A DNA stretch of 64,000 nt from Skermanella rosea (GTDB taxonomy: Bacteria > Pseudomonadota > Alphaproteobacteria > Azospirillales > Azospirillaceae): contig NZ_CP086111.1 in assembly GCF_016806835.2 (NCBI RefSeq), forward strand, positions 3,465,471 to 3,529,470, read 5' to 3'. Made by a program: the position numbers and the translations under genes. The notes below the pieces were generated by a model. The model made no database searches. It was not told where the DNA came from and worked only from the letters and a program-made list of their open reading frames with translations. Below, one piece after another: positions 1 to 64,000 of this stretch. Positions within the stretch are counted from its first letter, which is position 1. Every line of letters starts with the position of its first letter.

Positions 1-748
1 GCACGTAGTTGTGATCGTAGCCGCGGGTGATCGCCAATTGCGGATGACCGTCGCGCAGGCGGGCGCCGATCGTCATCGGACGGGTGAAGTCGAACGGCGT
101 TCCCGCTACCGGCTCGATGGCGCCGGTCGGGATCGAGGTCGGGTCGACCGGCGTATAGTGCGAGGCGTTCAGATAGACCTCGTGCCCCTCGACGTTGCCG
201 GAGCCGTCGCCCGTCAGGTTGAAGAAGCTGTGGTTGGTCAGGTTCACCACGGTCGGCCGGTCGGTGATCGCGTGATAGTCGATCCGCAGCGCGTTGTCGT
301 CGCCCAGCGTGTAAGTGACGGTCACGTCGAGGGTGCCGGGATAGCCTTCCTCCCCGTGCGCGCTCCGGTATGACAGGGCGAGCGCGCCGTCCCCGGCACG
401 CTCGGCCCGCCAGATCCGGGTGTTGAAGCCGCCCGGGCCGCCATGAAGGGCATTGGGACCGTTGTTGGCGGCGAGCGTGAAATCCTCGCCGTCCAGGGTG
501 AACCGGCCCTTCGCGATCCGATTGGCGTAACGCCCGATGATGGCGCCGAAGTAGCGGCCGGGCTCCGTGTAGTCCTCCAGCCGGTCGAAGCCCAGCACGA
601 CGTTGGCGATGCGGCCCGCGGAGTCCGGAACGTGAAGCGCCTTGACGACGCCGCCATAGGTCAGGATCTCCACCGCCATTCCGCTGTCGTTCGCCAGCGT
701 GTGGAGGTCGACGCCCTCGCCGAACGGCCGTTTCTCTTGCCTTGCCAT
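1..748 (-). CDS. galM: Aldose 1-epimerase (mutarotase), 3' end beyond window
   Basis: It interconverts the alpha and beta anomers of aldoses in the cytoplasm. Reading from ATG at 748, the protein shows the family motifs in order: GRYFGAIIGRYANRI, then NALHGGPGGF carrying the first catalytic His, then VVNLTNHSFFNL carrying the second. The C-terminal part with the catalytic Glu lies off the left edge, so the gene is partial here. It starts 8 bp after the glycerate kinase stop and is the last visible gene of the uronate operon, which suggests it supplies the correct anomer to uronate dehydrogenase or its sugar precursor. The family call is firm; the substrate is inferred from neighbours. Confidence 0.93.
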   Translation of the reverse strand, partial: MARQEKRPFGEGVDLHTLANDSGMAVEILTYGGVVKALHVPDSAGRIANVVLGFDRLEDYTEPGRYFGAIIGRYANRIAKGRFTLDGEDFTLAANNGPNALHGGPGGFNTRIWRAERAGDGALALSYRSAHGEEGYPGTLDVTVTYTLGDDNALRIDYHAITDRPTVVNLTNHSFFNLTGDGSGNVEGHEVYLNASHYTPVDPTSIPTGAIEPVAGTPFDFTRPMTIGARLRDGHPQLAITRGYDHNYV

Positions 749-756
749 GCCGCCCC

Positions 757-2028
757 CTACTCCGCCGGATCGATCAGGATCGCGCGGAAGTCGTTGACGT
801 TGGTCAGGGTCGGTCCGGTGATGACCTGGTCGCCCAGCGCCTCGAAGAAGGTGTGGCCGTCGTTGTCGGCCAGCTTCGCCTTCGCGTTCATGCCGCGCTC
901 GGCGGCGCGGCGCAGGGTGTCGGGAGTGATGATGGCGCCGGCCACCTCCTCCGCCCCGTCGATACCGTCGGTATCGCCGGCGATGCCCCAGATCCCCTTG
1001 GCGCCGTTGAGGGCGACGGCGGTGGAAAGCAGGAACTCGACGTTGCGCCCGCCCTTCCCTTCGCCCCGTACAGTCACCGTCGTCTCGCCGCCCGACAGCA
1101 GGACGCAGGGCGCCGGCAGCGGGTGGCCGTGGGTCGCGGCGGAGAGCGCGATGCCTGCCATGATCTTGCCGACCTCCGTCGCCTCCCCTTCCAGCGCGTC
1201 GCCCAGCAGCAACGGGGTTACGCCTGCCTTGCGGGCCACCTCCGCGGCGGCTTCGAGGGAGAACTGCGGCGTCGCGATCATCACGTTGGTGACATTGGCG
1301 AGGCGCGGATCGCCGGGTTTCGGCGTCTCGTCCTCGCCCCGGTCCAGGTGGCGCTGCACCGCGTCCGACGGCGTGATGTTGTAACGCCGGAGCACGGCGC
1401 GGGCATCGTCGAAGGTGGACGGGTCGGGCACCGTGGGGCCGGAGGCGATGACCGAGGGATCGTCGCCGGGCACGTCGGAGATCAGCAGGCTGACCACCTT
1501 GGCGGGATGGGCCGCCGCACCCAGCCGCCCGCCCTTGATCGCGGAGAGGTGCTTGCGGACGGCGTTCATCTGCCCGATATCGGCGCCGGAGGCGAGCAGC
1601 GCCTTGTTGACGGCCTGCTTGTCCTCCAGCGTCAGGCCCGGCGCAGGCAGCGCCAGCAGGGCCGACCCGCCGCCGGAGATCAGGAACAGCACCAGGTCGT
1701 CAGGCCCCGCCCCTTCCGCCAGCTCCAGCACGCGCGCGGCGGCGGCGTGGCCGGCCGCGTCGGGAACGGGGTGGGACGCCTCGACGATCTCGATCTGGCG
1801 GCACGGCACGGCATGCCCGTAGCGCGTGATCACCAGCCCTTCGACGGGTCCCGGCCAATGGTCCTCGACCGCCTTCGCCATGGCGGCGGAAGCCTTGCCG
1901 GCTCCCAGCACGATCGTGCGGCCCTTGGGCGGCGGCGGGAGATGCCGCGGCACGACCTTCTCCGGCAATGCCGCCTCGACCGCGGCATCGAACATCGCCC
2001 TCAGCAGATCGCGCTGCCGTGTCGCCAT
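757..2028 (-). CDS. gckA: Glycerate 2-kinase, MOFRL/DUF4147 family
   Basis: It phosphorylates D-glycerate with ATP to 2-phosphoglycerate, the last step of the tartronate-semialdehyde route. The 423-residue protein has the N-terminal block VLGAGKASAAMAKAVE, the loop SGGGSALLALP near the middle and the C-terminal MOFRL part with GGRNVEFLL and GDTDGIDG. The start at 2028 is chosen over an in-frame upstream start because GGAAAGGAA lies just before it and the protein then begins MATRQRDLLRAMFDAAV, as is usual for the family. Some databases label this family hydroxypyruvate reductase TtuD. It follows garR by 52 bp, so the product of GarR is its substrate. Confidence 0.93.
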   Translation of the reverse strand: MATRQRDLLRAMFDAAVEAALPEKVVPRHLPPPPKGRTIVLGAGKASAAMAKAVEDHWPGPVEGLVITRYGHAVPCRQIEIVEASHPVPDAAGHAAAARVLELAEGAGPDDLVLFLISGGGSALLALPAPGLTLEDKQAVNKALLASGADIGQMNAVRKHLSAIKGGRLGAAAHPAKVVSLLISDVPGDDPSVIASGPTVPDPSTFDDARAVLRRYNITPSDAVQRHLDRGEDETPKPGDPRLANVTNVMIATPQFSLEAAAEVARKAGVTPLLLGDALEGEATEVGKIMAGIALSAATHGHPLPAPCVLLSGGETTVTVRGEGKGGRNVEFLLSTAVALNGAKGIWGIAGDTDGIDGAEEVAGAIITPDTLRRAAERGMNAKAKLADNDGHTFFEALGDQVITGPTLTNVNDFRAILIDPAE

Positions 2029-2080
2029 GATGGGTGTTCCTTTCCCTCTGTATCGCCCGTTCGGGCCGTTCTGGGGCGCT

Positions 2081-2968
2081 CTACTTGGCGCCGATCTCGT
2101 GGTTTGCCATAAGTTCGAGGGCCCGCACCAGTGCCGAATGATCCCAGGCATTGCCGCCGTTGGCCGAGCAGGTGTTGAGCAGTTCCTGGCAAGTCGCGGT
2201 GTTGGGCAACGCCACCTTCAGTTCGCGGGCACCCTGGAGCGCCAAATTGAGGTCCTTCTGGTGCAGTTCGATACGGAAGCCCGGATCGAAGGTCCGCTTG
2301 ATCATCCGTTCGCCGTGGACTTCCAGGATCTTGGAACTGGCGAAGCCGCCCATCAGTGCCTGCCGCACCTTGGCCGGGTCGGCTCCCGCCTTGGAGGCGA
2401 ACAGCAGCGCCTCGCCGACCGCCTCGATGGTCAGGGCCACGATGATCTGGTTGGCGACCTTGGTGGTCTGCCCGTCGCCGTTGCCGCCGACCAGGGTGAT
2501 GTTCTTGCCCATCAGGTCGAACAGCGGCTTGACCTTGTCGAACACGGCCTGCTCGCCGCCGACCATGATGGTCAGGGTACCGGCCTTGGCCCCGACCTCG
2601 CCGCCCGACACAGGCGCGTCCAGGTAGTCGCAGCCCAGCTCGTTGATCCGGCGGGCGAACTCCTTGGTCGCCATGGGCGCGATCGAGCTCATGTCGACCA
2701 CCACCTTGCCGGCGCCGAGGCCCGCGGCGACGCCGTCCGTGCCGAACAGCGTCTCCTCCACGTCGGGGGTGTCTGGGACCATCAGGATGATGACGTCGGC
2801 CGCCTCGGCGACCGAACGGCGGGTGTCGACCACCTTGGCACCGCCCTTGACCAGCTCGTCCGGGATGGGCGAGCGGTGCTTGACCACGATCAGTTCGTGG
2901 CCGGCCGACAGGATGTGCCCCGCCATGGGGCGGCCCATGATGCCGAGCCCGATGAAACCTACCTTCAT
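2081..2968 (-). CDS. garR: Tartronate semialdehyde reductase (2-hydroxy-3-oxopropionate reductase)
   Basis: It reduces tartronate semialdehyde to D-glycerate with NAD(P)H. The 295-residue protein starts with the Rossmann motif GFIGLGIMGRPMAGHI, has the substrate-binding signature DAPVSGGEVGAKAGTL near residue 120, and has TTKVANQI near residue 170 containing the catalytic Lys of the beta-hydroxyacid dehydrogenase family. Its ATG overlaps the gntR stop in ATGA, so the two are translationally coupled. With glycerate kinase downstream and uronate dehydrogenase upstream, the aldarate pathway assignment is stronger than the alternative glyoxylate carboligase pathway (GlxR), since no gcl or hyi gene is present. 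Confidence 0.92.
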   Translation of the reverse strand: MKVGFIGLGIMGRPMAGHILSAGHELIVVKHRSPIPDELVKGGAKVVDTRRSVAEAADVIILMVPDTPDVEETLFGTDGVAAGLGAGKVVVDMSSIAPMATKEFARRINELGCDYLDAPVSGGEVGAKAGTLTIMVGGEQAVFDKVKPLFDLMGKNITLVGGNGDGQTTKVANQIIVALTIEAVGEALLFASKAGADPAKVRQALMGGFASSKILEVHGERMIKRTFDPGFRIELHQKDLNLALQGARELKVALPNTATCQELLNTCSANGGNAWDHSALVRALELMANHEIGAK

Positions 2969-3705
2969 GTCTCTTCTCCTTGATTATCCGGTTGCCGGCC
3001 CGGTGCGGGCCAGTCCTCGGCCAGCATGATCCTCTCGACTCCCGCCAGATGCTCGCGCATCGCGTCGCGGGCGGCAGGGCCGTCGCGGCGCCCCAGCGCG
3101 TCGAGGATGCGGGCGTGCTCCGTCAGCGATGCCCGATGGTTCTCGGGCAGGCCGGTGCGCCGGCTCAGCCCGTCGAAGATCGGCTCGCCGGACTCGGCCC
3201 ACAGCCGGTCTACCATGGACGCCAGCACCGAGTTGCCGGTCGCCCGGGCGATCCGGGCATGGAACAGGCGGTCGGCGGACCGGACGTCCTGGCCGGCATC
3301 GACCCCTTCCCGCATCCGGTCCAGGGCCTCCGCGATCGAGGTGAGGTCGTCCGCGGTGGCGCAGGCGGCCGCGGCGAAGGTAACCTCCGGCTCGATCAGC
3401 AGGCGCGCGGCGATCAGGTCGAACGGGCTCGGGCCGATGTCGGGCGCCGAGAAGGAGGGCGATGCCTCCTGCGGGGCCTTGCGGACAAAGGCGCCGGAAC
3501 CCGTCCGGACCTCGACGAGGCCGGCGATCTCCAGCGCGATCATGGCTTCGCGCACCGTCGGGCGGCTGACGCCGAGCTGCCGCGCGAGGTCGCGTTCGGG
3601 GGGCAGGCGGTGGCCCGGCGGGAATTCGCCCCGCCGGATCAGGTCGCCGAGTTGCCCGGCGACCTGCTGGTACAGCCGCTGCGTCTCTACGGTCTGGATG
3701 GGCAG
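2965..3705 (-). CDS. GntR/FadR-family transcriptional regulator (FCD domain), probable CTG start
   Basis: It is a DNA-binding regulator with an N-terminal winged helix (LPPERDLARQLGVSRPTVREAM) and a C-terminal all-helical FCD ligand domain. The helix-turn-helix lies upstream of any ATG, GTG or TTG in this frame; the first such codon is GTG at 3555, inside the recognition helix. A CTG at 3705 with GGAGG eight bases before it gives a normal 246-residue protein starting (M)PIQTVETQRLYQQVA. The gene sits between udh and garR in the same operon, so it probably senses a uronate, an aldarate or a later intermediate and controls this operon. The family is certain; the start codon and ligand are inferred. 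Confidence 0.88.
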   Translation of the reverse strand: MPIQTVETQRLYQQVAGQLGDLIRRGEFPPGHRLPPERDLARQLGVSRPTVREAMIALEIAGLVEVRTGSGAFVRKAPQEASPSFSAPDIGPSPFDLIAARLLIEPEVTFAAAACATADDLTSIAEALDRMREGVDAGQDVRSADRLFHARIARATGNSVLASMVDRLWAESGEPIFDGLSRRTGLPENHRASLTEHARILDALGRRDGPAARDAMREHLAGVERIMLAEDWPAPGRQPDNQGEET

Positions 3706-3748
3706 CTCAAGGTCCTCCGGCTTCCGGCCGAGCGATACCGGCCGGCGG

Positions 3749-4576
3749 TCAGCGGTCGTCGGACGACAGCGGGCGGGGCCGTCGCTCCGGCGGCGTGTAG
3801 TTCATCGGGGCGAAGCTGCCGCCCTGGTATCGCTGGCCGACCACGTCGAGCGGGTTCGGCTTGGGCAGGATCTCGGCGGCGTAGTCCTCCGCGTTCTGGC
3901 GCGGATGGTAGCCAAGCCGCTCGGCGCCCGCGTTGTCCCAATAGGAACGCGTATTGGCCGAAACGCCCCAGACCGCGAGATAGCCGACATCGGGCGCCGT
4001 GACGCAGCGGACGATCAGTTCGATCATGTCCTCGTGGCCGAGCCAGGTGCTGAGATGGCGGAACTGGGTCGGCCGCTCCTCGGCGGAGCCGATCCGCAGG
4101 CTGATCCCCTCGATGCCGTGCTTGTCCCAGTACATCCGGGTCATGGCCTCGCCCCAGACCTTGCTGAGGCCGTAGAAGCCGTCGGGCCGGTAGTCGCAAT
4201 CGACTTCCAGCTTCTCGTCGACCGAATGCATGCCCGTCGCGTGGTTGGAGCTGGCGAAGACGATGCGCCGCACGCCGTGCCGGCGGGCTCCCTCGTAGAC
4301 CTCGTACAGGGCCCGGAGATTGTTCTCGATGATCTCGGGCAGAGGTTTCTCGTTGCTGGTGCCGGCCATGTGGACCAGGACGTCGGTGCCGGCGAGCAGC
4401 CTGTCCACCACAGCCGGGTCGCGAAGGTCGCCGTGGCAGACCTCCTCCTCCGGCGAGACCGGATCGAGGGGACGGGAGCCGCCGGCGGAGCGGAGACCGA
4501 AACCCCGGGCCAGCAATGCCGGACGCAACACGCGTCCGATCGAGCCGCTGCCTCCTGACAGGGCGATCTTCGTCAT
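3749..4576 (-). CDS. udh: Uronate dehydrogenase (NAD-dependent epimerase/SDR fold)
   Basis: It oxidises D-galacturonate or D-glucuronate to the aldarolactone with NAD+. The 275-residue protein has GGSGSIGRVLRPAL (a variant glycine-rich NAD loop), HMAGTSNEKP, VFASSNHATGMH, and RPDGFYGLSK with the catalytic Tyr-x3-Lys. These match the pattern I know from Agrobacterium Udh, including the late WGVSANTRSYWDN segment. It is the first gene of the operon, followed after 43 bp by gntR, then garR and gckA. Genes for aldarate dehydratase and keto-deoxy-aldarate aldolase are not in the window and must be encoded elsewhere if the pathway is complete. Confidence 0.85.
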   Translation of the reverse strand: MTKIALSGGSGSIGRVLRPALLARGFGLRSAGGSRPLDPVSPEEEVCHGDLRDPAVVDRLLAGTDVLVHMAGTSNEKPLPEIIENNLRALYEVYEGARRHGVRRIVFASSNHATGMHSVDEKLEVDCDYRPDGFYGLSKVWGEAMTRMYWDKHGIEGISLRIGSAEERPTQFRHLSTWLGHEDMIELIVRCVTAPDVGYLAVWGVSANTRSYWDNAGAERLGYHPRQNAEDYAAEILPKPNPLDVVGQRYQGGSFAPMNYTPPERRPRPLSSDDR

Positions 4577-4692
4577 TGCGGCCGGCTTTCCGTGACTGCG
4601 TAGCGTGAGAAGGCGCCCGATGACGACATCCGCATTTCCCCCATCCCTAGTGGCAGGCCCGTCTTGCTCCCGCGGGCGTTCGAATGCCGGTG

Positions 4693-4721
4693 AGTGTCGA
4701 TCAAAGAGCCTCGTCCGTCAA
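4693..4721 (-). promoter_or_regulatory. Candidate sigma-70-type promoter for the udh operon
   Basis: On the minus strand TTGACG (4721-4716) is followed after exactly 17 bases by GACACT (4698-4693), about 115 bases before the udh ATG. Eighteen bases upstream of the -35 box lies TGGCCTGACCA (4739-4749), close to the TGGT-N3-ACCA operators of FadR-type GntR regulators with one mismatch. The assignment is inference from pattern only. Confidence 0.4.
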
Positions 4722-4766
4722 CCGGCTAAATGGCCGGGTGGCCTGACCAATTTTTAGAGCTCAATC

Positions 4767-5681
4767 TCATGCCCTGCGCTCCTGCGCCAGCAGGTACAGG
4801 CCGGAAGCGATGATGATCGCGGCGCCGGCGAAGGTCCAGGGCGAGGGGACGTGGCCGAAGACGAGGTATCCCAGCGTGACCATGCCGATGATCTGCGCGT
4901 AGGTGAAGGGAGCCAGCACGGAGGCCGGGACATGCCGATGGGCGAGGATAAGAAGGAAGTGCCCTGCCGCACCGAAGAAGCCGGCTCCACCCAGCATCGC
5001 CCAGGTCGCAAGGTCTGGCGGCGGCACCCACACGGCGTAGAGCCAGGGCAGCAGGGCGACCGTCGGAAAGGCCGCCATGACCAGCAGCATGCTGCCCGGG
5101 GATTCCGACTGGGCCAGCGACCGGGTCATGATGACGTACCCGGCGCTGGTGGCGGCGGACGCCAGCGACAGCAGCACGGCCCAATGGACCTCGGCCACGC
5201 CGGGACGGGTCACCACCAGGATCCCGGCGAAACCGACCGCGATGGCTGCCCAGCGTTTCGGCCCGACCGTCTCCTTCAGGAACAGGACGGACAGGATGGC
5301 GATGAACAGCGGCCCCAGGAACTGGATCGTCACCGTCTCGACCAGTTGCAGGTAGCGCAGCGCCATGAAGTTCAGGCCCGTGCAGAGCGTCAGCAGGGCC
5401 GCGCGGCCGATCTGGGCGAACGGCCGGTTGGTCCGCCACGCCGACCGGGACCGCCAGGGGTTCAGGAATACCATGGCGAGGACGAAGTGGATCGCGTAGC
5501 GGAACCACACGACCTCCACCGTCGGCACATGCCGGCTGCTGAGCTTGGCCAGGGTGTCCAGGAAGCAGAACAGGGTCACCGCCGCGACGGCGAGGCCGAT
5601 GCCCTGGAGCCGGCGGCTTCGCGCGAGGGCGGCGTCGACCGGGGCGGTATCGGCCAGCGTCTGGGCCTGGGCTTGGGTCAC
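4767..5681 (-). CDS. DMT-superfamily transporter, EamA type
   Basis: It is an inner-membrane carrier of the drug/metabolite exporter family, 304 residues, with two EamA repeats of about five hydrophobic segments each. The first runs from about residue 27 (GIGLAVAAVTLFCFLDTLAKL) and the second from about residue 165 (WAVLLSLASAATSAGYVIM). The typical segment FTYAQIIGMVTLGYLVFG lies near the C-terminus. The substrate cannot be read from sequence; many relatives export amino acids or metabolites. The gene is upstream of udh on the same strand but separated by 190 bp that hold a candidate promoter, so it is probably a separate unit. Confidence 0.87.
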   Translation of the reverse strand: MTQAQAQTLADTAPVDAALARSRRLQGIGLAVAAVTLFCFLDTLAKLSSRHVPTVEVVWFRYAIHFVLAMVFLNPWRSRSAWRTNRPFAQIGRAALLTLCTGLNFMALRYLQLVETVTIQFLGPLFIAILSVLFLKETVGPKRWAAIAVGFAGILVVTRPGVAEVHWAVLLSLASAATSAGYVIMTRSLAQSESPGSMLLVMAAFPTVALLPWLYAVWVPPPDLATWAMLGGAGFFGAAGHFLLILAHRHVPASVLAPFTYAQIIGMVTLGYLVFGHVPSPWTFAGAAIIIASGLYLLAQERRA

Positions 5682-5797
5682 GGCGGTGGTCCGTTCTGCG
5701 CATTGCCGGGTAGAAGCAACCCGGCGGACGGGGAATCATCCCGGTCAGATAGCCCCTGCGCAGCGGGCGGGCAACTCACCTTATAGTCAGCGGAAAG

Positions 5798-6472
5798 TCA
5801 GCGGAGCGACCAGACGGTGGTCGGGGAGCCGGCCTTCTCGGTGCACAGGGGCAGCGCCTCCCCGCTCCGATAGACGCGATAGCACTTGCCGGGATCGCCC
5901 GGAAGGAAGCGCGACGCCGGATCGAGACCGGCAGGAGTCCCATCGGTCAGGAGCCATCGGTTGTCAGGCTGGAGGCAGATGGACGCCGGCTGCGTCCGGC
6001 AATCCTCCTGGCCGGGCGCACAGGCCTGATAATTCACGGCGTAGCACAGGTCCTGGACCGGTGCGCTCTGGCCGCCGGCCTGGGCGGTCTGCTCCGGCGG
6101 ACCGCTTTGACCGCTTCGGGGAGCGGCGGCCGCCGTCCCTTCGGTGCCGCCGGTACAGCTATATCCCTGGGCTTCGAAATCCCGCTTCATCTTGGCGATG
6201 GCGTCGATGCAGACTTGGCCGGTTTCCCGCGCTTCCCACAAGGTCCGCGGCGGCTCGGCATTACGGTAGTAGCGTACGGAACACGGCGCACCGCCTGGCT
6301 CGAAGACCCGGTCCATTCGCCGGGTCTGGTCCGTCAGGGTGCATATGTGGGTTTCGGTCTGCTCGGCCTTAACCGCCGCCGGATCGATCAGCAGGCACAG
6401 GACGGCGGCCTGGAGCGTCGTAAGCAGCCTGATCGGCAGTCCACCGTCGGTTTTCTGGCGGTCCCGGATCAA
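5798..6472 (-). CDS. Hypothetical exported cysteine-rich protein
   Basis: I do not recognise a family. The 224-residue product has an N-terminal hydrophobic stretch (LLTTLQAAVLCLLIDPAA) ending in VKA|EQ, which fits a Sec signal peptide. The mature part carries ten cysteines (for example HIC, APC, QVC, YSC, DLC, QAC, EDC, SIC, GKC, PLC), consistent with up to five disulfide bonds in the periplasm or outside the cell. A low-complexity Gly/Ala/Ser/Gln linker around residues 109-135 separates two cysteine-bearing halves. The gene stands alone between the DMT transporter and the coiled-coil gene, with gaps of 116 and 171 bp. Confidence 0.6.
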   Translation of the reverse strand: MIRDRQKTDGGLPIRLLTTLQAAVLCLLIDPAAVKAEQTETHICTLTDQTRRMDRVFEPGGAPCSVRYYRNAEPPRTLWEARETGQVCIDAIAKMKRDFEAQGYSCTGGTEGTAAAAPRSGQSGPPEQTAQAGGQSAPVQDLCYAVNYQACAPGQEDCRTQPASICLQPDNRWLLTDGTPAGLDPASRFLPGDPGKCYRVYRSGEALPLCTEKAGSPTTVWSLR

Positions 6473-6643
6473 TGATCTCTCCCCTAGCCTTCCACGATAT
6501 CGGACCTGTTAACACGTAGAGTCCGCTTTGTGGTCAAGAAGGGTGCAATCGGTCGCCGTGGGCCGGTCGCTCTTTCGGGCTAACGCGGATCGAATGCGTC
6601 GGGACCGCGGACCGTGAGGCCCGCGGTCCCGACGGCACGAGGA

Positions 6644-7801
6644 TCACTGGGACGGCTGGCTCGACCCGCTCGCCGGGGCCTCCCCTTCGGCGGCGGGCTT
6701 GGCGGCCGCGCGCAGCACCTCCGCCTGGTTGACCATCTGGTCGCGCAGGAGGCTGAGTTGCTTCTCGGCATCCAGGAAGACGGCTTTGGCCGCTTCGGCC
6801 TGACGTGTCGCTTCCTGCTGCTGCTGGCGCAACGCGTTGAGGGCCTCCGAACGCTGGGCCACCTCGTTGCCGATGGCGGCAAGGTTCTGGCTGGCGAGCG
6901 ATACCGCCCCCTGGAGATCGGCGATCCGCCGTTCGCCCTGGGCGATCTCCTCGTTCAGCTGGTCGCGCCTGGCCGTCAGGTTGGCAAGCTGGCCTTCGAT
7001 CTCCTTCGCGGCGGCCTCGGTCCTGGCGACCTGATCCTCCAGGGCCTCCCGGGTGCCGACCGCAACTTCCATGGCGGCCATGTCGGCGACGACGCGGTCC
7101 TTTTCGGCCTGGATCCTTTCGATGTCCTGGCCGAGTTCCGCGACCTTGGCCTGGGCGACGTCCCGCGCCCAAGCGACGCCGCCGATCCTCTGGACAAGCT
7201 CGTTGCGCTCGGCCAGCAAGTTGGCGCGCAGGTCTTCCAGCCGGGCGACCTCGTCGACCAGCGGCAACAGCTCGTCGCGCTGGCTGGTGAGCGTCGCCAT
7301 CCGCTTCTGCAGCTGAGCAAGGTCGGCTTCTCCGACGTCGCGCGCCCACGTGACGGCGCCCAGCTTCTGGACGATGCCGTTCCGCTCGTTCAGCATCATC
7401 GACCGCTCGACCTGGATATTGGCGAGTTCGTCGTTGAGGCTGGCGACCTGGGCGGTCAGCGGCTTCAGCTGGTCGCGCTCGCCGGTAACCGTGGCAAGCT
7501 GTTCCTGGGTGGTGGTCAATTGCCCCCGGGCGGTGGTGAGCTGGCCCTGGGCGTCGTTGAGCTGTGACTGAAGGCCGGCAACTTCCGCCCTCAGGTTATC
7601 CGCCTGATTGCTGTAGGTATTGGCCCTGGTCCAACCCGTCACCGCCAGGATCAGGGCGATGGCCGTCGCACCGCCGAGCAGGTAAATCGTCCGCCGATTG
7701 ACCCAGCCGGGCTCCCGGGCGGCGCTTTCGGTACCGGTGTTCTGCGTTCCGCTCGGAGCGGCCGTGCCCGTGGGCTCGGCCTCTGGTCCATTGTGAGCCA
7801 C
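6644..7801 (-). CDS. Membrane-anchored coiled-coil protein with a duplicated unit
   Basis: No named family is recognised. The 385-residue protein begins with a low-complexity polar segment, then one transmembrane helix near residues 37-57 (IYLLGGATAIALILAVTGW), then about 290 residues of almost continuous heptad-like coiled coil. Two copies of a roughly 65-residue unit can be aligned by the landmarks LGAVTWARDVGEADLAQL and IGGVAWARDVAQAKVAEL. The GTG start at 7801 is chosen because GGGAGG precedes it at a proper distance; an ATG 63 bp upstream has weaker support. The topology is probably cytoplasmic N-terminus with the coiled coil in the periplasm. A scaffold or envelope role is possible but unproven. 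Confidence 0.7.
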   Translation of the reverse strand: MAHNGPEAEPTGTAAPSGTQNTGTESAAREPGWVNRRTIYLLGGATAIALILAVTGWTRANTYSNQADNLRAEVAGLQSQLNDAQGQLTTARGQLTTTQEQLATVTGERDQLKPLTAQVASLNDELANIQVERSMMLNERNGIVQKLGAVTWARDVGEADLAQLQKRMATLTSQRDELLPLVDEVARLEDLRANLLAERNELVQRIGGVAWARDVAQAKVAELGQDIERIQAEKDRVVADMAAMEVAVGTREALEDQVARTEAAAKEIEGQLANLTARRDQLNEEIAQGERRIADLQGAVSLASQNLAAIGNEVAQRSEALNALRQQQQEATRQAEAAKAVFLDAEKQLSLLRDQMVNQAEVLRAAAKPAAEGEAPASGSSQPSQ

Positions 7802-7997
7802 GCTCGCCTCCCTGTGCTCTCTATTTCGTCTCGATGTTTTGGCTAGAGGGCCATAGGTGTGCATGACAAGTCAATGACCGGGTGAGTACTATCGGGGTTC
7901 TCCAGGGACTACGACTTTCGCTCCTGTTTAAAGCCCGGATGCCGTATTGATCGTGGTGAAGCCGATTTCTCGTCTTGGGTAACTACATATTCGCGCA

Positions 7998-8030
7998 AAG
8001 AGGGGAGCCGACCTCCCAGCTCCCCTTTTT
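7998..8030 (-). terminator. Rho-independent terminator after fmdB
   Basis: An inverted repeat GGGGAGC (8002-8008) and GCTCCCC (8019-8025) has a ten-base loop and A/T flanks that extend the stem. It lies 17 bp after the fmdB stop. On the minus strand the stem is followed by TCTTTG; on the plus strand by five T, so it may work in both directions. Confidence 0.65.
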
Positions 8031-8046
8031 CACGACGACTTCGCAA

Positions 8047-8400
8047 TCAATGCGAGATCATCCAAGGACGTTTTGACGGGAACGTCTTGGCGCCGTCCCG
8101 GGTGTAGACGGCGCTGCTCTTGCCGCCGGAGCAGCAGGAGCAGCCGGGGCCGTGGGCGCCCGCTTGACCTGCCGAGCGGTCGGATTTCTTCGACAGCTTC
8201 GGCGCGTGGGCGCTCCGCTCGTTGGTTTCGAAGGCGGCCCGGCGCGCCGGGTCCATGTTGCCGATGCTGGGAAAGGACAGGTAGGCCCGGGACGCCGGCA
8301 CCCCGCAGTCGGGGCAGCCGCACGGTTCCGCCGACTGCGCCATGGGCCGCAGCGCCGTGAAGGCGCCGCAGCTTTCGCACATGTAGTCATAGACCGGCAT
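8047..8400 (-). CDS. fmdB: FmdB-family zinc-ribbon protein of the amide operon
   Basis: It is a 117-residue protein that starts MPVYDYMCESCG, the typical FmdB start, with two Cys pairs (CESC and CPDC) forming a zinc ribbon in the first 40 residues. A second cysteine-rich patch (GCSCCSGGK) lies near residue 95 and is unusual. FmdB was named as a putative regulator of formamidase in Methylophilus methylotrophus. Here it follows fmdA by 11 bp and is the last gene of the amide operon before a terminator. Its molecular role is not established; metal binding is inferred from the Cys pairs. Confidence 0.88.
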   Translation of the reverse strand: MPVYDYMCESCGAFTALRPMAQSAEPCGCPDCGVPASRAYLSFPSIGNMDPARRAAFETNERSAHAPKLSKKSDRSAGQAGAHGPGCSCCSGGKSSAVYTRDGAKTFPSKRPWMISH

Positions 8401-8411
8401 GGCGCTGCTCC

Positions 8412-9641
8412 TCAAAGATCCGGGGCGAGCGGCACGTCGATCGAGCCGTCCAGCATCTTCTTCGGTCCGTCCGACCCGGGATTGATGTCGAACTCGAACA
8501 CCCCGGTCGGCAGCCACAGCGTTGCACAGGCGTTGGGAATGTCGACGACGCCGCTGATATGGCCCTGGACCGGCGCGGTACCGAGGATCGCGTAAGCCTG
8601 GGCGCGGGTGAAGCCGAACTTGGTCAAGTACTCGATCGCGTTCAGGCAGGCTTGGCGGTAAGCCACGTGGACGTCGAGATAGTGCTGGACGCCGCCCTCG
8701 TCGACCGAGATCCCCTCGAAGATCAGGTAGTCGTCGTAGGTCGGCTTGATCGGGCTTGGCTTGAAGATCGGGTTCTTGATGCCGAACTTCGCCATGCCGC
8801 CCTTGATCAGCTCGACCTTCAGGTGGATCCAGCCGGCCATCTCGATGGCGCCGCAGAAGGTGATCTCGCCGTCGCCCTGGCTGAAATGCAGGTCGCCCAT
8901 GGACAGGCCCGCCCCCGGTACATAGACCGGGAAGAACACCTTGGCGCCGCGCGACAGGTCCTTGATGTCGCAATTGCCGCCATGCTCGCGCGGCGGCACG
9001 GTCCGCGCGCCCTCGGCACCCGCCGCCTTCGCGTCGTCACCCTTCATGCGGCCCATGTGGGCGGTCGGGCCGTAGGGCAGCGTGGCGAGCGCCGGCACCC
9101 GCTCGGGATCGGTGTCGAACAGCGCCTTCTCGCGGGTGTTCCAGGTCTGGAGCATGTCGCGCGACGGCAGGCAGCCGATCAATCCGGGATGGATCAGGCC
9201 GGGGAAGCGGACGCCCGGCACGTGGCGCGATTTGGTGAACATGCCCTCGAAGTCCCAGATCGACTTCTGCGCCTCGGGGAAATGCTCGGTCAGGAAGCCG
9301 CCGCCGTTCTTTTTGGAGAAGAAGCCGTTGAAGCCCCACTGGCTGGCCGGAAAGGCGCCGATGTCGAGGAAGTCCACCACCAGCAGGTCGCCCGGCTCCG
9401 CTCCCTCGACGCCGATCGGGCCGGACAGGAAATGGACCTGGGTCAGGTCCACGTCGCGCACGTCGGCGGCGCTGTCGTCGTTCTTGATCTGGCCGCCGGT
9501 CCAGTCGAAGCACTCGACGATGAAGTCGTCGCCGGGCTTCACCGTGGCCACCATCGGGATGTCCGGGTGCCAGCGGTTATGGATCATGTCGTTGTCGTAG
9601 GGGGAAGAGCCCAGGTCGATCTTGATGATCGTTTCCGCCAT
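8412..9641 (-). CDS. fmdA: Formamidase / short-chain aliphatic amidase (FmdA/AmdA family)
   Basis: It hydrolyses formamide, and perhaps acetamide, to ammonia and the acid in the cytoplasm. The protein has 409 residues, the usual FmdA length, and keeps family landmarks: LGSSPYDNDMIHNRWHP-like N-terminus, the acidic block GDLLVVDFLDIG, REHGGNCDIKDLSRG, GDLHFSQGDGEITFCGAIEM and ISGVVDIPNACATLWLP. It lies directly downstream of a UrtABCDE-type transporter, matching the fmd locus of Methylophilus methylotrophus where formamidase and amide uptake are co-encoded. The operon therefore serves nitrogen supply from urea or amides. The annotation is firm at family level; substrate range is inferred. Confidence 0.94.
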   Translation of the reverse strand: MAETIIKIDLGSSPYDNDMIHNRWHPDIPMVATVKPGDDFIVECFDWTGGQIKNDDSAADVRDVDLTQVHFLSGPIGVEGAEPGDLLVVDFLDIGAFPASQWGFNGFFSKKNGGGFLTEHFPEAQKSIWDFEGMFTKSRHVPGVRFPGLIHPGLIGCLPSRDMLQTWNTREKALFDTDPERVPALATLPYGPTAHMGRMKGDDAKAAGAEGARTVPPREHGGNCDIKDLSRGAKVFFPVYVPGAGLSMGDLHFSQGDGEITFCGAIEMAGWIHLKVELIKGGMAKFGIKNPIFKPSPIKPTYDDYLIFEGISVDEGGVQHYLDVHVAYRQACLNAIEYLTKFGFTRAQAYAILGTAPVQGHISGVVDIPNACATLWLPTGVFEFDINPGSDGPKKMLDGSIDVPLAPDL

Positions 9642-9697
9642 GTCAGCGCTCCTTCTCGATGGGTTGTTTGTCTTGAGGGCGAAAGGAAATACGGTGT

Positions 9698-10387
9698 TCA
9701 GACCGACAGGTACCGGGCGACCTGCGCCTCGTCGATTCCGTCCCGGGGCTGGTCCTGGACGATGTCGCCGTTCTCCAGCACCAGGACGCGGTCGGCGATG
9801 TCGAGCGCGAAGCTCAGCACCTGCTCCGACACGACGATGCTGAGGCCGCGGTCGTCGCGGATACGCTTCAGGGTCCGGGCCATGTCGCGGATGATGGAGG
9901 GCTGGATGCCCTCCGTCGGCTCGTCCAGGAGAAGCACCTTGGGTCGGCTGGCGAGCGCGCGGGCGATGGCGAGCTGCTGCTGCTGGCCGCCGGACAGGTT
10001 GCCGCCACGGCGGCCCCTCATCTCCAGCAGCACGGGGAACAGTTCGTAGATGTCGGGCGGGACCCTGGTCTCGCCCGAGACGGTCAGGCCGGTCTCGATG
10101 TTCTCCTGCACCGTCATGGTGGAGAAGATCATGCGGCCCTGGGGCACGAAGCCGACGCCCTTGGCCACCCGCTGGTGGCTCTTCAGGTGGGTGATGTCGG
10201 TCCCGCCGACCGCGACCGAGCCGCTTCGGGTCGGCACGATCCCCATCAGGGACTTCATCAGCGTGGTCTTGCCCATGCCGTTACGTCCCATGATCGCGAC
10301 GATCTCGCCGGGAGCGATTGTGAAGTCCAGGCCATGGAGAACCTCGCTCTGGCCATAGGCGACATGAAGGCTGGAGACGTTGAGCAT
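9698..10387 (-). CDS. urtE: Urea/short-chain amide ABC transporter, ATP-binding subunit UrtE
   Basis: It is one of the two ATPases of a HAAT-type ABC importer, 229 residues. Walker A is GRNGMGKTTLMKSL, the ABC signature is LSGGQQQQLAIARAL (the run of Gln is typical of UrtE), and Walker B is VLLLDEPTEGIQPSI. It lies 15 bp after urtD and 56 bp before fmdA on the same strand. It resembles FmdF of the Methylophilus amide system equally well. Function with UrtD at the cytoplasmic face of the permease pair is known for the family. Confidence 0.94.
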   Translation of the reverse strand: MLNVSSLHVAYGQSEVLHGLDFTIAPGEIVAIMGRNGMGKTTLMKSLMGIVPTRSGSVAVGGTDITHLKSHQRVAKGVGFVPQGRMIFSTMTVQENIETGLTVSGETRVPPDIYELFPVLLEMRGRRGGNLSGGQQQQLAIARALASRPKVLLLDEPTEGIQPSIIRDMARTLKRIRDDRGLSIVVSEQVLSFALDIADRVLVLENGDIVQDQPRDGIDEAQVARYLSV

Positions 10388-10402
10388 TTTCGGCGTTTCC
10401 CC

Positions 10403-11149
10403 CTAATGGCCAAGGTAGACTTCGACGACGCGGGGATCATTCTTCACGTGGCTCATTGATCCTTCGGACAGGACCTTGCCCTGGTGCAGGACAGTGACCC
10501 GGTGGGCGATGTCCTCGACGAACTTCATGTCGTGTTCGATGACGATCACCGCGCGGTCCTTGATGATGCGGTTGAGCAGGTCCGCCGTCTTGACCCGCTC
10601 GGCGACACTCATGCCGGCGACGGGCTCGTCGAGCATCAGGAGCTTGGGGTCCTGGATCAGGAGCATGCCGATCTCCAGCCACTGCTTCTGCCCGTGGCTG
10701 AGATACTCCGCCCGCTGGTCCAGGTGGTCGGCCAGGAAGATGGTCTCCGCGATCTCGTCGATGCGATCGCGCACCGCGGCGTCCCGCTTGAAGGCCAATG
10801 CGCCGAACACGGAATGACCGCGGGGATACGAGATCTCCAGGTTCTCGAAGACGCTCAGGTCCTCGTAGATGGAGGGGTTCTGGAACTTGCGGCCGATCCC
10901 CTCGGCCACGATCCTGTCCTCGCGCAGCCGGGAAATCTCCTTGCCCTTGAACCTGATCGAGCCGCCGGTGGCGCGGGTCCGGCCGCAGATCAGGTCGAGC
11001 ACGGTGGTCTTGCCGGCCCCGTTGGGACCGATGATGACGCGGATCTCGTTCTCCTCGACATAGAAGGACAGGTTCTCGACCGCCTTGAAGCCGTCGAACG
11101 ACACGGTCAGGCCCTCGACCGAGAGGAGGAAGCTGGTCTCGTTCGCCAT
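10403..11149 (-). CDS. urtD: Urea/short-chain amide ABC transporter, ATP-binding subunit UrtD
   Basis: It is the second ATPase of the importer, 248 residues. Walker A is GPNGAGKTTVLDLICG; the signature LSHGQKQWLEIGMLL is the variant specific to UrtD, where SHGQKQ replaces the common SGGQ motif; Walker B is LLMLDEPVAGMS. Start ATG at 11149 follows the urtC stop by 3 bp, so translation is probably coupled. Co-location with formamidase favours amide as well as urea uptake. Confidence 0.94.
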   Translation of the reverse strand: MANETSFLLSVEGLTVSFDGFKAVENLSFYVEENEIRVIIGPNGAGKTTVLDLICGRTRATGGSIRFKGKEISRLREDRIVAEGIGRKFQNPSIYEDLSVFENLEISYPRGHSVFGALAFKRDAAVRDRIDEIAETIFLADHLDQRAEYLSHGQKQWLEIGMLLIQDPKLLMLDEPVAGMSVAERVKTADLLNRIIKDRAVIVIEHDMKFVEDIAHRVTVLHQGKVLSEGSMSHVKNDPRVVEVYLGH

Positions 11150-11152
11150 GGT

Positions 11153-12295
11153 TCAGGTCCTCCGCTCGGCAGCGGCGGCGGCAGACGGGGCGATCGGGCG
11201 GGCGCCGGCGCGGGCCGCGGCCCAGCGGTCGAACAGCGGCTGGACATGGACCTGCCAGAGCCCGGCAAGGCCGTTGGGGAACGCCATGACGACGCCGATG
11301 AACAGGGCGCCCATGGCGAACAGCCACAGTTCCGGGAAGCTTTCGGAGAAGATCGTCTTGGCGTAGTTGACGAACAGCGTGCCGTAGACGGCGCCGAACA
11401 GGGACAGCCGCCCGCCGACCGCGCAGTAGATCACCATCTCGATCGAGGGCACGATGCCGACGAAGGACGGCGACATGAACCCGACCTGGAGCGTGAACAT
11501 CGCCCCGCCGACCGCTGCCAGCACCGAGGCGAAGCAGAAAATGAAGATCTTGAAGTTGGAGACGTCGTAGCCGGAGAAGCGGACCCGGTCCTCCTTATCG
11601 CGGATCGCCACCAGGATGCGGCCGTACTTGGAGCGCCGGACGAACTGGGCGGCCAGCAGGCAGCCGAGCAGCAAGGCGACGGTGACGAAGTACAGCACCT
11701 CCTTCGCGAAGTCGGTGCGGATATCCCAGCCTTTCAGCGTGCGCAGGTCCGTGATGCCGTTGATGCCGCCGGTATAGCCCTGCTGACCGATGATCAGGAT
11801 CGTCAGGATCGCGGCAATGGCCTGGGTGATGATCGCGAAATAGACACCGCCGACACGCCGCTTGAACATCGCGACGCCGATGAGCCAGGCGAAGGCCGTC
11901 GGCACCACCAGAATCGCGACGACGGTAAGGGTCAGGCTGTGGAACGGCTGCCAGAAGAAGGGCAGTTCGGTGATCTGGTTCCAGTCCATGAAATCGGGAA
12001 TACCGGGGGTGGACTGGATCGCCGTCGCCTCCGGGCTGGAGGATTCGAGCTTCAGGAACATCGCCATGCAGTAGCCGCCGAGGCCGAAGAAGATCCCCTG
12101 CCCCAGGCTCAGGATGCCGGCATTGCCCCAGCACAGCACCAGCCCCAGCGCCACGAAGGCGTAGGTCAGGTACTTGCCGACTAGGTTCAGCCGGAAGCTG
12201 TCGAGAGCCATGGGGAAGACGACCAGCAGCAGAGCCGCCAGAACGACGAGGAATAAGACTTCGTTGCGCCTGAGAAAGATATTGCCGCTTCTCAT
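11153..12295 (-). CDS. urtC: Urea/short-chain amide ABC transporter permease UrtC
   Basis: It is an inner-membrane permease of the LivM/UrtC family, 380 residues with about ten hydrophobic segments. Recognisable parts are VALGLVLCWGNAGILSLGQG in the first third, GYTGGINGITDL, where UrtC proteins have a Gly-rich loop, and AVGGRLSLFGAVYGTLFVN toward the end. The C-terminus is Ala/Arg-rich. It pairs with UrtB to form the pore. The spacing of 10 bp from urtB and 3 bp to urtD indicates one transcript. Confidence 0.93.
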   Translation of the reverse strand: MRSGNIFLRRNEVLFLVVLAALLLVVFPMALDSFRLNLVGKYLTYAFVALGLVLCWGNAGILSLGQGIFFGLGGYCMAMFLKLESSSPEATAIQSTPGIPDFMDWNQITELPFFWQPFHSLTLTVVAILVVPTAFAWLIGVAMFKRRVGGVYFAIITQAIAAILTILIIGQQGYTGGINGITDLRTLKGWDIRTDFAKEVLYFVTVALLLGCLLAAQFVRRSKYGRILVAIRDKEDRVRFSGYDVSNFKIFIFCFASVLAAVGGAMFTLQVGFMSPSFVGIVPSIEMVIYCAVGGRLSLFGAVYGTLFVNYAKTIFSESFPELWLFAMGALFIGVVMAFPNGLAGLWQVHVQPLFDRWAAARAGARPIAPSAAAAAERRT

Positions 12296-12305
12296 GGATA
12301 GTCCC

Positions 12306-13232
12306 TCATCGCCTTACCTTGAGGACGAACAGGCCCTGTGGCCGCAGCATGAGAATTCCGACGACCGTCAGCAGCGTCAGCACCTTCGCCATCGAGCCGC
12401 TGAGGAAGAATTCCATGGTGGACTGGGCCTGGGAGATCACGAAGGCCGACGCGATGGTGCCGAGCAGGCTCTGGGCGCCGCCGAACACCACCACAAGGAA
12501 GGTATCGACGATATAGAGCTGCCCCGAGGTCGGCCCGGTCGAGCCGACCATGGTGAACGCGCTGCCGGCGACCCCGGCGATGCCGCAGCCGATGCCGAAG
12601 GTGTAGCGGTCGACCCTCTCGGTATCGATGCCGACGGCGCCGGCCATGACCCGGTTCTGCATGACGGCCCGAACCTGCTTGCCCCAGCGCGAGCGGTACA
12701 TCAGCACGCCGACCGCTATCGTGATCATCAGCGTCAACGCCATGACGAACAGGCCGTTTATCGGCACCTCGATCACGTCGGTCACGGGCAGCGAGCCGAT
12801 CAGCCATTCCGGCAGTTCCACGCCGACCTCGCGGGCGCCGAAGACGGAGCGGTAGAACTGCTGAAGGATCAGGCTAAGGCCCCAGGTCGCCAGCAGCGTG
12901 TCGAGCGGCCTGCGGTAGAGGTGCCGGATCATCGCCCACTCCACCAGCATGCCGAGCGCTCCCGCCCCGACGAAGGCTAGCGCCATCGCGACGAAGAAAT
13001 AGGCGCTGAACAGGGCCGGGATGTAGTTGAGGAAGAAATTCGAGGTGAAGTAGGTGATGTAGGCTCCCAGGATCAGGAATTCCCCGTGCGCCATGTTGAT
13101 GACGCCCATCTGCCCGAAGATGATCGCGAGCCCGAGGGCCATCAGCACGAAAACGGAAAACAGGATCAGCCCGGCGAACCCCTGCATGGCGAAAATGGAG
13201 CCGAGTTCGGCCAGCGTGTAGCCTTCGAACAT
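12306..13232 (-). CDS. urtB: Urea/short-chain amide ABC transporter permease UrtB
   Basis: It is a LivH/UrtB-type inner-membrane permease of 308 residues. Motifs include FGQMGVINMAHGEFLILGAY (typical of the family), TWGLSLILQQFYRSVFG and VFGGAQSLLGTIASAFVIS. The ATG at 13232 is preceded by AGGAGAGCGG; the frame is open further upstream but that part has no family similarity. Many proteobacterial UrtB proteins are about 520 residues because of an extra N-terminal exported domain. This one lacks it and resembles the short FmdE/LivH form, which fits an amide-type transporter. Confidence 0.92.
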   Translation of the reverse strand: MFEGYTLAELGSIFAMQGFAGLILFSVFVLMALGLAIIFGQMGVINMAHGEFLILGAYITYFTSNFFLNYIPALFSAYFFVAMALAFVGAGALGMLVEWAMIRHLYRRPLDTLLATWGLSLILQQFYRSVFGAREVGVELPEWLIGSLPVTDVIEVPINGLFVMALTLMITIAVGVLMYRSRWGKQVRAVMQNRVMAGAVGIDTERVDRYTFGIGCGIAGVAGSAFTMVGSTGPTSGQLYIVDTFLVVVFGGAQSLLGTIASAFVISQAQSTMEFFLSGSMAKVLTLLTVVGILMLRPQGLFVLKVRR

Positions 13233-13333
13233 GGACCGCTCTCCTGACGAATGGTGCTCCAGCACGGTCGGAGGGTACGCGTCCCGCGCAACCGGGGGCG
13301 GCGAGGACGCACCCCTCCGCACGCGCCTTCAGG

Positions 13334-14620
13334 TCACTGGTAGCCCTTGGGGAAGGGATCGGGCTCCATCAGGTCCGCCGTCTCGTAGATCACCTCGTAC
13401 TGGCCATCGGCCTTGGCCTTGCCGACGCGGGTCTTGCTCCACAGGTGATGGTTCTCGTGGACGCGGACATAGCCTTCGGGCGCCTGCGGGAACTCGATCC
13501 CCGGCGAGGCCGCGGCGACCTTGTCCACGTCGAAGCTGCCCGCCTTCTCCACCGTCAGCTTCCACAGCCAGGGCCCCAGATAGGCCGCCTGGGTCACGTC
13601 TCCGATCACGATGCTCTCGCCCCACATCTTCTTGAAGGCCTGGACGAAGGCCTTGTTGTTGGGGTTGTCGAGCGACTGGAAGTATTTCATGCAGGCATAG
13701 GCCCCGGCGATGTTCTCGCCACCGATGCCGAGGATCTCGTCCTCGGTGACCGAGATCGTGACCAGCGTCTGCTTGGACAGGTCGATCCCGGCCGCCTTGA
13801 GCTGCTTGTAGAAGGCGACGTTGGAGCCGCCGACGATGATCGCGTAGATCACGTCCGGCTTGGTCAGCTTGATCTTGTTGATGACCGAGTTGAACTGGGT
13901 ATGTCCGAGCGGGAAATACTCCTCGCCGACCACTTTCAAGCTGTTCTTCTCGATGTGCTTGCGGGCGATCTTGTTGGAGGTGCGCGGCCAGATATAGTCG
14001 GAGCCCAGCAGGTAGAAGCTCTTGGCCTGCTTCTCCTTCACCACCCAGTCGATGCCGGCGAGGATCTGCTGGGTCGCCTCCTGCCCGGTGTAGATCACGT
14101 TCTTGGACTGCTCCAGCCCCTCGTAGAAGGTGGGATAGTAGAGCATGCCGTTGTACTGCTCGAACACCGGCAGCACCGCCTTGCGGGACGCCGAGGTCCA
14201 GCAGCCGAAGACTGCGGCGGCCTTGTCGTTGACCAGCAGCTTCTTGGCCTTCTCCGCGAAGTTCGGCCAGTCGCTTGCGCCGTCCTCCTGGATGAACTCG
14301 ATCTTGCGGCCGAGCACGCCGCCCATCTCGTTGATCTGGGCGATCGCGAGCTTCTCCGCCTGGACCGACCCGGTCTCGCTGATCGCCATGGTGCCGGTGA
14401 CGGAGTGGAGGATGCCGACCCGCACGGTACTGTCGGTCACCGCGAGGCCCGTCGTGTTGACCGCCGAGGTGGCCGGGGCCTGGGCGTAGGCCGGCCTGGA
14501 AAGCGGTCCCGGCAGCAGGGTCGCCGCGGGCAGCGCGGCCATGCCGAGCAGAAGCCTGCGGCGCAGGGCGGATCGGGGGCCGTTCAATTCGGGGCTGGCC
14601 GGGGTGTGATCGGAAGACAT
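13334..14620 (-). CDS. urtA: Urea/short-chain amide-binding protein (UrtA/FmdD-like)
   Basis: It is the periplasmic substrate-binding protein of the importer, 428 residues. The start at 14620 is preceded by AAAGGAGG. The N-terminus has RRRLLLGMAALPAATLLPG followed by AYAQA, a twin-arginine-like or Sec signal peptide. The mature protein begins with VRVGILHSVTGTMAISE, and DGASDWPNFAEKAKKLL, FGCWTSASRKAVLPVFEQ and LYYPTFYEGLEQSKNVIYTG are hallmark UrtA segments. It is the first gene of the operon and faces the sensor-kinase gene across a 167-bp intergenic region, so control signals for both lie there. Confidence 0.93.
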   Translation of the reverse strand: MSSDHTPASPELNGPRSALRRRLLLGMAALPAATLLPGPLSRPAYAQAPATSAVNTTGLAVTDSTVRVGILHSVTGTMAISETGSVQAEKLAIAQINEMGGVLGRKIEFIQEDGASDWPNFAEKAKKLLVNDKAAAVFGCWTSASRKAVLPVFEQYNGMLYYPTFYEGLEQSKNVIYTGQEATQQILAGIDWVVKEKQAKSFYLLGSDYIWPRTSNKIARKHIEKNSLKVVGEEYFPLGHTQFNSVINKIKLTKPDVIYAIIVGGSNVAFYKQLKAAGIDLSKQTLVTISVTEDEILGIGGENIAGAYACMKYFQSLDNPNNKAFVQAFKKMWGESIVIGDVTQAAYLGPWLWKLTVEKAGSFDVDKVAAASPGIEFPQAPEGYVRVHENHHLWSKTRVGKAKADGQYEVIYETADLMEPDPFPKGYQ

Positions 14621-14706
14621 GCAACCTCCTTTTGCTTTTCGGCGTCGGGCAGGCGCAAAGGTTCCGGTCGATGCCGCGATGCAGCAATACGGCAATTGAC
14701 GTATAT

Positions 14707-14731
14707 GCTAGTATTCAGGCGTCAGGCTAGC
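14707..14731. promoter_or_regulatory. Inverted repeat between urtA and the transporter-kinase gene
   Basis: GCTAG (14707-14711) and CTAGC (14727-14731) form a symmetric pair with 15 bases between them, and inside lies a direct repeat TCAGGC-GTCAGGC. It sits in the divergent control region of the amide operon and the sensor pair, and is a plausible site for the LuxR-type regulator. Binding is inferred only from symmetry and position. Confidence 0.35.
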
Positions 14732-14787
14732 GTGGCCGATACCCATCGCTGCGGGGGCTTTTCAATCTGACGGCGGATCGAGGACGG

Positions 14788-17700
14788 ATGGCGGCGCTTC
14801 AGAAGATCGTCAGGGTCCGGCGCACCTACAATCAGTGGGTGGCCAACCAGACCCTGGAGGATTTCGCGCTGCGCTTCACCGCCAAGGGCGCCCGCCGCTG
14901 GTCCGCTCTGCGGGTCGCCAACACCGCGCTCGGCGCCATATCCTTCCTGGCGCTGGAGGCGATCGGCGGCACGGTGACGCTGAACTACGGCTTCACCAAC
15001 GCGATGGCGGCGATCCTGGCCGTGGGTCTGCTGATCTTCATCACGGCGGTGCCGATCAGTTATCATGCCGCCCGCTACGGGGTGGACATCGATCTGCTGA
15101 CCCGGGGTGCCGGGTTCGGCTATATCGGCTCGACCGTCACGTCGCTGATCTACGCCTCCTTCACCTTCATCTTCTTCGCGATCGAAGCCGCGATCATGGC
15201 CCTGGCGCTGGAGATGGGGTTCGGCATTCCCCTGTCGGCCGGCTACCTGATCAGTTCGCTGGTGGTCATCCCGCTGGTGACCCACGGCATCACCTTCATC
15301 AGCCGGTTCCAGCTCTGGACCCAGCCGGTCTGGGTCGTGCTGCACGTGCTGCCCTTCGTCTTCATCGCGATTCACCAGTCCGACGGGCTGAGGGATTGGA
15401 CCGGCTACTCCGGACTGGAAGGGGCGCCGGACGGATCGTTCGACCTGCTGCTGTTCGGGGCCGCGTCCGGCGTGATCTTCGCGCTGATCGCCCAGATCGG
15501 CGAGCAGGTCGATTTCCTGCGCTTCATGCCGGCGAGGCGCCGGGGCAACCGCGTCGCCTGGTGGACCTCCCTGCTGTCGGCCGGGCCGGGCTGGATCGTG
15601 CTGGGAATGGTGAAGCTGGCGGCGGGATCGTTCCTGGCGGTGTTGGCGGTTGGCCAGGGCATGTCCATCGAGCACGCGGCCGAGCCGACGCGGATGTATC
15701 TGGTCGCGTTCGGCCACATGTTCACCAGCGCCGACATGGCGCTGTTCGTGATGGTGATCTTCGTGGTCGTGTCGCAGATCAAGATCAACGTCACCAACGC
15801 CTACGCCGGCTCCATCGCCTGGTCGAACTTCTTCTCCCGCCTGACCCACAGCCATCCGGGCCGTGTGATCTGGCTGGTGTTCAACGTCGCGATAGCCTTC
15901 CTGCTGATGGCGGTTGGGATCTACAAGGCGCTGGAGCAGATCCTGGGCCTTTACTCCGTCGTCGCGGTGTCGTGGGTCGGCGCCATCGTCGCCGACCTGC
16001 TGATCAACAAGCCGCTCAAGCTGAGCCCACCGATCATCGAGTTCAAGCGGGCGCACCTGTACGACATCAACCCGGTCGGGGTCGGCTCGATGCTGCTGGG
16101 GGTCCTGGCCTCCGCCCTTGCCTTCACAGGACTGCTGGGGGCCACGGTGGAGGCGCTGGCTCCCTTCGTGGCGCTGGCGGTGCCGTTCGCCGCGGCCCCG
16201 CTGATCGCCTGGGCGACCGGCGGGCGCTATTACATCGCGCGCTCCTCGGCGGGCCGGTTGCCGGGAACCCCGACGATCCGCTGCGTGATCTGCGAGCACG
16301 CTTTCGAGCGGGAGGACATGGCGTTCTGCCCGGCCTATTCGGGAGCCATCTGCTCCCTGTGCTGCTCGCTGGACGCCCGCTGCCATGATGTCTGCAAGCC
16401 GCAGTCGCGGATGCCGGAGCAGGTGCTGGGCTGGCTGAGGCTGGCCCTGCCGGAGCGGATGGTGGACCGCGTGAACTCCCGCCTGGGCCATTATCTGAGC
16501 CTGCTGGCCCTATTCGGGCTGATCATCGGCCTGATCCTGACGGTGATCTATCATCAGGCCGTGCTGAACGACGACGCCCATCGCGAAACCATCGCCGGGA
16601 TCTTCTGGAACCTGTTCTTCATCCTGATGATCATCACCGGGGTGGCGACTTGGCTGTTCGTCCTGGCCCAGGAAAGCCGCAAGGTCGCGCAGGAGGAAAC
16701 TGCGCGCCAGACCAACCTGCTGATGCAGGAGATCGAAGCCCACGAGCGGACCGACGCCGAGCTTCAGAAAGCCAAAGAGGTCGCGGAAGCCGCCAACCTC
16801 GCCAAGAGCCGTTACGTCGTCGGCATGAGCCACGAGCTGCGCTCGCCGCTGAACGCCATCTTCGGCTATGCCCAGCTGCTGGAGGCCGACCAGACCATCC
16901 CGCCGCGCCGGCGCGACGCCATCAAGGTGATCCGGCGCAGTTCCGAGCACCTGTCGAGCCTGATCGAAGGGCTTCTCGACATCTCGAAGATCGAGGCCGG
17001 CCGGCTGCGGCTCAACCGGGACGAGGTCCATCTGGTCGAGTTCCTGAACCAGATCGTCGACATGTTCAGGCTGCAGGCGACGGCGAAGGGGATCGACTTC
17101 GTATTCGACCGGCCGGAGACGCTGCCGCTGGTGGTCTATACCGATGCCAAGCGCCTGCGCCAGATCCTGATCAACCTGCTGTCCAACGCCATCAAGTTCA
17201 CGCCCGGCGGCTTCATCGCGCTCCGCATCCGCTATCGCAGCCAGGTCGCCGACATCAAGGTGGAGGACAGCGGGATCGGAATCCTGCCCGACGACCTGGG
17301 CCGCATCTTCGAGCCGTTCGAGCGCGGCCAGCAGGCCGGCGCGAGGATGACGCCCGGCACGGGGCTGGGGCTGACCATCACCAAGCTGCTGACGGAGATC
17401 ATGGGCGGCGAGATCTCGGTCAGCAGCGCCGCCGGCAAGGGCAGCGTCTTCCGGGTAAAGCTGCTGCTGTCGGAAGTTCGGCGGCCGGGCCGGCAGGCGC
17501 CCGTCGCCCGAAACATAACCGGCTATGCCGGGCCGCGCCGGACGGTGCTGGTCGCGGACGACGATCCCGACCACCGGGAACTGGTGACGGATATCCTGGG
17601 ACCGCTGGGCTTCATCGTCTTCACGGTCACGGACGGCGCGGCCTGCGTGACATCGGCCCGGGAGATCCAGCCCGACCTGGTGCTGATGGACATCTCCATG

Positions 17701-18177
17701 CCCGGGATCAACGGGCACGACGCCGCCCGGCTGCTGCGTCGGTCCGGCGAGGTGAATGCCCGGATCATCATGATTTCCGCCAATGCCGCGGAAGGACAGG
17801 CGGAGCCGGGAGCCGACGAGGACGGCGGCTCCGCCCATGACGGTTACCTGGAAAAGCCGATCACGATCCCGGCGCTGCTCGACGCGATCCGGGCCGTGCT
17901 GGGCCTGGACTGGGTCCACGGCGCCGCGGTCGAGCCGGCCGAACCTGCGCGGGCCGGCTTTCCGCCGGACACGGTGCCCGAGCGGGGGCACCTGGACGAC
18001 CTGCGGCAGCTCGGCCGGATCGGCTATGTGCGCGGGATCAAGACCAAGCTCGACGAGATCGAGGTGAGGAGCCCCGAGTGCGGGCCGTTCGTCAGCCACA
18101 TGAAGTCGCTGGTGAATGACCTGGCGCTCGACGATTACATGCGGACCCTGGAGGCGCTCGATGGTCATGCTGGATAG
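14788..18177 (+). CDS. NCS1-like permease-histidine kinase-receiver fusion protein
   Basis: It is a 1129-residue membrane sensor. Residues 25-490 form about 12 hydrophobic segments resembling purine/cytosine permeases of the NCS1 family. Residues about 498-535 hold a cysteine cluster (CVIC, then C, CSLCC, C, C) that could bind metal. Two more membrane helices follow (about 575-640), then a coiled coil, a HisKA domain with His682 in SHELRSPLN, a HATPase domain ([27 protein letters not shown]), and a receiver with Asp968 in LVLMDISMPG. A helical tail of about 100 residues ends the protein. It faces the urea/amide operon and overlaps its response regulator, so it may sense urea, amides or nucleobase-derived nitrogen. 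Ligand and transport ability are unknown. Confidence 0.88.
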   Translation: MAALQKIVRVRRTYNQWVANQTLEDFALRFTAKGARRWSALRVANTALGAISFLALEAIGGTVTLNYGFTNAMAAILAVGLLIFITAVPISYHAARYGVDIDLLTRGAGFGYIGSTVTSLIYASFTFIFFAIEAAIMALALEMGFGIPLSAGYLISSLVVIPLVTHGITFISRFQLWTQPVWVVLHVLPFVFIAIHQSDGLRDWTGYSGLEGAPDGSFDLLLFGAASGVIFALIAQIGEQVDFLRFMPARRRGNRVAWWTSLLSAGPGWIVLGMVKLAAGSFLAVLAVGQGMSIEHAAEPTRMYLVAFGHMFTSADMALFVMVIFVVVSQIKINVTNAYAGSIAWSNFFSRLTHSHPGRVIWLVFNVAIAFLLMAVGIYKALEQILGLYSVVAVSWVGAIVADLLINKPLKLSPPIIEFKRAHLYDINPVGVGSMLLGVLASALAFTGLLGATVEALAPFVALAVPFAAAPLIAWATGGRYYIARSSAGRLPGTPTIRCVICEHAFEREDMAFCPAYSGAICSLCCSLDARCHDVCKPQSRMPEQVLGWLRLALPERMVDRVNSRLGHYLSLLALFGLIIGLILTVIYHQAVLNDDAHRETIAGIFWNLFFILMIITGVATWLFVLAQESRKVAQEETARQTNLLMQEIEAHERTDAELQKAKEVAEAANLAKSRYVVGMSHELRSPLNAIFGYAQLLEADQTIPPRRRDAIKVIRRSSEHLSSLIEGLLDISKIEAGRLRLNRDEVHLVEFLNQIVDMFRLQATAKGIDFVFDRPETLPLVVYTDAKRLRQILINLLSNAIKFTPGGFIALRIRYRSQVADIKVEDSGIGILPDDLGRIFEPFERGQQAGARMTPGTGLGLTITKLLTEIMGGEISVSSAAGKGSVFRVKLLLSEVRRPGRQAPVARNITGYAGPRRTVLVADDDPDHRELVTDILGPLGFIVFTVTDGAACVTSAREIQPDLVLMDISMPGINGHDAARLLRRSGEVNARIIMISANAAEGQAEPGADEDGGSAHDGYLEKPITIPALLDAIRAVLGLDWVHGAAVEPAEPARAGFPPDTVPERGHLDDLRQLGRIGYVRGIKTKLDEIEVRSPECGPFVSHMKSLVNDLALDDYMRTLEALDGHAG

Positions 18178-19099
18178 GCTGAAGGCGCGCGACATCGTGC
18201 TGGTCGTCGATGATTCCCCCGAGACGCTCGGCATGCTGACCGACGCGCTGGAAGAGGCCGAGGTGACGGTGCTGGTGGCGCTGGAGGGAGCCAAGGCGCT
18301 GGCGCTGGTCGACGAGATCACGCCCGACGTGATCCTGATGGATGCGATCATGCCGGGGATGAACGGCTTCGAGACCTGCAAGCGGCTGAAGGACAAGAAG
18401 AACGTGGCCCATGTGCCGGTCATCTTCATGACCGGCCTGACCGAAACCGAGCACATCGTCGCGGGCTTCGAGGCCGGCGGCGTCGATTACGTGACCAAGC
18501 CGATCGTGCCGGACGAGCTGATCGTGCGGATGCACGCCCACTTGGCGAACGCGCGTCTGGCCCAGAGCGCCCGCAGCGCGCTGGACGCCACCGGCAGGTT
18601 CCTGCTCGCCGCCAGCAAGGCCGGCGAGGTGCTGTGGTGCACCCCGCAGGCGAGCATCCTGCTGGCCCCGCTGCTGGACGCGGCCGCCGACGACGGCGGG
18701 CACCTGCCTTCCGCCGTCAGGGACTGGCTGGCGGAGCGCGATCGTTCCGGGGCCGACGGGCGGGCGGACGGCGTCGCCGTGACCTGCGGCGACGAGGGGC
18801 ATCGGATCCAGTTCACCTATGTCGGCCGCGCCGGCCCCGACGAGTTCCTGCTGAGGTTGGTCAACAACCGGAGCTGCACCGAGGAGGCCCTTCTGAAGGA
18901 ACGGCTCTGCCTGACCGCGCGGGAGTCGGAGGTGCTGCTGTGGATCGCCCGCGGCAAGTCCAACCGCGATATAAGCGAGATCCTGGGCATGAGCGCCCGC
19001 ACGGTGAACAAGCACCTGGAACAGATCTATGCCAAGCTGGGCGTGGAGAACCGCGCCTCGGCCGCGGTGGTCGCGATCCGGACGGTGGGGCTGACCTGA
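18161..19099 (+). CDS. Response regulator, receiver plus LuxR-type DNA-binding domain
   Basis: It is a 312-residue regulator. The receiver (residues about 7-125) has acidic DD in LVVDDSPE, phospho-acceptor Asp61 in VILMDAIMPG, and the conserved Lys in VTKPIVPDE. A linker of about 110 residues follows with no recognised domain, then a C-terminal LuxR helix-turn-helix (LTARESEVLLWIARGKSNRDI and MSARTVNKHLEQIYAKLGV). Its ATG at 18161 lies inside the end of the kinase gene (17-bp overlap), so the two are coupled and form a cognate pair. The likely target is the divergent amide operon; this is inference from position. Confidence 0.9.
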   Translation: MVMLDRLKARDIVLVVDDSPETLGMLTDALEEAEVTVLVALEGAKALALVDEITPDVILMDAIMPGMNGFETCKRLKDKKNVAHVPVIFMTGLTETEHIVAGFEAGGVDYVTKPIVPDELIVRMHAHLANARLAQSARSALDATGRFLLAASKAGEVLWCTPQASILLAPLLDAAADDGGHLPSAVRDWLAERDRSGADGRADGVAVTCGDEGHRIQFTYVGRAGPDEFLLRLVNNRSCTEEALLKERLCLTARESEVLLWIARGKSNRDISEILGMSARTVNKHLEQIYAKLGVENRASAAVVAIRTVGLT

Positions 19100-19224
19100 G
19101 GAACTCCGCGCCGGCCCCCGACAACATTTCGTCTTTCCACGTGTTGAATCCATGTCGCCATGCCCGCGGCCGGTTCCGGCAGACGGGAGGGCGTTTCTAC
19201 AACCATCCGCATCGGGAGGAACAC

Positions 19225-19674
19225 ATGGCGGACGACAAGGGCAACACCGGAGCTGCCGCGACCGGCAGGGGGACCCAGCAGGCCGAGAACGCGCTTCGCC
19301 AAGGGGCCGACCAGCTTCGCAACCAGATGGGCAACATGGCCGACGTGGCGGGAATGTCGGCGAAGGTTTCCCAGGAGATGATCCAGCGCTCCGGCCAGAA
19401 TTTCGAGATGATGAAGCGGATCGCCGAGACCATGACCTCGGGCGCCCGCAGCGCGGCAGCCGAGTGCGCGGAGTATGCCAAGCATTCCGCCAAGCGGCAG
19501 TCGGAAATGATGCAGCAGCTCGCGTCGGCGCGCAGCCCGAACGACGTCTTGGACATCCAGAACCGTTATCTCCAGGACAATCTGAAGGAACTGCTGAGTT
19601 TCAGCGAGCGCTTGTCCCGCCTGTCGGCCGACAAGGCCAGGGAAGCCAGCGAAAGGTTGGACAACAAGGGCTGA
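19225..19674 (+). CDS. Phasin family protein
   Basis: Phasins coat polyhydroxyalkanoate granules in the cytoplasm. The 149-residue protein starts at ATG 19225 with GGGAGGA nine bases before it. It is mostly amphipathic helix, with the phasin-like region from about residue 45 (SQEMIQRSGQNFEMMKRIAE) to DIQNRYLQDNLKELLSFSERL and a polar Ala/Glu/Lys tail. The N-terminal 35 residues are rich in Gly, Gln and Ala. No PHA synthase gene is nearby. A terminator hairpin follows the gene, so it is likely monocistronic. Confidence 0.85.
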   Translation: MADDKGNTGAAATGRGTQQAENALRQGADQLRNQMGNMADVAGMSAKVSQEMIQRSGQNFEMMKRIAETMTSGARSAAAECAEYAKHSAKRQSEMMQQLASARSPNDVLDIQNRYLQDNLKELLSFSERLSRLSADKAREASERLDNKG

Positions 19675-19699
19675 AGCCATATCTCCAGGAGGCATCGTG

Positions 19700-19733
19700 A
19701 CGCCGGAGCAGCCGCAAGGCCGCTCCGGCGTTT
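19700..19733 (+). terminator. Terminator after the phasin gene
   Basis: CGCCGGAGC (19701-19709) pairs with GCTCCGGCG (19722-19730), with inner GCC/GGC pairing around a GCAA loop, followed by TTTCATT. It lies 26 bp after the phasin stop. Confidence 0.75.
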
Positions 19734-19752
19734 CATTGTGATAAACGGGCGG

Positions 19753-19827
19753 CGTGATCCTCCTCACACCGAAAAACCAACTCCTGTGGGCCGGTTTACA
19801 GGCTCCGGGGCGGGGAGCGGATAGGGT
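19753..19827 (+). promoter_or_regulatory. Promoter of repeat protein A with two Crp-like palindromes
   Basis: Site 1 is CGTGA-N6-TCACA (19753-19768) and site 2 is TGTGG-N6-TTACA (19785-19800). Their starts are 32 bases apart, three helical turns. TAGGGT at 19822-19827 is a candidate -10 box, placing site 2 at -41.5 and site 1 at -73.5 from the inferred start at 19834. The same layout precedes copy B. The position of site 2 is that of a classic class II Crp activator site. Confidence 0.6.
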
Positions 19828-19897
19828 TTGTCCATCGAAGACGACAGCGGCAACCGCCGCGAACCCATCCACCCAGGCCCTTGAAGGAGACACCGTC

Positions 19898-20236
19898 ATG
19901 ATCCGCATCACCAACGCCCCCGCTCTGGCCGCCCTGGTCGCCCTGTCCATCGTCACCGGCTCCCTAACCGTTGGCCCGGCCCAGGCCCAGCAGCGTGGCG
20001 GCGTCGAGATCGGCGGCAACGCCACCGTCATCGGCCTGGCCAACAACGCGGTCAACGCCGCTACCGGCTTCCTGGCGAAGGCGGACCAGAACATCGGCGC
20101 CGTCAAGGGCGACGTGAACATCAAGGGCAACGCCACCGTCATCGGCCTCGCCAACAACGCGGTCAACGCGGCCACGGGCTTCCTGTCCAACGCCTGCCAG
20201 TCGGTCGGCGTGGTCAGTTCCGAGAGCGACTGCTGA
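19898..20236 (+). CDS. Small exported repeat protein, copy A (possible curlin/holdfast-like subunit)
   Basis: It is 112 residues long with a Sec signal peptide ending in AQA|QQ near residue 31. The mature 81 residues consist of two tandem units of about 37 residues that share the identical segment GNATVIGLANNAVNAATGFL. Two cysteines lie at the end of unit 2 and at the C-terminal DC. The composition (Asn, Ala, Gly, Thr; no aromatics except Phe) and repeated strand-turn spacing recall bacterial functional amyloids, but it is not a standard curlin repeat. A Crp-like promoter lies upstream and a strong terminator downstream. Copy B at 22069 is about 86% identical. Function is unknown. Confidence 0.75.
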   Translation: MIRITNAPALAALVALSIVTGSLTVGPAQAQQRGGVEIGGNATVIGLANNAVNAATGFLAKADQNIGAVKGDVNIKGNATVIGLANNAVNAATGFLSNACQSVGVVSSESDC

Positions 20237-20280
20237 TCCCCCGGCCCGGTTCCGCCCTCCCTCCTCTCCGCTCCACTCCA

Positions 20281-20310
20281 GCCCCGCGGCCCGTGCCGCG
20301 GGGCATTTTT
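20281..20310 (+). terminator. Rho-independent terminator after repeat protein A
   Basis: GCCCCGCGG (20281-20289) pairs with CCGCGGGGC (20296-20304) around a six-base loop, followed by ATTTTT. It is the strongest terminator in the window and separates copy A from the channel gene. Confidence 0.88.
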
Positions 20311-20412
20311 CGTTCGGCCGGCTTTCATACGCTTCTCGCCCGGGGCGCTTCGCGCCTAAACTCCCCTGCCCGCTCCCCTGGAACCCACCGGGGATCGATC
20401 CTGCGAGACGCG

Positions 20413-21882
20413 ATGAAGACGTCCGGACACCGGCTGCGCCTGCCCACCCTGCCCCTGGTCGTCACCCTGTGCGGTTTCGCGCTGAGCTTCCTGTGGCCGA
20501 TGGTCCGGTCGCGGCTCGGGCTGGGCATGGACGGCGCGTTCGACGATGCCGTGACGCTGCTGGCCGGGTCCGCCGGATGGTTCGGGCTGGCCTGGTTCGG
20601 AACCCGCGTGGTCGATGGATTGCTGCTGCGGCCGTTAGCGGCCGACCGGTCGCCGGCGGCGCCCCGGCTGATCGGCGACCTGGCGCGCGTCCTGTTCTTC
20701 GGACTGGCCGGGCTGGCGGTCGCCAGCTTCGTCCTTCATCTGCCGGTCACCGGGCTGGTCGCGACCTCCGGCGTGGTCATCGCGGTGCTGGGGTTCGCGT
20801 TGCGCAACATCCTGGCCGACATTTTCTCCGGCATCGCGATCAACGTCGAGCATCCCTACCGGATCGGCGACTGGATCCAGGTGGGAACATCCTCCGGCGG
20901 CCCCGGACCGACGGGCAAGGTGGTCGAGGTGAACTGGCGCTCGACCCGGCTGCTGACGGCGGACGGGACCACCGTCATCCTGCCCAACGGCCTGATCGCG
21001 GGCAGCCGCTTCGTCAATCTCAGCCTGCCGGATCCCTCCTACCGGGCGTCGCTGCGGGTCCACCTGGATCCGGCGGTGCCGGTCAAGCGGGCACGGCGGG
21101 TGCTGATGACCGCCCTGCTGTCGGTCGATCACCTGCTGGGCGACGGTCCGTCCGATGTGGTGGTGGAGAGCGTCGGGGACGCCGGGGTCTGTTACCTGCT
21201 GCGCTTCCGCGTGCCCGACCACGGCGCCGAGGTGGCCTGCCGCGACGCGGTCGCCGCCGCCATGCTGAAGGCGCTGCGCGATGCCGGATTGTCCGTCGCG
21301 GCCCCGCGCCGGAGCCTGGTCCCGCAGAGCCGCACCGGCCGCGACCTGGAAGGCATGGACGTCTGCCGCCGCATGCTGGGCGCGATCCCCCTGTTCCAGG
21401 CCTTCACGCCGGGCGAACTGGACGGGCTGGCGAGCCGGATGAAGCGCAGGCAGTTCACGGCCGGCGCCGTCGTGGTGAACCAGGGCGATCGGGGATCCTC
21501 TCTCTTTCTGGTGACCGAGGGCCTGCTGGAGGTGCGCGGGACCGTCGCCGGCAAGGAGGGCGTGCGGACTGTCGAGCTGGACCGCATGGGGCCGGGAGCC
21601 ATCTTCGGCGAGATGGCGCTGCTGACCGGCGAACCGCGCAGCGCCACGGTGGCGGCCATGACCGACGCCGTCGTCTATGAGCTGGCCGGCGAGCATCTGC
21701 GCCCGCTGCTGCATGATCGCGCCGAACTGGCGGAGAGGCTCTCGGAGCTTATGGCGGAACGGGCGGAGCACAACGCGGAGAAGCGCGCGACTGCGCTTCG
21801 CCCGATGCCGGAACCACCGATCCCCCATCGGCGGGACCTGCTGGACCGCTTGCGGGATTTCTTCGGACTGCCGGCGCCGTGA
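20413..21882 (+). CDS. MscS-type mechanosensitive channel with C-terminal cyclic-nucleotide-binding domain
   Basis: It is a 489-residue inner-membrane protein. Four hydrophobic segments occupy residues about 10-150; the last matches the MscS pore helix and continues into the beta domain (GFALRNILADIFSGIAINVEHPYRIGDWI, then ILPNGLI). After the cytoplasmic alpha/beta region, residues about 320-445 form a cNMP-binding domain with the phosphate-binding cassette GEMALLTGEPRSA. Cyclic-nucleotide-gated members of the bCNG/MscS family have this layout. The ATG at 20413 is chosen because the family N-terminus starts just after it; its ribosome site is weak. It lies between the two repeat-protein genes and near a Crp-type regulator. 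Confidence 0.9.
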   Translation: MKTSGHRLRLPTLPLVVTLCGFALSFLWPMVRSRLGLGMDGAFDDAVTLLAGSAGWFGLAWFGTRVVDGLLLRPLAADRSPAAPRLIGDLARVLFFGLAGLAVASFVLHLPVTGLVATSGVVIAVLGFALRNILADIFSGIAINVEHPYRIGDWIQVGTSSGGPGPTGKVVEVNWRSTRLLTADGTTVILPNGLIAGSRFVNLSLPDPSYRASLRVHLDPAVPVKRARRVLMTALLSVDHLLGDGPSDVVVESVGDAGVCYLLRFRVPDHGAEVACRDAVAAAMLKALRDAGLSVAAPRRSLVPQSRTGRDLEGMDVCRRMLGAIPLFQAFTPGELDGLASRMKRRQFTAGAVVVNQGDRGSSLFLVTEGLLEVRGTVAGKEGVRTVELDRMGPGAIFGEMALLTGEPRSATVAAMTDAVVYELAGEHLRPLLHDRAELAERLSELMAERAEHNAEKRATALRPMPEPPIPHRRDLLDRLRDFFGLPAP

Positions 21883-21919
21883 TCGGGCCCATCCGATTCC
21901 GGCTGAACGATGAGCCGGA

Positions 21920-21994
21920 CGTGGCCCGCTTCACAGTGATTCCAGGCCGGGTGTAAGCCCGTTTACATCGGCGGCTCAAGGGTTTGGGTAGGTT
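21920..21994 (+). promoter_or_regulatory. Promoter of repeat protein B with two Crp-like palindromes
   Basis: Site 1 is CGTGG-N6-TCACA (21920-21935) and site 2 is the perfect palindrome arm pair TGTAA-N6-TTACA (21952-21967), again 32 bases apart. TAGGTT (21989-21994) is the candidate -10 box, with 21 bases between site 2 and the box exactly as in copy A. The inferred start at 22001 puts the sites at -41.5 and -73.5. Confidence 0.62.
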
Positions 21995-22068
21995 TGTGTC
22001 ATCGCGAAGGACGCGATCGGCGCTGAAGCCGAAACCCACCGCAAACCCGATGAAAAGGAGTCCAGTCC

Positions 22069-22407
22069 ATGATCCGCATCACCACCGTCCCCGCTCTGGC
22101 CGCCGTCGTCGCCCTGTCCATCGCCGCCGGTTCCCTGGCAGCCAGCCCGGCCCTGGCCCAGCAGCGCGGCGGCGTCGAGATCGGCGGCAACGCCACCGTG
22201 ATCGGCCTGGCCAACAACGCGGTCAACGCCGCCACCGGCTTCCTGGCGAAGGCGGACCAAAACATCGGCTCGGTCAAGGGCGACGTGAACGTCAAGGGCA
22301 ACGCCACCGTCATCGGCCTCGCCAACAACGCGGTCAACGCTTCGACGGGGTTCCTGTCCAGCGCCTGCCAGACGGTCGGCGGCATCAACTCCGAAAGCGA
22401 CTGCTGA
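22069..22407 (+). CDS. Small exported repeat protein, copy B
   Basis: It is the paralogue of the gene at 19898, also 112 residues, with signal peptide ending ALA|QQ. The mature part again has two units with GNATVIGLANNAVNA(A/S)TGFL and two cysteines at the same places. Differences from copy A are mostly in the signal peptide and the last 15 residues; the repeat cores are almost unchanged, which suggests purifying selection or recent duplication. The duplication includes the promoter with its two palindromes. AAAGGAG precedes the ATG. It is convergent with the Crp/Fnr gene across a GC-rich hairpin. Confidence 0.75.
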   Translation: MIRITTVPALAAVVALSIAAGSLAASPALAQQRGGVEIGGNATVIGLANNAVNAATGFLAKADQNIGSVKGDVNVKGNATVIGLANNAVNASTGFLSSACQTVGGINSESDC

Positions 22408-22426
22408 CCGGCGGTGACACGCCACG

Positions 22427-22455
22427 GCCCCGCGGCGCAAGGATCGCCGCGGGGC
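22427..22455. terminator. GC-rich hairpin shared by convergent genes
   Basis: GCCCCGCGGCG (22427-22437) pairs with CGCCGCGGGGC (22445-22455) around a seven-base loop, between the repeat protein B stop and the Crp-type gene stop. No T-run follows on either strand, so it may slow or block transcription rather than be a full intrinsic terminator. Confidence 0.5.
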
Positions 22456-22460
22456 GGGGA

Positions 22461-23189
22461 TCAGGCTTCCGCCTCGTCCTCGTCGTAGAAGTCGGCCAAC
22501 TCGCGCAGGCCATCGAGGTCGCGGATCGTGATCGATCCCGCCGAGACCGTGATCAACCCGTCGCGCTGCCATTCGTTCAGGTGCTTGTTGGTGCTTTCCC
22601 GGGTGATGCCGACCAGGGTGCCCAACTGCTGCTGGGAGAGCTTGACGTCGATCCGGGTTCCTCCTCCGCGCTCCTCCACCCCGAAGGCGGTCGCCAATCG
22701 GACGAGGCAACGGGCGAGCCGGATCGGCACTTCCAGGAACAGGGTGTCCTCCAGCTGGGTGCTGGTCCGGCGAAGCCGGTCGCACAGGACGTTGAACATA
22801 CGCAGGCAGACGGTGGGATGGCTCTCCAGCCAGGGCAGGAAATGCCGACGCTCCAGCACCAGCAGGCTGGTGTCCTCGATCGCGACCGCCTCGGCGGTCC
22901 GCAGCTTGCCGTCCAGCAGGGCGATCTCGCCGAAGTACTCGCCCTTGCGGACGATGTTCAGCGTGACCTCCTTGCCTTCGGCCGAGTAGCTGCAGATCCG
23001 CACCCGGCCCGACAGCACGGCCATCATGCTGGAGCCGGGGTCGCCCTGACGGAAGATGATGGTCCGCGGCCGGTGCTGCGCCACGGTGGCATAGGCGGCC
23101 AGTTGCGACAGCTCGCCGGGATCGACATGCTTCAGCAAGGAATGCTCCGCCAGGACGGCAAGCTTTTCCTCCAGTCCCATCATGGCCAT
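22461..23189 (-). CDS. Crp/Fnr-family transcriptional regulator
   Basis: It is a 242-residue regulator. Residues about 20-140 form a cNMP-binding beta roll with GEYFGEIALLDGKLRTAEAVA, which keeps the Gly-Glu and Arg-Thr-Ala equivalents of the Crp phosphate pocket. A dimer helix follows, then a winged helix with recognition helix around ITRESTNKHLNEW; the Arg-Glu pair corresponds to the residues of Crp that read GTGA half sites. No N-terminal Fnr-type cysteine cluster is present, so oxygen sensing by an iron-sulfur cluster is unlikely. Palindromes of the type TGTRR-N6-TTACA occur upstream of the neighbouring repeat-protein genes and are its probable targets. Confidence 0.9.
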   Translation of the reverse strand: MAMMGLEEKLAVLAEHSLLKHVDPGELSQLAAYATVAQHRPRTIIFRQGDPGSSMMAVLSGRVRICSYSAEGKEVTLNIVRKGEYFGEIALLDGKLRTAEAVAIEDTSLLVLERRHFLPWLESHPTVCLRMFNVLCDRLRRTSTQLEDTLFLEVPIRLARCLVRLATAFGVEERGGGTRIDVKLSQQQLGTLVGITRESTNKHLNEWQRDGLITVSAGSITIRDLDGLRELADFYDEDEAEA

Positions 23190-23413
23190 CGGCGATGCCT
23201 CTCAGGCTAAGCCCTGTCATGGACCAGGGTACACCAAGGATTGTTCTCTTCCATGATTTGAGAAGCATTATGGTCACGCCGGTCCGGGACTGTCCACTTC
23301 TCCCTGGATGGTGGAAAGCTAAACGAAATAGCGATTGCCCTCTCCAGTCTTTCAGATAGAGACTAATACCCCTCAAGTTTTCAGGCAGCACCGATCAGGA
23401 AAGGAGTCCCACC

Positions 23414-25009
23414 ATGTCCAAGATCCGCCTTCGCCGTCATGGACCGGCCCGCCGTGGCTGGGCCAGGCGCGCCGGGTGGCTGGCGGGCGGGTGCCTGATG
23501 CTCGCGGGATGCATGTCGGACCCGGCGATAGCCCCCGTCGTGGTGGAGCCGAAGACGCCGACCACGAAGACGATCAGCAGCTTCACCAGCAGCCTGCAAT
23601 GCATGGACACCCTGCTGTGGCAGCACGGCAAGAGCGACATCTACATCATGACCTCGGGCATCCCCGACGCCACCGGCAAGGTCGCGGCGGGGACCAAGGA
23701 GATGCTGATCACCGCGATCTCCCGCATGTCGGCGCGCAGCAACGCGTTCCGCTTCGTGGACTTCGAACCCAACCCGAACAGCGACGTCACGGCCCTGTCC
23801 GCCCTGATCGGAGTCCAGCCCGACTTCGTGGTGCCCAGCTATTACATCCGGGGCGCCATCACCCAGTTGGACGAGAACGTGCTGAGCGAGTTGCAGGGCG
23901 GTTCCGTGTCCCTGCCCTTCCTGGACCTGGGAGCATCGCGCGACCGGATCGTCTCGGTCGTGTCGGTCGACCTCAATGTCGGCGAGGTGGTGACCCGCCA
24001 GATCCTGCCGGGCATGTCGGCCAGCAACTCGATCGCGGTGGTGCGGTCGGGCATCAGCGGCGATGCCGGGGGCCGGATCGACAAGGCCGGCTTCGCCTTC
24101 AACGTGGCCTTCAACAAGTCCGAAGGATTCCACCAGGCGGTCAGGACGCTGGTCGACCTGAGCGTGGTCGAGACGCTGGGCAAGCTGACCCGGGTTCCCT
24201 ATTGGCAGTGCCTGGGGCTGGACCAGACCAACCCGACCTTCCGGGCGCAGGCCCGCGAATGGTTCGATACCACCCCGCCCGACGAGCAGGTCCGCTTCGC
24301 CCAGCAGATCCTGTCCAGCGGCGGCTATTACGAAGGGCCGATCACCGGCATCTATGACATCGACACCAAGGAGGCGGCGGCGCGCTACCAGACCGACAAC
24401 GACCTGATCGCCACGGGCAGGATCGATTTCGACCTGTATTACTCGATGCTGGGCAAGCCCGGCGTGACCGCCCGCGCGCCCGGACGCACCGGCGCCATCG
24501 CCAATGCCGGAGGCCCCGGCATTCCGCTGATCCCGACCGATGCGAACGGCGAGCGCCGCCTGGACCTGTTCCTCAACACCGACCGCGGCCCGGTGCCCCA
24601 GTTCAAGCAGGGCGAGGCCCTGGTGGTGAAGGTGCAGGCGACCGCGGACGCGTTCCTCTATTGCTATTATCAGGACAGCGACGGAACCGTGGCGCGGGTC
24701 TTCCCGAACCGGTTCCAGCCCGACCCCTTCGTGACGGCGAACCAGCAGATCGAGATCCCGCCCGGCTACGAGAAGCCTTTCAATATCCGGCTGGACAGCG
24801 TCGGCGACAGCGAGGCTGTCGCGTGCTTCGCCTCGGCCCGCGAGGTCGGCCTGTCCCTGCCCGATGCGATGAAGATCGAGGACCTGAGGCCGATCCCCCA
24901 GGCGACCCTGCAAAGCGTCGGCCAAGCCTTCGACGGGATTCCCGCCGGGAACGTCCGGACCAAGCGCCTGAACCTGCGGGTCGTCCCGGCCAACGCCGTC
25001 GATTTCTGA
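23414..25009 (+). CDS. CsgG/HfaB-like lipoprotein with peptidoglycan-binding-like and DUF4384 domains
   Basis: It is a 531-residue exported lipoprotein; the lipobox LAGC places the acylated Cys at residue 33. Residues about 50-275 resemble CsgG, the outer-membrane curli secretion pore: IPDATGKVAAGTKEMLITAIS parallels the CsgG stretch with DETG followed by AMLVTAL, and YYIRGAITQLDEN and VSVVSVDLNVGEVVTRQIL fit the later strands. Residues about 290-345 look like a PG_binding_1 repeat (GYYEGPITGIYDIDTKEA), and residues about 385-470 like DUF4384 (ALVVKVQATADAFLYCYYQD). GGAAAGGAG precedes the ATG. It may export the nearby repeat proteins; this is inference from domain and position. Confidence 0.72.
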   Translation: MSKIRLRRHGPARRGWARRAGWLAGGCLMLAGCMSDPAIAPVVVEPKTPTTKTISSFTSSLQCMDTLLWQHGKSDIYIMTSGIPDATGKVAAGTKEMLITAISRMSARSNAFRFVDFEPNPNSDVTALSALIGVQPDFVVPSYYIRGAITQLDENVLSELQGGSVSLPFLDLGASRDRIVSVVSVDLNVGEVVTRQILPGMSASNSIAVVRSGISGDAGGRIDKAGFAFNVAFNKSEGFHQAVRTLVDLSVVETLGKLTRVPYWQCLGLDQTNPTFRAQAREWFDTTPPDEQVRFAQQILSSGGYYEGPITGIYDIDTKEAAARYQTDNDLIATGRIDFDLYYSMLGKPGVTARAPGRTGAIANAGGPGIPLIPTDANGERRLDLFLNTDRGPVPQFKQGEALVVKVQATADAFLYCYYQDSDGTVARVFPNRFQPDPFVTANQQIEIPPGYEKPFNIRLDSVGDSEAVACFASAREVGLSLPDAMKIEDLRPIPQATLQSVGQAFDGIPAGNVRTKRLNLRVVPANAVDF

Positions 25010-25021
25010 GCTGCGTCCGCC

Positions 25022-26098
25022 TTACGCCACCGCGAGGCTGGACGGCGAAGCCGGTTGCATCCCCGACCAGTGGGCGCGGCCGGACAGCGTATCCAGGACG
25101 GCATCGGCAAGCGCCAGGGCCGCCCGGGTTTCCGACCGGGCATCGACGCCGAAAAGGTTGATCAGCCCCGGGATGCCGTGCTCCGCCGGTCCCTGGATCC
25201 GGAAATCGGAAGACTGGGGTTCATCCGTACCCGGCTCGTCGCCGCGGCCCGCCACGTCCCTCGGCTCCGACAGGACGTCCATCCAGCTTTCGCCCTGGAA
25301 GCCGGAGAAGAAGAGCGCCGCCGACTTGGGACCGCGGCAGCCCGGCACCACGAGCCGGTCGAATGGCGCCGTCCCCTCCAGCTTGTACCGTTTCGATCCC
25401 GGTCCGGACAGCTCGGGCGGTACATGGTTCCGCATGCCGTCGACCCGCGCGGCGATCTGGACCGCCTCGTAATCCTCCGTCGCGTTGACCAGGCTGTCGC
25501 AGCGAACCGTCTCCAGCTCGCCCGGCATCCCGCCGAGATCCACCTCGAATCCGCGCCGCATGGGGTAGGCCGCGACCAGCCTGCAATCCTCGGTGACGAA
25601 GGCGCCGGCGTTCTCCGCCTCGATCCGCAGGGCTAGGCGAAGAGAGTCGCCATCGACGATGCCGGCGTCGGGAGCGAACAGTCCGCCGACGCATCGCAGC
25701 CCCCGCTCGTGGGCGGCAACGTCGGCCACCGACAGCAGCTCGACCGAGGGATCACGCTGTTTCAGCCCTTCGAGCAGGGCCATCTCGGCATCGTCGCGGG
25801 CGATCATGAGCTGTCCCGTTCGCCTGAACGGGATCTCCTGGCGGGCACAGTAGGATTCCAGCGCCCTCGCGCCCAGGACGGAAAAGCCGGCGCGAAGGGT
25901 CCGGGGCCGGTCCACCACAGAGGCCTCGACCGGCTCCGGCCAACCGCTGGCGGACAGGGCGTGTCCCCCGTCATCCTGCTGGCGATCGCGCCGGGCGATC
26001 AGCATCACCTCCCGCCCGTCCAGAGCAAGACGCCGTGCGACGGCGGCACCCAAGGTTCCGCTCCCGATCACGACACATTCTATCCTGTCAGCCGACAT
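25022..26098 (-). CDS. Divergent FAD-dependent oxidoreductase (DAO / L-2-hydroxyglutarate dehydrogenase-like)
   Basis: The 358-residue protein has a Rossmann start (VVIGSGTLGAAVARRLALDG) and a mid-part with AGIVDGDSLRLALRIEAENAGA typical of the DAO family. However, the acidic residue expected at the end of the second strand is missing (VMLIARRDRQ), the Asn-Ser-x-x-x-His-Gly segment that follows in LhgO-type enzymes is replaced by a Gly/Asp-rich stretch, and the C-terminal FAD motif is altered to LFGVDARSETRAALA. It may bind FAD poorly or have a new role. It is convergent with the lipoprotein gene (12 bp between stops) and has no operon partner. Confidence 0.65.
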   Translation of the reverse strand: MSADRIECVVIGSGTLGAAVARRLALDGREVMLIARRDRQQDDGGHALSASGWPEPVEASVVDRPRTLRAGFSVLGARALESYCARQEIPFRRTGQLMIARDDAEMALLEGLKQRDPSVELLSVADVAAHERGLRCVGGLFAPDAGIVDGDSLRLALRIEAENAGAFVTEDCRLVAAYPMRRGFEVDLGGMPGELETVRCDSLVNATEDYEAVQIAARVDGMRNHVPPELSGPGSKRYKLEGTAPFDRLVVPGCRGPKSAALFFSGFQGESWMDVLSEPRDVAGRGDEPGTDEPQSSDFRIQGPAEHGIPGLINLFGVDARSETRAALALADAVLDTLSGRAHWSGMQPASPSSLAVA

Positions 26099-26545
26099 AA
26101 AAAATCCCTCGCCTTGAGTAACCCTGGTCTATGACGAAAGACGCTGCCAGCGCGGATGCTGCGCAGAAATCGTCGGCAAGTCCTCTTCGCTTCTCGAAAT
26201 CTACGTCTCTGACGCCCAGGATGAATGTGACGGCTCCGGATAATAAATTTAAGTCGCCTTTTGTTCATAGAACGATATGGCATCAAAGTATTTGGTGCGG
26301 GCATTCTGTACCTTCGTTCGGCTGATACCGGCTTCGCGGTTCGGTCGACCGTCGGATGCCGGCACGGGATGGCCGGAACAAGATGGCCGGAACAAGATGG
26401 AACGTGGCGTGTTTCGCTCCTCGCCGTCGGAACCGGGTTTTGCGGTGCCGGAGGCATCCAAAGCCGTGGCGGAAGCCATTTAGGAACCAGGGACGGTACA
26501 GGCGGTTGCTCCCATTCCGCCTGGTGCGGATCATCAGAACGGAGC
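26099..26545. other. Intergenic region between divergent genes, no gene seen
   Basis: This 447-bp stretch separates the divergent oxidoreductase and inositol-phosphate synthase genes and must hold both promoters. The half near the oxidoreductase is relatively AT-rich (around 26230-26290). Short open frames here have no family features. A 14-bp tandem repeat lies at 26368-26400. Confidence 0.6.
26368..26400. repeat. 14-bp tandem repeat GATGGCCGGAACAA
   Basis: Two exact copies of GATGGCCGGAACAA and a further GATGG follow one another, with a degenerate copy (GATGCCGGCACGG) just before at about 26354. It lies about 150 bp upstream of the inositol-phosphate synthase start. Confidence 0.8.
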
Positions 26546-27631
26546 ATGCTCGTGAACGGAAAAAAGGTTCGCCTCGCGATCGTCGGCGTCGGCAATTGTG
26601 CGTCATCGCTTGTGCAGGGCCTGGAATACTACAGGAACGCCGCCGATGACGATCAGGTACCCGGCCTGATGCATGTCACGCTGGGCGGCTACCATATCCG
26701 TGACATCGAGGTGGTCGCCGCCTTCGACGTGTCCGACGCCAAGGTCGGGCGGGACCTGGCCGAAGCGATCCATGCCCAGCCGAACAATACCGTCCGCTTC
26801 GCCGAGGTGCCCAGATCCGGCGTGACGGTCGAGCGCGGGCCGACCCTGGACGGTCTCGGCAAGTACCTGGGCCAGGTCGTAACGGAGTCGGATCGCCCCG
26901 TCGCCGACGTCGCGGAGGTGCTGCGCCGGAGCGGCGCCGAGATCCTGGTATCCTACCTGCCGGTCGGTTCGGAACGGGCTACGGAGTTCTACGCCGAGCA
27001 GGCGTTGGAGGCCGGTTGCGCGCTGGTCAACTGCATCCCGTCCTTCATCGCGTCGCGCGACTCCTGGCGCCGTCGGTTCGAAGAGAAGCGGCTGCCGATC
27101 ATCGGCGACGATATCAAGTCCCAGGTCGGCGCCACCATCGTGCATCGCGTGCTGACCAACCTGTTCCGCGAGCGCGGCGTCCGCCTGGACCGCACCTATC
27201 AGCTCAATTTCGGCGGCAATGCCGATTTCGAGAACATGCTGGAGCGCGAGAGGCTGGAATCCAAGAAGATCTCCAAGACCAACGCGGTGACGAGCCAGCT
27301 CGACGTGCCCCTGTCCAACGAGAACGCCCATGTCGGCCCGAGCGACTATGTGCCGTGGCTGGCCGATCGCAAATGGTGCTACATCCGGATGGAGGGCACG
27401 ACCTTCGGCAACGTCCCGCTGAACTGCGAACTGAAGCTGGAAGTCTGGGACTCGCCCAATTCGGCCGGCGTGGTGATCGACGCCGTGCGCTGCGCCAAGC
27501 TGGCGCTGGACCGCGGCATCGGGGGCGCTCTGATCGGGCCGAGCAGCTACTTCATGAAGACGCCGCCGCAGCAGTTCACCGACGCCGAGGCCCGCGCCCG
27601 CACCCTGCGCTTCATCGACGGCGAAGCCTGA
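26546..27631 (+). CDS. ino1: Inositol-1-phosphate synthase (actinobacterial-type Ino1)
   Basis: It converts D-glucose 6-phosphate to 1L-myo-inositol 1-phosphate with NAD+. The 361-residue length fits the short prokaryotic form. Motifs are [19 protein letters not shown] for NAD binding, [39 protein letters not shown] with catalytic Lys residues, [13 protein letters not shown] and [13 protein letters not shown] 26546 is chosen by alignment of the N-terminus; GGAG lies close before it. It starts a four-gene unit with a phosphatase 6 bp downstream, a methyltransferase and a glycosidase-like protein, suggesting synthesis of an inositol derivative. Confidence 0.93.
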
Positions 27632-27637
27632 CGGAAC

Positions 27638-28243
27638 GTGACACCGGGCATCCTGACCATCCATCTCGTGCGGCACGGCGAACATGACCTCTCCCCGGGT
27701 CTGCTCGCCGGCCGCACGCCGGGCGTGACCCTGTCGGAACGCGGGGTCGACCAGGCCCGGCGCACGGCGGAGCGGCTGGCCCGGACCGGCGGCATCGCCG
27801 CCGTCCATGCCAGCCCGCTGGAGCGCACCGCCCGGACGGCCGGCATCGTCGCCGACCGGCTCGGCCTTCCGGTCGAAATCACCGACGCCCTGGCCGAGAT
27901 AGATTTCGGCGGTTGGACCGGCCGCCCCTTCACCGACCTGGACGAGCGGGAAGACTGGCGCCGCTGGAACCATTTCCGAAGCGGAACGCGCCCGCCTGGC
28001 GGCGAGACCATGGCGGAAGTCCAGGGGCGGGCCCTGGGCTTCATCGACGAGCTGATCCGCGGCGGTCCGCAGGGTTCCGCCGTGCTGGTCAGCCATTGCG
28101 ACGTGATCCGGGCCGTCCTGGCCCATTATCTCGGCATGCCGCAGGACCTGCTCCTACGGCTGGAGGTGGCACCTGCCTCCGTCAGCACCGTCGAGATCGG
28201 CCCCTGGGGGCCCCGCATCCTGCGGATCAACGAGGAACCATGA
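27638..28243 (+). CDS. Histidine phosphatase (phosphoglycerate mutase-like) family protein
   Basis: It is a 201-residue cytoplasmic enzyme with the family motif IHLVRHGEHD at the N-terminus (phospho-accepting His), ASPLERTARTAGIVA, the acidic ALAEIDFGGWTG and the second catalytic His in VLVSHCDVIRAV. The start is GTG at 27638, six bases after the ino1 stop. Because it follows inositol-phosphate synthase, it may dephosphorylate inositol phosphate or a later sugar phosphate; a CobC-like role is unlikely since no cobalamin genes are present. The substrate is inferred from neighbours only. Confidence 0.9.
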   Translation: MTPGILTIHLVRHGEHDLSPGLLAGRTPGVTLSERGVDQARRTAERLARTGGIAAVHASPLERTARTAGIVADRLGLPVEITDALAEIDFGGWTGRPFTDLDEREDWRRWNHFRSGTRPPGGETMAEVQGRALGFIDELIRGGPQGSAVLVSHCDVIRAVLAHYLGMPQDLLLRLEVAPASVSTVEIGPWGPRILRINEEP

Positions 28244-28998
28244 TGAGCGAGCAGGACGAAATCCGGCGCCGGATCGATGATCTGGGGCAGTGGTTTCACA
28301 ATATCGAACTGAAAGGCGTGCGAACCGCGCCGAACCATTTCCTGGGCGATTATCCCAACGTCAAATGGCAGCGCTTCGCCCACGCGGTGCCGGAAGACCT
28401 GCGCGGCATGACCGTGCTGGATATCGGCTGCAACGGCGGCTTCTACTCGATCGAGATGAAGCGCCGCGGCGCGGACCGGGTGGTCGCCATCGACTCCGAG
28501 CCGATGTATCTGGGGCAAGCCCGTTATGCTGCCGAAATGAGCGGTGCCGAGATCGAGTTCCGCGAGATGTCGGTCTATGACCTGGGCCGGCTCGGCGAAC
28601 GATTCGACCTCGTTATATTCATGGGCGTGCTCTATCACCTGCGGCATCCGCTGCTGGCGCTGGACCTGATCCACGAGCATGCGGCGCGCGACCTGCTGCT
28701 GTTCCAGTCCATGATGCGCGGCAGCCAGGAGGTCGAGCCCCTGGAGGAGAACTACTCCATCACGGAGACCGGCATCTTCGACAAGCCGGGCTACCCGAAG
28801 ATGCATTTCGTCGAGCGTCGCTATTCCAACGACGACAGCAACTGGTGGATCCCGAACCGGGCCTGCGTCGAGGCCATGCTGCGCGACAGCGGTTTCGAGA
28901 TCGAGCAGCGGGCGGAAGAGGAAGTCTATCTCTGCCGCCGAACCGAGCGCCGGGCGCCCGGCTTGGCCGCCGTTTATCCAGCGAGGGGACAGGCATGA
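28240..28998 (+). CDS. SAM-dependent methyltransferase, CmoB-like (Rta_06860-type)
   Basis: It is a 252-residue class I methyltransferase. SAM motif I is VLDIGCNGGFYSIEM, followed by VVAIDSEPMYLGQA and FDLVIFMGVLYHLRHPLLAL, the latter much like CmoB/DUF1698 proteins. The N-terminal QWFHNIELKGVRT resembles the carboxy-SAM methyltransferase group. From memory, a family defined as TIGR04290 (Rta_06860) occurs in clusters with inositol-phosphate synthase and glycosidase-like genes, which fits here. The phosphatase stop lies inside its ATGATG start. It probably methylates a small sugar or cyclitol rather than tRNA; that is inference. Confidence 0.86.
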   Translation: MMSEQDEIRRRIDDLGQWFHNIELKGVRTAPNHFLGDYPNVKWQRFAHAVPEDLRGMTVLDIGCNGGFYSIEMKRRGADRVVAIDSEPMYLGQARYAAEMSGAEIEFREMSVYDLGRLGERFDLVIFMGVLYHLRHPLLALDLIHEHAARDLLLFQSMMRGSQEVEPLEENYSITETGIFDKPGYPKMHFVERRYSNDDSNWWIPNRACVEAMLRDSGFEIEQRAEEEVYLCRRTERRAPGLAAVYPARGQA

Positions 28999-29882
28999 TC
29001 GAAGCGGCGATGATCTGGAACGAGCCCAACAACAAATCCCACTGGGACCCGGAGCTCGACCCGGACTGGGTCGCCTTCGGCCGGATGACCTCGCTGGCGG
29101 GCCAGGCGATCAGGGCCGAGGCTCCGAACCTGCTGCGCGTGCTGGGCGGCATCTCGCCGATCGACCCGGTGTTCATCTCCAAGCTCCGGTCGCGCGGCGT
29201 GCTCGACCATGTGGACGTGGTGGCGGTCCATGGGTTCCCGCTGGATTGGAACCTGTGGCCCATCCACGAGTGGCCCGAGCGGCTGAAGGAGATCCAGGCG
29301 GTCACCGACCTGCCGGTCTGGGTCAGCGAGGTCGGGGTTTCCACCTTCGGCGCGGAGGAGGTCCAGGAGTTCGGGCTTCAGCGCACCGCCGACCTGCTGA
29401 TCGGCCGGGTGCCGCGCATCCACTGGTACAGCCTGTACGACCTGCCGCGCTCGTGGGAAGCGACGACCCGGCATCGGGAGGCGGAGGGGTCGTCCTATTA
29501 CCGGCACTTCTACATGGGCCTGCTGCGCGAGGACGGCTCGCCGAAGCTGGCGATGAGCCACTTCAACCGATACACGCCCGACATGGGCATCTGCCAGTGG
29601 TTCCATTACGAGGACCATCGGCTGGACGATGCCGTGCGCTGGTTGCGCGACCTGGGCGTGCGGCACCTGCGCACGGGCCTGAGCTGGGCCGACAGCTTCC
29701 GGCCGAACGCCCTGGACTGGTTCGACCGCCAGATGAAGGCGCTGGAGGAGTTCGACGTGACGGTGACCTTCTGCTTTACGCCGGAACATCGCGGGCTGGC
29801 CCCCCACCACACCAGCCCGCCCCAGGTGCCGGAGGAGTTCGCGGAGTTCTGCGCCACGATGGTGCGGCGCTACGCGGCCTGA
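28995..29882 (+). CDS. Clan-A glycoside hydrolase-like TIM-barrel protein
   Basis: It is a 295-residue protein without a signal peptide. It starts MIEAAMIWNEPNNKSHW, where the Glu in WNEPN matches the acid/base Glu of clan-A glycosidases such as GH39, and has LPVWVSEVGVSTFG, where the Glu matches the nucleophile. The N-terminus starts unusually close to the WNEPN strand, so the first three strands of a normal barrel are missing; the C-terminal third (GICQWFHYEDHRLDDAVRWL) may complete the fold by permutation. Its ATG overlaps the methyltransferase stop. It is the last gene of the ino1 unit. A glycosyl transfer or hydrolysis step is likely but the substrate is unknown. Confidence 0.72.
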   Translation: MIEAAMIWNEPNNKSHWDPELDPDWVAFGRMTSLAGQAIRAEAPNLLRVLGGISPIDPVFISKLRSRGVLDHVDVVAVHGFPLDWNLWPIHEWPERLKEIQAVTDLPVWVSEVGVSTFGAEEVQEFGLQRTADLLIGRVPRIHWYSLYDLPRSWEATTRHREAEGSSYYRHFYMGLLREDGSPKLAMSHFNRYTPDMGICQWFHYEDHRLDDAVRWLRDLGVRHLRTGLSWADSFRPNALDWFDRQMKALEEFDVTVTFCFTPEHRGLAPHHTSPPQVPEEFAEFCATMVRRYAA

Positions 29883-30079
29883 CCTGGCCCGGCCGTATCG
29901 GCCTAAGCGAAGCGGCGATCGGCGAGCCGGCATGGAGCGCCCGGTCGCCGCTTCGGAATGCCTCGACAGCTGAGGTCGAACTGCGTGCTGCAGGTTTGGC
30001 CACGGATGGACGCAGATGGGCTCGGATATCTGATCGCAAGATGGAGGCGTAAGGCGAAGCGGTTCTATACCTCGCAGCC

Positions 30080-31747
30080 TCAATGCTCGGCATCGGCGCC
30101 GGGCGGCCAGCCCATGCGGGGGGTGCCGCGGGCCAGCAGGTGAGAGACCCGGGGGTCGGCGGAGCCCCGGTGGAAGGCGCGGACGCGGTCCAGCGTGTCC
30201 CGATCGGCCATGGTGGTGCGGCGCTGGTGGCGCAGGTCGTCCAGCCAGGAGCGGAGCAGGAATGCTTCGATCCAGCGCGTAGGGTTGGCGGCGTCCTGAT
30301 AGAGGGTCCAGCGCACGGCCCCGTCGCGGCGCCGCAGCCGGCGCAGGCTTCGCATCGCGGCGGCGAAATCCCTGGCGTCGGCGGGATCGACCTCATACTC
30401 GACCGTCACCGCGACGGAGCCCGGCCCGGCGTCCAGGCCGGGCGCAAGGGTCGGGCGCGGCAGCGCCGTGATCGGCGACATGTCGGGCGCGATGTTGGCC
30501 GGCAGGCGGAAGCGGAGCCCCAGGATCAGGCTGAGCGCCAGGGCCAGGCCGGCGGCGGTGAGCGCCTGTCCCGTGCCGATCGCCTCGGCGGCGTGGCCCC
30601 AGCCCCAGCTTCCCAGCGCCAAGCCGCCGAACAGCGACATCTGATAGATCGACAGCACCCGCGCCTTGACCCAGTTGGCGGCGGAGAGTTGCACCATGAC
30701 GTTGAAGCTGGAGAGCGTCATCATCCAGGCCGCCCCGCCCAGCACCAGCGCCGGGATCACCGCGTAGAGGCTGGGGAACAGGCCCAGCACGAGCATGGTG
30801 ACGGCAAACGAGGCCGAGCCGATCGCGACCAGCATCTGGCCGCTGGTGCGCCGGCGGAGAACGCCGATGTTCAGGGCCCCGATGATGGCGCCCACGCCCA
30901 GGCTGCCCAGCAGGACTCCGTAGGTGAAGGGACCGCCGCCCAGGTCCTCGCGCGCGACCAGGGGCAGCAGCGCCCAGGCCGCACCGGCCGCTGCCGTGAA
31001 GACGAAGCAGCGCAGCATCACCGTCAACACGGTGGGCGAGCCCCCTACATAGCGCAGTCCGCTGGCCATCGCGGGCAGCAGGCTCTCGCGCGGCAGCTCG
31101 TCCGCCGGCCGCTTCGGCCGCCACGCCAGCAGCACGCCGATGATGAAGATGTTGGAGACCGCGTTGAGGATGAATGACGCCTGGACGCCCAGCGTCGCCA
31201 CCACCAGCCCGCCGATCGCCGGCCCGACCGACCGGGCGATGTTGAAGCCGATGCTGTTCAGCGCCACGGCGGCCGGCAGCTCCGACCGGGGCACGAGGTC
31301 GCCGACCGAGGCTTGGTAGGCCGGCTGGCGGAGCGCCGACCCGGTGTCCATCACGAACACCAGCGCCAGCAGCAGCCACGGCGTCACGGCCCCCGTCCCC
31401 TCCAGCACGGCGATCAGGGTGGCTCCCGACAGCACGATGATCTGGCCGGTCATGAACACCAGCCGCCGGTCCCACAGGTCGGCCAGCGCGCCGCCGAACA
31501 GGGAGAACATCAGTACCGGCAGCGCCGTCGCGGACTGGACCAGTGCCACCATGGCGGCACTGTCGGCGATAGAGGTCATCAGCCAGGCGGCGCCGACCGA
31601 CTGGATCCACACGCCGAAATTGGACATCAGGGTGGCGAGCCAGATCGCCCTGAACATCGGGTAGCGGAACGGTGCCAGCGCCGAGGGCAGCTTCGGCATG
31701 CTCACGGCAGCGGCGGTCGTCTTGATGTCTTCTTCTCGTGCCGGCAT
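30080..31747 (-). CDS. MFS exporter with C-terminal monooxygenase-like domain (MFS_3 type)
   Basis: It is a 555-residue inner-membrane protein. Residues about 20-420 hold twelve hydrophobic segments of the MFS_3/enterobactin-exporter-like group (YPMFRAIWLATLMSNFGVWI, GGALADLWDRRLVFMTGQ). Residues about 445-530 form a soluble ferredoxin-like domain similar to antibiotic-biosynthesis monooxygenase or NIPSNAP folds (VAVTVEYEVDPADARDF to WIEAFLLRSWLDDLRHQ). This combination is usual for PF05977. The substrate is unknown; siderophore or drug export is common in relatives. The gene stands alone and is convergent with the glycosidase-like gene. Confidence 0.88.
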   Translation of the reverse strand: MPAREEDIKTTAAAVSMPKLPSALAPFRYPMFRAIWLATLMSNFGVWIQSVGAAWLMTSIADSAAMVALVQSATALPVLMFSLFGGALADLWDRRLVFMTGQIIVLSGATLIAVLEGTGAVTPWLLLALVFVMDTGSALRQPAYQASVGDLVPRSELPAAVALNSIGFNIARSVGPAIGGLVVATLGVQASFILNAVSNIFIIGVLLAWRPKRPADELPRESLLPAMASGLRYVGGSPTVLTVMLRCFVFTAAAGAAWALLPLVAREDLGGGPFTYGVLLGSLGVGAIIGALNIGVLRRRTSGQMLVAIGSASFAVTMLVLGLFPSLYAVIPALVLGGAAWMMTLSSFNVMVQLSAANWVKARVLSIYQMSLFGGLALGSWGWGHAAEAIGTGQALTAAGLALALSLILGLRFRLPANIAPDMSPITALPRPTLAPGLDAGPGSVAVTVEYEVDPADARDFAAAMRSLRRLRRRDGAVRWTLYQDAANPTRWIEAFLLRSWLDDLRHQRRTTMADRDTLDRVRAFHRGSADPRVSHLLARGTPRMGWPPGADAEH

Positions 31748-31938
31748 GAATCAGCGGATTTGGGGTGTGGCGGAAGGTGGAAACGGCATCCGGTTCAACA
31801 CGTCAGCACGCCAACCGGCCCATGGGAGAGCGAGGGCGGGGCGAAACAAAAGGTATATGACCGTCGGCGGTATTCCGCTTTACGTACCGGTCATACCGGT
31901 CTACTCTCCCCCCGTCTCAACGCACTCGGTTGGCAATC

Positions 31939-32415
31939 ATGTCATTCGAAATCGAAAGAAGATTCCTGGTCTGTCAGGATATCGGCGGGCTCTGCCGAGA
32001 TGGCGACAGAATAATCCAGGGCTATTTTTCTTTCGACCGACAGTCCCGAATCAGAGTCCGTATCCGAAACGATCATGCATACCTGACCATCAAGGGCCCG
32101 AGGCGCGGCGCGGTCCGGTCGGAGTTCGAAAGCGACATCCCTTTGCCTATCGCAGCGTCCATGCTGTCACGGCTGCCGCGGGAAACACTGGTTGAAAAGG
32201 TCCGCTACACGGTCCCTTACGCCGGCCTGATATGGGAGATCGATGTATTCGGGGGGCTGAATGCCGGCCTCGTCGTGGCGGAAGTCGAGCTTTCCCATCC
32301 GGAGCAGGAAGTCGTCCTGCCCCACTGGGTTGGCCGGGAAGTCACCTACGACGCCCGCTATGGAAATTCCAGCCTCTCCGTCGAGCCCATTTCCAGTTGG
32401 ACGCAAGCCGCCTGA
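31939..32415 (+). CDS. CYTH-domain protein (inorganic triphosphatase-like)
   Basis: It is a 158-residue cytoplasmic protein made of one CYTH domain. The start MSFEIERRFLV carries the ExExK-type signature, but the Lys is replaced by Arg (EIERR). Later charged strands are RIRVRIRNDHAYLTIKG, EFESDIP, VEKVRYTVPYAG, IDVFGG, VVAEVEL and the end GREVTYDARYGNSSL, as expected for the triphosphate tunnel. Simple relatives hydrolyse tripolyphosphate or bind organic phosphates. A TTG nine bases upstream is also possible as a start, but the ATG gives the usual N-terminus. It is convergent with hisE. Confidence 0.87.
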   Translation: MSFEIERRFLVCQDIGGLCRDGDRIIQGYFSFDRQSRIRVRIRNDHAYLTIKGPRRGAVRSEFESDIPLPIAASMLSRLPRETLVEKVRYTVPYAGLIWEIDVFGGLNAGLVVAEVELSHPEQEVVLPHWVGREVTYDARYGNSSLSVEPISSWTQAA

Positions 32416-32434
32416 GCTTCCTGCGCAGGTACTT

Positions 32435-32800
32435 TCAAACGGCCTTGCGCACCAGGACCGGTTCATCGGCGGCGGGCGGCTTGTCCGAACTCTTCGGCAG
32501 TTTCTCGGCGATGCCGAGGGCGTTTTCGCGCCGCCGCATCTCCTCCCAGATGTCGTCAGGCGTGATCCCCATATCGGCCCACAGGACGGTCAGGTTGTAG
32601 ATCAGGTCGGCACTCTCGGCCACCACGCCGTCATGGTTGTCCTGGACGGCCTCGATCACGATCTCGACCGCTTCCTCCCCCACCTTCTGGGCCATCTTGG
32701 CCCGACCAGCCTGATGGAGCTTCGCCGTGCGCGACTTCTTGGGGTCGAGTTCCCGGTGCTCAAGCACGGAGTTGTATAGACGTCTGAACGAGTCATGCAT
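32435..32800 (-). CDS. hisE: Phosphoribosyl-ATP pyrophosphohydrolase
   Basis: It hydrolyses phosphoribosyl-ATP to phosphoribosyl-AMP, step 2 of histidine synthesis. The 121-residue protein has the MazG-like all-alpha core: SRTAKLHQAGRAKMAQKVGEEAVE, with the metal-binding Glu pair in GEEAVEIVIEA, and AESADLIYNLTVLWADMGI with the Asp of the second helix. The C-terminal 30 residues are an extra Pro/Lys-rich tail. ATG at 32800 is chosen because the family motif starts soon after. No other his gene is in the window, so it is separated from the main his operon. Confidence 0.87.
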   Translation of the reverse strand: MHDSFRRLYNSVLEHRELDPKKSRTAKLHQAGRAKMAQKVGEEAVEIVIEAVQDNHDGVVAESADLIYNLTVLWADMGITPDDIWEEMRRRENALGIAEKLPKSSDKPPAADEPVLVRKAV

Positions 32801-32965
32801 GATATCGGTACCAATGGGCAGCCAGACTGGACTGCGACCCACTATGCCTGAGTCGCTCCCATCCTGGAACGTTAATGACAGACCTTACAGGTGGTAAGCT
32901 GACGCAGCCACGTCACCCATTCTCCATCCCCCTTTCGGGCAGGATGGCCCGGCCCCCTGCGGTAC

Positions 32966-33742
32966 TCAGGCGAAATCCCGGAAACTGTCGGCCGCCGCCC
33001 GGTCATAGCCCTGGCTGGCCCGCAGGAGCTGCCGCGTATAGTCCTGCGCGGCCTCACCCCGCCGCAGGTCGGCGACGGACATCTCCTCCACCACGCGGCC
33101 CCGGTTCATCACGGCCAGCCGGTCGCACATGTAAGCGACGACCGACAGGTTATGGCTGACCAGGATATAGGTCAGGCCGCGCTCCGTCCGCAGGCGCTTC
33201 AGCAGGTTGAGGATTTCGGCCTGGACGGAAACGTCCAGCGCGGAGGTCGGCTCGTCCAGCAGAAGCACGCGGGGCTCCAGGATCAGGGCACGCGCGATGG
33301 CGACCCGCTGGCGCTGCCCGCCCGAGAGCTGGTGGGGAAAGCGGAAGCGGAACCGGGGGCCGAGGCCGACCTCCTGCAGGATGCGCTCGATCCGCCGGTC
33401 GGCGTCGCGCAGCCCGTGGATCGCCACGGGTTCCGCCAGGATGCGGTCGATGGTGTGGCGCGGGTGAAGCGAGCCGTAGGGGTCCTGGAACACCATCTGG
33501 CAGCGTTTGAAGAACGCCTTTTCCCTCCGGTGCCGTTGCTCCTGCCCGTCGATCGACACGATGCCGGACCAGTCCGGATTGAGCCCGCTGACGGCGCGCA
33601 GCACCGTTGACTTGCCGGAACCGGATTCGCCGACCAGCCCGAAGCTCTCGCCCTCCCCGACCCGGAAGGTGACGCCCTGGACCGCGTGGATGGCGCTTTC
33701 GCCGTGGCCGAAGATGACGTTCAGGTCCTCCACCGCGATCAT
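32966..33742 (-). CDS. Dipeptide/oligopeptide-type ABC transporter, second ATP-binding subunit
   Basis: It is a 258-residue ATPase of the DppF/OppF group. Walker A is GESGSGKSTVLRAV, the signature is LSGGQRQRVAIARAL, and Walker B is VLLLDEPTSALDVS. The ATG at 33742 overlaps the stop of the upstream ATPase gene in ATGA. The usual C-terminal oligopeptide extension with its cysteine motif is absent, so it is a short form. It is the last gene of the five-gene operon. Confidence 0.91.
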   Translation of the reverse strand: MIAVEDLNVIFGHGESAIHAVQGVTFRVGEGESFGLVGESGSGKSTVLRAVSGLNPDWSGIVSIDGQEQRHRREKAFFKRCQMVFQDPYGSLHPRHTIDRILAEPVAIHGLRDADRRIERILQEVGLGPRFRFRFPHQLSGGQRQRVAIARALILEPRVLLLDEPTSALDVSVQAEILNLLKRLRTERGLTYILVSHNLSVVAYMCDRLAVMNRGRVVEEMSVADLRRGEAAQDYTRQLLRASQGYDRAAADSFRDFA

Positions 33743-34605
33743 CGGCCGCTCCCCGTCCCATTCCCGATCCAGGCGGGGTCGCGGGCCAGGACCGGCAGCT
33801 CGGGCCGCGTCTCGTCCAGCCGGGGAAGGCTGTCGAGCAGTCCTCGGGTATAGGGATGCCTGGCATCGCGCAGTTCGTCGGCGCGGCAGGTCTCGACCAC
33901 CCGGCCGGCATACATGATCAGGATGCGATCGCAGAACGAGGCCACCAGGTTGAGGTCGTGGCTGATGAAGACCAGCCCCATGCCCCGCCTGCCGCACAGC
34001 TCGTCCATGATCGCCAGCACCTGCATCTGGACCGTGACGTCCAGCGCCGATGTCGGCTCGTCCGCGATCAGCAGGTCGGGGTCCGGAATCAGCATCATCG
34101 CGATCATGATGCGCTGCCCCATCCCGCCGGAGACCTCGTGCGGGTACAGGTCGAACACCCGCTCCGGATCGCGGATGCGGACGGCTTCCAGCATCTCCAG
34201 CGCGCGCCGCCGGGCGTCGCGCCGGCCGGCGCCGCTGTGGACCTGGTAGGCCTCCGCGATCTGGCGGCCGACGGTCATCACGGGATTGAGCGAGAACTTG
34301 GGGTCCTGCATGACCATGGAGATGCGCCGGCCGCGGATGCCGCGCATCGTCCGTTCGGAAGCCGTGCGCAGGTCCGTGCCGTCGAACTCGATCCGGTCGG
34401 CGGAAACCTCGCCCGGCGGCGGGACGAGGCGCAGGATGGCTCGCCCCGTCATGGACTTGCCGGAGCCGGACTCGCCGACGATCCCCAGCTTCTCCCGCCC
34501 GACGGTGAAGGAGACGCCGCGGACGGCCTCGGTGAAGCCGTCGCGCGCCGGAAAGCGGACGCGCAGGTTCTCGACGGTGAGGAGAGGAGGTGTCAGGGAA
34601 GTCAT
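33739..34605 (-). CDS. Dipeptide/oligopeptide-type ABC transporter, first ATP-binding subunit
   Basis: It is a 288-residue ATPase of the DppD/OppD group. Walker A is GESGSGKSMTGRAIL, the signature is a slightly changed VSGGMGQRIMIAMML (normally SGGMRQR), and Walker B is LLIADEPTSALDVT. The C-terminus ARHPYTRGLLDSLPRLD is the typical oligopeptide-ABC extension. Both ends overlap neighbours by ATGA, so the cassette is translationally coupled. The Arg to Gly change in the signature is worth noting but does not remove the key Ser-Gly-Gly. Confidence 0.91.
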   Translation of the reverse strand: MTSLTPPLLTVENLRVRFPARDGFTEAVRGVSFTVGREKLGIVGESGSGKSMTGRAILRLVPPPGEVSADRIEFDGTDLRTASERTMRGIRGRRISMVMQDPKFSLNPVMTVGRQIAEAYQVHSGAGRRDARRRALEMLEAVRIRDPERVFDLYPHEVSGGMGQRIMIAMMLIPDPDLLIADEPTSALDVTVQMQVLAIMDELCGRRGMGLVFISHDLNLVASFCDRILIMYAGRVVETCRADELRDARHPYTRGLLDSLPRLDETRPELPVLARDPAWIGNGTGSGR

Positions 34606-35531
34606 CCGTTCTTGGGGTCCAGCACGTCGCGCAGACCGTCGCCCAGCAGGTTGAATCCCAGGCTGACCACGAAGATCGCGAGACCCGGCAGGGTGGCGAC
34701 CCACCATTGCTCCAGCAGGTATTGGCGCCCGGTCGAGATCATGGCGCCCCATTCCGGCAGCGGCGGCTGGGCTCCCAGCCCCAGGAAACCCAGGCCTGCG
34801 GCGGTCAGGATGATGCCGGCCATGTCGAGCGTGACCCGCACGATCAGCGACGAGGTGCAGAGCGGAATCACATGCCCCGCGATGATCCTCACCGGAGAGG
34901 CGCCTTGCAGGCGGACGGCGCTGATGAAGTCGCTGTGGCGGATCGTCATGGTTTCCGCCCGGGCGATGCGGGCATAGGGCGGCCAGGAGGTGATCGCGAT
35001 GGCGATGACCGCGTTCTCGATCCCCGGCCCCAGCGCCGCGACGAAGGCCAGCGCCAGGATCAGCTTGGGGAAGGCCAGGAAGATGTCGGTGATACGCATC
35101 AGCACGATGTCGGTCCAGCCGCCGAGATAGCCGGACACGGTGCCGATCAGCAGCCCGACCACCGGGGCGGTGACCGCGACCAGGAGCACGATGTAGAGCG
35201 TCAGCCGCGAGCCGTGGACGACGCGCGAGAAGATGTCGCGGCCGAACTGGTCGGTTCCGAACCAATGGGCGGTGCCGGGCGGCTGGAGGCGGTTGGCGAG
35301 GTCCTGGTCGTAGGGCGACTGGGTGGCGATCAGCGGGGCGAACAGGGCGACCAGGACCAGGGCCGCGATGATGAAGAAGCCGACCATCGCGAGCCGGTTG
35401 CGCGAGAAGGCCAGCCAGCCGGCATAGAGCCGGCCAAGCCGTGCCTGTCCCCGCGAGCGCGGCGTGTCGGTCAGCAGCCAGTCGCGCAGCCCGTGCCCCG
35501 TGCGGGCGCCGTCCATGGGGGCGCCGGTCAT
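34602..35531 (-). CDS. Dipeptide/oligopeptide-type ABC transporter permease (DppC-like)
   Basis: It is a 309-residue inner-membrane permease with about six hydrophobic segments. The N-terminal part with LAMVGFFIIAALVLVALFAP and the FGTDQFGRDIFSRVVHGSR signature is diagnostic of DppC/OppC. The EAA-type loop is near RLQGASPVRIIAGHVIPLC. It overlaps dppB-like and ATPase genes by four bases each. Substrate specificity is set by the binding protein and cannot be read here. Confidence 0.92.
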   Translation of the reverse strand: MTGAPMDGARTGHGLRDWLLTDTPRSRGQARLGRLYAGWLAFSRNRLAMVGFFIIAALVLVALFAPLIATQSPYDQDLANRLQPPGTAHWFGTDQFGRDIFSRVVHGSRLTLYIVLLVAVTAPVVGLLIGTVSGYLGGWTDIVLMRITDIFLAFPKLILALAFVAALGPGIENAVIAIAITSWPPYARIARAETMTIRHSDFISAVRLQGASPVRIIAGHVIPLCTSSLIVRVTLDMAGIILTAAGLGFLGLGAQPPLPEWGAMISTGRQYLLEQWWVATLPGLAIFVVSLGFNLLGDGLRDVLDPKNG

Positions 35532-36598
35532 CGCCGCGCCCTCGGGTCGAGCAGCCTGTACAGCAGGTCGGACAGCAGGTTCAGGCCGATGAAGACCGCG
35601 CCCACCACCAGCGTGCCGCCCAGCACGGCGTTCATATCGGCGCTCAGCAGGCTGTTGGTGATGTACTGGCCGAGACCGGGCCAGGCGAACACCGTCTCGG
35701 TCAGGACCGAGCCTTCCAGCAGGGTGGCGTAGGACAGCGCCACCACCGTGATCAGCGGCACCGCGATGTTGCCCAGCGCGTGGCGCCAGACCACCCGGGC
35801 TTCGGACAGGCCCTTGACCCGGGCGGTCGTGATGTATTCCTGCCTGAGCTGGTCCAGCATGAAGCTTCGGGTCATGCGGCTGATATAGGCGATGCTGAAA
35901 TAGCCCAGGATGGAGGCCGGCAGGACCAGGTGGGACAGCGCGTTCCAGAAGATCTCGGTCTCCCCTGCCAGCAGCGCGTCCACGGTCAGGATGCCGGTCA
36001 CCGGATCGACCAGCCCGTCGTAGAAGACGTCGAGCCTGCCCGGCCCGGGCGCCCAGTCCAGCTTGGCGTAGAACAGCAGCAGCCCGACCAGCCCGAGCCA
36101 GAACACCGGCACGGAATAGCCCACCAGCCCCAGCACGCGGACCAGATGGTCGGGCCAGCGGCCCCGATGGACGGCGGCCATCACGCCGGCGGGAATGCCC
36201 AGCACCACGCCGATGACGACGGCCGCGGTCGCCAGCTCCAGCGTGGCGGGAAAGACGCGGGCGACGTCCTCCAGCACCGGGCGCGAGGTCAGCACCGAGG
36301 TGCCGAGGTCGCCGCGCACCACGTCGGCGACGTACAGGCCGAACTGCTGCCAGAGCGGCAGGTCCAGGCCCAGCTCCTGCCGCATCCGCTCGTAGGTCTC
36401 GGCATTGGCGCGATCGCCGACGGCGGCCAGCACCGGGTCGATCGGCACGACGCGGCCGATCAGGAAGGTCACCAGCAGCAGCCCGAGCAGCGTGAGCGCC
36501 ACGGAAGCCAGCAGCCCGGCGACCCGCCGCAGCGGCCCCGCGGGGCGATGGGGCCGCCGGGCGGCGGTGTTGCCGCCCGCTTTGATGATGTCGGTCAA
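35528..36598 (-). CDS. Dipeptide/oligopeptide-type ABC transporter permease (DppB-like)
   Basis: It is a 356-residue inner-membrane permease. An N-terminal hydrophobic segment (LLASVALTLLGLLLVTFLIG) is followed by the periplasmic loop with DPVLAAVGDRANAETYERM and LGLDLPLWQQFGLY, and the C-terminal EAA region is YITTARVKGLSEARVVWRHALG. It lies 6 bp after the binding-protein gene. A polybasic N-terminus (AARRPHRPAG) precedes the first membrane segment, consistent with cytoplasmic orientation. Confidence 0.92.
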   Translation of the reverse strand: MTDIIKAGGNTAARRPHRPAGPLRRVAGLLASVALTLLGLLLVTFLIGRVVPIDPVLAAVGDRANAETYERMRQELGLDLPLWQQFGLYVADVVRGDLGTSVLTSRPVLEDVARVFPATLELATAAVVIGVVLGIPAGVMAAVHRGRWPDHLVRVLGLVGYSVPVFWLGLVGLLLFYAKLDWAPGPGRLDVFYDGLVDPVTGILTVDALLAGETEIFWNALSHLVLPASILGYFSIAYISRMTRSFMLDQLRQEYITTARVKGLSEARVVWRHALGNIAVPLITVVALSYATLLEGSVLTETVFAWPGLGQYITNSLLSADMNAVLGGTLVVGAVFIGLNLLSDLLYRLLDPRARR

Positions 36599-36604
36599 GA
36601 CCCG

Positions 36605-38218
36605 CTACTTCTTGGTCGCGAGCCGGTACAGGTTGGTGTCGAAGCTGGGACCCCAGACCAGCCCTTCCACGTTGGTCCGCACGGCGGGGACCTCGACCTG
36701 CTGGAACATGACGACGAAGGGGCTGTCCTCCATCACCGTCTTCTGGAGCTCGCGGTAGGTCTCGGCCCGCTTGGAGGCGTCGCGCTCCAGCACGGCCGAG
36801 GCGGTCTTCTTGGTGAGTTCGGGGATGTCCCAGGCGTTACGCCAGGCGAGCGTCTTGGAGGCGCCGTCGTCCGCGTTGTTCGGGTTGGACGCGAAGGTCT
36901 CGGCGTTGGTGTGCGGGTCCTGGTAGTCGGGGCCCCACTGGCCGATATAGATGTCCTGGTTGCGCGCCCGGTACTTGGTCAGCGCCTGCTTGCCGTCCAT
37001 GGGCAGCAGCTCGATCTTGACGCCGGCCGCGGCGGCGCTGGCCTGGATGGTTTGCGCGATGTCCATGGTCGGCGAGGTATTGCGCACGTCCATGGTGACG
37101 GTGAAGCCGTCGGGATAGCCGGCGGCGGCCAGCAGTTCCCGCGCCTTCGCCGGATCGTACTTGAACGGCTTGTCCTCCACCGCGCCCAGGAAGCCCTTGG
37201 GCAGGAAGGCTTGGTGGACGGTGCCGAGGCCGTTCATGATGCTGCCGCGCAAGGCGTCGTAATCGACGAGGTACCGCATCGCCTTGCGGACCTCCGGCTT
37301 GGCGAGGATCTCGTTCTTCTGGTTGAGGCTGATGTACCAGAGCGTGCCCTTGGGCGCCTCGACCAGCCGGATGTCCTTGGACGCGCGGAGCGGCTCGAAC
37401 TGCTCCGGCTTGAGGTTGCGCGCGACATCAACGTCGCCCTTCTCCAGCAGGAGCCGCTGGGTGGCGGGTTCGGGAATGTGGCGGATGATCACCCGCTTCA
37501 TGGCCGGACCGCCCTGCCAGTAGCCCGGGTAGGCGTCCAACATCAGCATCTCGCTGGCCTTCCACTGGCGCAGCTTGAACGGGCCGGAGCCGGCGGAATT
37601 GGTCTTCAGCCAGTTGGTCCCGAAGTCGCCGTCCTTCTCGTTCTGCTGGACCAGCTTGGAGTCGACGATGGAGGCGACGCCGGCGGTCAGGCAGTACAGC
37701 ACGAAGGTCGGGGCGTAGGCCTGGTCGGTCTCCATCACCAGCGTCCGGGCGTCGGTAGCCCGGACCTTCTGGTCCACGTTGTCCTTGGTGAAGCCGAACT
37801 GGGTCAGGATGAAGGCCGGGGACTTGTTCAGCTTGACCGCGCGGCGGAGCGAATAGGCGGCGTCCTCCGCGGTGAGGGCGTTGCCGGAATGGAACTCGAC
37901 GCCGTCGCGGATCTTGAAGGTGTAGGTCTTGCCGTCGCCCGAGACCTCCCAGCTCTCCGCCAGCCCGGGCAGGATTTTGCTGACATCGTTCACGTCGTAG
38001 GAGATCAGCCGCTCATAGACCTGGGCGCCGTATTCGGCGCCGGACAGCTCGAAGATCTCGGCCGGATCGAGGCTGATGATGTCGTCGAACTGCCAGGCCA
38101 TCACCAGCGCGTCCTTCGGCGTGTCCGCCAGGGCCTGCGTTCCGGCCCCCACGCCGGTTCCCGCGACCGCGAGCGCCACGAAGGCGGCTCCCATAAGATT
38201 CCGGGCGAACTTATCCAT
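36605..38218 (-). CDS. Periplasmic binding protein of the dipeptide-type ABC transporter (SBP_bac_5)
   Basis: It is a 537-residue exported protein. The signal peptide (MDKFARNLMGAAFVALAVAG) ends near ALA|DT. The mature part shows LVMAWQFDDIISLDPAEIFE, GLAESWEVSGDGKTYTFKIR with the family DGVEFHSG, and QWGPDYQDPHTNAETF toward the end, all typical of family 5 binding proteins. ATG at 38218 is the family start; an upstream in-frame start would put charged residues before the signal. It is the first gene of the operon. The ligand (peptide, nickel, opine or sugar) is not evident. Confidence 0.92.
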   Translation of the reverse strand: MDKFARNLMGAAFVALAVAGTGVGAGTQALADTPKDALVMAWQFDDIISLDPAEIFELSGAEYGAQVYERLISYDVNDVSKILPGLAESWEVSGDGKTYTFKIRDGVEFHSGNALTAEDAAYSLRRAVKLNKSPAFILTQFGFTKDNVDQKVRATDARTLVMETDQAYAPTFVLYCLTAGVASIVDSKLVQQNEKDGDFGTNWLKTNSAGSGPFKLRQWKASEMLMLDAYPGYWQGGPAMKRVIIRHIPEPATQRLLLEKGDVDVARNLKPEQFEPLRASKDIRLVEAPKGTLWYISLNQKNEILAKPEVRKAMRYLVDYDALRGSIMNGLGTVHQAFLPKGFLGAVEDKPFKYDPAKARELLAAAGYPDGFTVTMDVRNTSPTMDIAQTIQASAAAAGVKIELLPMDGKQALTKYRARNQDIYIGQWGPDYQDPHTNAETFASNPNNADDGASKTLAWRNAWDIPELTKKTASAVLERDASKRAETYRELQKTVMEDSPFVVMFQQVEVPAVRTNVEGLVWGPSFDTNLYRLATKK

Positions 38219-38458
38219 GACGCGGCCTCTCTCCTGTCCTGGCATCTTGTTGATTCCTTTGCCCTGTCCGCTCCAGGCGTCGGGCGTCGATGCGCCTGCG
38301 AAGGATTGACCGTCCGGTCAGGTCCTGTCAAGCGACGCACCTGGAGAAGCGGCGCGAAGGAATTGCTGCCCCCTGGCTTTTGGGGGTCGCGCCGGGCTTG
38401 CCGACGGGGCAGGATGCGCCCGCCGCATCCATCCCCCTGAGCAAGCGCCCCATCCATC

Positions 38459-39748
38459 ATGCTGCCGATCGTCCGATCCATCTCCTCCCTGCTGACCGCC
38501 GTCGCCCTGCTGATGCTGGGCAGCGGGATGCTCAGCACCCTGGTCGGCGTGCGGCTGACGGCAACGGGGGTCGGGCCGGTCGCGATCGGCTTCGTCATGG
38601 CGGCCTATTATGCCGGGCTGACCGCGGGGTCGCTGTTCGGCTACCGGGTCATCGCCAAGGTCGGGCATATCCGGGCCTTCTCCGCCTTCGCGTCGGTGTT
38701 CTCCGCCGCGACGCTGGGGCACGCGCTCTATCTCAGCCTGCCGCTGTGGGCGGGGCTGAGGCTGGCCGAAGGCTTCTGCATGGCCGGGCTGTTCATGTGC
38801 ATCGAGAGCTGGCTGAACGACCGGGCGACCAGCCGGACGCGCGGGCAGATGCTGTCGCTCTACATGATCACGCTCTACGGCGCCATGGCGGTCGGGCAGC
38901 AACTGTTGAACCTGGACGACCCGACGGGAATGCTGCGGTTCATCGCGATCTCGATGCTGACCTCGCTGGCGCTGGTGCCGGTGGCGCTGACCCGCAAGGC
39001 GCCGCCCCTGCTGCCCGACATCGCCTCCTTCGGCATCCGGCGGCTGTACGAGGCGTCGCCGCTGGGGATCTTCGGGACCTTCGTCAGCGGGATCGTGACC
39101 GGCGCCATCTACGGCCTGGCCCCGGTCTACGGCACCCAGCAGGGATTTGGGACGGCGGGTACCGCCCTGTTCATGACCGTCATCATCCTGGGCGGCGTGG
39201 CGCTGCAATGGCCACTGGGCAAGCTGTCGGACGTGTTCGATCGCCGCACCGTGATCATCGCCCTGTCGGCGGCCACGGCGGCGGTCAGCGTCGGCATGAT
39301 CACGGCGTCGGAGATCGGAGGCGACCTGATGCTGATGCTGGTGGCGGCACTGTTCGGCGGGCTGTCCTTCACGCTCTATCCCGTCTGCGTCGCCCACACC
39401 AACGACCATATCGACAAGTCGGAGCTGGTGCAGGCCAGCGGCGGACTGATCCTGTCCTACTCGGTCGGCGCCACGATGGGGCCGCTGGCCGGGTCGGCCG
39501 TGATGTCCGTCCTGGGCGGGCCGGGGCTGTTCGCCTTCACCGGCGCCGGCGCCGCGGCGGCCGTGGTGTTCGGCCTCTACCGCACCGCCAGGCGCGCCGC
39601 TCCGCCGTCCGAAGCGCAGGGTCCGTTCCGCAGCCTGCCGCGGACCACGCCGGTGGTCGCCCCCCTGGACCCGCGCGGCGAGGAGGAGCCCCAGTTCTCC
39701 CTGGATCTGCCGGAGAGCCTGCCGGGCGGGCGGCGTGCCGCGGAATGA
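38459..39748 (+). CDS. MFS transporter, YcaD-like
   Basis: It is a 429-residue inner-membrane protein with twelve hydrophobic segments. The N-terminal LSTLVGVRLTATGVGPVAIGFVMAAYYAG and the EGFCMAGLFMCIESWLND stretch between helices 4 and 5 match the YcaD branch of the family. A soluble C-terminal tail of about 50 residues is Pro/Glu-rich. It is divergent from the peptide-ABC operon across 240 bp. The substrate is unknown. Confidence 0.87.
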   Translation: MLPIVRSISSLLTAVALLMLGSGMLSTLVGVRLTATGVGPVAIGFVMAAYYAGLTAGSLFGYRVIAKVGHIRAFSAFASVFSAATLGHALYLSLPLWAGLRLAEGFCMAGLFMCIESWLNDRATSRTRGQMLSLYMITLYGAMAVGQQLLNLDDPTGMLRFIAISMLTSLALVPVALTRKAPPLLPDIASFGIRRLYEASPLGIFGTFVSGIVTGAIYGLAPVYGTQQGFGTAGTALFMTVIILGGVALQWPLGKLSDVFDRRTVIIALSAATAAVSVGMITASEIGGDLMLMLVAALFGGLSFTLYPVCVAHTNDHIDKSELVQASGGLILSYSVGATMGPLAGSAVMSVLGGPGLFAFTGAGAAAAVVFGLYRTARRAAPPSEAQGPFRSLPRTTPVVAPLDPRGEEEPQFSLDLPESLPGGRRAAE

Positions 39749-39882
39749 GGCATTCCCGGCCCGCGTGGGCATGCTTGCCATTGGTTCGCGGGCGGACTGG
39801 AGATATGGTGTAGGCAAATCGGTTGACCATCCAGCCGGGGCAATCCGGCCCCGGCGCAGCGCAAAACAGTGGAGTATGTTTC

Positions 39883-40722
39883 ATGGCGGGCAGCGCGCTC
39901 ACCTTCTTCAAGGGGCAGTGGCTCGAAGGCAATCCGGGGATCATCGGCCCGATGAACCATTGCATGTGGCTGTCGTCCGTCGTTTTCGATGGCGCCCGCG
40001 CGTTCGAGGGCGTGGCCCCCGACCTGGACCGCCATTGCGAGCGGCTGATCGCGTCCGGCCACGCCCTGGGGCTGGCGCCCATGCTGACGGCCGGAGAGAT
40101 CCAGGAACTGGCGATCGACGGCATCGGCCGCTTCCCGCCCGGCACGGCGCTCTACATCCGGCCGATGTTCTTCGCCGAGGCAGGCTGGGTGATGCCCGAT
40201 CCGGCGAGCACCGCCTTCGCGCTGACCGTCCATGAATCGCCGATGCCTCCGGTGACGGGGTTCACCGCCTGCCTGTCGACCAGGCGCCGGCCCCTGCCCG
40301 GCACGGCCCCGACCGACGCCAAGGCCTCCGCCCTCTACCCCAACGCCGGCCTGGCGCTGCGCGAGGCGCAGGGCCGCGGCTTCGATAATGCGATCCTGCT
40401 GGACCCGCTGGGCAACGTCGCGGAGTTCGCGACCGCCAACCTGTTCATCGCCAAGGACGGCGCGGCCCATACGCCGATTTGCAACGGCACCTTCCTGAAC
40501 GGCATCACGCGCCAGCGGGTGGCGCAGCTGCTGCACGACGCGGGCGTCCCGGTGATCGAGCGCACGATCACCTGGGCCGAACTGATGGACGCCGACGAGG
40601 TGTTCTCCACCGGCAACTATTCCAAGGTCGTCCCGGTCACCCGGGTGGAGGACAGGCACTTCGAGCCCGGCCCGGTCTTCAAGCGTGCCCGCGACCTCTA
40701 TTGGGAGTTCGCGCACCGGTGA
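39883..40722 (+). CDS. ilvE: Class IV aminotransferase, branched-chain amino acid type
   Basis: It transfers amino groups between branched-chain amino acids and 2-oxoglutarate using PLP. The 279-residue protein has WLSSVVFDGARAFEGV at the N-terminus, GTALYIRPMFFAE, TDAKASALYPNAGLALREAQ with the PLP-binding Lys, EFATANLF, and the C-terminal FSTGNYSKVVPVTRVED typical of the proteobacterial group. ATG 39883 is chosen over an upstream start since the family start is near MAGSALTFFKG. It overlaps the next gene by GTGA. Since relatives include D-amino acid and aminodeoxychorismate enzymes, the exact substrate is only probable. Confidence 0.83.
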   Translation: MAGSALTFFKGQWLEGNPGIIGPMNHCMWLSSVVFDGARAFEGVAPDLDRHCERLIASGHALGLAPMLTAGEIQELAIDGIGRFPPGTALYIRPMFFAEAGWVMPDPASTAFALTVHESPMPPVTGFTACLSTRRRPLPGTAPTDAKASALYPNAGLALREAQGRGFDNAILLDPLGNVAEFATANLFIAKDGAAHTPICNGTFLNGITRQRVAQLLHDAGVPVIERTITWAELMDADEVFSTGNYSKVVPVTRVEDRHFEPGPVFKRARDLYWEFAHR

Positions 40723-41882
40723 GCGGCGCCGACGCATTTCCCGTGGTGCGCGACGGCCGGGACGGCGACGCGGACCAGCTGATCCGATTGATGGCCGCCG
40801 TTTTCGCGGAGTATCCCGGCTGCGTGCTCGACGTCGATGGGGAGGAGCCGGACCTGCGCTCCATCGCGACGGCCTACGCCGGCTATGGCGGCCGCTTCTG
40901 GGTCGCCGAGTCCCCCTCGGACGGCCGCATCGTCGGCATGGTCGGCGGCCGGCCCCTGGGCTCCGCCAACGGGCATTGGGAGCTGAAAAAGCTCTATGTC
41001 GACCGCAGCACCCGCGGCACCGGCCTTGGATCGCGCCTGGTCCGGCTGGTGGAGGCGGAGGCCGCCCGGCAGGGCGCCCCGGTGCTGGAGCTGTGGAGCG
41101 ACACCCGGTTCCTCGACGCCCATCGCCTCTACGAGCGACTGGGCTTCCGGCGCGGGACGGCACTGCGGGAACTGCACGACCTCAGCAACAGCGTCGAGTA
41201 CCACTTCGCCAAGCCGGTCGCCGTGAGCAAGGAGACCCGGTCCCTGACGCGCATCCTGGAGCACCACGGCATCACCGTGGTGCTGGACGTCGGCGCCAAT
41301 GTCGGCCAGTACGCGACGCGCCTGCGGCACGGCGGATATGACGGCAGGATCGTCTCGTTCGAGCCGCTGCCGGAGGCGCGGGCCGGCCTCGCCCGAGCCG
41401 CCGCCGGAGACCGGCTGTGGCAGATCGCCCCGCAGGCGGCGCTCGGCGCCGACCGCGGCACCGTGACGCTCAATGTCTCCGCGGAGTCGGACATGAGCTC
41501 GACCCTCCCGTTCCGGCCGGAGATGGGCGAACTGCTCGACAGCGCCGCCTATACCGGGTCGGTCACGGTGCCGATCACGCGGCTCGACGAGGTGTTCGAC
41601 GCGCATGTGGCGCCCGGCGACCGCTGCTTCCTGAAGATCGATACCCAGGGCACCGAATCGGCCGTCCTGGACGGCGCCGCCGGCCGGCTCGACCGGATCA
41701 GCTGCATCCAGCTGGAGCTGTCCGTCGTTCCGGTCTACCAGGGCGAGCCGGGTTATCTCGACATGATCGACAGGCTGGCCCGGCTCGGATTCCAGCCGGC
41801 GCTCTTCATCCCAGGCTATTTCAACCGGCGCACGGCACGAATGATCTCCATGGACGGAGTGTTTGTGCGTTTATCCCAGTAA
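40719..41882 (+). CDS. GNAT acetyltransferase-FkbM methyltransferase fusion
   Basis: It is a 387-residue two-domain protein starting with GTG inside the stop of the aminotransferase gene. Residues about 8-165 form a GNAT N-acetyltransferase: LKKLYVDRSTRGTGLGSRLV holds the acetyl-CoA loop, and ARQGAPVLELWSDTRFLDAHRLYERLGF the last strands. Residues about 180-385 form an FkbM-type SAM methyltransferase (VVLDVGANVGQYATRL, IVSFEPLPEA, CFLKIDTQGTESAVLDG). Fusion in one reading frame is clear from continuous translation. It probably modifies one scaffold twice, for example an amino sugar of a surface glycan or a peptide. Substrate unknown. Confidence 0.88.
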   Translation: MSGADAFPVVRDGRDGDADQLIRLMAAVFAEYPGCVLDVDGEEPDLRSIATAYAGYGGRFWVAESPSDGRIVGMVGGRPLGSANGHWELKKLYVDRSTRGTGLGSRLVRLVEAEAARQGAPVLELWSDTRFLDAHRLYERLGFRRGTALRELHDLSNSVEYHFAKPVAVSKETRSLTRILEHHGITVVLDVGANVGQYATRLRHGGYDGRIVSFEPLPEARAGLARAAAGDRLWQIAPQAALGADRGTVTLNVSAESDMSSTLPFRPEMGELLDSAAYTGSVTVPITRLDEVFDAHVAPGDRCFLKIDTQGTESAVLDGAAGRLDRISCIQLELSVVPVYQGEPGYLDMIDRLARLGFQPALFIPGYFNRRTARMISMDGVFVRLSQ

Positions 41883-42005
41883 TTTTCATTTAAGCATCTG
41901 TAAATGACTCGTCGGCCATACCTGTAGGGACGATCCAGGACGCTCCGACGGCGCGTTCGACACGGTTCGGACGGCAGCGTTTCTGAGTTTTCTGAAAGTC
42001 ACTTC

Positions 42006-42362
42006 ATGACCACGATCCTGATTATCGACGACAGCCAGCTTGCCCGCAACATGGTATCGGGCATGGTCCGCGGCGCGCGGCCGGAGTGGCAGATCGTCAC
42101 GGCGAAGAACGCGGACGACGCGCTGGAGAAAGTCGCCGAGGTCACGCCCGACATCGCGATCGTGGACTTCAACATGCCCGGCATGGACGGGCTGAACCTG
42201 TCCTGCGAACTGCACAGCCGGTTTCCCGACCTGGACATCAGCATCCTGACCGCGAACGTCCAGGACAGCATCCGCCGCAAAGTGACCGACAAGGGATTCC
42301 GCTTCGTCGAGAAGCCGATCACGCCGGACAAGATGCGCGACCTCCTGGCCTCGATCCCGTGA
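42006..42362 (+). CDS. Single-domain response regulator (CheY-like)
   Basis: It is a 118-residue receiver with no output domain. Acidic residues DD lie in [12 protein letters not shown], phospho-acceptor Asp54 in [14 protein letters not shown], the conserved Thr in [11 protein letters not shown] and Lys in [11 protein letters not shown]. It lies 8 bp upstream of a CheC-type phosphatase gene and a kinase gene. This suggests the kinase phosphorylates it and the CheC protein dephosphorylates it. Action on a flagellar switch is possible but no flagellar genes are near. Confidence 0.92.
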
Positions 42363-42370
42363 GGACCGTC

Positions 42371-42985
42371 ATGCAGTTGACGGAAGCGGAAAGCGACGCG
42401 ATCATCGAACTGTTCAATCTCGGCATGGGCAGGGCCGCCGGCGCGCTCGGCCAGATGGTCGATGCCGAGGTGGCCCTCTCCGTTCCCAGCCTGGAGATCG
42501 TGCGCCGGACCGACGCCCCGGACCAGCTCGGCTGCCCGGCCGGGCAGCGTATCTGCGCGGTTCGGCAGACCTTCGCCGGACCCTTCGACGGCCAGGCCAT
42601 GCTGATCTTTCCGGAAGGCAGCAGCCTGGAGCTGGTCCGCCGCCTGCTGCCCGACAGTCCGCCGCTGGGCGACATGACCGACCTGGAGGAGGAGGCGCTG
42701 ACCGAGGTCGGCAACGTCATCCTCAACCACTGCCTCGCCAGCTTCGCGAACCTGCTGCATTCCGAGATCAGGACCGAGATCCCGATCTACCAGATCGGCC
42801 GGCCGGAGGAGATCATCGGGACGGCGGCCGGGACGACCGCCAGCACCTATGTCCTGATCATCCGCGTGGATTTCGGCCTGTTCGCGAAGCGGATCGAGGG
42901 ACACGTCCTGTTCCTGCAGGACATCGCGTCGATCCAGGCATTCCAGACCGCCATCCGCGCCTTCGTGGCCAGCATGGACGCCTGA
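42371..42985 (+). CDS. cheC: CheC-type CheY-P phosphatase
   Basis: It is a 204-residue cytoplasmic protein. Both CheC active-site motifs are visible: DAIIELFN followed by exactly 22 residues and Pro, and EALTEVGN followed by 22 residues and Pro. In the second motif the leading Asp/Ser is Glu, which may weaken that site. No CheX or FliY extensions are present. It is encoded between the CheY-like regulator and a PAS kinase with gaps of 8 and 20 bp, so the three form one signal unit with its own phosphatase. Confidence 0.85.
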
Positions 42986-43005
42986 CGGGCGGAATCGAAG
43001 GCGCC

Positions 43006-44244
43006 ATGTCGATTCCCCCGGGCCTGTCAGACCAGATCGTCCACAACAGCGATATCGGTCTCCTGGTCATCGACCGGGACGAGCGTGTGGTGGTCTGGAA
43101 CCGATGGCTGGCCGTCCATTCCGGAATTCCCGAAGTGATGGCGCTCGGCGCGCCGCTGACCGGGCTGTGGCCGACGATCGCGAACTCCCGTGCGCACCAG
43201 GCGATCCGGGAGGCGCTCGAGCATGGCCGGGCCGGCTTCATTTCCCACGCATTCAACCCCATGCCCTTCCCGCTCCACGGGCTGGCCGGCGACCGCTTCG
43301 GCGACCCGATCGACCAACTCGTCCTGGTGCGGGCATTGGACTCCGAGCATGGCGAGCGGCGCTGCCTGATCCAGATCGAGAACATCTCCAGCGCGGTCCG
43401 CCGCGAGAAGCACCTGCGCGCCCAGATCCGCGAGTTGCAGGAGACCAAGGCCCGCCTGGAACAGCAGGGCCGCGACCTTGAGGAGATGGCCCGGCGGCTC
43501 CGGTCCGCGCGCGACGACGCCGAACGGGCGAACCGCGCCAAGACGGAGTTCCTGGCCAACATGAGCCATGAGCTGCGCACGCCGCTGAACGCGATCATCG
43601 GCTTCTCGGAGATGCTCGAGTCAGGTTATGGCGGCACGCTGAGCGAGCGGCAGGCCAGCTACACGCGGGACATCCACGAGAGCGGGCAGCACCTGCTCCA
43701 GATCATCAACAACGTGCTCGACATGTCGAAGGTCGAGGCGGGGCAGTACCAGCTCTTCGAGACGGCGGTGGACATCGGCGACGTCGCCCGCACCGCCCTG
43801 TCGATCGTCGGCGGCCAGGCGCGGGACCGCGGGCTGTCGCTGGAAACGAGGCTGGCCGCCGACCTGCCCGTGGTGATGGCGGACGAACGGACCCTGCGGC
43901 AGGTGCTGCTGAACCTGCTGTCGAACGCGGTGAAGTTCACCCATCCCGGCGGCCGGATAACGCTGTCGGGCGGAATGAACGCCGAGGGCGATATCGAGGT
44001 GCATGTGGGCGATACCGGCATCGGTATCCCGCCGGAAGCGCTGGACCTGGTGATGGAGCCGTTCCAGCAGGCCAACGGCAGCTTCAGCCGGGAGTATGAG
44101 GGGACCGGTCTGGGACTGACCATCAGCAAGAACTTCATCGAGCTTCACGGCGGCCGGCTGACGATCGCCAGCGAAGTCGGCGTCGGCACGGTGGTGACCG
44201 TGCTGCTGCCGAAGTTCAGGGTGCTGAGCGACACGGGGGAGTAA
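43006..44244 (+). CDS. PAS-domain histidine kinase (cytoplasmic)
   Basis: It is a 412-residue soluble kinase. Residues about 5-130 form a PAS domain ([20 protein letters not shown]). A coiled coil follows ([20 protein letters not shown]), then HisKA with His188 in [18 protein letters not shown], and HATPase with [20 protein letters not shown] and [12 protein letters not shown]. No membrane segment is present. It is the last gene of the CheY-CheC-kinase unit and likely signals through the stand-alone regulator. The PAS ligand is unknown. Confidence 0.92.
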
Positions 44245-44569
44245 GCGCCGGGAGCGACTTCCCCAGGTTGGCTGACGCCATCGGTCGCTTCGCCAAGGAT
44301 TGAGCAGATTGGCACCCATCGGCTTGAAGTCCTGTCTACTGCGGCTGATTGATCGCGGCTGGCCACGGCCGAACGGTTGATCTGCGCGATCGCCGCGATG
44401 AGGCTATCGCCGTGGCTGGGAATCCGACACATACAAGCCGGCGCGACACGGTGCGATGGCGGCGTCGACGGGAAGGATGCGGCCGGCGTCCACCATCTTC
44501 GCCAGCAGACTGAACGGAAAGGCCGTTTCCCCTGTTAAGGGTGGTATCCGCAACCAAGTGGAGGTCAAT
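44245..44569. other. Intergenic stretch with no recognised gene
   Basis: This 325-bp stretch after the kinase gene has lower coding character. It includes short open frames on both strands but none with a ribosome site and family features. Parts around 44330-44450 could be the remnant of an inactivated gene, but I could not identify one. Confidence 0.4.
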
Positions 44570-44722
44570 TTGCTCCCCCCGCAGCCACTCCCGCCGCAGC
44601 CCCTCCCGCCGGGTGGCTCGCCGCTGCCGAACGAGGATTTGCCAAATCCCGGCCCCGCCGACGTGCCGCCGGCTCCTCAGCCGGATTTGCCGCCGAGCCA
44701 AGTCCCTCCTTCGATGGGTTGA
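44570..44722 (+). CDS. Possible 50-residue proline-rich small protein
   Basis: From TTG at 44570, preceded by GGAGG with a five-base gap, the frame encodes about 50 residues that are close to one third proline, with the repeat LPPQPLPPQPLPP and ending PPSQVPPSMG. An upstream in-frame ATG at 44456 would add 38 residues without a clear ribosome site. It ends 6 bp before the next small ORF, so the two may be co-translated. No family is recognised and it may not be a real gene. Confidence 0.35.
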   Translation: MLPPQPLPPQPLPPGGSPLPNEDLPNPGPADVPPAPQPDLPPSQVPPSMG

Positions 44723-44728
44723 ACCACC

Positions 44729-44860
44729 ATGGCAGAAAAGAAAGTGAATTCCGTCGAGGCAAAGCAGGCGACGAAGGAGGGGGTGGGACGCTACGTCCTC
44801 ACCATCTCCTTCGTGCTCGCGGCGATCGCGCTGGTGATCGCCTACTTCGTCGTCATCTGA
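44729..44860 (+). CDS. Small single-span membrane protein (43 residues)
   Basis: It is a 43-residue ORF that begins MAEKKVNSVEAKQATKEGVG, a charged cytoplasmic head, and ends with one hydrophobic helix (YVLTISFVLAAIALVIAYFV) running to the stop. This N-in tail-anchored form is typical of small membrane proteins that regulate larger complexes. It follows the proline-rich ORF by 6 bp and is followed by a palindromic hairpin. The codon use is like that of its neighbours. The partner is unknown. Confidence 0.55.
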   Translation: MAEKKVNSVEAKQATKEGVGRYVLTISFVLAAIALVIAYFVVI

Positions 44861-44883
44861 ACGCCGGATCCCGGCGGTCCGCG

Positions 44884-44904
44884 GGGTGGGCGTAACGCCC
44901 ACCC
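44884..44904. terminator. Perfect palindrome GGGTGGGCG-TAA-CGCCCACCC, REP-like
   Basis: Nine-base arms with a three-base loop lie between the convergent small ORF and iorB, ending exactly at the iorB stop. It may end transcription from both sides. Similar short GGTGGGC/GCCCACC palindromes are dispersed repeats in many proteobacteria, so it could also be a REP-type element. Confidence 0.6.
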
Positions 44905-47088
44905 TTACACGTTCATGTCGCGGGTGAAGGGCAGGTTCCGGATGCGCCGGCCCGTGGCGGCGAACACGGCATTGGCGACGGCCGGTCCGACAGGCGGGAC
45001 GCCCGGCTCGCCGACCCCGGTCGGAGCAGCCGCCGAGGGGACGATGTGGACCTCCACCGCCGGCATCTCCTCGATCCGAAGCACCCGGTAGTCGTGGAAA
45101 TTCGACTGCTCCACCCTGCCCTGGTCCAGCGTCACTTCCCCGTACATCACGCCACCCAGGCCGAAGCCGATGCCGCCTTCCATCTGCGCCCGGATCACGT
45201 CGGGGTTGACCGCGAGCCCGCAATCGACCGCGCAGACCACACGGTCCACCTTGACCGACCCGTCCGGCTGCATCGTGACCTCGGCGACCTGTGCGACGTA
45301 GGTCGAGAAGGACTCGTGGACGGCGATGCCGCGCGCTCTGCCTTCCGGCAGCGGCGTCCCCCATCCGGCCTTCTCCACCGCCAGGTTCAGCACGCCCAGG
45401 TGGCGGGGATGCTTGGCCAGCAACGCGCGGCGGAACTCGACGGGATCCTTGCCGGCGGCACTCGCCAGCTCGTCGATGAAGACCTCCGTCGAATAGGCAG
45501 TGTGGGTGCTGCCGACCGCCCGCCACCACAGCACCGGCACGCCGACCTCGGTCGTGTGGAGGTCGACCAGCATGTTCGGGATGTCATAGGGCAGGTTCGA
45601 GGCACCCTCGACCGACGTTCCGTCCACGCCATCCTTGATCAGCACCGGGGCGAATGGCGTGCCGCCGATGATCGATTGCCCGACGATCCGGTGCTGCCAG
45701 GCGACCGGGTTGCCGGCCGCGTCCAGGCCCGCCGCCAGGGTGTGGTAGTACATCGGCCGGTACCGGCCGCCGCGGATGTCGTCCTCCCGCGTCCACACCA
45801 GCTTCACCGGCGTTCCCCGGTCGAGCGCCTTGGCCACGTGGACCGCCTCGACGATATAGTCCGAGGCGGCATTGGCCCGGCGCCCGAAGCTGCCGCCGGC
45901 CACCAGCGTGTTGATCCTGACCTGTTCCGGTTTCAGCCCGGCCGCCGCCGCGGCGTTGCCCTGGTCGATCGTCTGGAACTGGTCGCCGGCCCAGATCTCG
46001 CATCCCGAGGCGTCGAGCCGGACGACGCAGTCCAGCGGCTCCATCGGGGCATGGGCCAGATAGGGGAACTCGAAGGAGGCCGTCACCGTCTTCGCGGCGC
46101 CCGCGAGCGCCTTGGCGGCGTCACCCTCGACGCGCGCCGGGGCGCCCGGCTTCCCGGCAAGCGCCTTGTACTCCGCCAGCAGTTCGGCGGTGCCCCGGGT
46201 CTCGGCCCGGGACTCGTCCCACTCGATCGCCAGCGCCTCGCGGCCCTTGGAGGCGGCCCAGAAATTCGTGGCGGCGACCGCGACGCCGGAAGGTACCCGG
46301 ACGACCTTGACGACGCCGGGGATCGCCAGCGCCTTCGCATCGTCGACCGACTTGACCATGGCTCCGAACACCGGCGCACGGGCGATCACGGCGGTCAGCA
46401 TGCCGGGCAGCATCACGTCCAGGGCGAACTTCGCGGTGCCGTTCGACTTCGACCGGGTATCGACCCGGGGAACCGAGGTGCCGATCACGGTGAACCGGGA
46501 CGGATCCTTCAAGGGCACGTCGGCCGGCACCGGCAGGGCCGCCGCCTTGGCCGACAAGTCGCCGAAGGTCGCCGACCTGCCCGACGCGGCATGGGAGACC
46601 ACGCCCTTCTCCACCGTGATCCCGGCGCGGTCCACCTTCCACTCCCGAGCGGCCGCCTCGACCAGCAGGGCCCGGGCGGTGGCGCCCGCCTTGCGAAGCT
46701 GCTCGTAGGAATTGGCGATCGAGGAGCTGCCGCCGGTCCCCTGGACCGGGCCGAACGCCAGGTTGTTATAGAGCGCGGCATCGGCCGGAGCTCCCTCGAC
46801 CCGCATCTGCGACCAGTCCGCGTCGAGTTCCTCGGCGACCAGGGTGGCAAGCCCGGTATAGACCCCCTGCCCCATTTCGAGATGCTTGGACAGGACCGTG
46901 ACGGTGTTGTCTGTGCCGATACGGACGAAGGCGTTGGGAGCGAAGGTCCCGCCGGCCGCAGCGGCGGAGGCGATCTTCGGACCGCTGCTCCAGTGGAAGC
47001 CGATGGTCAGGCCGGCCGCCGCGGCGGCGCTGCCCTGAAGGAAGCGGCGCCGGCTCGGCTTCGGGTCGATCGCGAAATTCTTGAGCAT
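44905..47088 (-). CDS. iorB: Molybdenum-binding subunit of an aldehyde/isoquinoline oxidoreductase (IorB-like)
   Basis: It is a 727-residue exported enzyme of the xanthine oxidase family. The N-terminus has a twin-arginine signal ([19 protein letters not shown]), so the folded protein with cofactor goes to the periplasm. The mature part carries [45 protein letters not shown], and [21 protein letters not shown] with the catalytic Glu in GEPG. It pairs with the iron-sulfur subunit encoded 3 bp upstream. Relatives oxidise isoquinoline, aldehydes or nicotinate-type compounds using a cytochrome as electron acceptor; the substrate here is not known. Confidence 0.92.
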
Positions 47089-47091
47089 GGA

Positions 47092-47553
47092 TCAGCCCTC
47101 CATCATGCCGGAAGCGTCATGGATCGCGGCGCGGATGCGCACATAGGTCGCGCAGCGACAGATATTGCCGCTCATCGCCGCGTTGATGTCGTCGTCGCTG
47201 GGCTTGGGCGTCTGCTCCAGCAGGGCGACCGCGGACATGATCTGGCCGGATTGGCAGTAGCCGCATTGCGGCACCTCGACCCGTTCCCAGGCGGCCTGGA
47301 CCGCCGTCGCCGCCTTGCCCGAAATGCCTTCGATGGTGGTGACGGCCTGCCCGTCGACATCGCCGACCGCCATGGAGCACGACCGGGAAGGCTGGCCCTC
47401 CACATGCACCGTGCAGGCTCCGCACTGGGCCATGCCGCAGCCGAACTTGGTTCCCGTCAGACCGGCGAAATCCCGGATCGCCCACAGCAATGGCATCTCC
47501 GGATCGACGTCCAAGGTGACCGGCTTGCCATTCAATACAAACGAAACCGCCAT
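47092..47553 (-). CDS. iorA: Two-[2Fe-2S] subunit of the molybdenum hydroxylase (IorA-like)
   Basis: It is a 153-residue electron-transfer subunit. The first cluster motif is GTKFGCGMAQCGACTVHVEG with a later Cys in SCSMAVG; the second is CGYCQSGQIM and GNICRCATYVRI. Length and both motifs match IorA/XdhC-type small subunits. ATG 47553 is chosen over an upstream in-frame start because it begins MAVSFVLNGKPVTLDV. It has no signal peptide, so it probably rides with the Tat signal of the large subunit. Confidence 0.93.
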   Translation of the reverse strand: MAVSFVLNGKPVTLDVDPEMPLLWAIRDFAGLTGTKFGCGMAQCGACTVHVEGQPSRSCSMAVGDVDGQAVTTIEGISGKAATAVQAAWERVEVPQCGYCQSGQIMSAVALLEQTPKPSDDDINAAMSGNICRCATYVRIRAAIHDASGMMEG

Positions 47554-47669
47554 CACTCTCTCCCTGAACCGCGTTTTGCACGGTACCCGTCGCAAATGGC
47601 GGGACCCAGGGCAGTGCGCGCCGTCACAAGGCCAGGAGAATTCCGCGACGCGCATCGAACGGCACGGGA

Positions 47670-48995
47670 TCACTCCCCGGCGCGACGGCGGCTGTGGCTG
47701 AAGCTGAGGAACTCGGCGCTTTCATGCGGCGGGCACAGCAGGTCCTTGATCGGGATGCACAGCAGGTCCTTCTCGGCCTCGTCCGCCGCCTCCAGCAGCT
47801 TGGCGCACCGTTCCTGCCAGGGCGCGTCCAGGGCTCCGACGCCGCGAACCGTTCCGCGCAGGCCGATCCCCAGGCCCTTCAGCAGGTCGTGCAGGGTCGA
47901 GGAACTCAGGTCGCGGGTGGTCACCCAGGCGCCCTGGCTGGTCCGGGCGACCCAGTGGCTCTGCCGCAGCTGCTCCAGCATGCCGTCGATCACCGCGCCC
48001 CCGACCGGCACCCGGCCGATCAGGGTGCGGCGGCGCATGCCGACCCCCAGATGGCTGGCGCGCAGCAGTTCGGCCAGCACGGCCAGCGCCACCGCGACCC
48101 GCTGGGCCGGCAGCAATCCCTCGGGACCGATCTTGGTGATCTTGCCGGCCCGCCATTCCGGCAGGGCCGCCGCGACCTCCGCGCCGATCAGCACGGTGGA
48201 CCAGGCGATATAGAGCCAGAGCAGGAAGATCGGGATGCTCGACAGGGCTCCGTAGATCGTGCGGTAGGCCGGGAACTGGGTAATGTACCAGCCGAACAGG
48301 CCCTTGGAGACTTCCAGCAGGACCGCCGCGATGAAGGCGCCAAGGACGGCATCCTGCCAGCGGACCGCGCGGTTGGGGATCAGCAAGTAGATGAGCGTGA
48401 ACCCGATCCATTCGAACAGCCCGGGCAGCATCAGCCGCCAAGTCCGGATGATCTCGGCCTCGGTGTTGAACTGGAACGTCGCCAGCAGGTAGCTGGAGAA
48501 CGACAGGCTGGCGCCGAACAGCAGGGGCGTCAGCGTCAGGATCGCCCAGAACGCCAGGAGGCGCGTGATCAGCGAGCGCGGCTCGGACACCCGCCAGATG
48601 GCGCTGAAGGAGCCCTCGATCGTCCAGAACAGCATGACCGAGGTGATCGCCAGGCCGACGATGCCGAACGCGGTGAGCTGACCGGCATTGCCGGCGAACT
48701 GGATGATCGTGTCCTGGATGGCGTCGCCGACTTCCGGCACCAGGTTGCGCAGGATCAGGGTCTGCGCCTGCTGCTGAAGCGTCTCGTAGGCGGGAAAGGC
48801 CCGGAAGATCGCGAAGCCGATGGTCATCAGCGGCACCACGGCCAGCAGCGAGGTGTAGGTCAGCGCCGCCGAGGTGGTCAGGCAGTCGTCCTCGAAATAC
48901 CGCTTGAACAGGTATTGCATGAAGCTGGCGAAATCGCGCAGCCGCAACGGCAGCCCCTTGATCTTTTCCGAGGTCCGGCTGAGCTGGAACTGCAT
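47670..48995 (-). CDS. YihY/BrkB-family inner-membrane protein
   Basis: It is a 441-residue protein with six hydrophobic segments in residues about 30-290, including FEDDCLTTSAALTYTSLLAVVPL (the family signature with TSAALTYTSLLAVVP) and LSSIPIFLLWLYIAWSTVLIGAEV. The C-terminal 140 residues are soluble with a winged-helix-like character. The family was once called RNase BN, but that activity belongs elsewhere; its role is unsettled, perhaps lipid transport. ATG at 48995 is preferred over GTG at 48998. It is divergent from fabI. Confidence 0.88.
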   Translation of the reverse strand: MQFQLSRTSEKIKGLPLRLRDFASFMQYLFKRYFEDDCLTTSAALTYTSLLAVVPLMTIGFAIFRAFPAYETLQQQAQTLILRNLVPEVGDAIQDTIIQFAGNAGQLTAFGIVGLAITSVMLFWTIEGSFSAIWRVSEPRSLITRLLAFWAILTLTPLLFGASLSFSSYLLATFQFNTEAEIIRTWRLMLPGLFEWIGFTLIYLLIPNRAVRWQDAVLGAFIAAVLLEVSKGLFGWYITQFPAYRTIYGALSSIPIFLLWLYIAWSTVLIGAEVAAALPEWRAGKITKIGPEGLLPAQRVAVALAVLAELLRASHLGVGMRRRTLIGRVPVGGAVIDGMLEQLRQSHWVARTSQGAWVTTRDLSSSTLHDLLKGLGIGLRGTVRGVGALDAPWQERCAKLLEAADEAEKDLLCIPIKDLLCPPHESAEFLSFSHSRRRAGE

Positions 48996-49091
48996 CACGG
49001 ATGCTCCCGCGGCTGGCGGAGCGCGGTCGAGGCGGTCATCGGCATATGCGAACCGCTTTTCCCGTCCGGTCCGCCACGCCCCATCCCACCT

Positions 49092-49119
49092 TTGACCGGC
49101 ATTTTCTTTGGTGTACGAT
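49092..49119 (+). promoter_or_regulatory. Candidate sigma-70-type promoter for fabI-aroC
   Basis: TTGACC (49092-49097) is followed after 16 bases by TACGAT (49114-49119), 43 bases before the fabI ATG. Confidence 0.5.
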
Positions 49120-49162
49120 GCCGGCCGCTTTCAAGCGCCGACAGCAAAAACACGAGGCCTCG

Positions 49163-50023
49163 ATGTCTACTTCCTCCCAACTCATGGCCGGCAAGCGTGG
49201 CCTGGTCATGGGCGTGGCCAACGAACGGTCGATCGCCTGGGGTATCGCCAGCGCGCTCGCCGCGCACGGCGCCGAACTCGCGTTCACCTATCAGGGCGAC
49301 GCCCTGGGCAAGCGCGTCAAGCCGCTGGCCGAGTCGGTCAGGTCCCCGATCGTCGTGCCGTGCGACGTGACCGACGAAGCGAGCCTCGACGCCACCTTCA
49401 AGGCCATTCAGGACCAGTGGGGCAAGCTCGACTTTCTGGTGCATGCGATCGCCTTCTCGGATAAGAACGAATTGGACGGCAAGTATCTCAACACCTCGCG
49501 CTCCAACTTCGCGCGTACGATGGATATTTCCTGTTATTCGTTCACCGCGTGCTGCCAGCGCGCCGTTCCCCTGATGACCGACGGCGGAAGCCTGCTGACC
49601 CTGTCCTATTACGGGGCCGAACGGGTCATGCCGCACTACAACGTCATGGGCGTGGCCAAGGCGGCCCTGGAAGCGAGCGTACGGTATCTCGCCGTCGATC
49701 TAGGCGGCCACAACATTCGTGTCAACGCGATCTCCGCCGGACCGATCAAGACCCTGGCCGCGAGCGGCATCGGCGACTTCCGTTATATCCTGAAGTGGAA
49801 CGAGCTGAACGCCCCGCTGAAGCGCAACGTCACCATCTCGGAAGTGGGCGGCTCGGCGCTCTACCTGCTGAGCGACCTGGGCTCGGGCGTCACCGGCGAG
49901 GTCCACCACGTGGATGCGGGCTACCACACCGTCGGCATGGTGGCCGTGGATTCGGCGGCGGAGACGGCCCAGCTCCTGCAGGGGCTGACCGGACAGGGAT
50001 CCTCCAGCGCGGCCAAGGGCTGA
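49163..50023 (+). CDS. fabI: Enoyl-[acyl-carrier-protein] reductase (NADH)
   Basis: It reduces enoyl-ACP in the last step of each fatty-acid elongation cycle. The 286-residue protein has the FabI-type NAD loop [27 protein letters not shown], and the active-site [14 protein letters not shown] with Tyr-x6-Lys. The C-terminus has [17 protein letters not shown]. The ATG at 49163 is chosen for the typical start [18 protein letters not shown] promoter-like pair lies 43 bp upstream. AroC follows after 4 bp, a common alphaproteobacterial arrangement. It would be the target of triclosan-type inhibitors. Confidence 0.95.
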
Positions 50024-50027
50024 GACA

Positions 50028-51104
50028 ATGGCGGGTAACAGCTTCGGCACGGCCTTCCGGTTCACCACCTGGGGCGAGAGCCACGGGATCGCCATCGGTG
50101 CCGTCGTGGACGGGGTGCCGCCGAGGCTGCCGCTCAGCGAGGCGGACATCCAGCACTTCCTGGACCGGCGCAAGCCGGGACAAAGCCGGTTCACCACCCA
50201 GCGGCGCGAACCGGACACGGTACGTATCCTGTCCGGCCTGTTCGAGGGGCTGACCACCGGCACGCCCGTCTCGCTGATGATCGAGAACCAGGACCAGCGG
50301 TCCAAGGACTATGGCGACATCGCCCGCAAGTTCCGGCCCGGGCATGCCGACTATACGTACCAGGAAAAGTACGGCATCCGCGACTATCGCGGCGGCGGCC
50401 GGTCGTCCGCGCGGGAGACGGCCTGCCGGGTCGCCGCCGGGGCGATCGCGCGCAAGGCCCTGGGCGACGGCGTCACGATCCGGGGCGCGCTGGTCCAGGT
50501 CGGGCCGCACCGGATCGACCGCGAACGCTGGGATTGGGGTCAGGTGGACGCCAACCCGTTCTTCTGCCCCGACGCCGAAGCGGCGGCCCGCTGGGAGACC
50601 TACCTGGACGAGGTCCGGAAGAGCGGCTCCAGCACCGGCGCGGTCATCGAGGTGGTGGCGTCCGGAGTGCCGGCCGGCTGGGGCGATCCGCTGTACGACA
50701 AGCTGGACAGCGATCTCGCCCGCGCCATGATGACCATCAACGCGGTCAAGGGGGTGGAGATCGGCGACGGCTTCGGCGCCGCCGAACTGTCCGGCGAGGC
50801 CAATGCGGACGAGATGCGCCGCAACCCGGACGGCTCGGTGCAGTTCCTGTCCAACCATGCCGGTGGCATCCTGGGCGGGATCTCCACCGGGCAGGACATC
50901 GTGGTCAGGTTCGCCGTCAAGCCGACCAGCTCGATCCTGACGCCGCGCCTGACCGTTGACCTCGACGGGAACGAGACCGAGATCCTGACCAAGGGCAGGC
51001 ACGATCCCTGCGTCGGCATCCGGGCGGTGCCGGTCGGCGAGGCGATGATGGCCTGCGTCCTGGCCGACCACATGATGCGCCACCGCGCCCAATGCGGGGG
51101 GTGA
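50028..51104 (+). CDS. aroC: Chorismate synthase
   Basis: It converts 5-enolpyruvylshikimate 3-phosphate to chorismate using reduced FMN, the last step of the shikimate pathway. The 358-residue protein has the three family signatures: [17 protein letters not shown] near the N-terminus, [15 protein letters not shown] and [21 protein letters not shown] in the middle, and the C-terminal [20 protein letters not shown]. It lies 4 bp after fabI and is probably co-transcribed with it. Confidence 0.96.
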
Positions 51105-51219
51105 ATGGCACAACCGGAAGCGCCGCCGGGTTCGCGGCATTCTTTTCAAATCTCCGTTGAACCGATTCCATCCTCCGCTTGTTTCACTTCGATAGCGAAG
51201 AGAACGGTTCAGGGTGGTA

Positions 51220-52953
51220 ATGCGCAACATGCCTGCCGAAACGGACAATGAGACCGGGACGGGCGATCGCGCGAAGGAAGTGGAGGATGTAAATCTGAGC
51301 CATTTCCTTCAGGCCTTCTTCGACCAGGTTCCGGCCATCCTCTACATCAAGGATGAAGCGGGACGCTACGTGAAGATCAATCCGCACTGCGAGCGGATCT
51401 TCCACGTCAGCGACGCGGAGGCCCGGGGACAGACGGACGACAAGTTCTTCCCGCCGGAAATGTGCGCGCAGTTCCAGGCTAACGACCGTATCATCCTTGA
51501 AACCGGCGAGCCGCAGACCTTCGAGGAGACGGCGGTCATCGGCGACGAGGTCCACACATACCTCGCCCGCAAGTTCCGCGTGAGCGATGAGCGGAACGGC
51601 AGGCATTATGTCTGCGGCATATCCACCGACGTCACGTCGCTGAAGAATTCGGAGAACAAGCTCGCCGCCGCCACGGCCGAGGCGGAGCGCGCCAGCCGGG
51701 CGAAGTCGCAGTTCCTGGCCGCGATCAGCCACGACATGCGCCAGCCGATCCAGGCGGCATCGCTGTTCCTGGGCGTGCTGGACGGCAGGATCGCGGACCC
51801 GAAGGCGCGCGAGGTGCTGGAGCGGGTGCGGTCCTCGATCGACGCCGTCCACGGCATGCTGGGAGACCTGCTCGACCTGTCACGCCTGGACGCGGAGCTG
51901 ATCGAGCCGACCCCCCGGCCCGTCCCGGTCGGCGAGATCCTGTCGCGTCTGCACGCCGAGTTCGCCCCCCAGGCCGAACTGAAGGGCATCACCCTGCGGA
52001 CAGTGCCGTGCGCGACCAACGTCGCCACCGACCCGGACCTCCTGATCCGCATCCTGCGCAACCTGCTGGCCAACGCCGTTACGCATACTGCATCGGGCCG
52101 AATCCTGCTCGGCTGCCGACGCCGCGGCGCCTTGTTGCGGGTGGAGGTCGCGGATACCGGAGCCGGCATCCCGGAGGAGCAGCAGCACAGGATCTTCGAG
52201 GAGTTCTACCAGATCGGCAACCCGGAGCGGGACCGCAGCCGCGGGTTCGGGCTCGGCCTCGCGATCGTCAGCCGGATCGCCAGGATGCTGGGCCACCCCG
52301 TGGCCCTCCGCTCCACCGTCGGAAAAGGATCGGTCTTCTCGGTCACGATTCCGGTCGCGGCGTCCGTGCCCGAGCCGGGTCCGCAACTCCAGTCCCGCGA
52401 CGACGCGGACGCCGGCACCCTGGCCTGCCGTCCCGTGCTCCTGATCGAGGACGATCCCGCCGTCATGGGAGCCTTGGAAATGCTGCTCGAGGAATGGGGG
52501 CTGCCGGTCGTCACGGCCCAGACCATCGAGGAACTGGCCGACAGCCTCGGCCGGCTGGAGACGGTGCCGGCATTGATCATCGCCGACTACCGCCTGCCGG
52601 GCTGCAGCACGGGTGCGGACGCCGTGGCGCTGGCACGGTCCCGCGTGTCGCCGGACCTGCCGGCCATCATCATGACCGGCGACACCGCGCCGGAGCGGCT
52701 GCGAGAGGCACGCGCCAACGGCAGCCATCTGCTGCACAAGCCCGTCCAGGCCGACCAACTCCGCCACGTGGTCGGAGCGATCCTGGGACGGCAGGCCGCC
52801 CCGGAGGCCCGGCTAGAGGCCGAGGGCCGGGAACAGGGCTTCGCCCGCCTGGACGACGCCGGCGAGGATCGCGGCGGAAACGAACACCGTCGCGACGCTC
52901 AGGCCGAACCCGGCCATCAGCATCATGCCGTCGCGTTCCGCCAGTCCCAGTGA
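51220..52953 (+). CDS. PAS-histidine kinase-receiver hybrid
   Basis: It is a 577-residue soluble hybrid kinase. A PAS domain (about residues 25-140, with AILYIKDEAGRYVKINPHCE) is followed by HisKA with His171 in AISHDMRQPIQAAS, HATPase (ILRNLLANAVTHT, DTGAGI, GFGLGLAIV), and a receiver (about 405-520) with Asp456 in LIIADYRLPGC. The HDMRQP H-box marks the hybrid group seen in NodV/ThiE-like sensors. The last 47 residues are a polar tail encoded opposite exoD, with no domain. ATG 51220 is chosen; GTG at 51214 is possible. No cognate regulator is adjacent. Confidence 0.88.
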   Translation: MRNMPAETDNETGTGDRAKEVEDVNLSHFLQAFFDQVPAILYIKDEAGRYVKINPHCERIFHVSDAEARGQTDDKFFPPEMCAQFQANDRIILETGEPQTFEETAVIGDEVHTYLARKFRVSDERNGRHYVCGISTDVTSLKNSENKLAAATAEAERASRAKSQFLAAISHDMRQPIQAASLFLGVLDGRIADPKAREVLERVRSSIDAVHGMLGDLLDLSRLDAELIEPTPRPVPVGEILSRLHAEFAPQAELKGITLRTVPCATNVATDPDLLIRILRNLLANAVTHTASGRILLGCRRRGALLRVEVADTGAGIPEEQQHRIFEEFYQIGNPERDRSRGFGLGLAIVSRIARMLGHPVALRSTVGKGSVFSVTIPVAASVPEPGPQLQSRDDADAGTLACRPVLLIEDDPAVMGALEMLLEEWGLPVVTAQTIEELADSLGRLETVPALIIADYRLPGCSTGADAVALARSRVSPDLPAIIMTGDTAPERLREARANGSHLLHKPVQADQLRHVVGAILGRQAAPEARLEAEGREQGFARLDDAGEDRGGNEHRRDAQAEPGHQHHAVAFRQSQ

Positions 52954-53451
52954 GATCACGCACAACGCGATCGCCGGGAACCAGCCCAGCAGCGGAATAG
53001 GCGTCATCAGCACGACGCACAGGGCGACGCACAGGGCGCCGATCAGGCGCTCCCCGAGGGGCGAGGTCAGCCACAGCATGCGTGGCCTGAGCACACCTTC
53101 GAGCCGGCGCATCCGCGGGATGAGCCTGTCGAGCATGCGCGCCGCCTGATCCCGCTTGATGCTGCCCCTGAGCAGCCCGCGCGGCAGCCAGACCGACTGT
53201 CGCCCGATCATCAGCTGGACGGAAAGCAGGACCAGCGGAAGGTCGAACACGATCGCCATTCCGATCGGGAGCGGCAGCAGCGTCGGCAAGGCCATCGCGA
53301 GCATGAATCCGCCGAACGCACGATGACGCAGGGCGTCCACGAGGTCGGCGAGGCTGACGCGATCGGCCGGAAGGTTCTCCCGGAATTCGGTCAGGAGATC
53401 GGTGATGCGGCGTGTGTCGCAGGCCGTTTCGGCACCGATGACGGCAGTCAT
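52813..53451 (-). CDS. exoD: Exopolysaccharide synthesis protein, ExoD family
   Basis: It is a 212-residue inner-membrane protein. Residues about 40-95 hold two hydrophobic stretches around ALRHRAFGGFMLAMALPTLLPLP and FDLPLVLLSVQLMIGRQSVWLP, the typical ExoD signature, and residues 135-205 hold further segments. ExoD affects exopolysaccharide production and alkali tolerance in Rhizobium meliloti; the mechanism is unknown. The 3' end overlaps the hybrid-kinase gene by 141 bp tail to tail. Confidence 0.88.
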   Translation of the reverse strand: MTAVIGAETACDTRRITDLLTEFRENLPADRVSLADLVDALRHRAFGGFMLAMALPTLLPLPIGMAIVFDLPLVLLSVQLMIGRQSVWLPRGLLRGSIKRDQAARMLDRLIPRMRRLEGVLRPRMLWLTSPLGERLIGALCVALCVVLMTPIPLLGWFPAIALCVISLGLAERDGMMLMAGFGLSVATVFVSAAILAGVVQAGEALFPALGL

Positions 53452-53628
53452 GGGAAAGGAACCATCAACAAAAGGGAGCCCGCGGGTTGGAGCGCGAACG
53501 ACGTACGGGGCGGATGTCGTCCACCGCCGTACCGGGCTTGAATCCGTACCGCCTACATAGGACAGTGTACGGGCCGCACAATAGACGGGTCAAAACAGAT
53601 CCGCCATTACCCAGGAGGAAACACAGAG

Positions 53629-54201
53629 ATGCCACAGCCGAATCACGCGATGGCGCTGCCCGTACCCGACGCGGACACCCTGGACGACGATCTTCAGGCC
53701 TATTTCGCCAAATGCCGGGACAAGCTCGGCCTGGTGCCCAACGTGCTGCGATCCTACAGCGCACGGCCGGAGAAGCTGCGTACATTCATCAAGCTGTACA
53801 ACGAGCTGATGCTGGGCGACAGCGGCCTGGACAAGCTGGAGCGCGAGATGATCGCGGTCGTGGTATCCTCCGCCAACCGCTGCTACTACTGCCTCGTCGC
53901 CCACGGGCAGGCGGTCCGCAGGCTGTCGGGCGATCCGCAGCTGGGCGAGATGCTGGTGATGAACTATCGCGTGGCGCCTCTGTTGCCGCGCCACCGCGCC
54001 ATGCTGGACTTCGCCTGGAAGCTGACCGTGACGCCGCACCTGATGGGCGAGGAGGATCGGCAGGCGCTTCGCGACGCCGGCTTCACGGAGGCCGACATCT
54101 TCGACATCGCCGACGTCGCCGGTTTCTACAACATGTCCAACCGGGTCGCTTCGGCGGTTGATATGATTCCCAACCCCGAGTACCACGGAATGGACCGGTA
54201 A
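53629..54201 (+). CDS. Peroxidase-related carboxymuconolactone decarboxylase (AhpD-like) protein
   Basis: It is a 190-residue soluble protein of the AhpD fold. The catalytic-type motif ANRCYYCLVAHGQAV has Cys-x2-Cys followed by His, as in AhpD and the uncharacterised peroxidase-related family. The length and the end YNMSNRVASAVDMIPNPEYH match that group. GGAGG lies before the ATG. It probably acts in peroxide or disulfide reduction. It precedes sppA by 48 bp on the same strand. Confidence 0.87.
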   Translation: MPQPNHAMALPVPDADTLDDDLQAYFAKCRDKLGLVPNVLRSYSARPEKLRTFIKLYNELMLGDSGLDKLEREMIAVVVSSANRCYYCLVAHGQAVRRLSGDPQLGEMLVMNYRVAPLLPRHRAMLDFAWKLTVTPHLMGEEDRQALRDAGFTEADIFDIADVAGFYNMSNRVASAVDMIPNPEYHGMDR

Positions 54202-54249
54202 GGCGCCCAGCGGTCGGGTTTGCAGCCGGCGCGGGCCAATTCGGGAGAC

Positions 54250-56010
54250 ATGATGTTCCGCTTCATCAAGGGCCTTTTCGCGCTGATCGGCCTGATCACC
54301 GTGCTGCTGGCGGCCGGCGGCGGCTATCTCGCCTACCGCGCCCTGGAGCGGGAGGAGCCCGTTCCCGAGACCATCGTGCTCGAACTGGACCTGGACCAGC
54401 CGCTGGCGGAGTACGTGCCCGACGACCCTTTGGCGGGCGCGCTGTTCGCACGTACGGAAAGCCTGCGCGACATGGTCGACGCGCTCGACCGTGCGCGGAG
54501 CGATCCGCGGGTGAAGGGCGTCGTGGCTCGGCTCGGCGGCGACCGGATCGGTACGGGCAAGATCCAGGAGCTCCGCGCCGCGATCCAGCGGTTCCGCGAC
54601 AGCGGACGCTTCGCGTACGCGTTCGCCGAGACGTTCGGCGAACTGGGGCCGGGCGACCGCGCGTACTACCTGGCGAGCGGGTTCGACCGGATCTGGCTTC
54701 AGCCGGTCGGCATGGTCGGGCTGACAGGCATCGGCGCCACGGTCCCGTTCGCCCGCGAGGCGCTGGACGAGTTGCAGGTCCAGCCAGAGCTGCGGCACCG
54801 CGAAGAATACAAGAGTTTCATGAACACCTTCACGGAGCGGGGATTCACGGAACCGCACCGGGAGATGATGGAAGCCTTGGTCGGCGACCTTCATGAACAG
54901 CTCGTCTCCGGGATCGCCAAGGGACGGGGCATGGACCCTGCCGGCCTGCGCCAGCTGCTGGATCGGGGACCGTTCCTGGACCGCGAAGCCGTGGAGGCGA
55001 AGCTGGTGGACCAGCTGGGATACTTCGACGAGATCAGGGGGGCCGCGCTGGACCGCGCCGGGGCCGGCGCCGAACTGGTAGAGGGCGGCGACTATCTGGA
55101 CGTCGCCGGTCGACCCCATGAATCCGGCCCGACGATCGCGCTGATTTACGGCACCGGCTCCATCCAGAGGGGCGAGAGTGGCGTCGATCCGCTGATGGGC
55201 GGAGCGTCGATGGGATCGGAGGACGTCGCCGCCGCGTTCAAGGAGGCGGCCGAAGACCCCAAGGTGCGCGCCATCCTGTTTCGTATCGACAGCGGCGGCG
55301 GTTCCGCCGTCGCCTCGGAGACGATCCGCCGGGCGCTGGTCAAGGCGCGGGAAGCCGGCAAGCCAGTGATCGTGTCGATGGGCGAAGCCGCCGCTTCGGG
55401 CGGCTACTGGATCGCCATGAACGCCGACAGGATCGTCGCCCAGCCCGGCACCCTGACCGGGTCGATCGGCGTCGTCGCCGGCAAGGTGGTGACGACGGGA
55501 CTTTGGGACAGGCTGGGTGTCGACTGGGAGCAGGTGACCCGGGGCCAAAACGCCACCATGTGGTCGCCCTTGTCACCCTACAGCGACAGCGAGTCCCGGC
55601 GGCTGGATGCGATCCTGGACGACATCTACGGCGCTTTCGTGCGGAACGTCGCGGAGGCACGCAAGCTTCCGGCCGCTGCCGTGCGGGACATCGCCAAGGG
55701 TCGAGTCTGGACCGGCTCCCAGGCCAAGGCGCTGGGCTTGGTCGACGATCTGGGGGACATGGACGCGGCGCTGGGCTTCGCCCGGGAAGCCGCCGGCCTG
55801 GCCCGCGATGCCGGCGTGACGCTTCGGCTCTTCCCCGAGCCGGAATCGCCCTGGCGGCAGGCGCTCGACCTGGTGTCCGGACGGTCCGAAACGGCCGCCA
55901 CCACGGCTGTGCTGACGCGGCTTCAGCCCCTGCTCCGGGAACTGGCCCCGCTGGTCCGCGACCCCGCCGCCGAGACCCTGTCCATGCCGCCGACAGGGCT
56001 GCTGCGTTAA
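54250..56010 (+). CDS. sppA: Signal peptide peptidase SppA, 67-kDa type
   Basis: It cleaves membrane-bound signal peptides after their release. The 586-residue protein has one N-terminal membrane anchor (LFALIGLITVLLAAGGGYLAY) and two ClpP/crotonase-fold halves. The catalytic dyad is seen as Lys188 in REEYKSFMNTF of the first half and Ser383 in GEAAASGGYWIAM of the second half. This matches the E. coli long form in layout. ATG at 54250 is chosen over an upstream in-frame start. The stop overlaps that of the convergent membrane-protein gene by four bases. Confidence 0.93.
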   Translation: MMFRFIKGLFALIGLITVLLAAGGGYLAYRALEREEPVPETIVLELDLDQPLAEYVPDDPLAGALFARTESLRDMVDALDRARSDPRVKGVVARLGGDRIGTGKIQELRAAIQRFRDSGRFAYAFAETFGELGPGDRAYYLASGFDRIWLQPVGMVGLTGIGATVPFAREALDELQVQPELRHREEYKSFMNTFTERGFTEPHREMMEALVGDLHEQLVSGIAKGRGMDPAGLRQLLDRGPFLDREAVEAKLVDQLGYFDEIRGAALDRAGAGAELVEGGDYLDVAGRPHESGPTIALIYGTGSIQRGESGVDPLMGGASMGSEDVAAAFKEAAEDPKVRAILFRIDSGGGSAVASETIRRALVKAREAGKPVIVSMGEAAASGGYWIAMNADRIVAQPGTLTGSIGVVAGKVVTTGLWDRLGVDWEQVTRGQNATMWSPLSPYSDSESRRLDAILDDIYGAFVRNVAEARKLPAAAVRDIAKGRVWTGSQAKALGLVDDLGDMDAALGFAREAAGLARDAGVTLRLFPEPESPWRQALDLVSGRSETAATTAVLTRLQPLLRELAPLVRDPAAETLSMPPTGLLR

Positions 56011-57677
56011 CGTCGCCCGAGGGGGGAGAGCCGGCACAGGAATGTCGGCTCCGGAGGGCGGACCGTCGATTCCACCTTGGCGCAGCTGTCGTCCTCGATC
56101 GCGAAGCCGAAGGAGCGGAACGCCTCCTCGACGCCCTGTCCGCGCCGGTCGCGACGGAACATCCCGAACACGGGTCCCTCATGTCCCGAGACGACCGCCG
56201 CAGCCTGCCGGGTGAAGGGATCGTCGGCCCTGTAGGCATAATCGAAGCCGTCCAGCCGGATGAACCGGTTGGAAGGGTCGAAGGCTGGAATGAAGTGGGC
56301 ATCGGCGCTGCGCCCCGCCATCAGGATCACGGCGTCCCGCAGGCTGCGGTACTGCACGGGAACGGATGCCCCGACGAACGGATCGTCGTTCCAGTCCTTG
56401 CGGGCGAAGTCCGCCTTGCTGGTGGTCACCACCAGCGCAAGGCAGCAGGCCACGGTGGCATACGCGCCGGCCCGGGCGCCGAGCAGCGCCACGAGCATGA
56501 CGCAGAGCAGCAGCGGAACCAGCATTTCCAGCGGTACCGCGTAGCGGTAGATCGAGAACAGGACCAGCCACCCGGCATAGCCGACCAGCGCCGTCCACAG
56601 CAGCATCCGGGCATTGGAGCCGGTGAAGACACCGCCGTTCAGCCGCCAGCGGACCATGCGGGTTGTCAGGGCGGCGACGAGCAGGGCGACCGCCACGGCA
56701 AAGGCGGCCAGCAGGCGGAAGTCCCGCCAGGGCGCCTCGGAAATACGGTCGGCATCGAAGCTGAAGATGACGGGATAGACCAGATATTCCAGCACGTCCG
56801 CCGGGAGGTAGCGCAGGTCCCGGCCGTCCCCGGCACCGGCGAAGGGCGATCCGAACAGACGGTTGAAGAACGGGAAGAAGGGATTGCCGAACTCGGCCTG
56901 CATCCGCACCATCCAGAAGCCGGCCGACAGCAGCAGCCCCACGACCGCCGCCGTCCCGGCCGCGGCGCAGGCCAGGATACGGTCTCCCGCCCGGCCCATG
57001 GCCGCCAGGGGCGCCGCGACGATCGCCAGCACGAACGGCGCCAGGGTCAGCTTCAACCCCAACCCGATCCCGACCACCAGCCCGGCACAGGCCGGACGCA
57101 GCAACTTCGGCAAGCGCGCGGCGCGGCTGCCGGGCTTGGCCAGCAGGATCACGAGCGCGCCCAGGAAGAACAGGCTGGCGATCAGGTCATGATGCCAAGA
57201 ACCGAGGGTGCCCATGGCGGCGGCCGTCCCGAAGCCCGTGACCGCCAGGAAGCCCGGAAGGAGGTTGGGCATCGCGGAAGATCCCCTGACCCTCGGTCCG
57301 AGAACCAGGCGGGCGCAGTGGAACAGCAGGATCACGTTGATGCCATGGACGGCACCGAGGATGAATCCCACGGCGCGCGCCGGCAGGGTTTCCACGCCGA
57401 CATAGAAGGCGATGTCCAGGACGGGGTTGAGGAAGGTATGGAATACCGCAGGCAGGATGTCGTAGCCCAGCCGGTCGTTCAGAAAGGCATAGCCGTTGTA
57501 ATAATGATAGTGGAGCAGGTCCCAGGCCATGCTCTTGCCCATGTACAGGGACAGGAGCCCGGAGGCCAGCGGCGCCAGCCAGACAAGAACCGGGATCGAG
57601 GCATTGGCGTACCGGAAAACTTCCAGGCCATCTTTCTTGCCGGGGCTTGTTCCGTTTGTGGTTGTTTGTGCCGTCAT
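56007..57677 (-). CDS. Multi-spanning membrane protein, possible GT-C glycosyltransferase
   Basis: It is a 556-residue protein with about eleven hydrophobic segments in its first 400 residues and a soluble C-terminal part. After the first helix, the loop MAWDLLHYHYYNGYAFLNDR places an Asp where GT-C enzymes have the catalytic acidic residue, and the long loop with EFGNPFFPFFNRLFGSP also recalls that superfamily. No specific family is recognised. The C-terminal region with DAVILMAGRSADAHFIPAFDP could be periplasmic. It could transfer a lipid-linked sugar in surface glycan assembly. The ATG at 57677 is chosen; an upstream in-frame start gives a Lys/Arg-poor polar leader. Confidence 0.6.
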   Translation of the reverse strand: MTAQTTTNGTSPGKKDGLEVFRYANASIPVLVWLAPLASGLLSLYMGKSMAWDLLHYHYYNGYAFLNDRLGYDILPAVFHTFLNPVLDIAFYVGVETLPARAVGFILGAVHGINVILLFHCARLVLGPRVRGSSAMPNLLPGFLAVTGFGTAAAMGTLGSWHHDLIASLFFLGALVILLAKPGSRAARLPKLLRPACAGLVVGIGLGLKLTLAPFVLAIVAAPLAAMGRAGDRILACAAAGTAAVVGLLLSAGFWMVRMQAEFGNPFFPFFNRLFGSPFAGAGDGRDLRYLPADVLEYLVYPVIFSFDADRISEAPWRDFRLLAAFAVAVALLVAALTTRMVRWRLNGGVFTGSNARMLLWTALVGYAGWLVLFSIYRYAVPLEMLVPLLLCVMLVALLGARAGAYATVACCLALVVTTSKADFARKDWNDDPFVGASVPVQYRSLRDAVILMAGRSADAHFIPAFDPSNRFIRLDGFDYAYRADDPFTRQAAAVVSGHEGPVFGMFRRDRRGQGVEEAFRSFGFAIEDDSCAKVESTVRPPEPTFLCRLSPLGRR

Positions 57678-57788
57678 GGAATGTCCCGGTCTGCTGGCGC
57701 TGGGTCTGTGGCGCGTCATTTACCGGCAAGGAGTCGTTGGCCGGCCGTGTTCATTCTGTGACGCGCGCCTCTCGGGAGGGGTGGCCCG

Positions 57789-58529
57789 TCAGCCCTCCCG
57801 GACACCCCCGATCAGGAACTCCCGGTTCCCTTCCGGTCCCTGGATCGGGCTTTCGGTGATGCCCAGGACGCGCCACCCGGGTAGCCCGGACAGCCAGGTG
57901 GAGACGGTGTCGCATACTTCCCGGTGCAGTTCGGGGTCTCGAACCACACCGCCCTTGCCGACCCGGCCCTTGCCCACCTCGAACTGGGGCTTGATCAGCG
58001 CCACCAGCCAGCCGCCCGGCCGTGTCAGGCTCAGCGGCGCCGGCAGTATGGTCATCAGGCTGATGAAGCTGGCGTCACAGACCACCAGATCGACCGCCTC
58101 GGGGATCTCCGCCGCGGAGAGGTTGCGTGCATTCGTCCGCTCCAGCACCGCCACGCGCGGATCCTGCCGCAGCTTCCAGGCAAGCTGTCCATGCCCGACA
58201 TCGACCGCGTAGACCCTGGCGGCTCCGCGGGACAGCAGGACGTCGGTGAAGCCGCCGGTCGAGGCGCCGACATCCAGGCAGGTCAAGCCCTCGGCGTCGA
58301 TGCCGAAATGGTCCAGCCCTTCGACCAGCTTCAGCCCGCCGCGCGACACCCAGGGATGGTCCTGCCCCTTCACCGAGAGCGGAGCATCGGCCGCCAGCAT
58401 CTGGCCAGCCTTGTCGATGCGCAGCGTGTCGGAATAGACGAGGCCGGCCATGATCAGCGCCTGCGCCTTTGACCGGCTTTCGACGAGGCCGCGCTCGACC
58501 AGCAGATTGTCCACGCGCGATCGCGTCAT
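57789..58529 (-). CDS. tlyA: TlyA-family rRNA 2'-O-methyltransferase / hemolysin A
   Basis: It is a 246-residue protein with an N-terminal S4 RNA-binding domain (RVDNLLVERGLVESRSKAQAL) and an FtsJ/RrmJ-type methyltransferase domain (CLDVGASTGGFTDVLLSRGA, VYAVDVGHGQLAWKLR, VVCDASFISL). In mycobacteria TlyA methylates 16S and 23S rRNA; the haemolysin name is historical. The start at 58529 is typical (MTRSRVDNLLVERG); an upstream ATG at 58562 with GGGGAG before it is also possible. In alphaproteobacteria tlyA commonly follows dxs, and here a membrane-protein gene lies between them. Confidence 0.92.
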   Translation of the reverse strand: MTRSRVDNLLVERGLVESRSKAQALIMAGLVYSDTLRIDKAGQMLAADAPLSVKGQDHPWVSRGGLKLVEGLDHFGIDAEGLTCLDVGASTGGFTDVLLSRGAARVYAVDVGHGQLAWKLRQDPRVAVLERTNARNLSAAEIPEAVDLVVCDASFISLMTILPAPLSLTRPGGWLVALIKPQFEVGKGRVGKGGVVRDPELHREVCDTVSTWLSGLPGWRVLGITESPIQGPEGNREFLIGGVREG

Positions 58530-58605
58530 GCCCGGGTCTTCCTTTCCAAACAAATCTGACATCGCCAAGCTCCCCGCATCGGTCGAGCAAGCCCGTGGAT
58601 CGCCA

Positions 58606-60705
58606 TCAGGGAAGTTTGTCGCGAGACAGCGGGTCCAAACGATATTCCATCAAACCCAGGCCCAGCACTCGACTGTCGAGGCTCGTTCCGAGCAAGCTCG
58701 GGCTTACGGGGTCCTCGGCGACAAACTCCACCTTGATCGCCTGGCCCTTGGGCCGTTGCAGAACGGCAGAAAACTCGGCCGGCGTCGGCAACACGTTCCA
58801 GGTCGCCACCAACTCGCCGTCGGCGAACACCTTCACGCGCTGGGACGGCGCCGGAGCATGAGGAAAGGCCTGTGCCACGACTGTCAACCGGAAGGCATCG
58901 TTACCAGGTGCAGGCGGCATGATCCAAAGCGTCGCATGCGCGCGCCCCCAAGTTCCCCAGCTCTCGTTGGGCCACCAATCCGAGCCGAGAGCCAGCGAAC
59001 CCTGCTTTCCGGTTCCCACCTCCATGGGCTGGGCGAGCGGCATTGAAGGCATGGGAGCAGATGAGTTGATCTCCTGATCCCACCGAAGAGCGGCAATGTC
59101 CAGGCCGCAAAGTCCTTCGATGTCGTACTTGTCCGCATAATCCTTGACGCGCAGCGCATAGTCGAACCGCGTAGGATCATTGAAGTTCCAGTCTGGCGGG
59201 TTGAATGTAGAGACCCCGTTTATGGTTTCGAGATCAATCACTTCTCCAATGAGCATCGCATCGACGTTATGGCTGTACTGCTTCAGCAGATCCGGCTGGT
59301 CCGGCGATTTGCCTTCACGGGAAACCATGGCTGCGAAGGCCAGGCATTCCGCGGGGGGCGGAGGAAGGGCGGCGAGCCGGCGCTTTTCCTCCATACGATC
59401 GAGCAACGCGACACTCCCGGTGTTCAATTGCTCGATCACCAGCAGCATTCCAAGTCCCACCGGCAAGAGAACGTGGCCCCGCATCCTGAACATCCCGGCC
59501 AGCCCGATTATCGCTATGACGGCCACCGGCCCTGCCAGGAAGATGTAGGATCTGACAACGGCACGGGTCGCCTTGGCACCTGGAACCGTCTGATAGATCC
59601 AGATCCAGAGCGAACTGCCGCCGATATTGACCGTCAAGGCCCAGAACAGGACGACAGCGATGATTGGCGCCCGCAGGACCGGTACGTGCTTCCAGCACCA
59701 TATCGCGCTGCTGACAAAGCATATCAGCAGCACCGGGGGAATCCCGACGACGTGCTCCCCCCTCAAGGGGAAAATGTCGGGATAGTCCGCATTCACCTTC
59801 TGGAAAATACCACCGTAGAGCAGATTGTCAGGTCCGACATTGAATAGCGTGAATGGCGCCCCGAGGTATGGCGACACCTGGGAGTAGTCGTGCATCCCCG
59901 TCTCTGCCGCACGAGGAAGATAGAGCTCAAGGAAGGGGATCAGGCTGATCGCCGTGACCCCGAGCAACAGCACCAGGACCAATGCATGACGCCGAGCCAG
60001 AAGCAGCCCTCGGTAGCCTATCGACCTGCCGACCTGTCCGGTAAAAGGCAAAGCTATGAGACAGAGAAGGGTGTAGAACGCCAGGAACCATGCCGTGTAA
60101 AAGGCGGTAAGCAACCACGCCGCGTATAGCACGACTGCTGCGGTTCCCCACCCCAGTGCCGCCGCCCGGCTGTCCATGGCCAGACCGGACACCATCCGCG
60201 CAGCAAGCCACACGAACAACGGCACCAACGATACGGTCAATATCTGTGCATGGCCGGATTGCAGGAACGTGCCCGAACTGACGGTAAAAAGAACAGCCGT
60301 CAGCAGCGCCCAGCCAAACTCCAAACGCAGGACCTGGCGCGACAGAACGAACGTCGCGGAGAACCCAATTATGCGAAAGACAAAATTCACCAGCTCAGCG
60401 GAGAGGAAGGGGTCCGCCCCGGCAGCTCTGAACAAGGCATGCCAAAGCCCGAACAGGAAATAGCCATCATTGTAGGCAAGTGTACTATCGTAAGGAAAGA
60501 AGTAGTTCGTCGTGTCCCAGTCCGATAGGCCTCTGTAAACGTTATTCCAATGTTCAAGAATGCTGATTTGGATTATTCCATCAAGCCGGTCACCAGTCGT
60601 TACGGCAAATCCCGTCGCGATCTGATCCTGAAAAACAAGCATCAAGGATAAGACGAGCGCAATCGCCCACAGGACTCTACGTACAGCGACATTCTCAGTA
60701 TTCAT
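58606..60705 (-). CDS. Large multi-spanning membrane protein, GT-C-like
   Basis: It is a 699-residue protein with about eleven to twelve hydrophobic segments up to residue 430 and a periplasmic C-terminal beta-rich part. The first loop TTGDRLDGIIQISILEHWNNV carries two Asp residues where GT-C glycosyltransferases have their catalytic acidic pair. The nucleotide composition is visibly less GC-rich than its neighbours, and A/T-ending codons are frequent, which suggests transfer from elsewhere. GGAAAAG precedes the ATG. It stands between dxs and tlyA, breaking a common linkage. The donor and acceptor are unknown. Confidence 0.6.
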   Translation of the reverse strand: MNTENVAVRRVLWAIALVLSLMLVFQDQIATGFAVTTGDRLDGIIQISILEHWNNVYRGLSDWDTTNYFFPYDSTLAYNDGYFLFGLWHALFRAAGADPFLSAELVNFVFRIIGFSATFVLSRQVLRLEFGWALLTAVLFTVSSGTFLQSGHAQILTVSLVPLFVWLAARMVSGLAMDSRAAALGWGTAAVVLYAAWLLTAFYTAWFLAFYTLLCLIALPFTGQVGRSIGYRGLLLARRHALVLVLLLGVTAISLIPFLELYLPRAAETGMHDYSQVSPYLGAPFTLFNVGPDNLLYGGIFQKVNADYPDIFPLRGEHVVGIPPVLLICFVSSAIWCWKHVPVLRAPIIAVVLFWALTVNIGGSSLWIWIYQTVPGAKATRAVVRSYIFLAGPVAVIAIIGLAGMFRMRGHVLLPVGLGMLLVIEQLNTGSVALLDRMEEKRRLAALPPPPAECLAFAAMVSREGKSPDQPDLLKQYSHNVDAMLIGEVIDLETINGVSTFNPPDWNFNDPTRFDYALRVKDYADKYDIEGLCGLDIAALRWDQEINSSAPMPSMPLAQPMEVGTGKQGSLALGSDWWPNESWGTWGRAHATLWIMPPAPGNDAFRLTVVAQAFPHAPAPSQRVKVFADGELVATWNVLPTPAEFSAVLQRPKGQAIKVEFVAEDPVSPSLLGTSLDSRVLGLGLMEYRLDPLSRDKLP

Positions 60706-61204
60706 ACTAAATCTTTTCCGGGCAATAATACCGGGACCCTAACCGGTGTGATTAATACCATTAGATACGGTGATGAGAAGGCGATCGCGGGTCTCGATTC
60801 CTGCCGAATTCATCCCGTGTGATACGGAATGTTTCTTACGCAATGCAACATCCCAAAAGTAGAGCGAACTTGAATGCCACATGACTTTCCGGCCTGCGCA
60901 GTTCTACTGCATCCGACCGGACAGGTGACGTGGTGAAAGGGGCCGGCGCGACTTTGCCGGCGCCGCGCCGCAGGAAACGGGTTGATCAAATCCAGGATCT
61001 CCTGAAGTCATGGCGGTCCCGCGCATCACCCGCGAAACTCGGGAGTTGCCGACTTCAGCCTTCTTCAGCCGCGTGGGGCGCGTTCAAGGCGAAGCCCGCT
61101 CGCGCGCTGATCGGGCGATCGGCACCTGCGGCCATCGTCGCCCGACGCGGCAAGGCACGCCGCCTCCCTGTACTTCCCGTACCGGCCCAGCGCCATGCCT
61201 CAGG
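60706..61204. other. Intergenic stretch between the GT-C-like gene and dxs, no gene seen
   Basis: The 499-bp stretch is AT-rich near the membrane-protein start (60706-60880) and GC-rich toward dxs. A small inverted repeat ACCGG/CCGGT lies at about 60729-60746 in front of the membrane-protein gene. Short open frames on the plus strand lack ribosome sites. No ncRNA is recognised. Confidence 0.5.
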
Positions 61205-63148
61205 CTACGCCCGTGCGGCGCCTTGTCCGGCCAGTCCCTGAGCGGCCCCGTCGACGCCCATCGCCTTCAGGGCGGTCGCTACGATGTGCCGTGCCGCCAA
61301 GCCGGCCTCCTCGTACTGCTTCACGGGCGTGTCATGGTCCAGGAAATGGTCGGGCAACACCATGCACCGGATCTTCATTCCATGGTCCAGCAGCCCGGCA
61401 CCGGCCAGGAAGTGCAGGACGAAGCTGCCGAAGCCGCCGACGGAACCCTCCTCAATGGTGATCACGACCTCGTGCGAGGCGGCGACACGGCGGATCAGGT
61501 CTTCGTCCAGCGGCTTGGCAAACCGTGCATCCACGACGGTCGTGGACAGGCCGCGCGCCGCTAGGTCCTGGGCGGCGGACATGCACTCCTGCAGGCGGGC
61601 GCCGAAGCTCAGAAGCGCCACCTTGCTGCCTTCCTGGACCACGCGGCCCTTGCCGATCTCCAGCACCCTGCCCCGCTCGGGCATGTCGCGGCCGACGCCT
61701 TCGCCGCGGGGGTAGCGGAACGCGCTGGGCCGGTCGTCGATCGCCGCGGCGGTCGCCACCATGTCCATCAGTTCGACCTCGTCCGAGGCGGCCATCAGGA
61801 CCATGTTCGGCAGGCAGCCCAGATAGGCGATGTCGAACGCGCCGGCATGGGTGGCGCCGTCGGCCCCGACCAGCCCGGCCCGGTCGATCGCGAAGCGGAC
61901 CGGCAGGGATTGCAGCGCCACGTCGTGGACGACTTGGTCGTAACCACGCTGAAGAAAGGTCGAATAGATCGCCGCGAAGGGCTTGTACCCCTCCGTCGCC
62001 AGCCCGGCGCAGAAGGTGACCGCATGCTGCTCGGCGATGCCGACGTCGAACAGGCGGTCGGGAAAGCGCTTGTCGAACAGGTCGAGGCCGGTGCCGGACG
62101 GCATCGCGGCGGTCACCGCGACGATCTTGTCGTCAGCCTCCGCCTCCTTGATCAGCGCCTGGGCGAAGACACGGGTATATGTCGGCGCGTTGGACTTCGC
62201 CTTGGCCTGGGCGCCGGTCACCACGTCGAACTTGGAGACGGCATGGAGCTTGTCGGCCGAAGCCTCCGCCGGTGCGAAGCCCTTGCCCTTCTGGGTCACC
62301 ACATGGACCAGGACCGGCCCCGTGTCCTCGGTGTCGCGCAGGTTCTGCAGCACCGGAAGCAGGTGGTCGAGATTGTGGCCGTCGATCGGCCCCACATAGT
62401 AGAAGCCCATCTCCTCGAACAGGGTGCCGCCGGTCACCATGCCGCGGGCATATTCCTCCGCCCGGCGGGCGGCCTGCTTGAGCGGCCGGGGGAAGTGCTC
62501 GGCGATATCCTTGGCGAGATGGCGGAGGCTCAGGTACGGTTTCGACGAGATCAGCCGCGACAGATAGGCGCTCATGGCGCCGACCGGCGGGGCGATCGAC
62601 ATATCGTTGTCGTTGAGGATGACGATCAGGCGGGACTTGTCGTCGCTGCCGGCATTGTTCATCGCCTCGTAGGCCATGCCGGCACTCATGGCGCCGTCGC
62701 CGATCACGCAGACCACATGGTTGCGCTTGCCGGACAGCCGGTTCGCGACGGCCATGCCGTACCCGGCCGAGATCGAGGTCGAGCTGTGCGCCGTGCCGAA
62801 CGGGTCGTACTCGCTTTCCGACCGCTTGGTGAAACCGGACAGCCCTCCCCCCTGGCGCAGCGTGCGGATACGGTCGCGCCGCCCGGTCAGGATCTTGTGC
62901 GGATAGGCCTGGTGGCCGACATCCCAGATCAGCCGGTCGTCCGGCGTGTCGAAGACATGGTGGAGCGCCACCGTCAGCTCGACTACGCCCAGGCCGGCGC
63001 CGAGATGGCCGCCGGTCACCGAAACCGCGTCGATCGTCTCCGTCCGAAGCTCGTCCGCCAGTTGCCGGAGCTGATCGGGCTTGAGCTTCCGGATCTGGGC
63101 CGGAACGGTACAGCGATCGAGCAACGGGGTATTGCTGGGTGCGGTCAA
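61205..63148 (-). CDS. dxs: 1-deoxy-D-xylulose-5-phosphate synthase
   Basis: It condenses pyruvate and glyceraldehyde 3-phosphate with thiamine diphosphate, the first step of the MEP isoprenoid pathway. The 647-residue protein has [21 protein letters not shown], the TPP-binding [18 protein letters not shown] to LNDNDMSI, the catalytic Glu in [15 protein letters not shown] and the C-terminal transketolase domain from [17 protein letters not shown]. It starts 28 bp after ispA, so the two are an operon supplying isoprenoid precursors. Confidence 0.96.
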
Positions 63149-63176
63149 TACAACCTCCTCTGGTCAGGCGCGCCGC

Positions 63177-64000
63177 TCAATGACGCCGCTCAACGACATA
63201 GGTTGCGACGGATTTCAGGATATCCGCCCTGCCGTCGAAAATCTCGAGATGACGGGCGGCTTGGTCGGCCAGCAGGCGCGCCTGGTCGCGCGCCCGCTCG
63301 ACTCCCAGGATCGAGACAAAGGTCGCCTTCCCGGCGGCCGCGTCCTGGCGCGCCGGCTTGCCCGTAACGGACGGGTCGCCGTCGATGTCGAGCAGGTCGT
63401 CGGCGATCTGGAAGGCAAGGCCCAGATCGTGGGCGTAATTGTGCAGGGCATGCATCTGGGGCGGCGACGCGCGCCCCAGGATGGCGCCGGCGCAGCACGA
63501 GAAGGCGATCATCTCGCCGGTCTTCAGCCGCTGCAGCCGGGTCGTGGCTCCCATGTCGAACTGCGTCGTCTCCGCGATCAGATCGAGCATCTGGCCGCCG
63601 ACCATGCCATGCATGCCGGCCGCCTTGGCCAGCGCCGCGACCAGCGAGCACCGGACCTTGGGATCCTCGTGGGTCTCGGGATCGGCCAGCACCTCGAAGG
63701 CGAGGGTCAGCAAGGCGTCGCCGGCCAGGATGGCGGTAGCGTCGTCGAAGCGCTTGTGGACGGTGGGGCGGCCGCGCCGCAGGTCCGAATCGTCCATCGC
63801 CGGGAGGTCGTCGTGGACCAGCGAATAGCAGTGGACGAACTCCACGGCCGCCGCCACGCGCACCGCGCAGTCGCGGGCGACGCCGAACAGGCCGGCGCTG
63901 GTCATGACCAGGAAGGGACGCAGCCGCTTGCCGCCGCCCAGGCAGGCGTAGCGCATCGCCTCGAACAGCTTGGCCTCGGTGGTGTCGGACATCGGCAGGA
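63177..64000 (-). CDS. ispA: Farnesyl diphosphate synthase, 5' end beyond window
   Basis: It condenses isopentenyl and dimethylallyl diphosphates to geranyl and farnesyl diphosphate. The visible part has GGGKRLRPFL, the first Asp-rich motif DDLPAMDDSDLRRG, GEMIAFSCCAGAI and the second Asp-rich motif DDLLDIDGD. The frame is open at the right edge and an internal ATG at 63992 is too far inside the domain to be the true start; family members begin roughly 20-30 residues earlier. It is upstream of dxs on the same strand. Confidence 0.94.
   Translation of the reverse strand, partial: LPMSDTTEAKLFEAMRYACLGGGKRLRPFLVMTSAGLFGVARDCAVRVAAAVEFVHCYSLVHDDLPAMDDSDLRRGRPTVHKRFDDATAILAGDALLTLAFEVLADPETHEDPKVRCSLVAALAKAAGMHGMVGGQMLDLIAETTQFDMGATTRLQRLKTGEMIAFSCCAGAILGRASPPQMHALHNYAHDLGLAFQIADDLLDIDGDPSVTGKPARQDAAAGKATFVSILGVERARDQARLLADQAARHLEIFDGRADILKSVATYVVERRH

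Follow-up and report, generated by a model that had tools for sequence, protein, structure and literature searches.

A putative CsgG-family export locus for 37-residue-repeat proteins in Skermanella rosea

A five-gene locus of the soil bacterium Skermanella rosea (19898-25009 of the window, by which is meant the whole stretch of 64,000 nucleotides analysed here) probably codes for a type VIII-like export system of the CsgG family that is neither curli nor the holdfast anchor of Caulobacter and that would work in the way outlined below. The order of the genes is A1, the MscS-cNMP channel, A2, the Crp-type regulator and lipoprotein C:

19898..20236, + strand: A1, small exported repeat protein of 112 aa, without an above-cut-off family in Pfam or NCBIfam
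20413..21882, + strand: MscS-type channel with a C-terminal cNMP_binding domain (Pfam)
22069..22407, + strand: A2, small exported repeat protein of 112 aa, 85% identical to A1
22461..23189, - strand: Crp-family regulator P0004 (Pfam)
23414..25009, + strand: lipoprotein C, with an HfaB/CsgG-like domain, PG_binding_1 and DUF4384

All five genes lie where a preliminary description of this DNA had placed them. The start that it gave for A1, 19753, belongs to an over-long GTG frame and falls on a CRP-like box; A1 starts at 19898. In Pfam, the channel consists of MS_channel_2nd and cNMP_binding, and the regulator combines cNMP_binding with HTH_Crp_2.

Lipoprotein C and the CsgG/HfaB relationship

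The HfaB/CsgG-like domain of C occupies about residues 45-275 and is followed by PG_binding_1 (290-342; E 4e-10) and DUF4384 (396-476; E 5e-17), the two Pfam domains that had been noticed before. Among 15 C proteins, PG_binding_1 is present in 14 and DUF4384 in all, and Cys33 of the lipobox LMLAGC (judged by eye) is invariant. The Pfam CsgG model gives 14.0 bits on C, under its cut-off of 20.8, and is matched by 5 of the 15 proteins at E 0.01. The NCBIfam HfaB model (NF037935) is matched by 11 of them at the same E value; C itself scores 27.3 bits (E 1.9e-6) and does not reach the equivalog level of this model, for which the cut-off is 300.

Profile comparison by hhalign relates the N-terminal half of C (signal peptide removed) to 19 HfaB-type proteins at 99.0% (E 6e-18), and the alignment runs end to end, that is, over the whole CsgG domain, including the counterpart of the stretch between two helices that makes up the CsgG barrel. 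Control profiles (the C-terminal half of C itself, OmpA, Crp and MscS) reach at most 2.0%. Against five CsgG-type proteins the value is 87.7% with one wrong-frame sequence (L189) left out of the profile and 47.1% with it included, and single CsgG sequences give no match. Judged by these profiles, C is a real member of the CsgG/HfaB relationship despite its sub-cut-off Pfam score, with HfaB as its nearest kin among CsgG-family lipoproteins. An AlphaFold2 monomer of C from an 8-sequence alignment has a pLDDT of 38, and thus the CsgG fold, which the preliminary description had supposed and which holds in the profile comparison, rests on sequence profiles. Neither C nor a 15-row C profile retrieved a relative when the sequences of the PDB were searched.

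The distance from D-x-TG to the next helix is 4 residues in 27 of 39 C proteins and 18 residues in the CsgG of the same genome, and it is in this loop that the ring residues of CsgG lie. C lacks the loop carrying the constriction residues. In CsgG, the constriction ring is formed by Tyr51, Asn55 and Phe56, as reported in PMC6957492.

Repeat proteins, recurrent neighbours and CRP-like boxes

A1 and A2 each contain two copies of a 37-residue repeat. The AlphaFold2 model of A2 shows two units of 15- and 10-residue strands with a mean pLDDT of 66 (about 63-79 from residue 31 to residue 110), and a Foldseek search with it against the PDB gave nothing at E up to 0.001, the best match being at 4.0. 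The curlin model PF07012 does not match A in Pfam. By hhalign, A reaches 0.0% against four curlins and 0.1% against HfaA, and B, an exported protein encoded at a second locus, reaches 0.4% against HfaA and shows no relation to curlin; the method also gives only 0.1% between HfaA and curlin, so that remote ties of this kind are beyond its reach. Weak Pfam matches of A to solenoid, hexapeptide and barrel families are all under the cut-off. A possible likeness of A to the chaplins of Streptomyces is not reflected in Pfam, which gives no chaplin match. B belongs to an unnamed two-cysteine family, and the tested members of both A and B match no curated family. At its locus in the same genome, B is found together with genes for an OmpA-domain protein, a caspase and a CHASE2 adenylate cyclase, all of which recur near C across loci.

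At 28 of 37 C loci, a gene for A is located no more than 6 kb from C (27 when L114 is omitted, where the sole match to the A model is a 786-residue frame and the assignment is doubtful). Over the same distance B is found at 22 of the 37 loci, an OmpA-domain protein at 20, and the MscS-cNMP channel and a Crp protein of the P0004 type at 7 each. The remaining 9 C loci are without A, which is therefore not a universal partner of C. Of 398 Pseudomonadota genomes sampled, 19 have C, as do 8 of 385 genomes of the host's class. In the 398-genome sample, C is present in 10 of the 11 genomes with A and in all 12 with B. The seeds of the A and B profiles came from the surroundings of C genes; with the seed genomes left out, C accompanies A in 3 of 4 genomes (p 9e-5) and B in 2 of 2 (p 5e-4). 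The single A match without C (genome G603) is weak, reads like a spore-coat-U-type pilin and looks like a false positive. The association of the repeat proteins with a CsgG-like partner, on which the preliminary description had staked its proposal, is thus borne out in this sample. A or B stands beside C in Skermanella, in other genera of its family, in Comamonas and in further Proteobacteria. Outside Skermanella, A is 26-32% identical, and the iterated A model drifted, also recruiting one B protein (L108) and pentapeptide-like proteins of Comamonas.

Each A gene of the locus is preceded by a pair of CRP-like boxes, to which no strand is assigned:

19753..19768: distal box of A1, CGTGATCCTCCTCACA, with 1 mismatch to TGTGA-N6-TCACA
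19785..19800: proximal box of A1, TGTGGGCCGGTTTACA, 113 bp upstream of the A1 start
21920..21935: distal box of A2, CGTGGCCCGCTTCACA, one half of a pair found genome-wide before A genes only
21952..21967: proximal box of A2, TGTAAGCCCGTTTACA, 117 bp upstream of the A2 start

On its own, the box at 19753 does not exceed chance expectation (0.77 in the window). Its position, 32 bp before the proximal box, is conserved: among the 12 A genes of five Skermanella genomes, 11 are preceded by pairs with this spacing, and in the S. rosea genome the pair occurs before A1 and A2 and nowhere else. In the second locus, a TGTGA-N6-TCACA-like site 101 bp before B is the only one in 20 kb. The seven C loci with a linked Crp gene, five of which belong to one genus, contain 14 such sites versus a shuffle mean of 2.35, and the other 30 C loci, which have no linked Crp gene, contain 7 versus 8.67. 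Judged by these motifs, sites of this type appear to be conserved before the presumed target genes, as in a cAMP-Crp regulon. The Crp control proposed earlier is supported at the A genes by the paired boxes; no CRP-like box was found in the stretches searched before C or before the MscS gene. The genome contains 32 HTH_Crp_2 matches, among which P0004 scores best, so that P0004 is one candidate among several for the box-binding protein.

Proposed mechanism and alternative readings

C would oligomerise to form an outer-membrane pore, which its PG_binding_1 domain would tie to the cell wall. A may be taken across the inner membrane by Sec, remain unfolded in the periplasm and then go through C to build a fibre or coat of stacked repeats, probably a beta-solenoid, at the surface. 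B of the second locus would contribute as a minor subunit, as a nucleator or as an anchor, and D, the OmpA-domain protein, would fasten the assembly to the wall. A Crp-family regulator acting at the CRP-like boxes presumably switches on A and B, and the CHASE2 adenylate cyclase encoded together with B is the candidate source of cAMP.

C might instead be mainly an anchoring complex like HfaB, which positions A, B and D at the outer membrane so that they hold a polysaccharide on the cell, with A forming a localised patch of adhesive in place of a fibre. HfaB is indeed the closest relative of C, HfaABD is described as the anchor of the holdfast polysaccharide (PMC6707917), and the wall-binding domain of C and its OmpA-domain neighbours would suit such a role. 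However, no HfaA relative was found beside C, A and B are both unlike HfaA, and no gene cluster for polysaccharide secretion was noticed near C in passing; we regard this reading as unlikely. It is distinctly improbable that C is no pore at all but an outer-membrane lipoprotein acting as a wall sensor, with A and B as periplasmic partners in an envelope-stress circuit that ends in the caspase, the cyclase and MscS. DUF4384, the neighbouring caspase-FGE, CHASE2 cyclase and MscS-cNMP genes of some loci and the short loop of C at the position of the CsgG constriction point in this direction, whereas the homology to HfaB/CsgG spans the whole domain with its presumed barrel part between the helices, and multi-copy, low-complexity repeat substrates fit a structural subunit.

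The genes could also be neighbours by chance, two duplicated small genes having ended up close to a CsgG paralogue: in Skermanella, the genes for MscS and Crp sit between or beside A and C, and the promoter of C has no box. This is hardly credible in view of the recurrence of A or B beside C across Proteobacteria, at the low identity of A given above, and of the near absence of A and B from sampled genomes without C. An export system remains the reading that we prefer.

Relation to known systems and significance

CsgG-type pores are known chiefly from curli, and secondly from HfaB. Like curli, the S. rosea locus has a CsgG-superfamily lipoprotein adjoining small exported repeat proteins. Unlike curli, its five proteins match no model for standard curlin, CsgE or CsgF in Pfam or NCBIfam, as the preliminary description had also stated, the 37-residue repeats of A are not of the curlin type, and C is without the constriction loop. 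About 2 Mb away, S. rosea also has curli genes of the ordinary kind (CsgF, CsgG and curlin). The HfaABD holdfast anchor of Caulobacter shares with the locus a CsgG-family lipoprotein, the one closest to C by profile, and HfaB is reported to be required for surface delivery of HfaA and HfaD (PMC6707917). It differs in that C adds PG_binding_1 and DUF4384 and in that A and B are unrelated to HfaA by hhalign.

The pore of the Fap amyloid is a trimeric barrel, FapF, which sets this system apart from the locus, and A matches no Fap family in NCBIfam or Pfam. The likeness to Fap (FapC, FapF) would lie in the combination of small exported repeat subunits with a dedicated outer-membrane pore; Fap subunits are described as having few, long and imperfect repeats (PMC12822426). 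The Neisseria lipoprotein MafA is called reminiscent of CsgG by its authors, who propose a dedicated exporter (PMC7738311); by that description, its substrate and gene set are others. The Burkholderia BiofilmReg operon, as presented in PMC5192318, also differs from the A/B/C locus in gene set, and a literature search found no description of the A/B/C set.

We lean towards the view that the locus represents a third CsgG-family secretion branch beside curli and Hfa, namely a wall-tethered pore without a constriction loop that would be dedicated to two unnamed secreted families, the 37-residue-repeat subunits and their two-cysteine partner, and wired to cAMP via a CHASE2 cyclase and Crp boxes that belong to it. 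The branch escapes curated models, as C falls under the CsgG cut-off and the tested A and B proteins have no family, which makes it invisible to routine annotation. With the CHASE2 cyclase and the Crp boxes, cAMP signalling in Rhodospirillales would gain a concrete target that is open to testing. If C exports A, the branch would offer a comparison for what a CsgG-type pore recognises in its subunit, and it would test whether subunits depend on a constriction loop to stay unfolded while they pass through.

Gene content of the locus

On sequence comparison, the stretch at 19898-25009 holds up as a putative export system of the CsgG family, one whose pore architecture, substrates and wiring are its own and for which we infer export and fibre formation. 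The 7.76-Mb genome has as its nearest named relatives found Skermanella stibiiresistens (85% identity in lipoprotein C) and S. aerolata (82%). The locus is flanked by a phasin gene upstream and an FAD oxidoreductase gene downstream, and contains the following features.

19898-20236, plus strand: A1, small exported repeat protein, 112 residues
22069-22407, plus strand: A2, small exported repeat protein, 112 residues, 85% identical to A1
113 bp before the A1 start codon: CRP-like box, TGTGGGCCGGTTTACA
117 bp before the A2 start codon: CRP-like box, TGTAAGCCCGTTTACA
between 19898 and 25009: MscS channel with a cyclic-nucleotide domain (Pfam)
22461-23189, minus strand: Crp-family regulator P0004 (Pfam)
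23414-25009, plus strand: lipoprotein C, 531 residues, with PG_binding_1 at 290-342 and DUF4384 at 396-476 (Pfam)

Elsewhere in the window, a hybrid histidine kinase of 1129 residues with a long multi-pass N-terminal part (14788-18177) precedes a LuxR-type response regulator (18116-19099) and the phasin (about 19225-19674), and an intergenic tandem repeat of a 14-bp unit (2.4 copies at 100% matches) lies at 26368-26400.

Relationship of lipoprotein C to HfaB and CsgG

C is placed by its profile in the CsgG superfamily, closest to HfaB, because it scores 99.0% with HfaB and 87.7% with five CsgG-type proteins, with low controls. The Pfam CsgG model gives C 14 bits, below the cut-off of 20.8, and the NCBIfam HfaB model gives 27 bits (E 1.9e-6); at E 0.01, 11 of 15 C proteins match the HfaB model and five the CsgG model. 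For hhalign, residues 45-275 of C from 39 proteins were compared with 19 HfaB-type proteins, 13 of which exceed the NCBIfam HfaB cut-off, after removal of signal peptides. The HfaB match (E 6e-18) extends over 214 columns; when HfaB and two single CsgG sequences were compared with sets made from the C-terminal half of C, OmpA, Crp and MscS, the values were 0.0-0.6%. With the five CsgG-type proteins (E 3e-6 for C), controls reached 0.1-2.0% and HfaB 99.4%; C gave only 2.0% and 0.9% with the two single CsgG sequences and 0.1% with a second, more distant CsgG set. The proposal of a CsgG-family export system for the A proteins is borne out as a reading, both by the HfaB match over its controls and by the recurrence of A and B beside C. 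The phage family phrog_20175, of unassigned function, also matches the CsgG-like part of C (E 5e-6).

Alignment of C with the CsgG of the same genome, which is that of its curli locus, revealed a difference in the stretch after the D-x-TG motif. The distance from this motif to the next helix is four residues for 27 of the 39 C proteins (the search expression leaves the other 12 unmatched), 12-14 for 17 of 19 HfaB-type proteins (two unmatched) and 18 for that CsgG. The corresponding stretch of E. coli CsgG reads KPYP-ASNF. Tyr51, Asn55 and Phe56 of CsgG are reported as the residues of three rings narrowing the pore (PMC6957492); in our reading, these residues would be located in the stretch that is short in C.

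Exported families and genes recurring beside C

At E 1e-20 the C profile finds 15 genomes among 385 from the class (eight including the CsgG-like part, seven the DUF4384 end only) and 19 among 398 from the phylum. The 37 C loci that we surveyed comprise the one in the window, 12 taken from related genomes, four from Comamonas and 20 from the class and phylum surveys. Some end at a contig edge, and they are not independent, with five from Skermanella and four from Comamonas; neighbour profiles were seeded from some of these loci and run over all.

Genes within 6 kb of C in 37 loci
A: 28 (27 excluding a doubtful call at locus L114)
B, exported, two-cysteine family: 22
D, OmpA-domain protein: 20
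E, about 100 residues, CWQ-G motif: 13
DUF2807: 7
Crp: 7
MscS with cNMP domain: 7
second DUF4384 protein: 6
caspase: 6
CHASE2 adenylate cyclase: 6

For the A and B members tested, no family in Pfam or NCBIfam scores above its cut-off. The two cysteines of B are invariant in 17 sequences, and the best repeat period of A is 36-39 residues in 15 of 18; strands predicted in an AlphaFold2 model of A2, which match no solved structure (Foldseek against PDB), would fit a stacked repeat.

The expected tie between the repeat proteins and a CsgG-like partner was recovered among profile-detectable members, a count that more distant relatives of A or B elsewhere would escape. Ten of the 11 genomes with A among 398 of the phylum also have C, nine with both side by side on one contig and one (G431) with both at contig ends. 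In the exception, G603, the match is weak (E 1.2e-5) and the protein concerned looks like a pilin of the spore-coat-U type. B was found in 12 of the 398 genomes, all with C and 11 with B beside it. Profile seeds came from seven of the ten A genomes and ten of the 12 B genomes; with seed genomes left out, C accompanies A in three of four (p 9e-5) and B in two of two (p 5e-4). Nine of 19 C genomes lack A at the profile threshold; in four of these nine, C has as neighbours B and a looser A-type protein.

Two C loci without A have other exported repeat proteins nearby. At L044:1504-1971, about 6.5 kb upstream of C, a protein carrying four repeats of the GIGN type, with a period of about 40, follows a CRP-like site (1363) and is a possible substitute subunit. 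At L050:11418-13739, a protein of 773 residues with Q-rich 20-residue repeats has a perfect TGTGA-N6-TCACA site upstream at 11314.

The only genome of the 12 with B away from C is that of the window, where B belongs to a second locus, 2.4 Mb distant from C and at about 1.04 Mb on the main contig.

G000:C1:1028001-1048000 (L173): B; E-like gene (by eye); DUF2807 protein; OmpA-domain protein; CHASE2 adenylate cyclase; second DUF4384 protein; caspase-FGE protein; DUF4399 (one of two tested)

The 6 kb after C contain B, E, DUF2807, caspase and DUF4384 in S. aerolata; in three genomes from a different genus of the family, the genes found there are D, E, DUF4384 and the cyclase. The two loci are probably halves of one system, since split.

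CRP-like boxes and comparison with known systems

Before both A1 and A2 a second box, GTGR-N6-TCACA, starts 32 bp upstream of the proximal one. Five Skermanella genomes have 12 A genes between them; 11 carry the pair, with a poor distal box in one case, and the remaining gene is the second copy of a tandem duplicate. Allowing up to two mismatches, the pair pattern, itself derived from these sites, has two occurrences in the 7.76 Mb, each preceding an A gene, and its reverse has none; no proximal-type box precedes C (five genomes) or MscS (two genomes). TGTGA-N6-TCACA with at most one mismatch has 14 sites in 157.5 kb at seven Crp-linked C loci, five of them from one genus (shuffle mean 2.35, maximum 5 in 20), and 7 in 456 kb at 30 C loci without Crp (shuffle 8.67). 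Two further loci have 2 sites in 34 kb against 0.40 (reached by one of 20 shuffles), three other stretches of the window's genome 1 in 50 kb against 0.45, and the window 1 against 0.77 by chance, with no enrichment. The sole such site in 20 kb of the second locus lies 101 bp before B. HTH_Crp_2 matches 32 proteins of the genome (24 above cut-off), with the best score for P0004.

Neither CsgG together with DUF4384 nor this gene set is described in the searched literature, most subscription papers being outside its scope. According to a curli survey, many CsgG hits are likely paralogues belonging to a larger family, and in many alphaproteobacteria curlin subunits alone were recognised (PMC3521004). 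The genome also has an ordinary curli locus (G000:C1:5488000-5504000, L052) that encodes, besides CsgF and CsgG, four long curlin-like proteins, one of which was tested and matches Curlin_rpt. HfaABD (PMC6707917) and Fap (PMC12822426) served as further comparison systems. We hold the following view slightly less strongly in light of the nine C loci that lack A and of a further A call (L114) that is doubtful: on balance, the locus would seem to represent a third CsgG-family branch beside curli and Hfa, with its own secreted families A and B and cAMP/Crp wiring.
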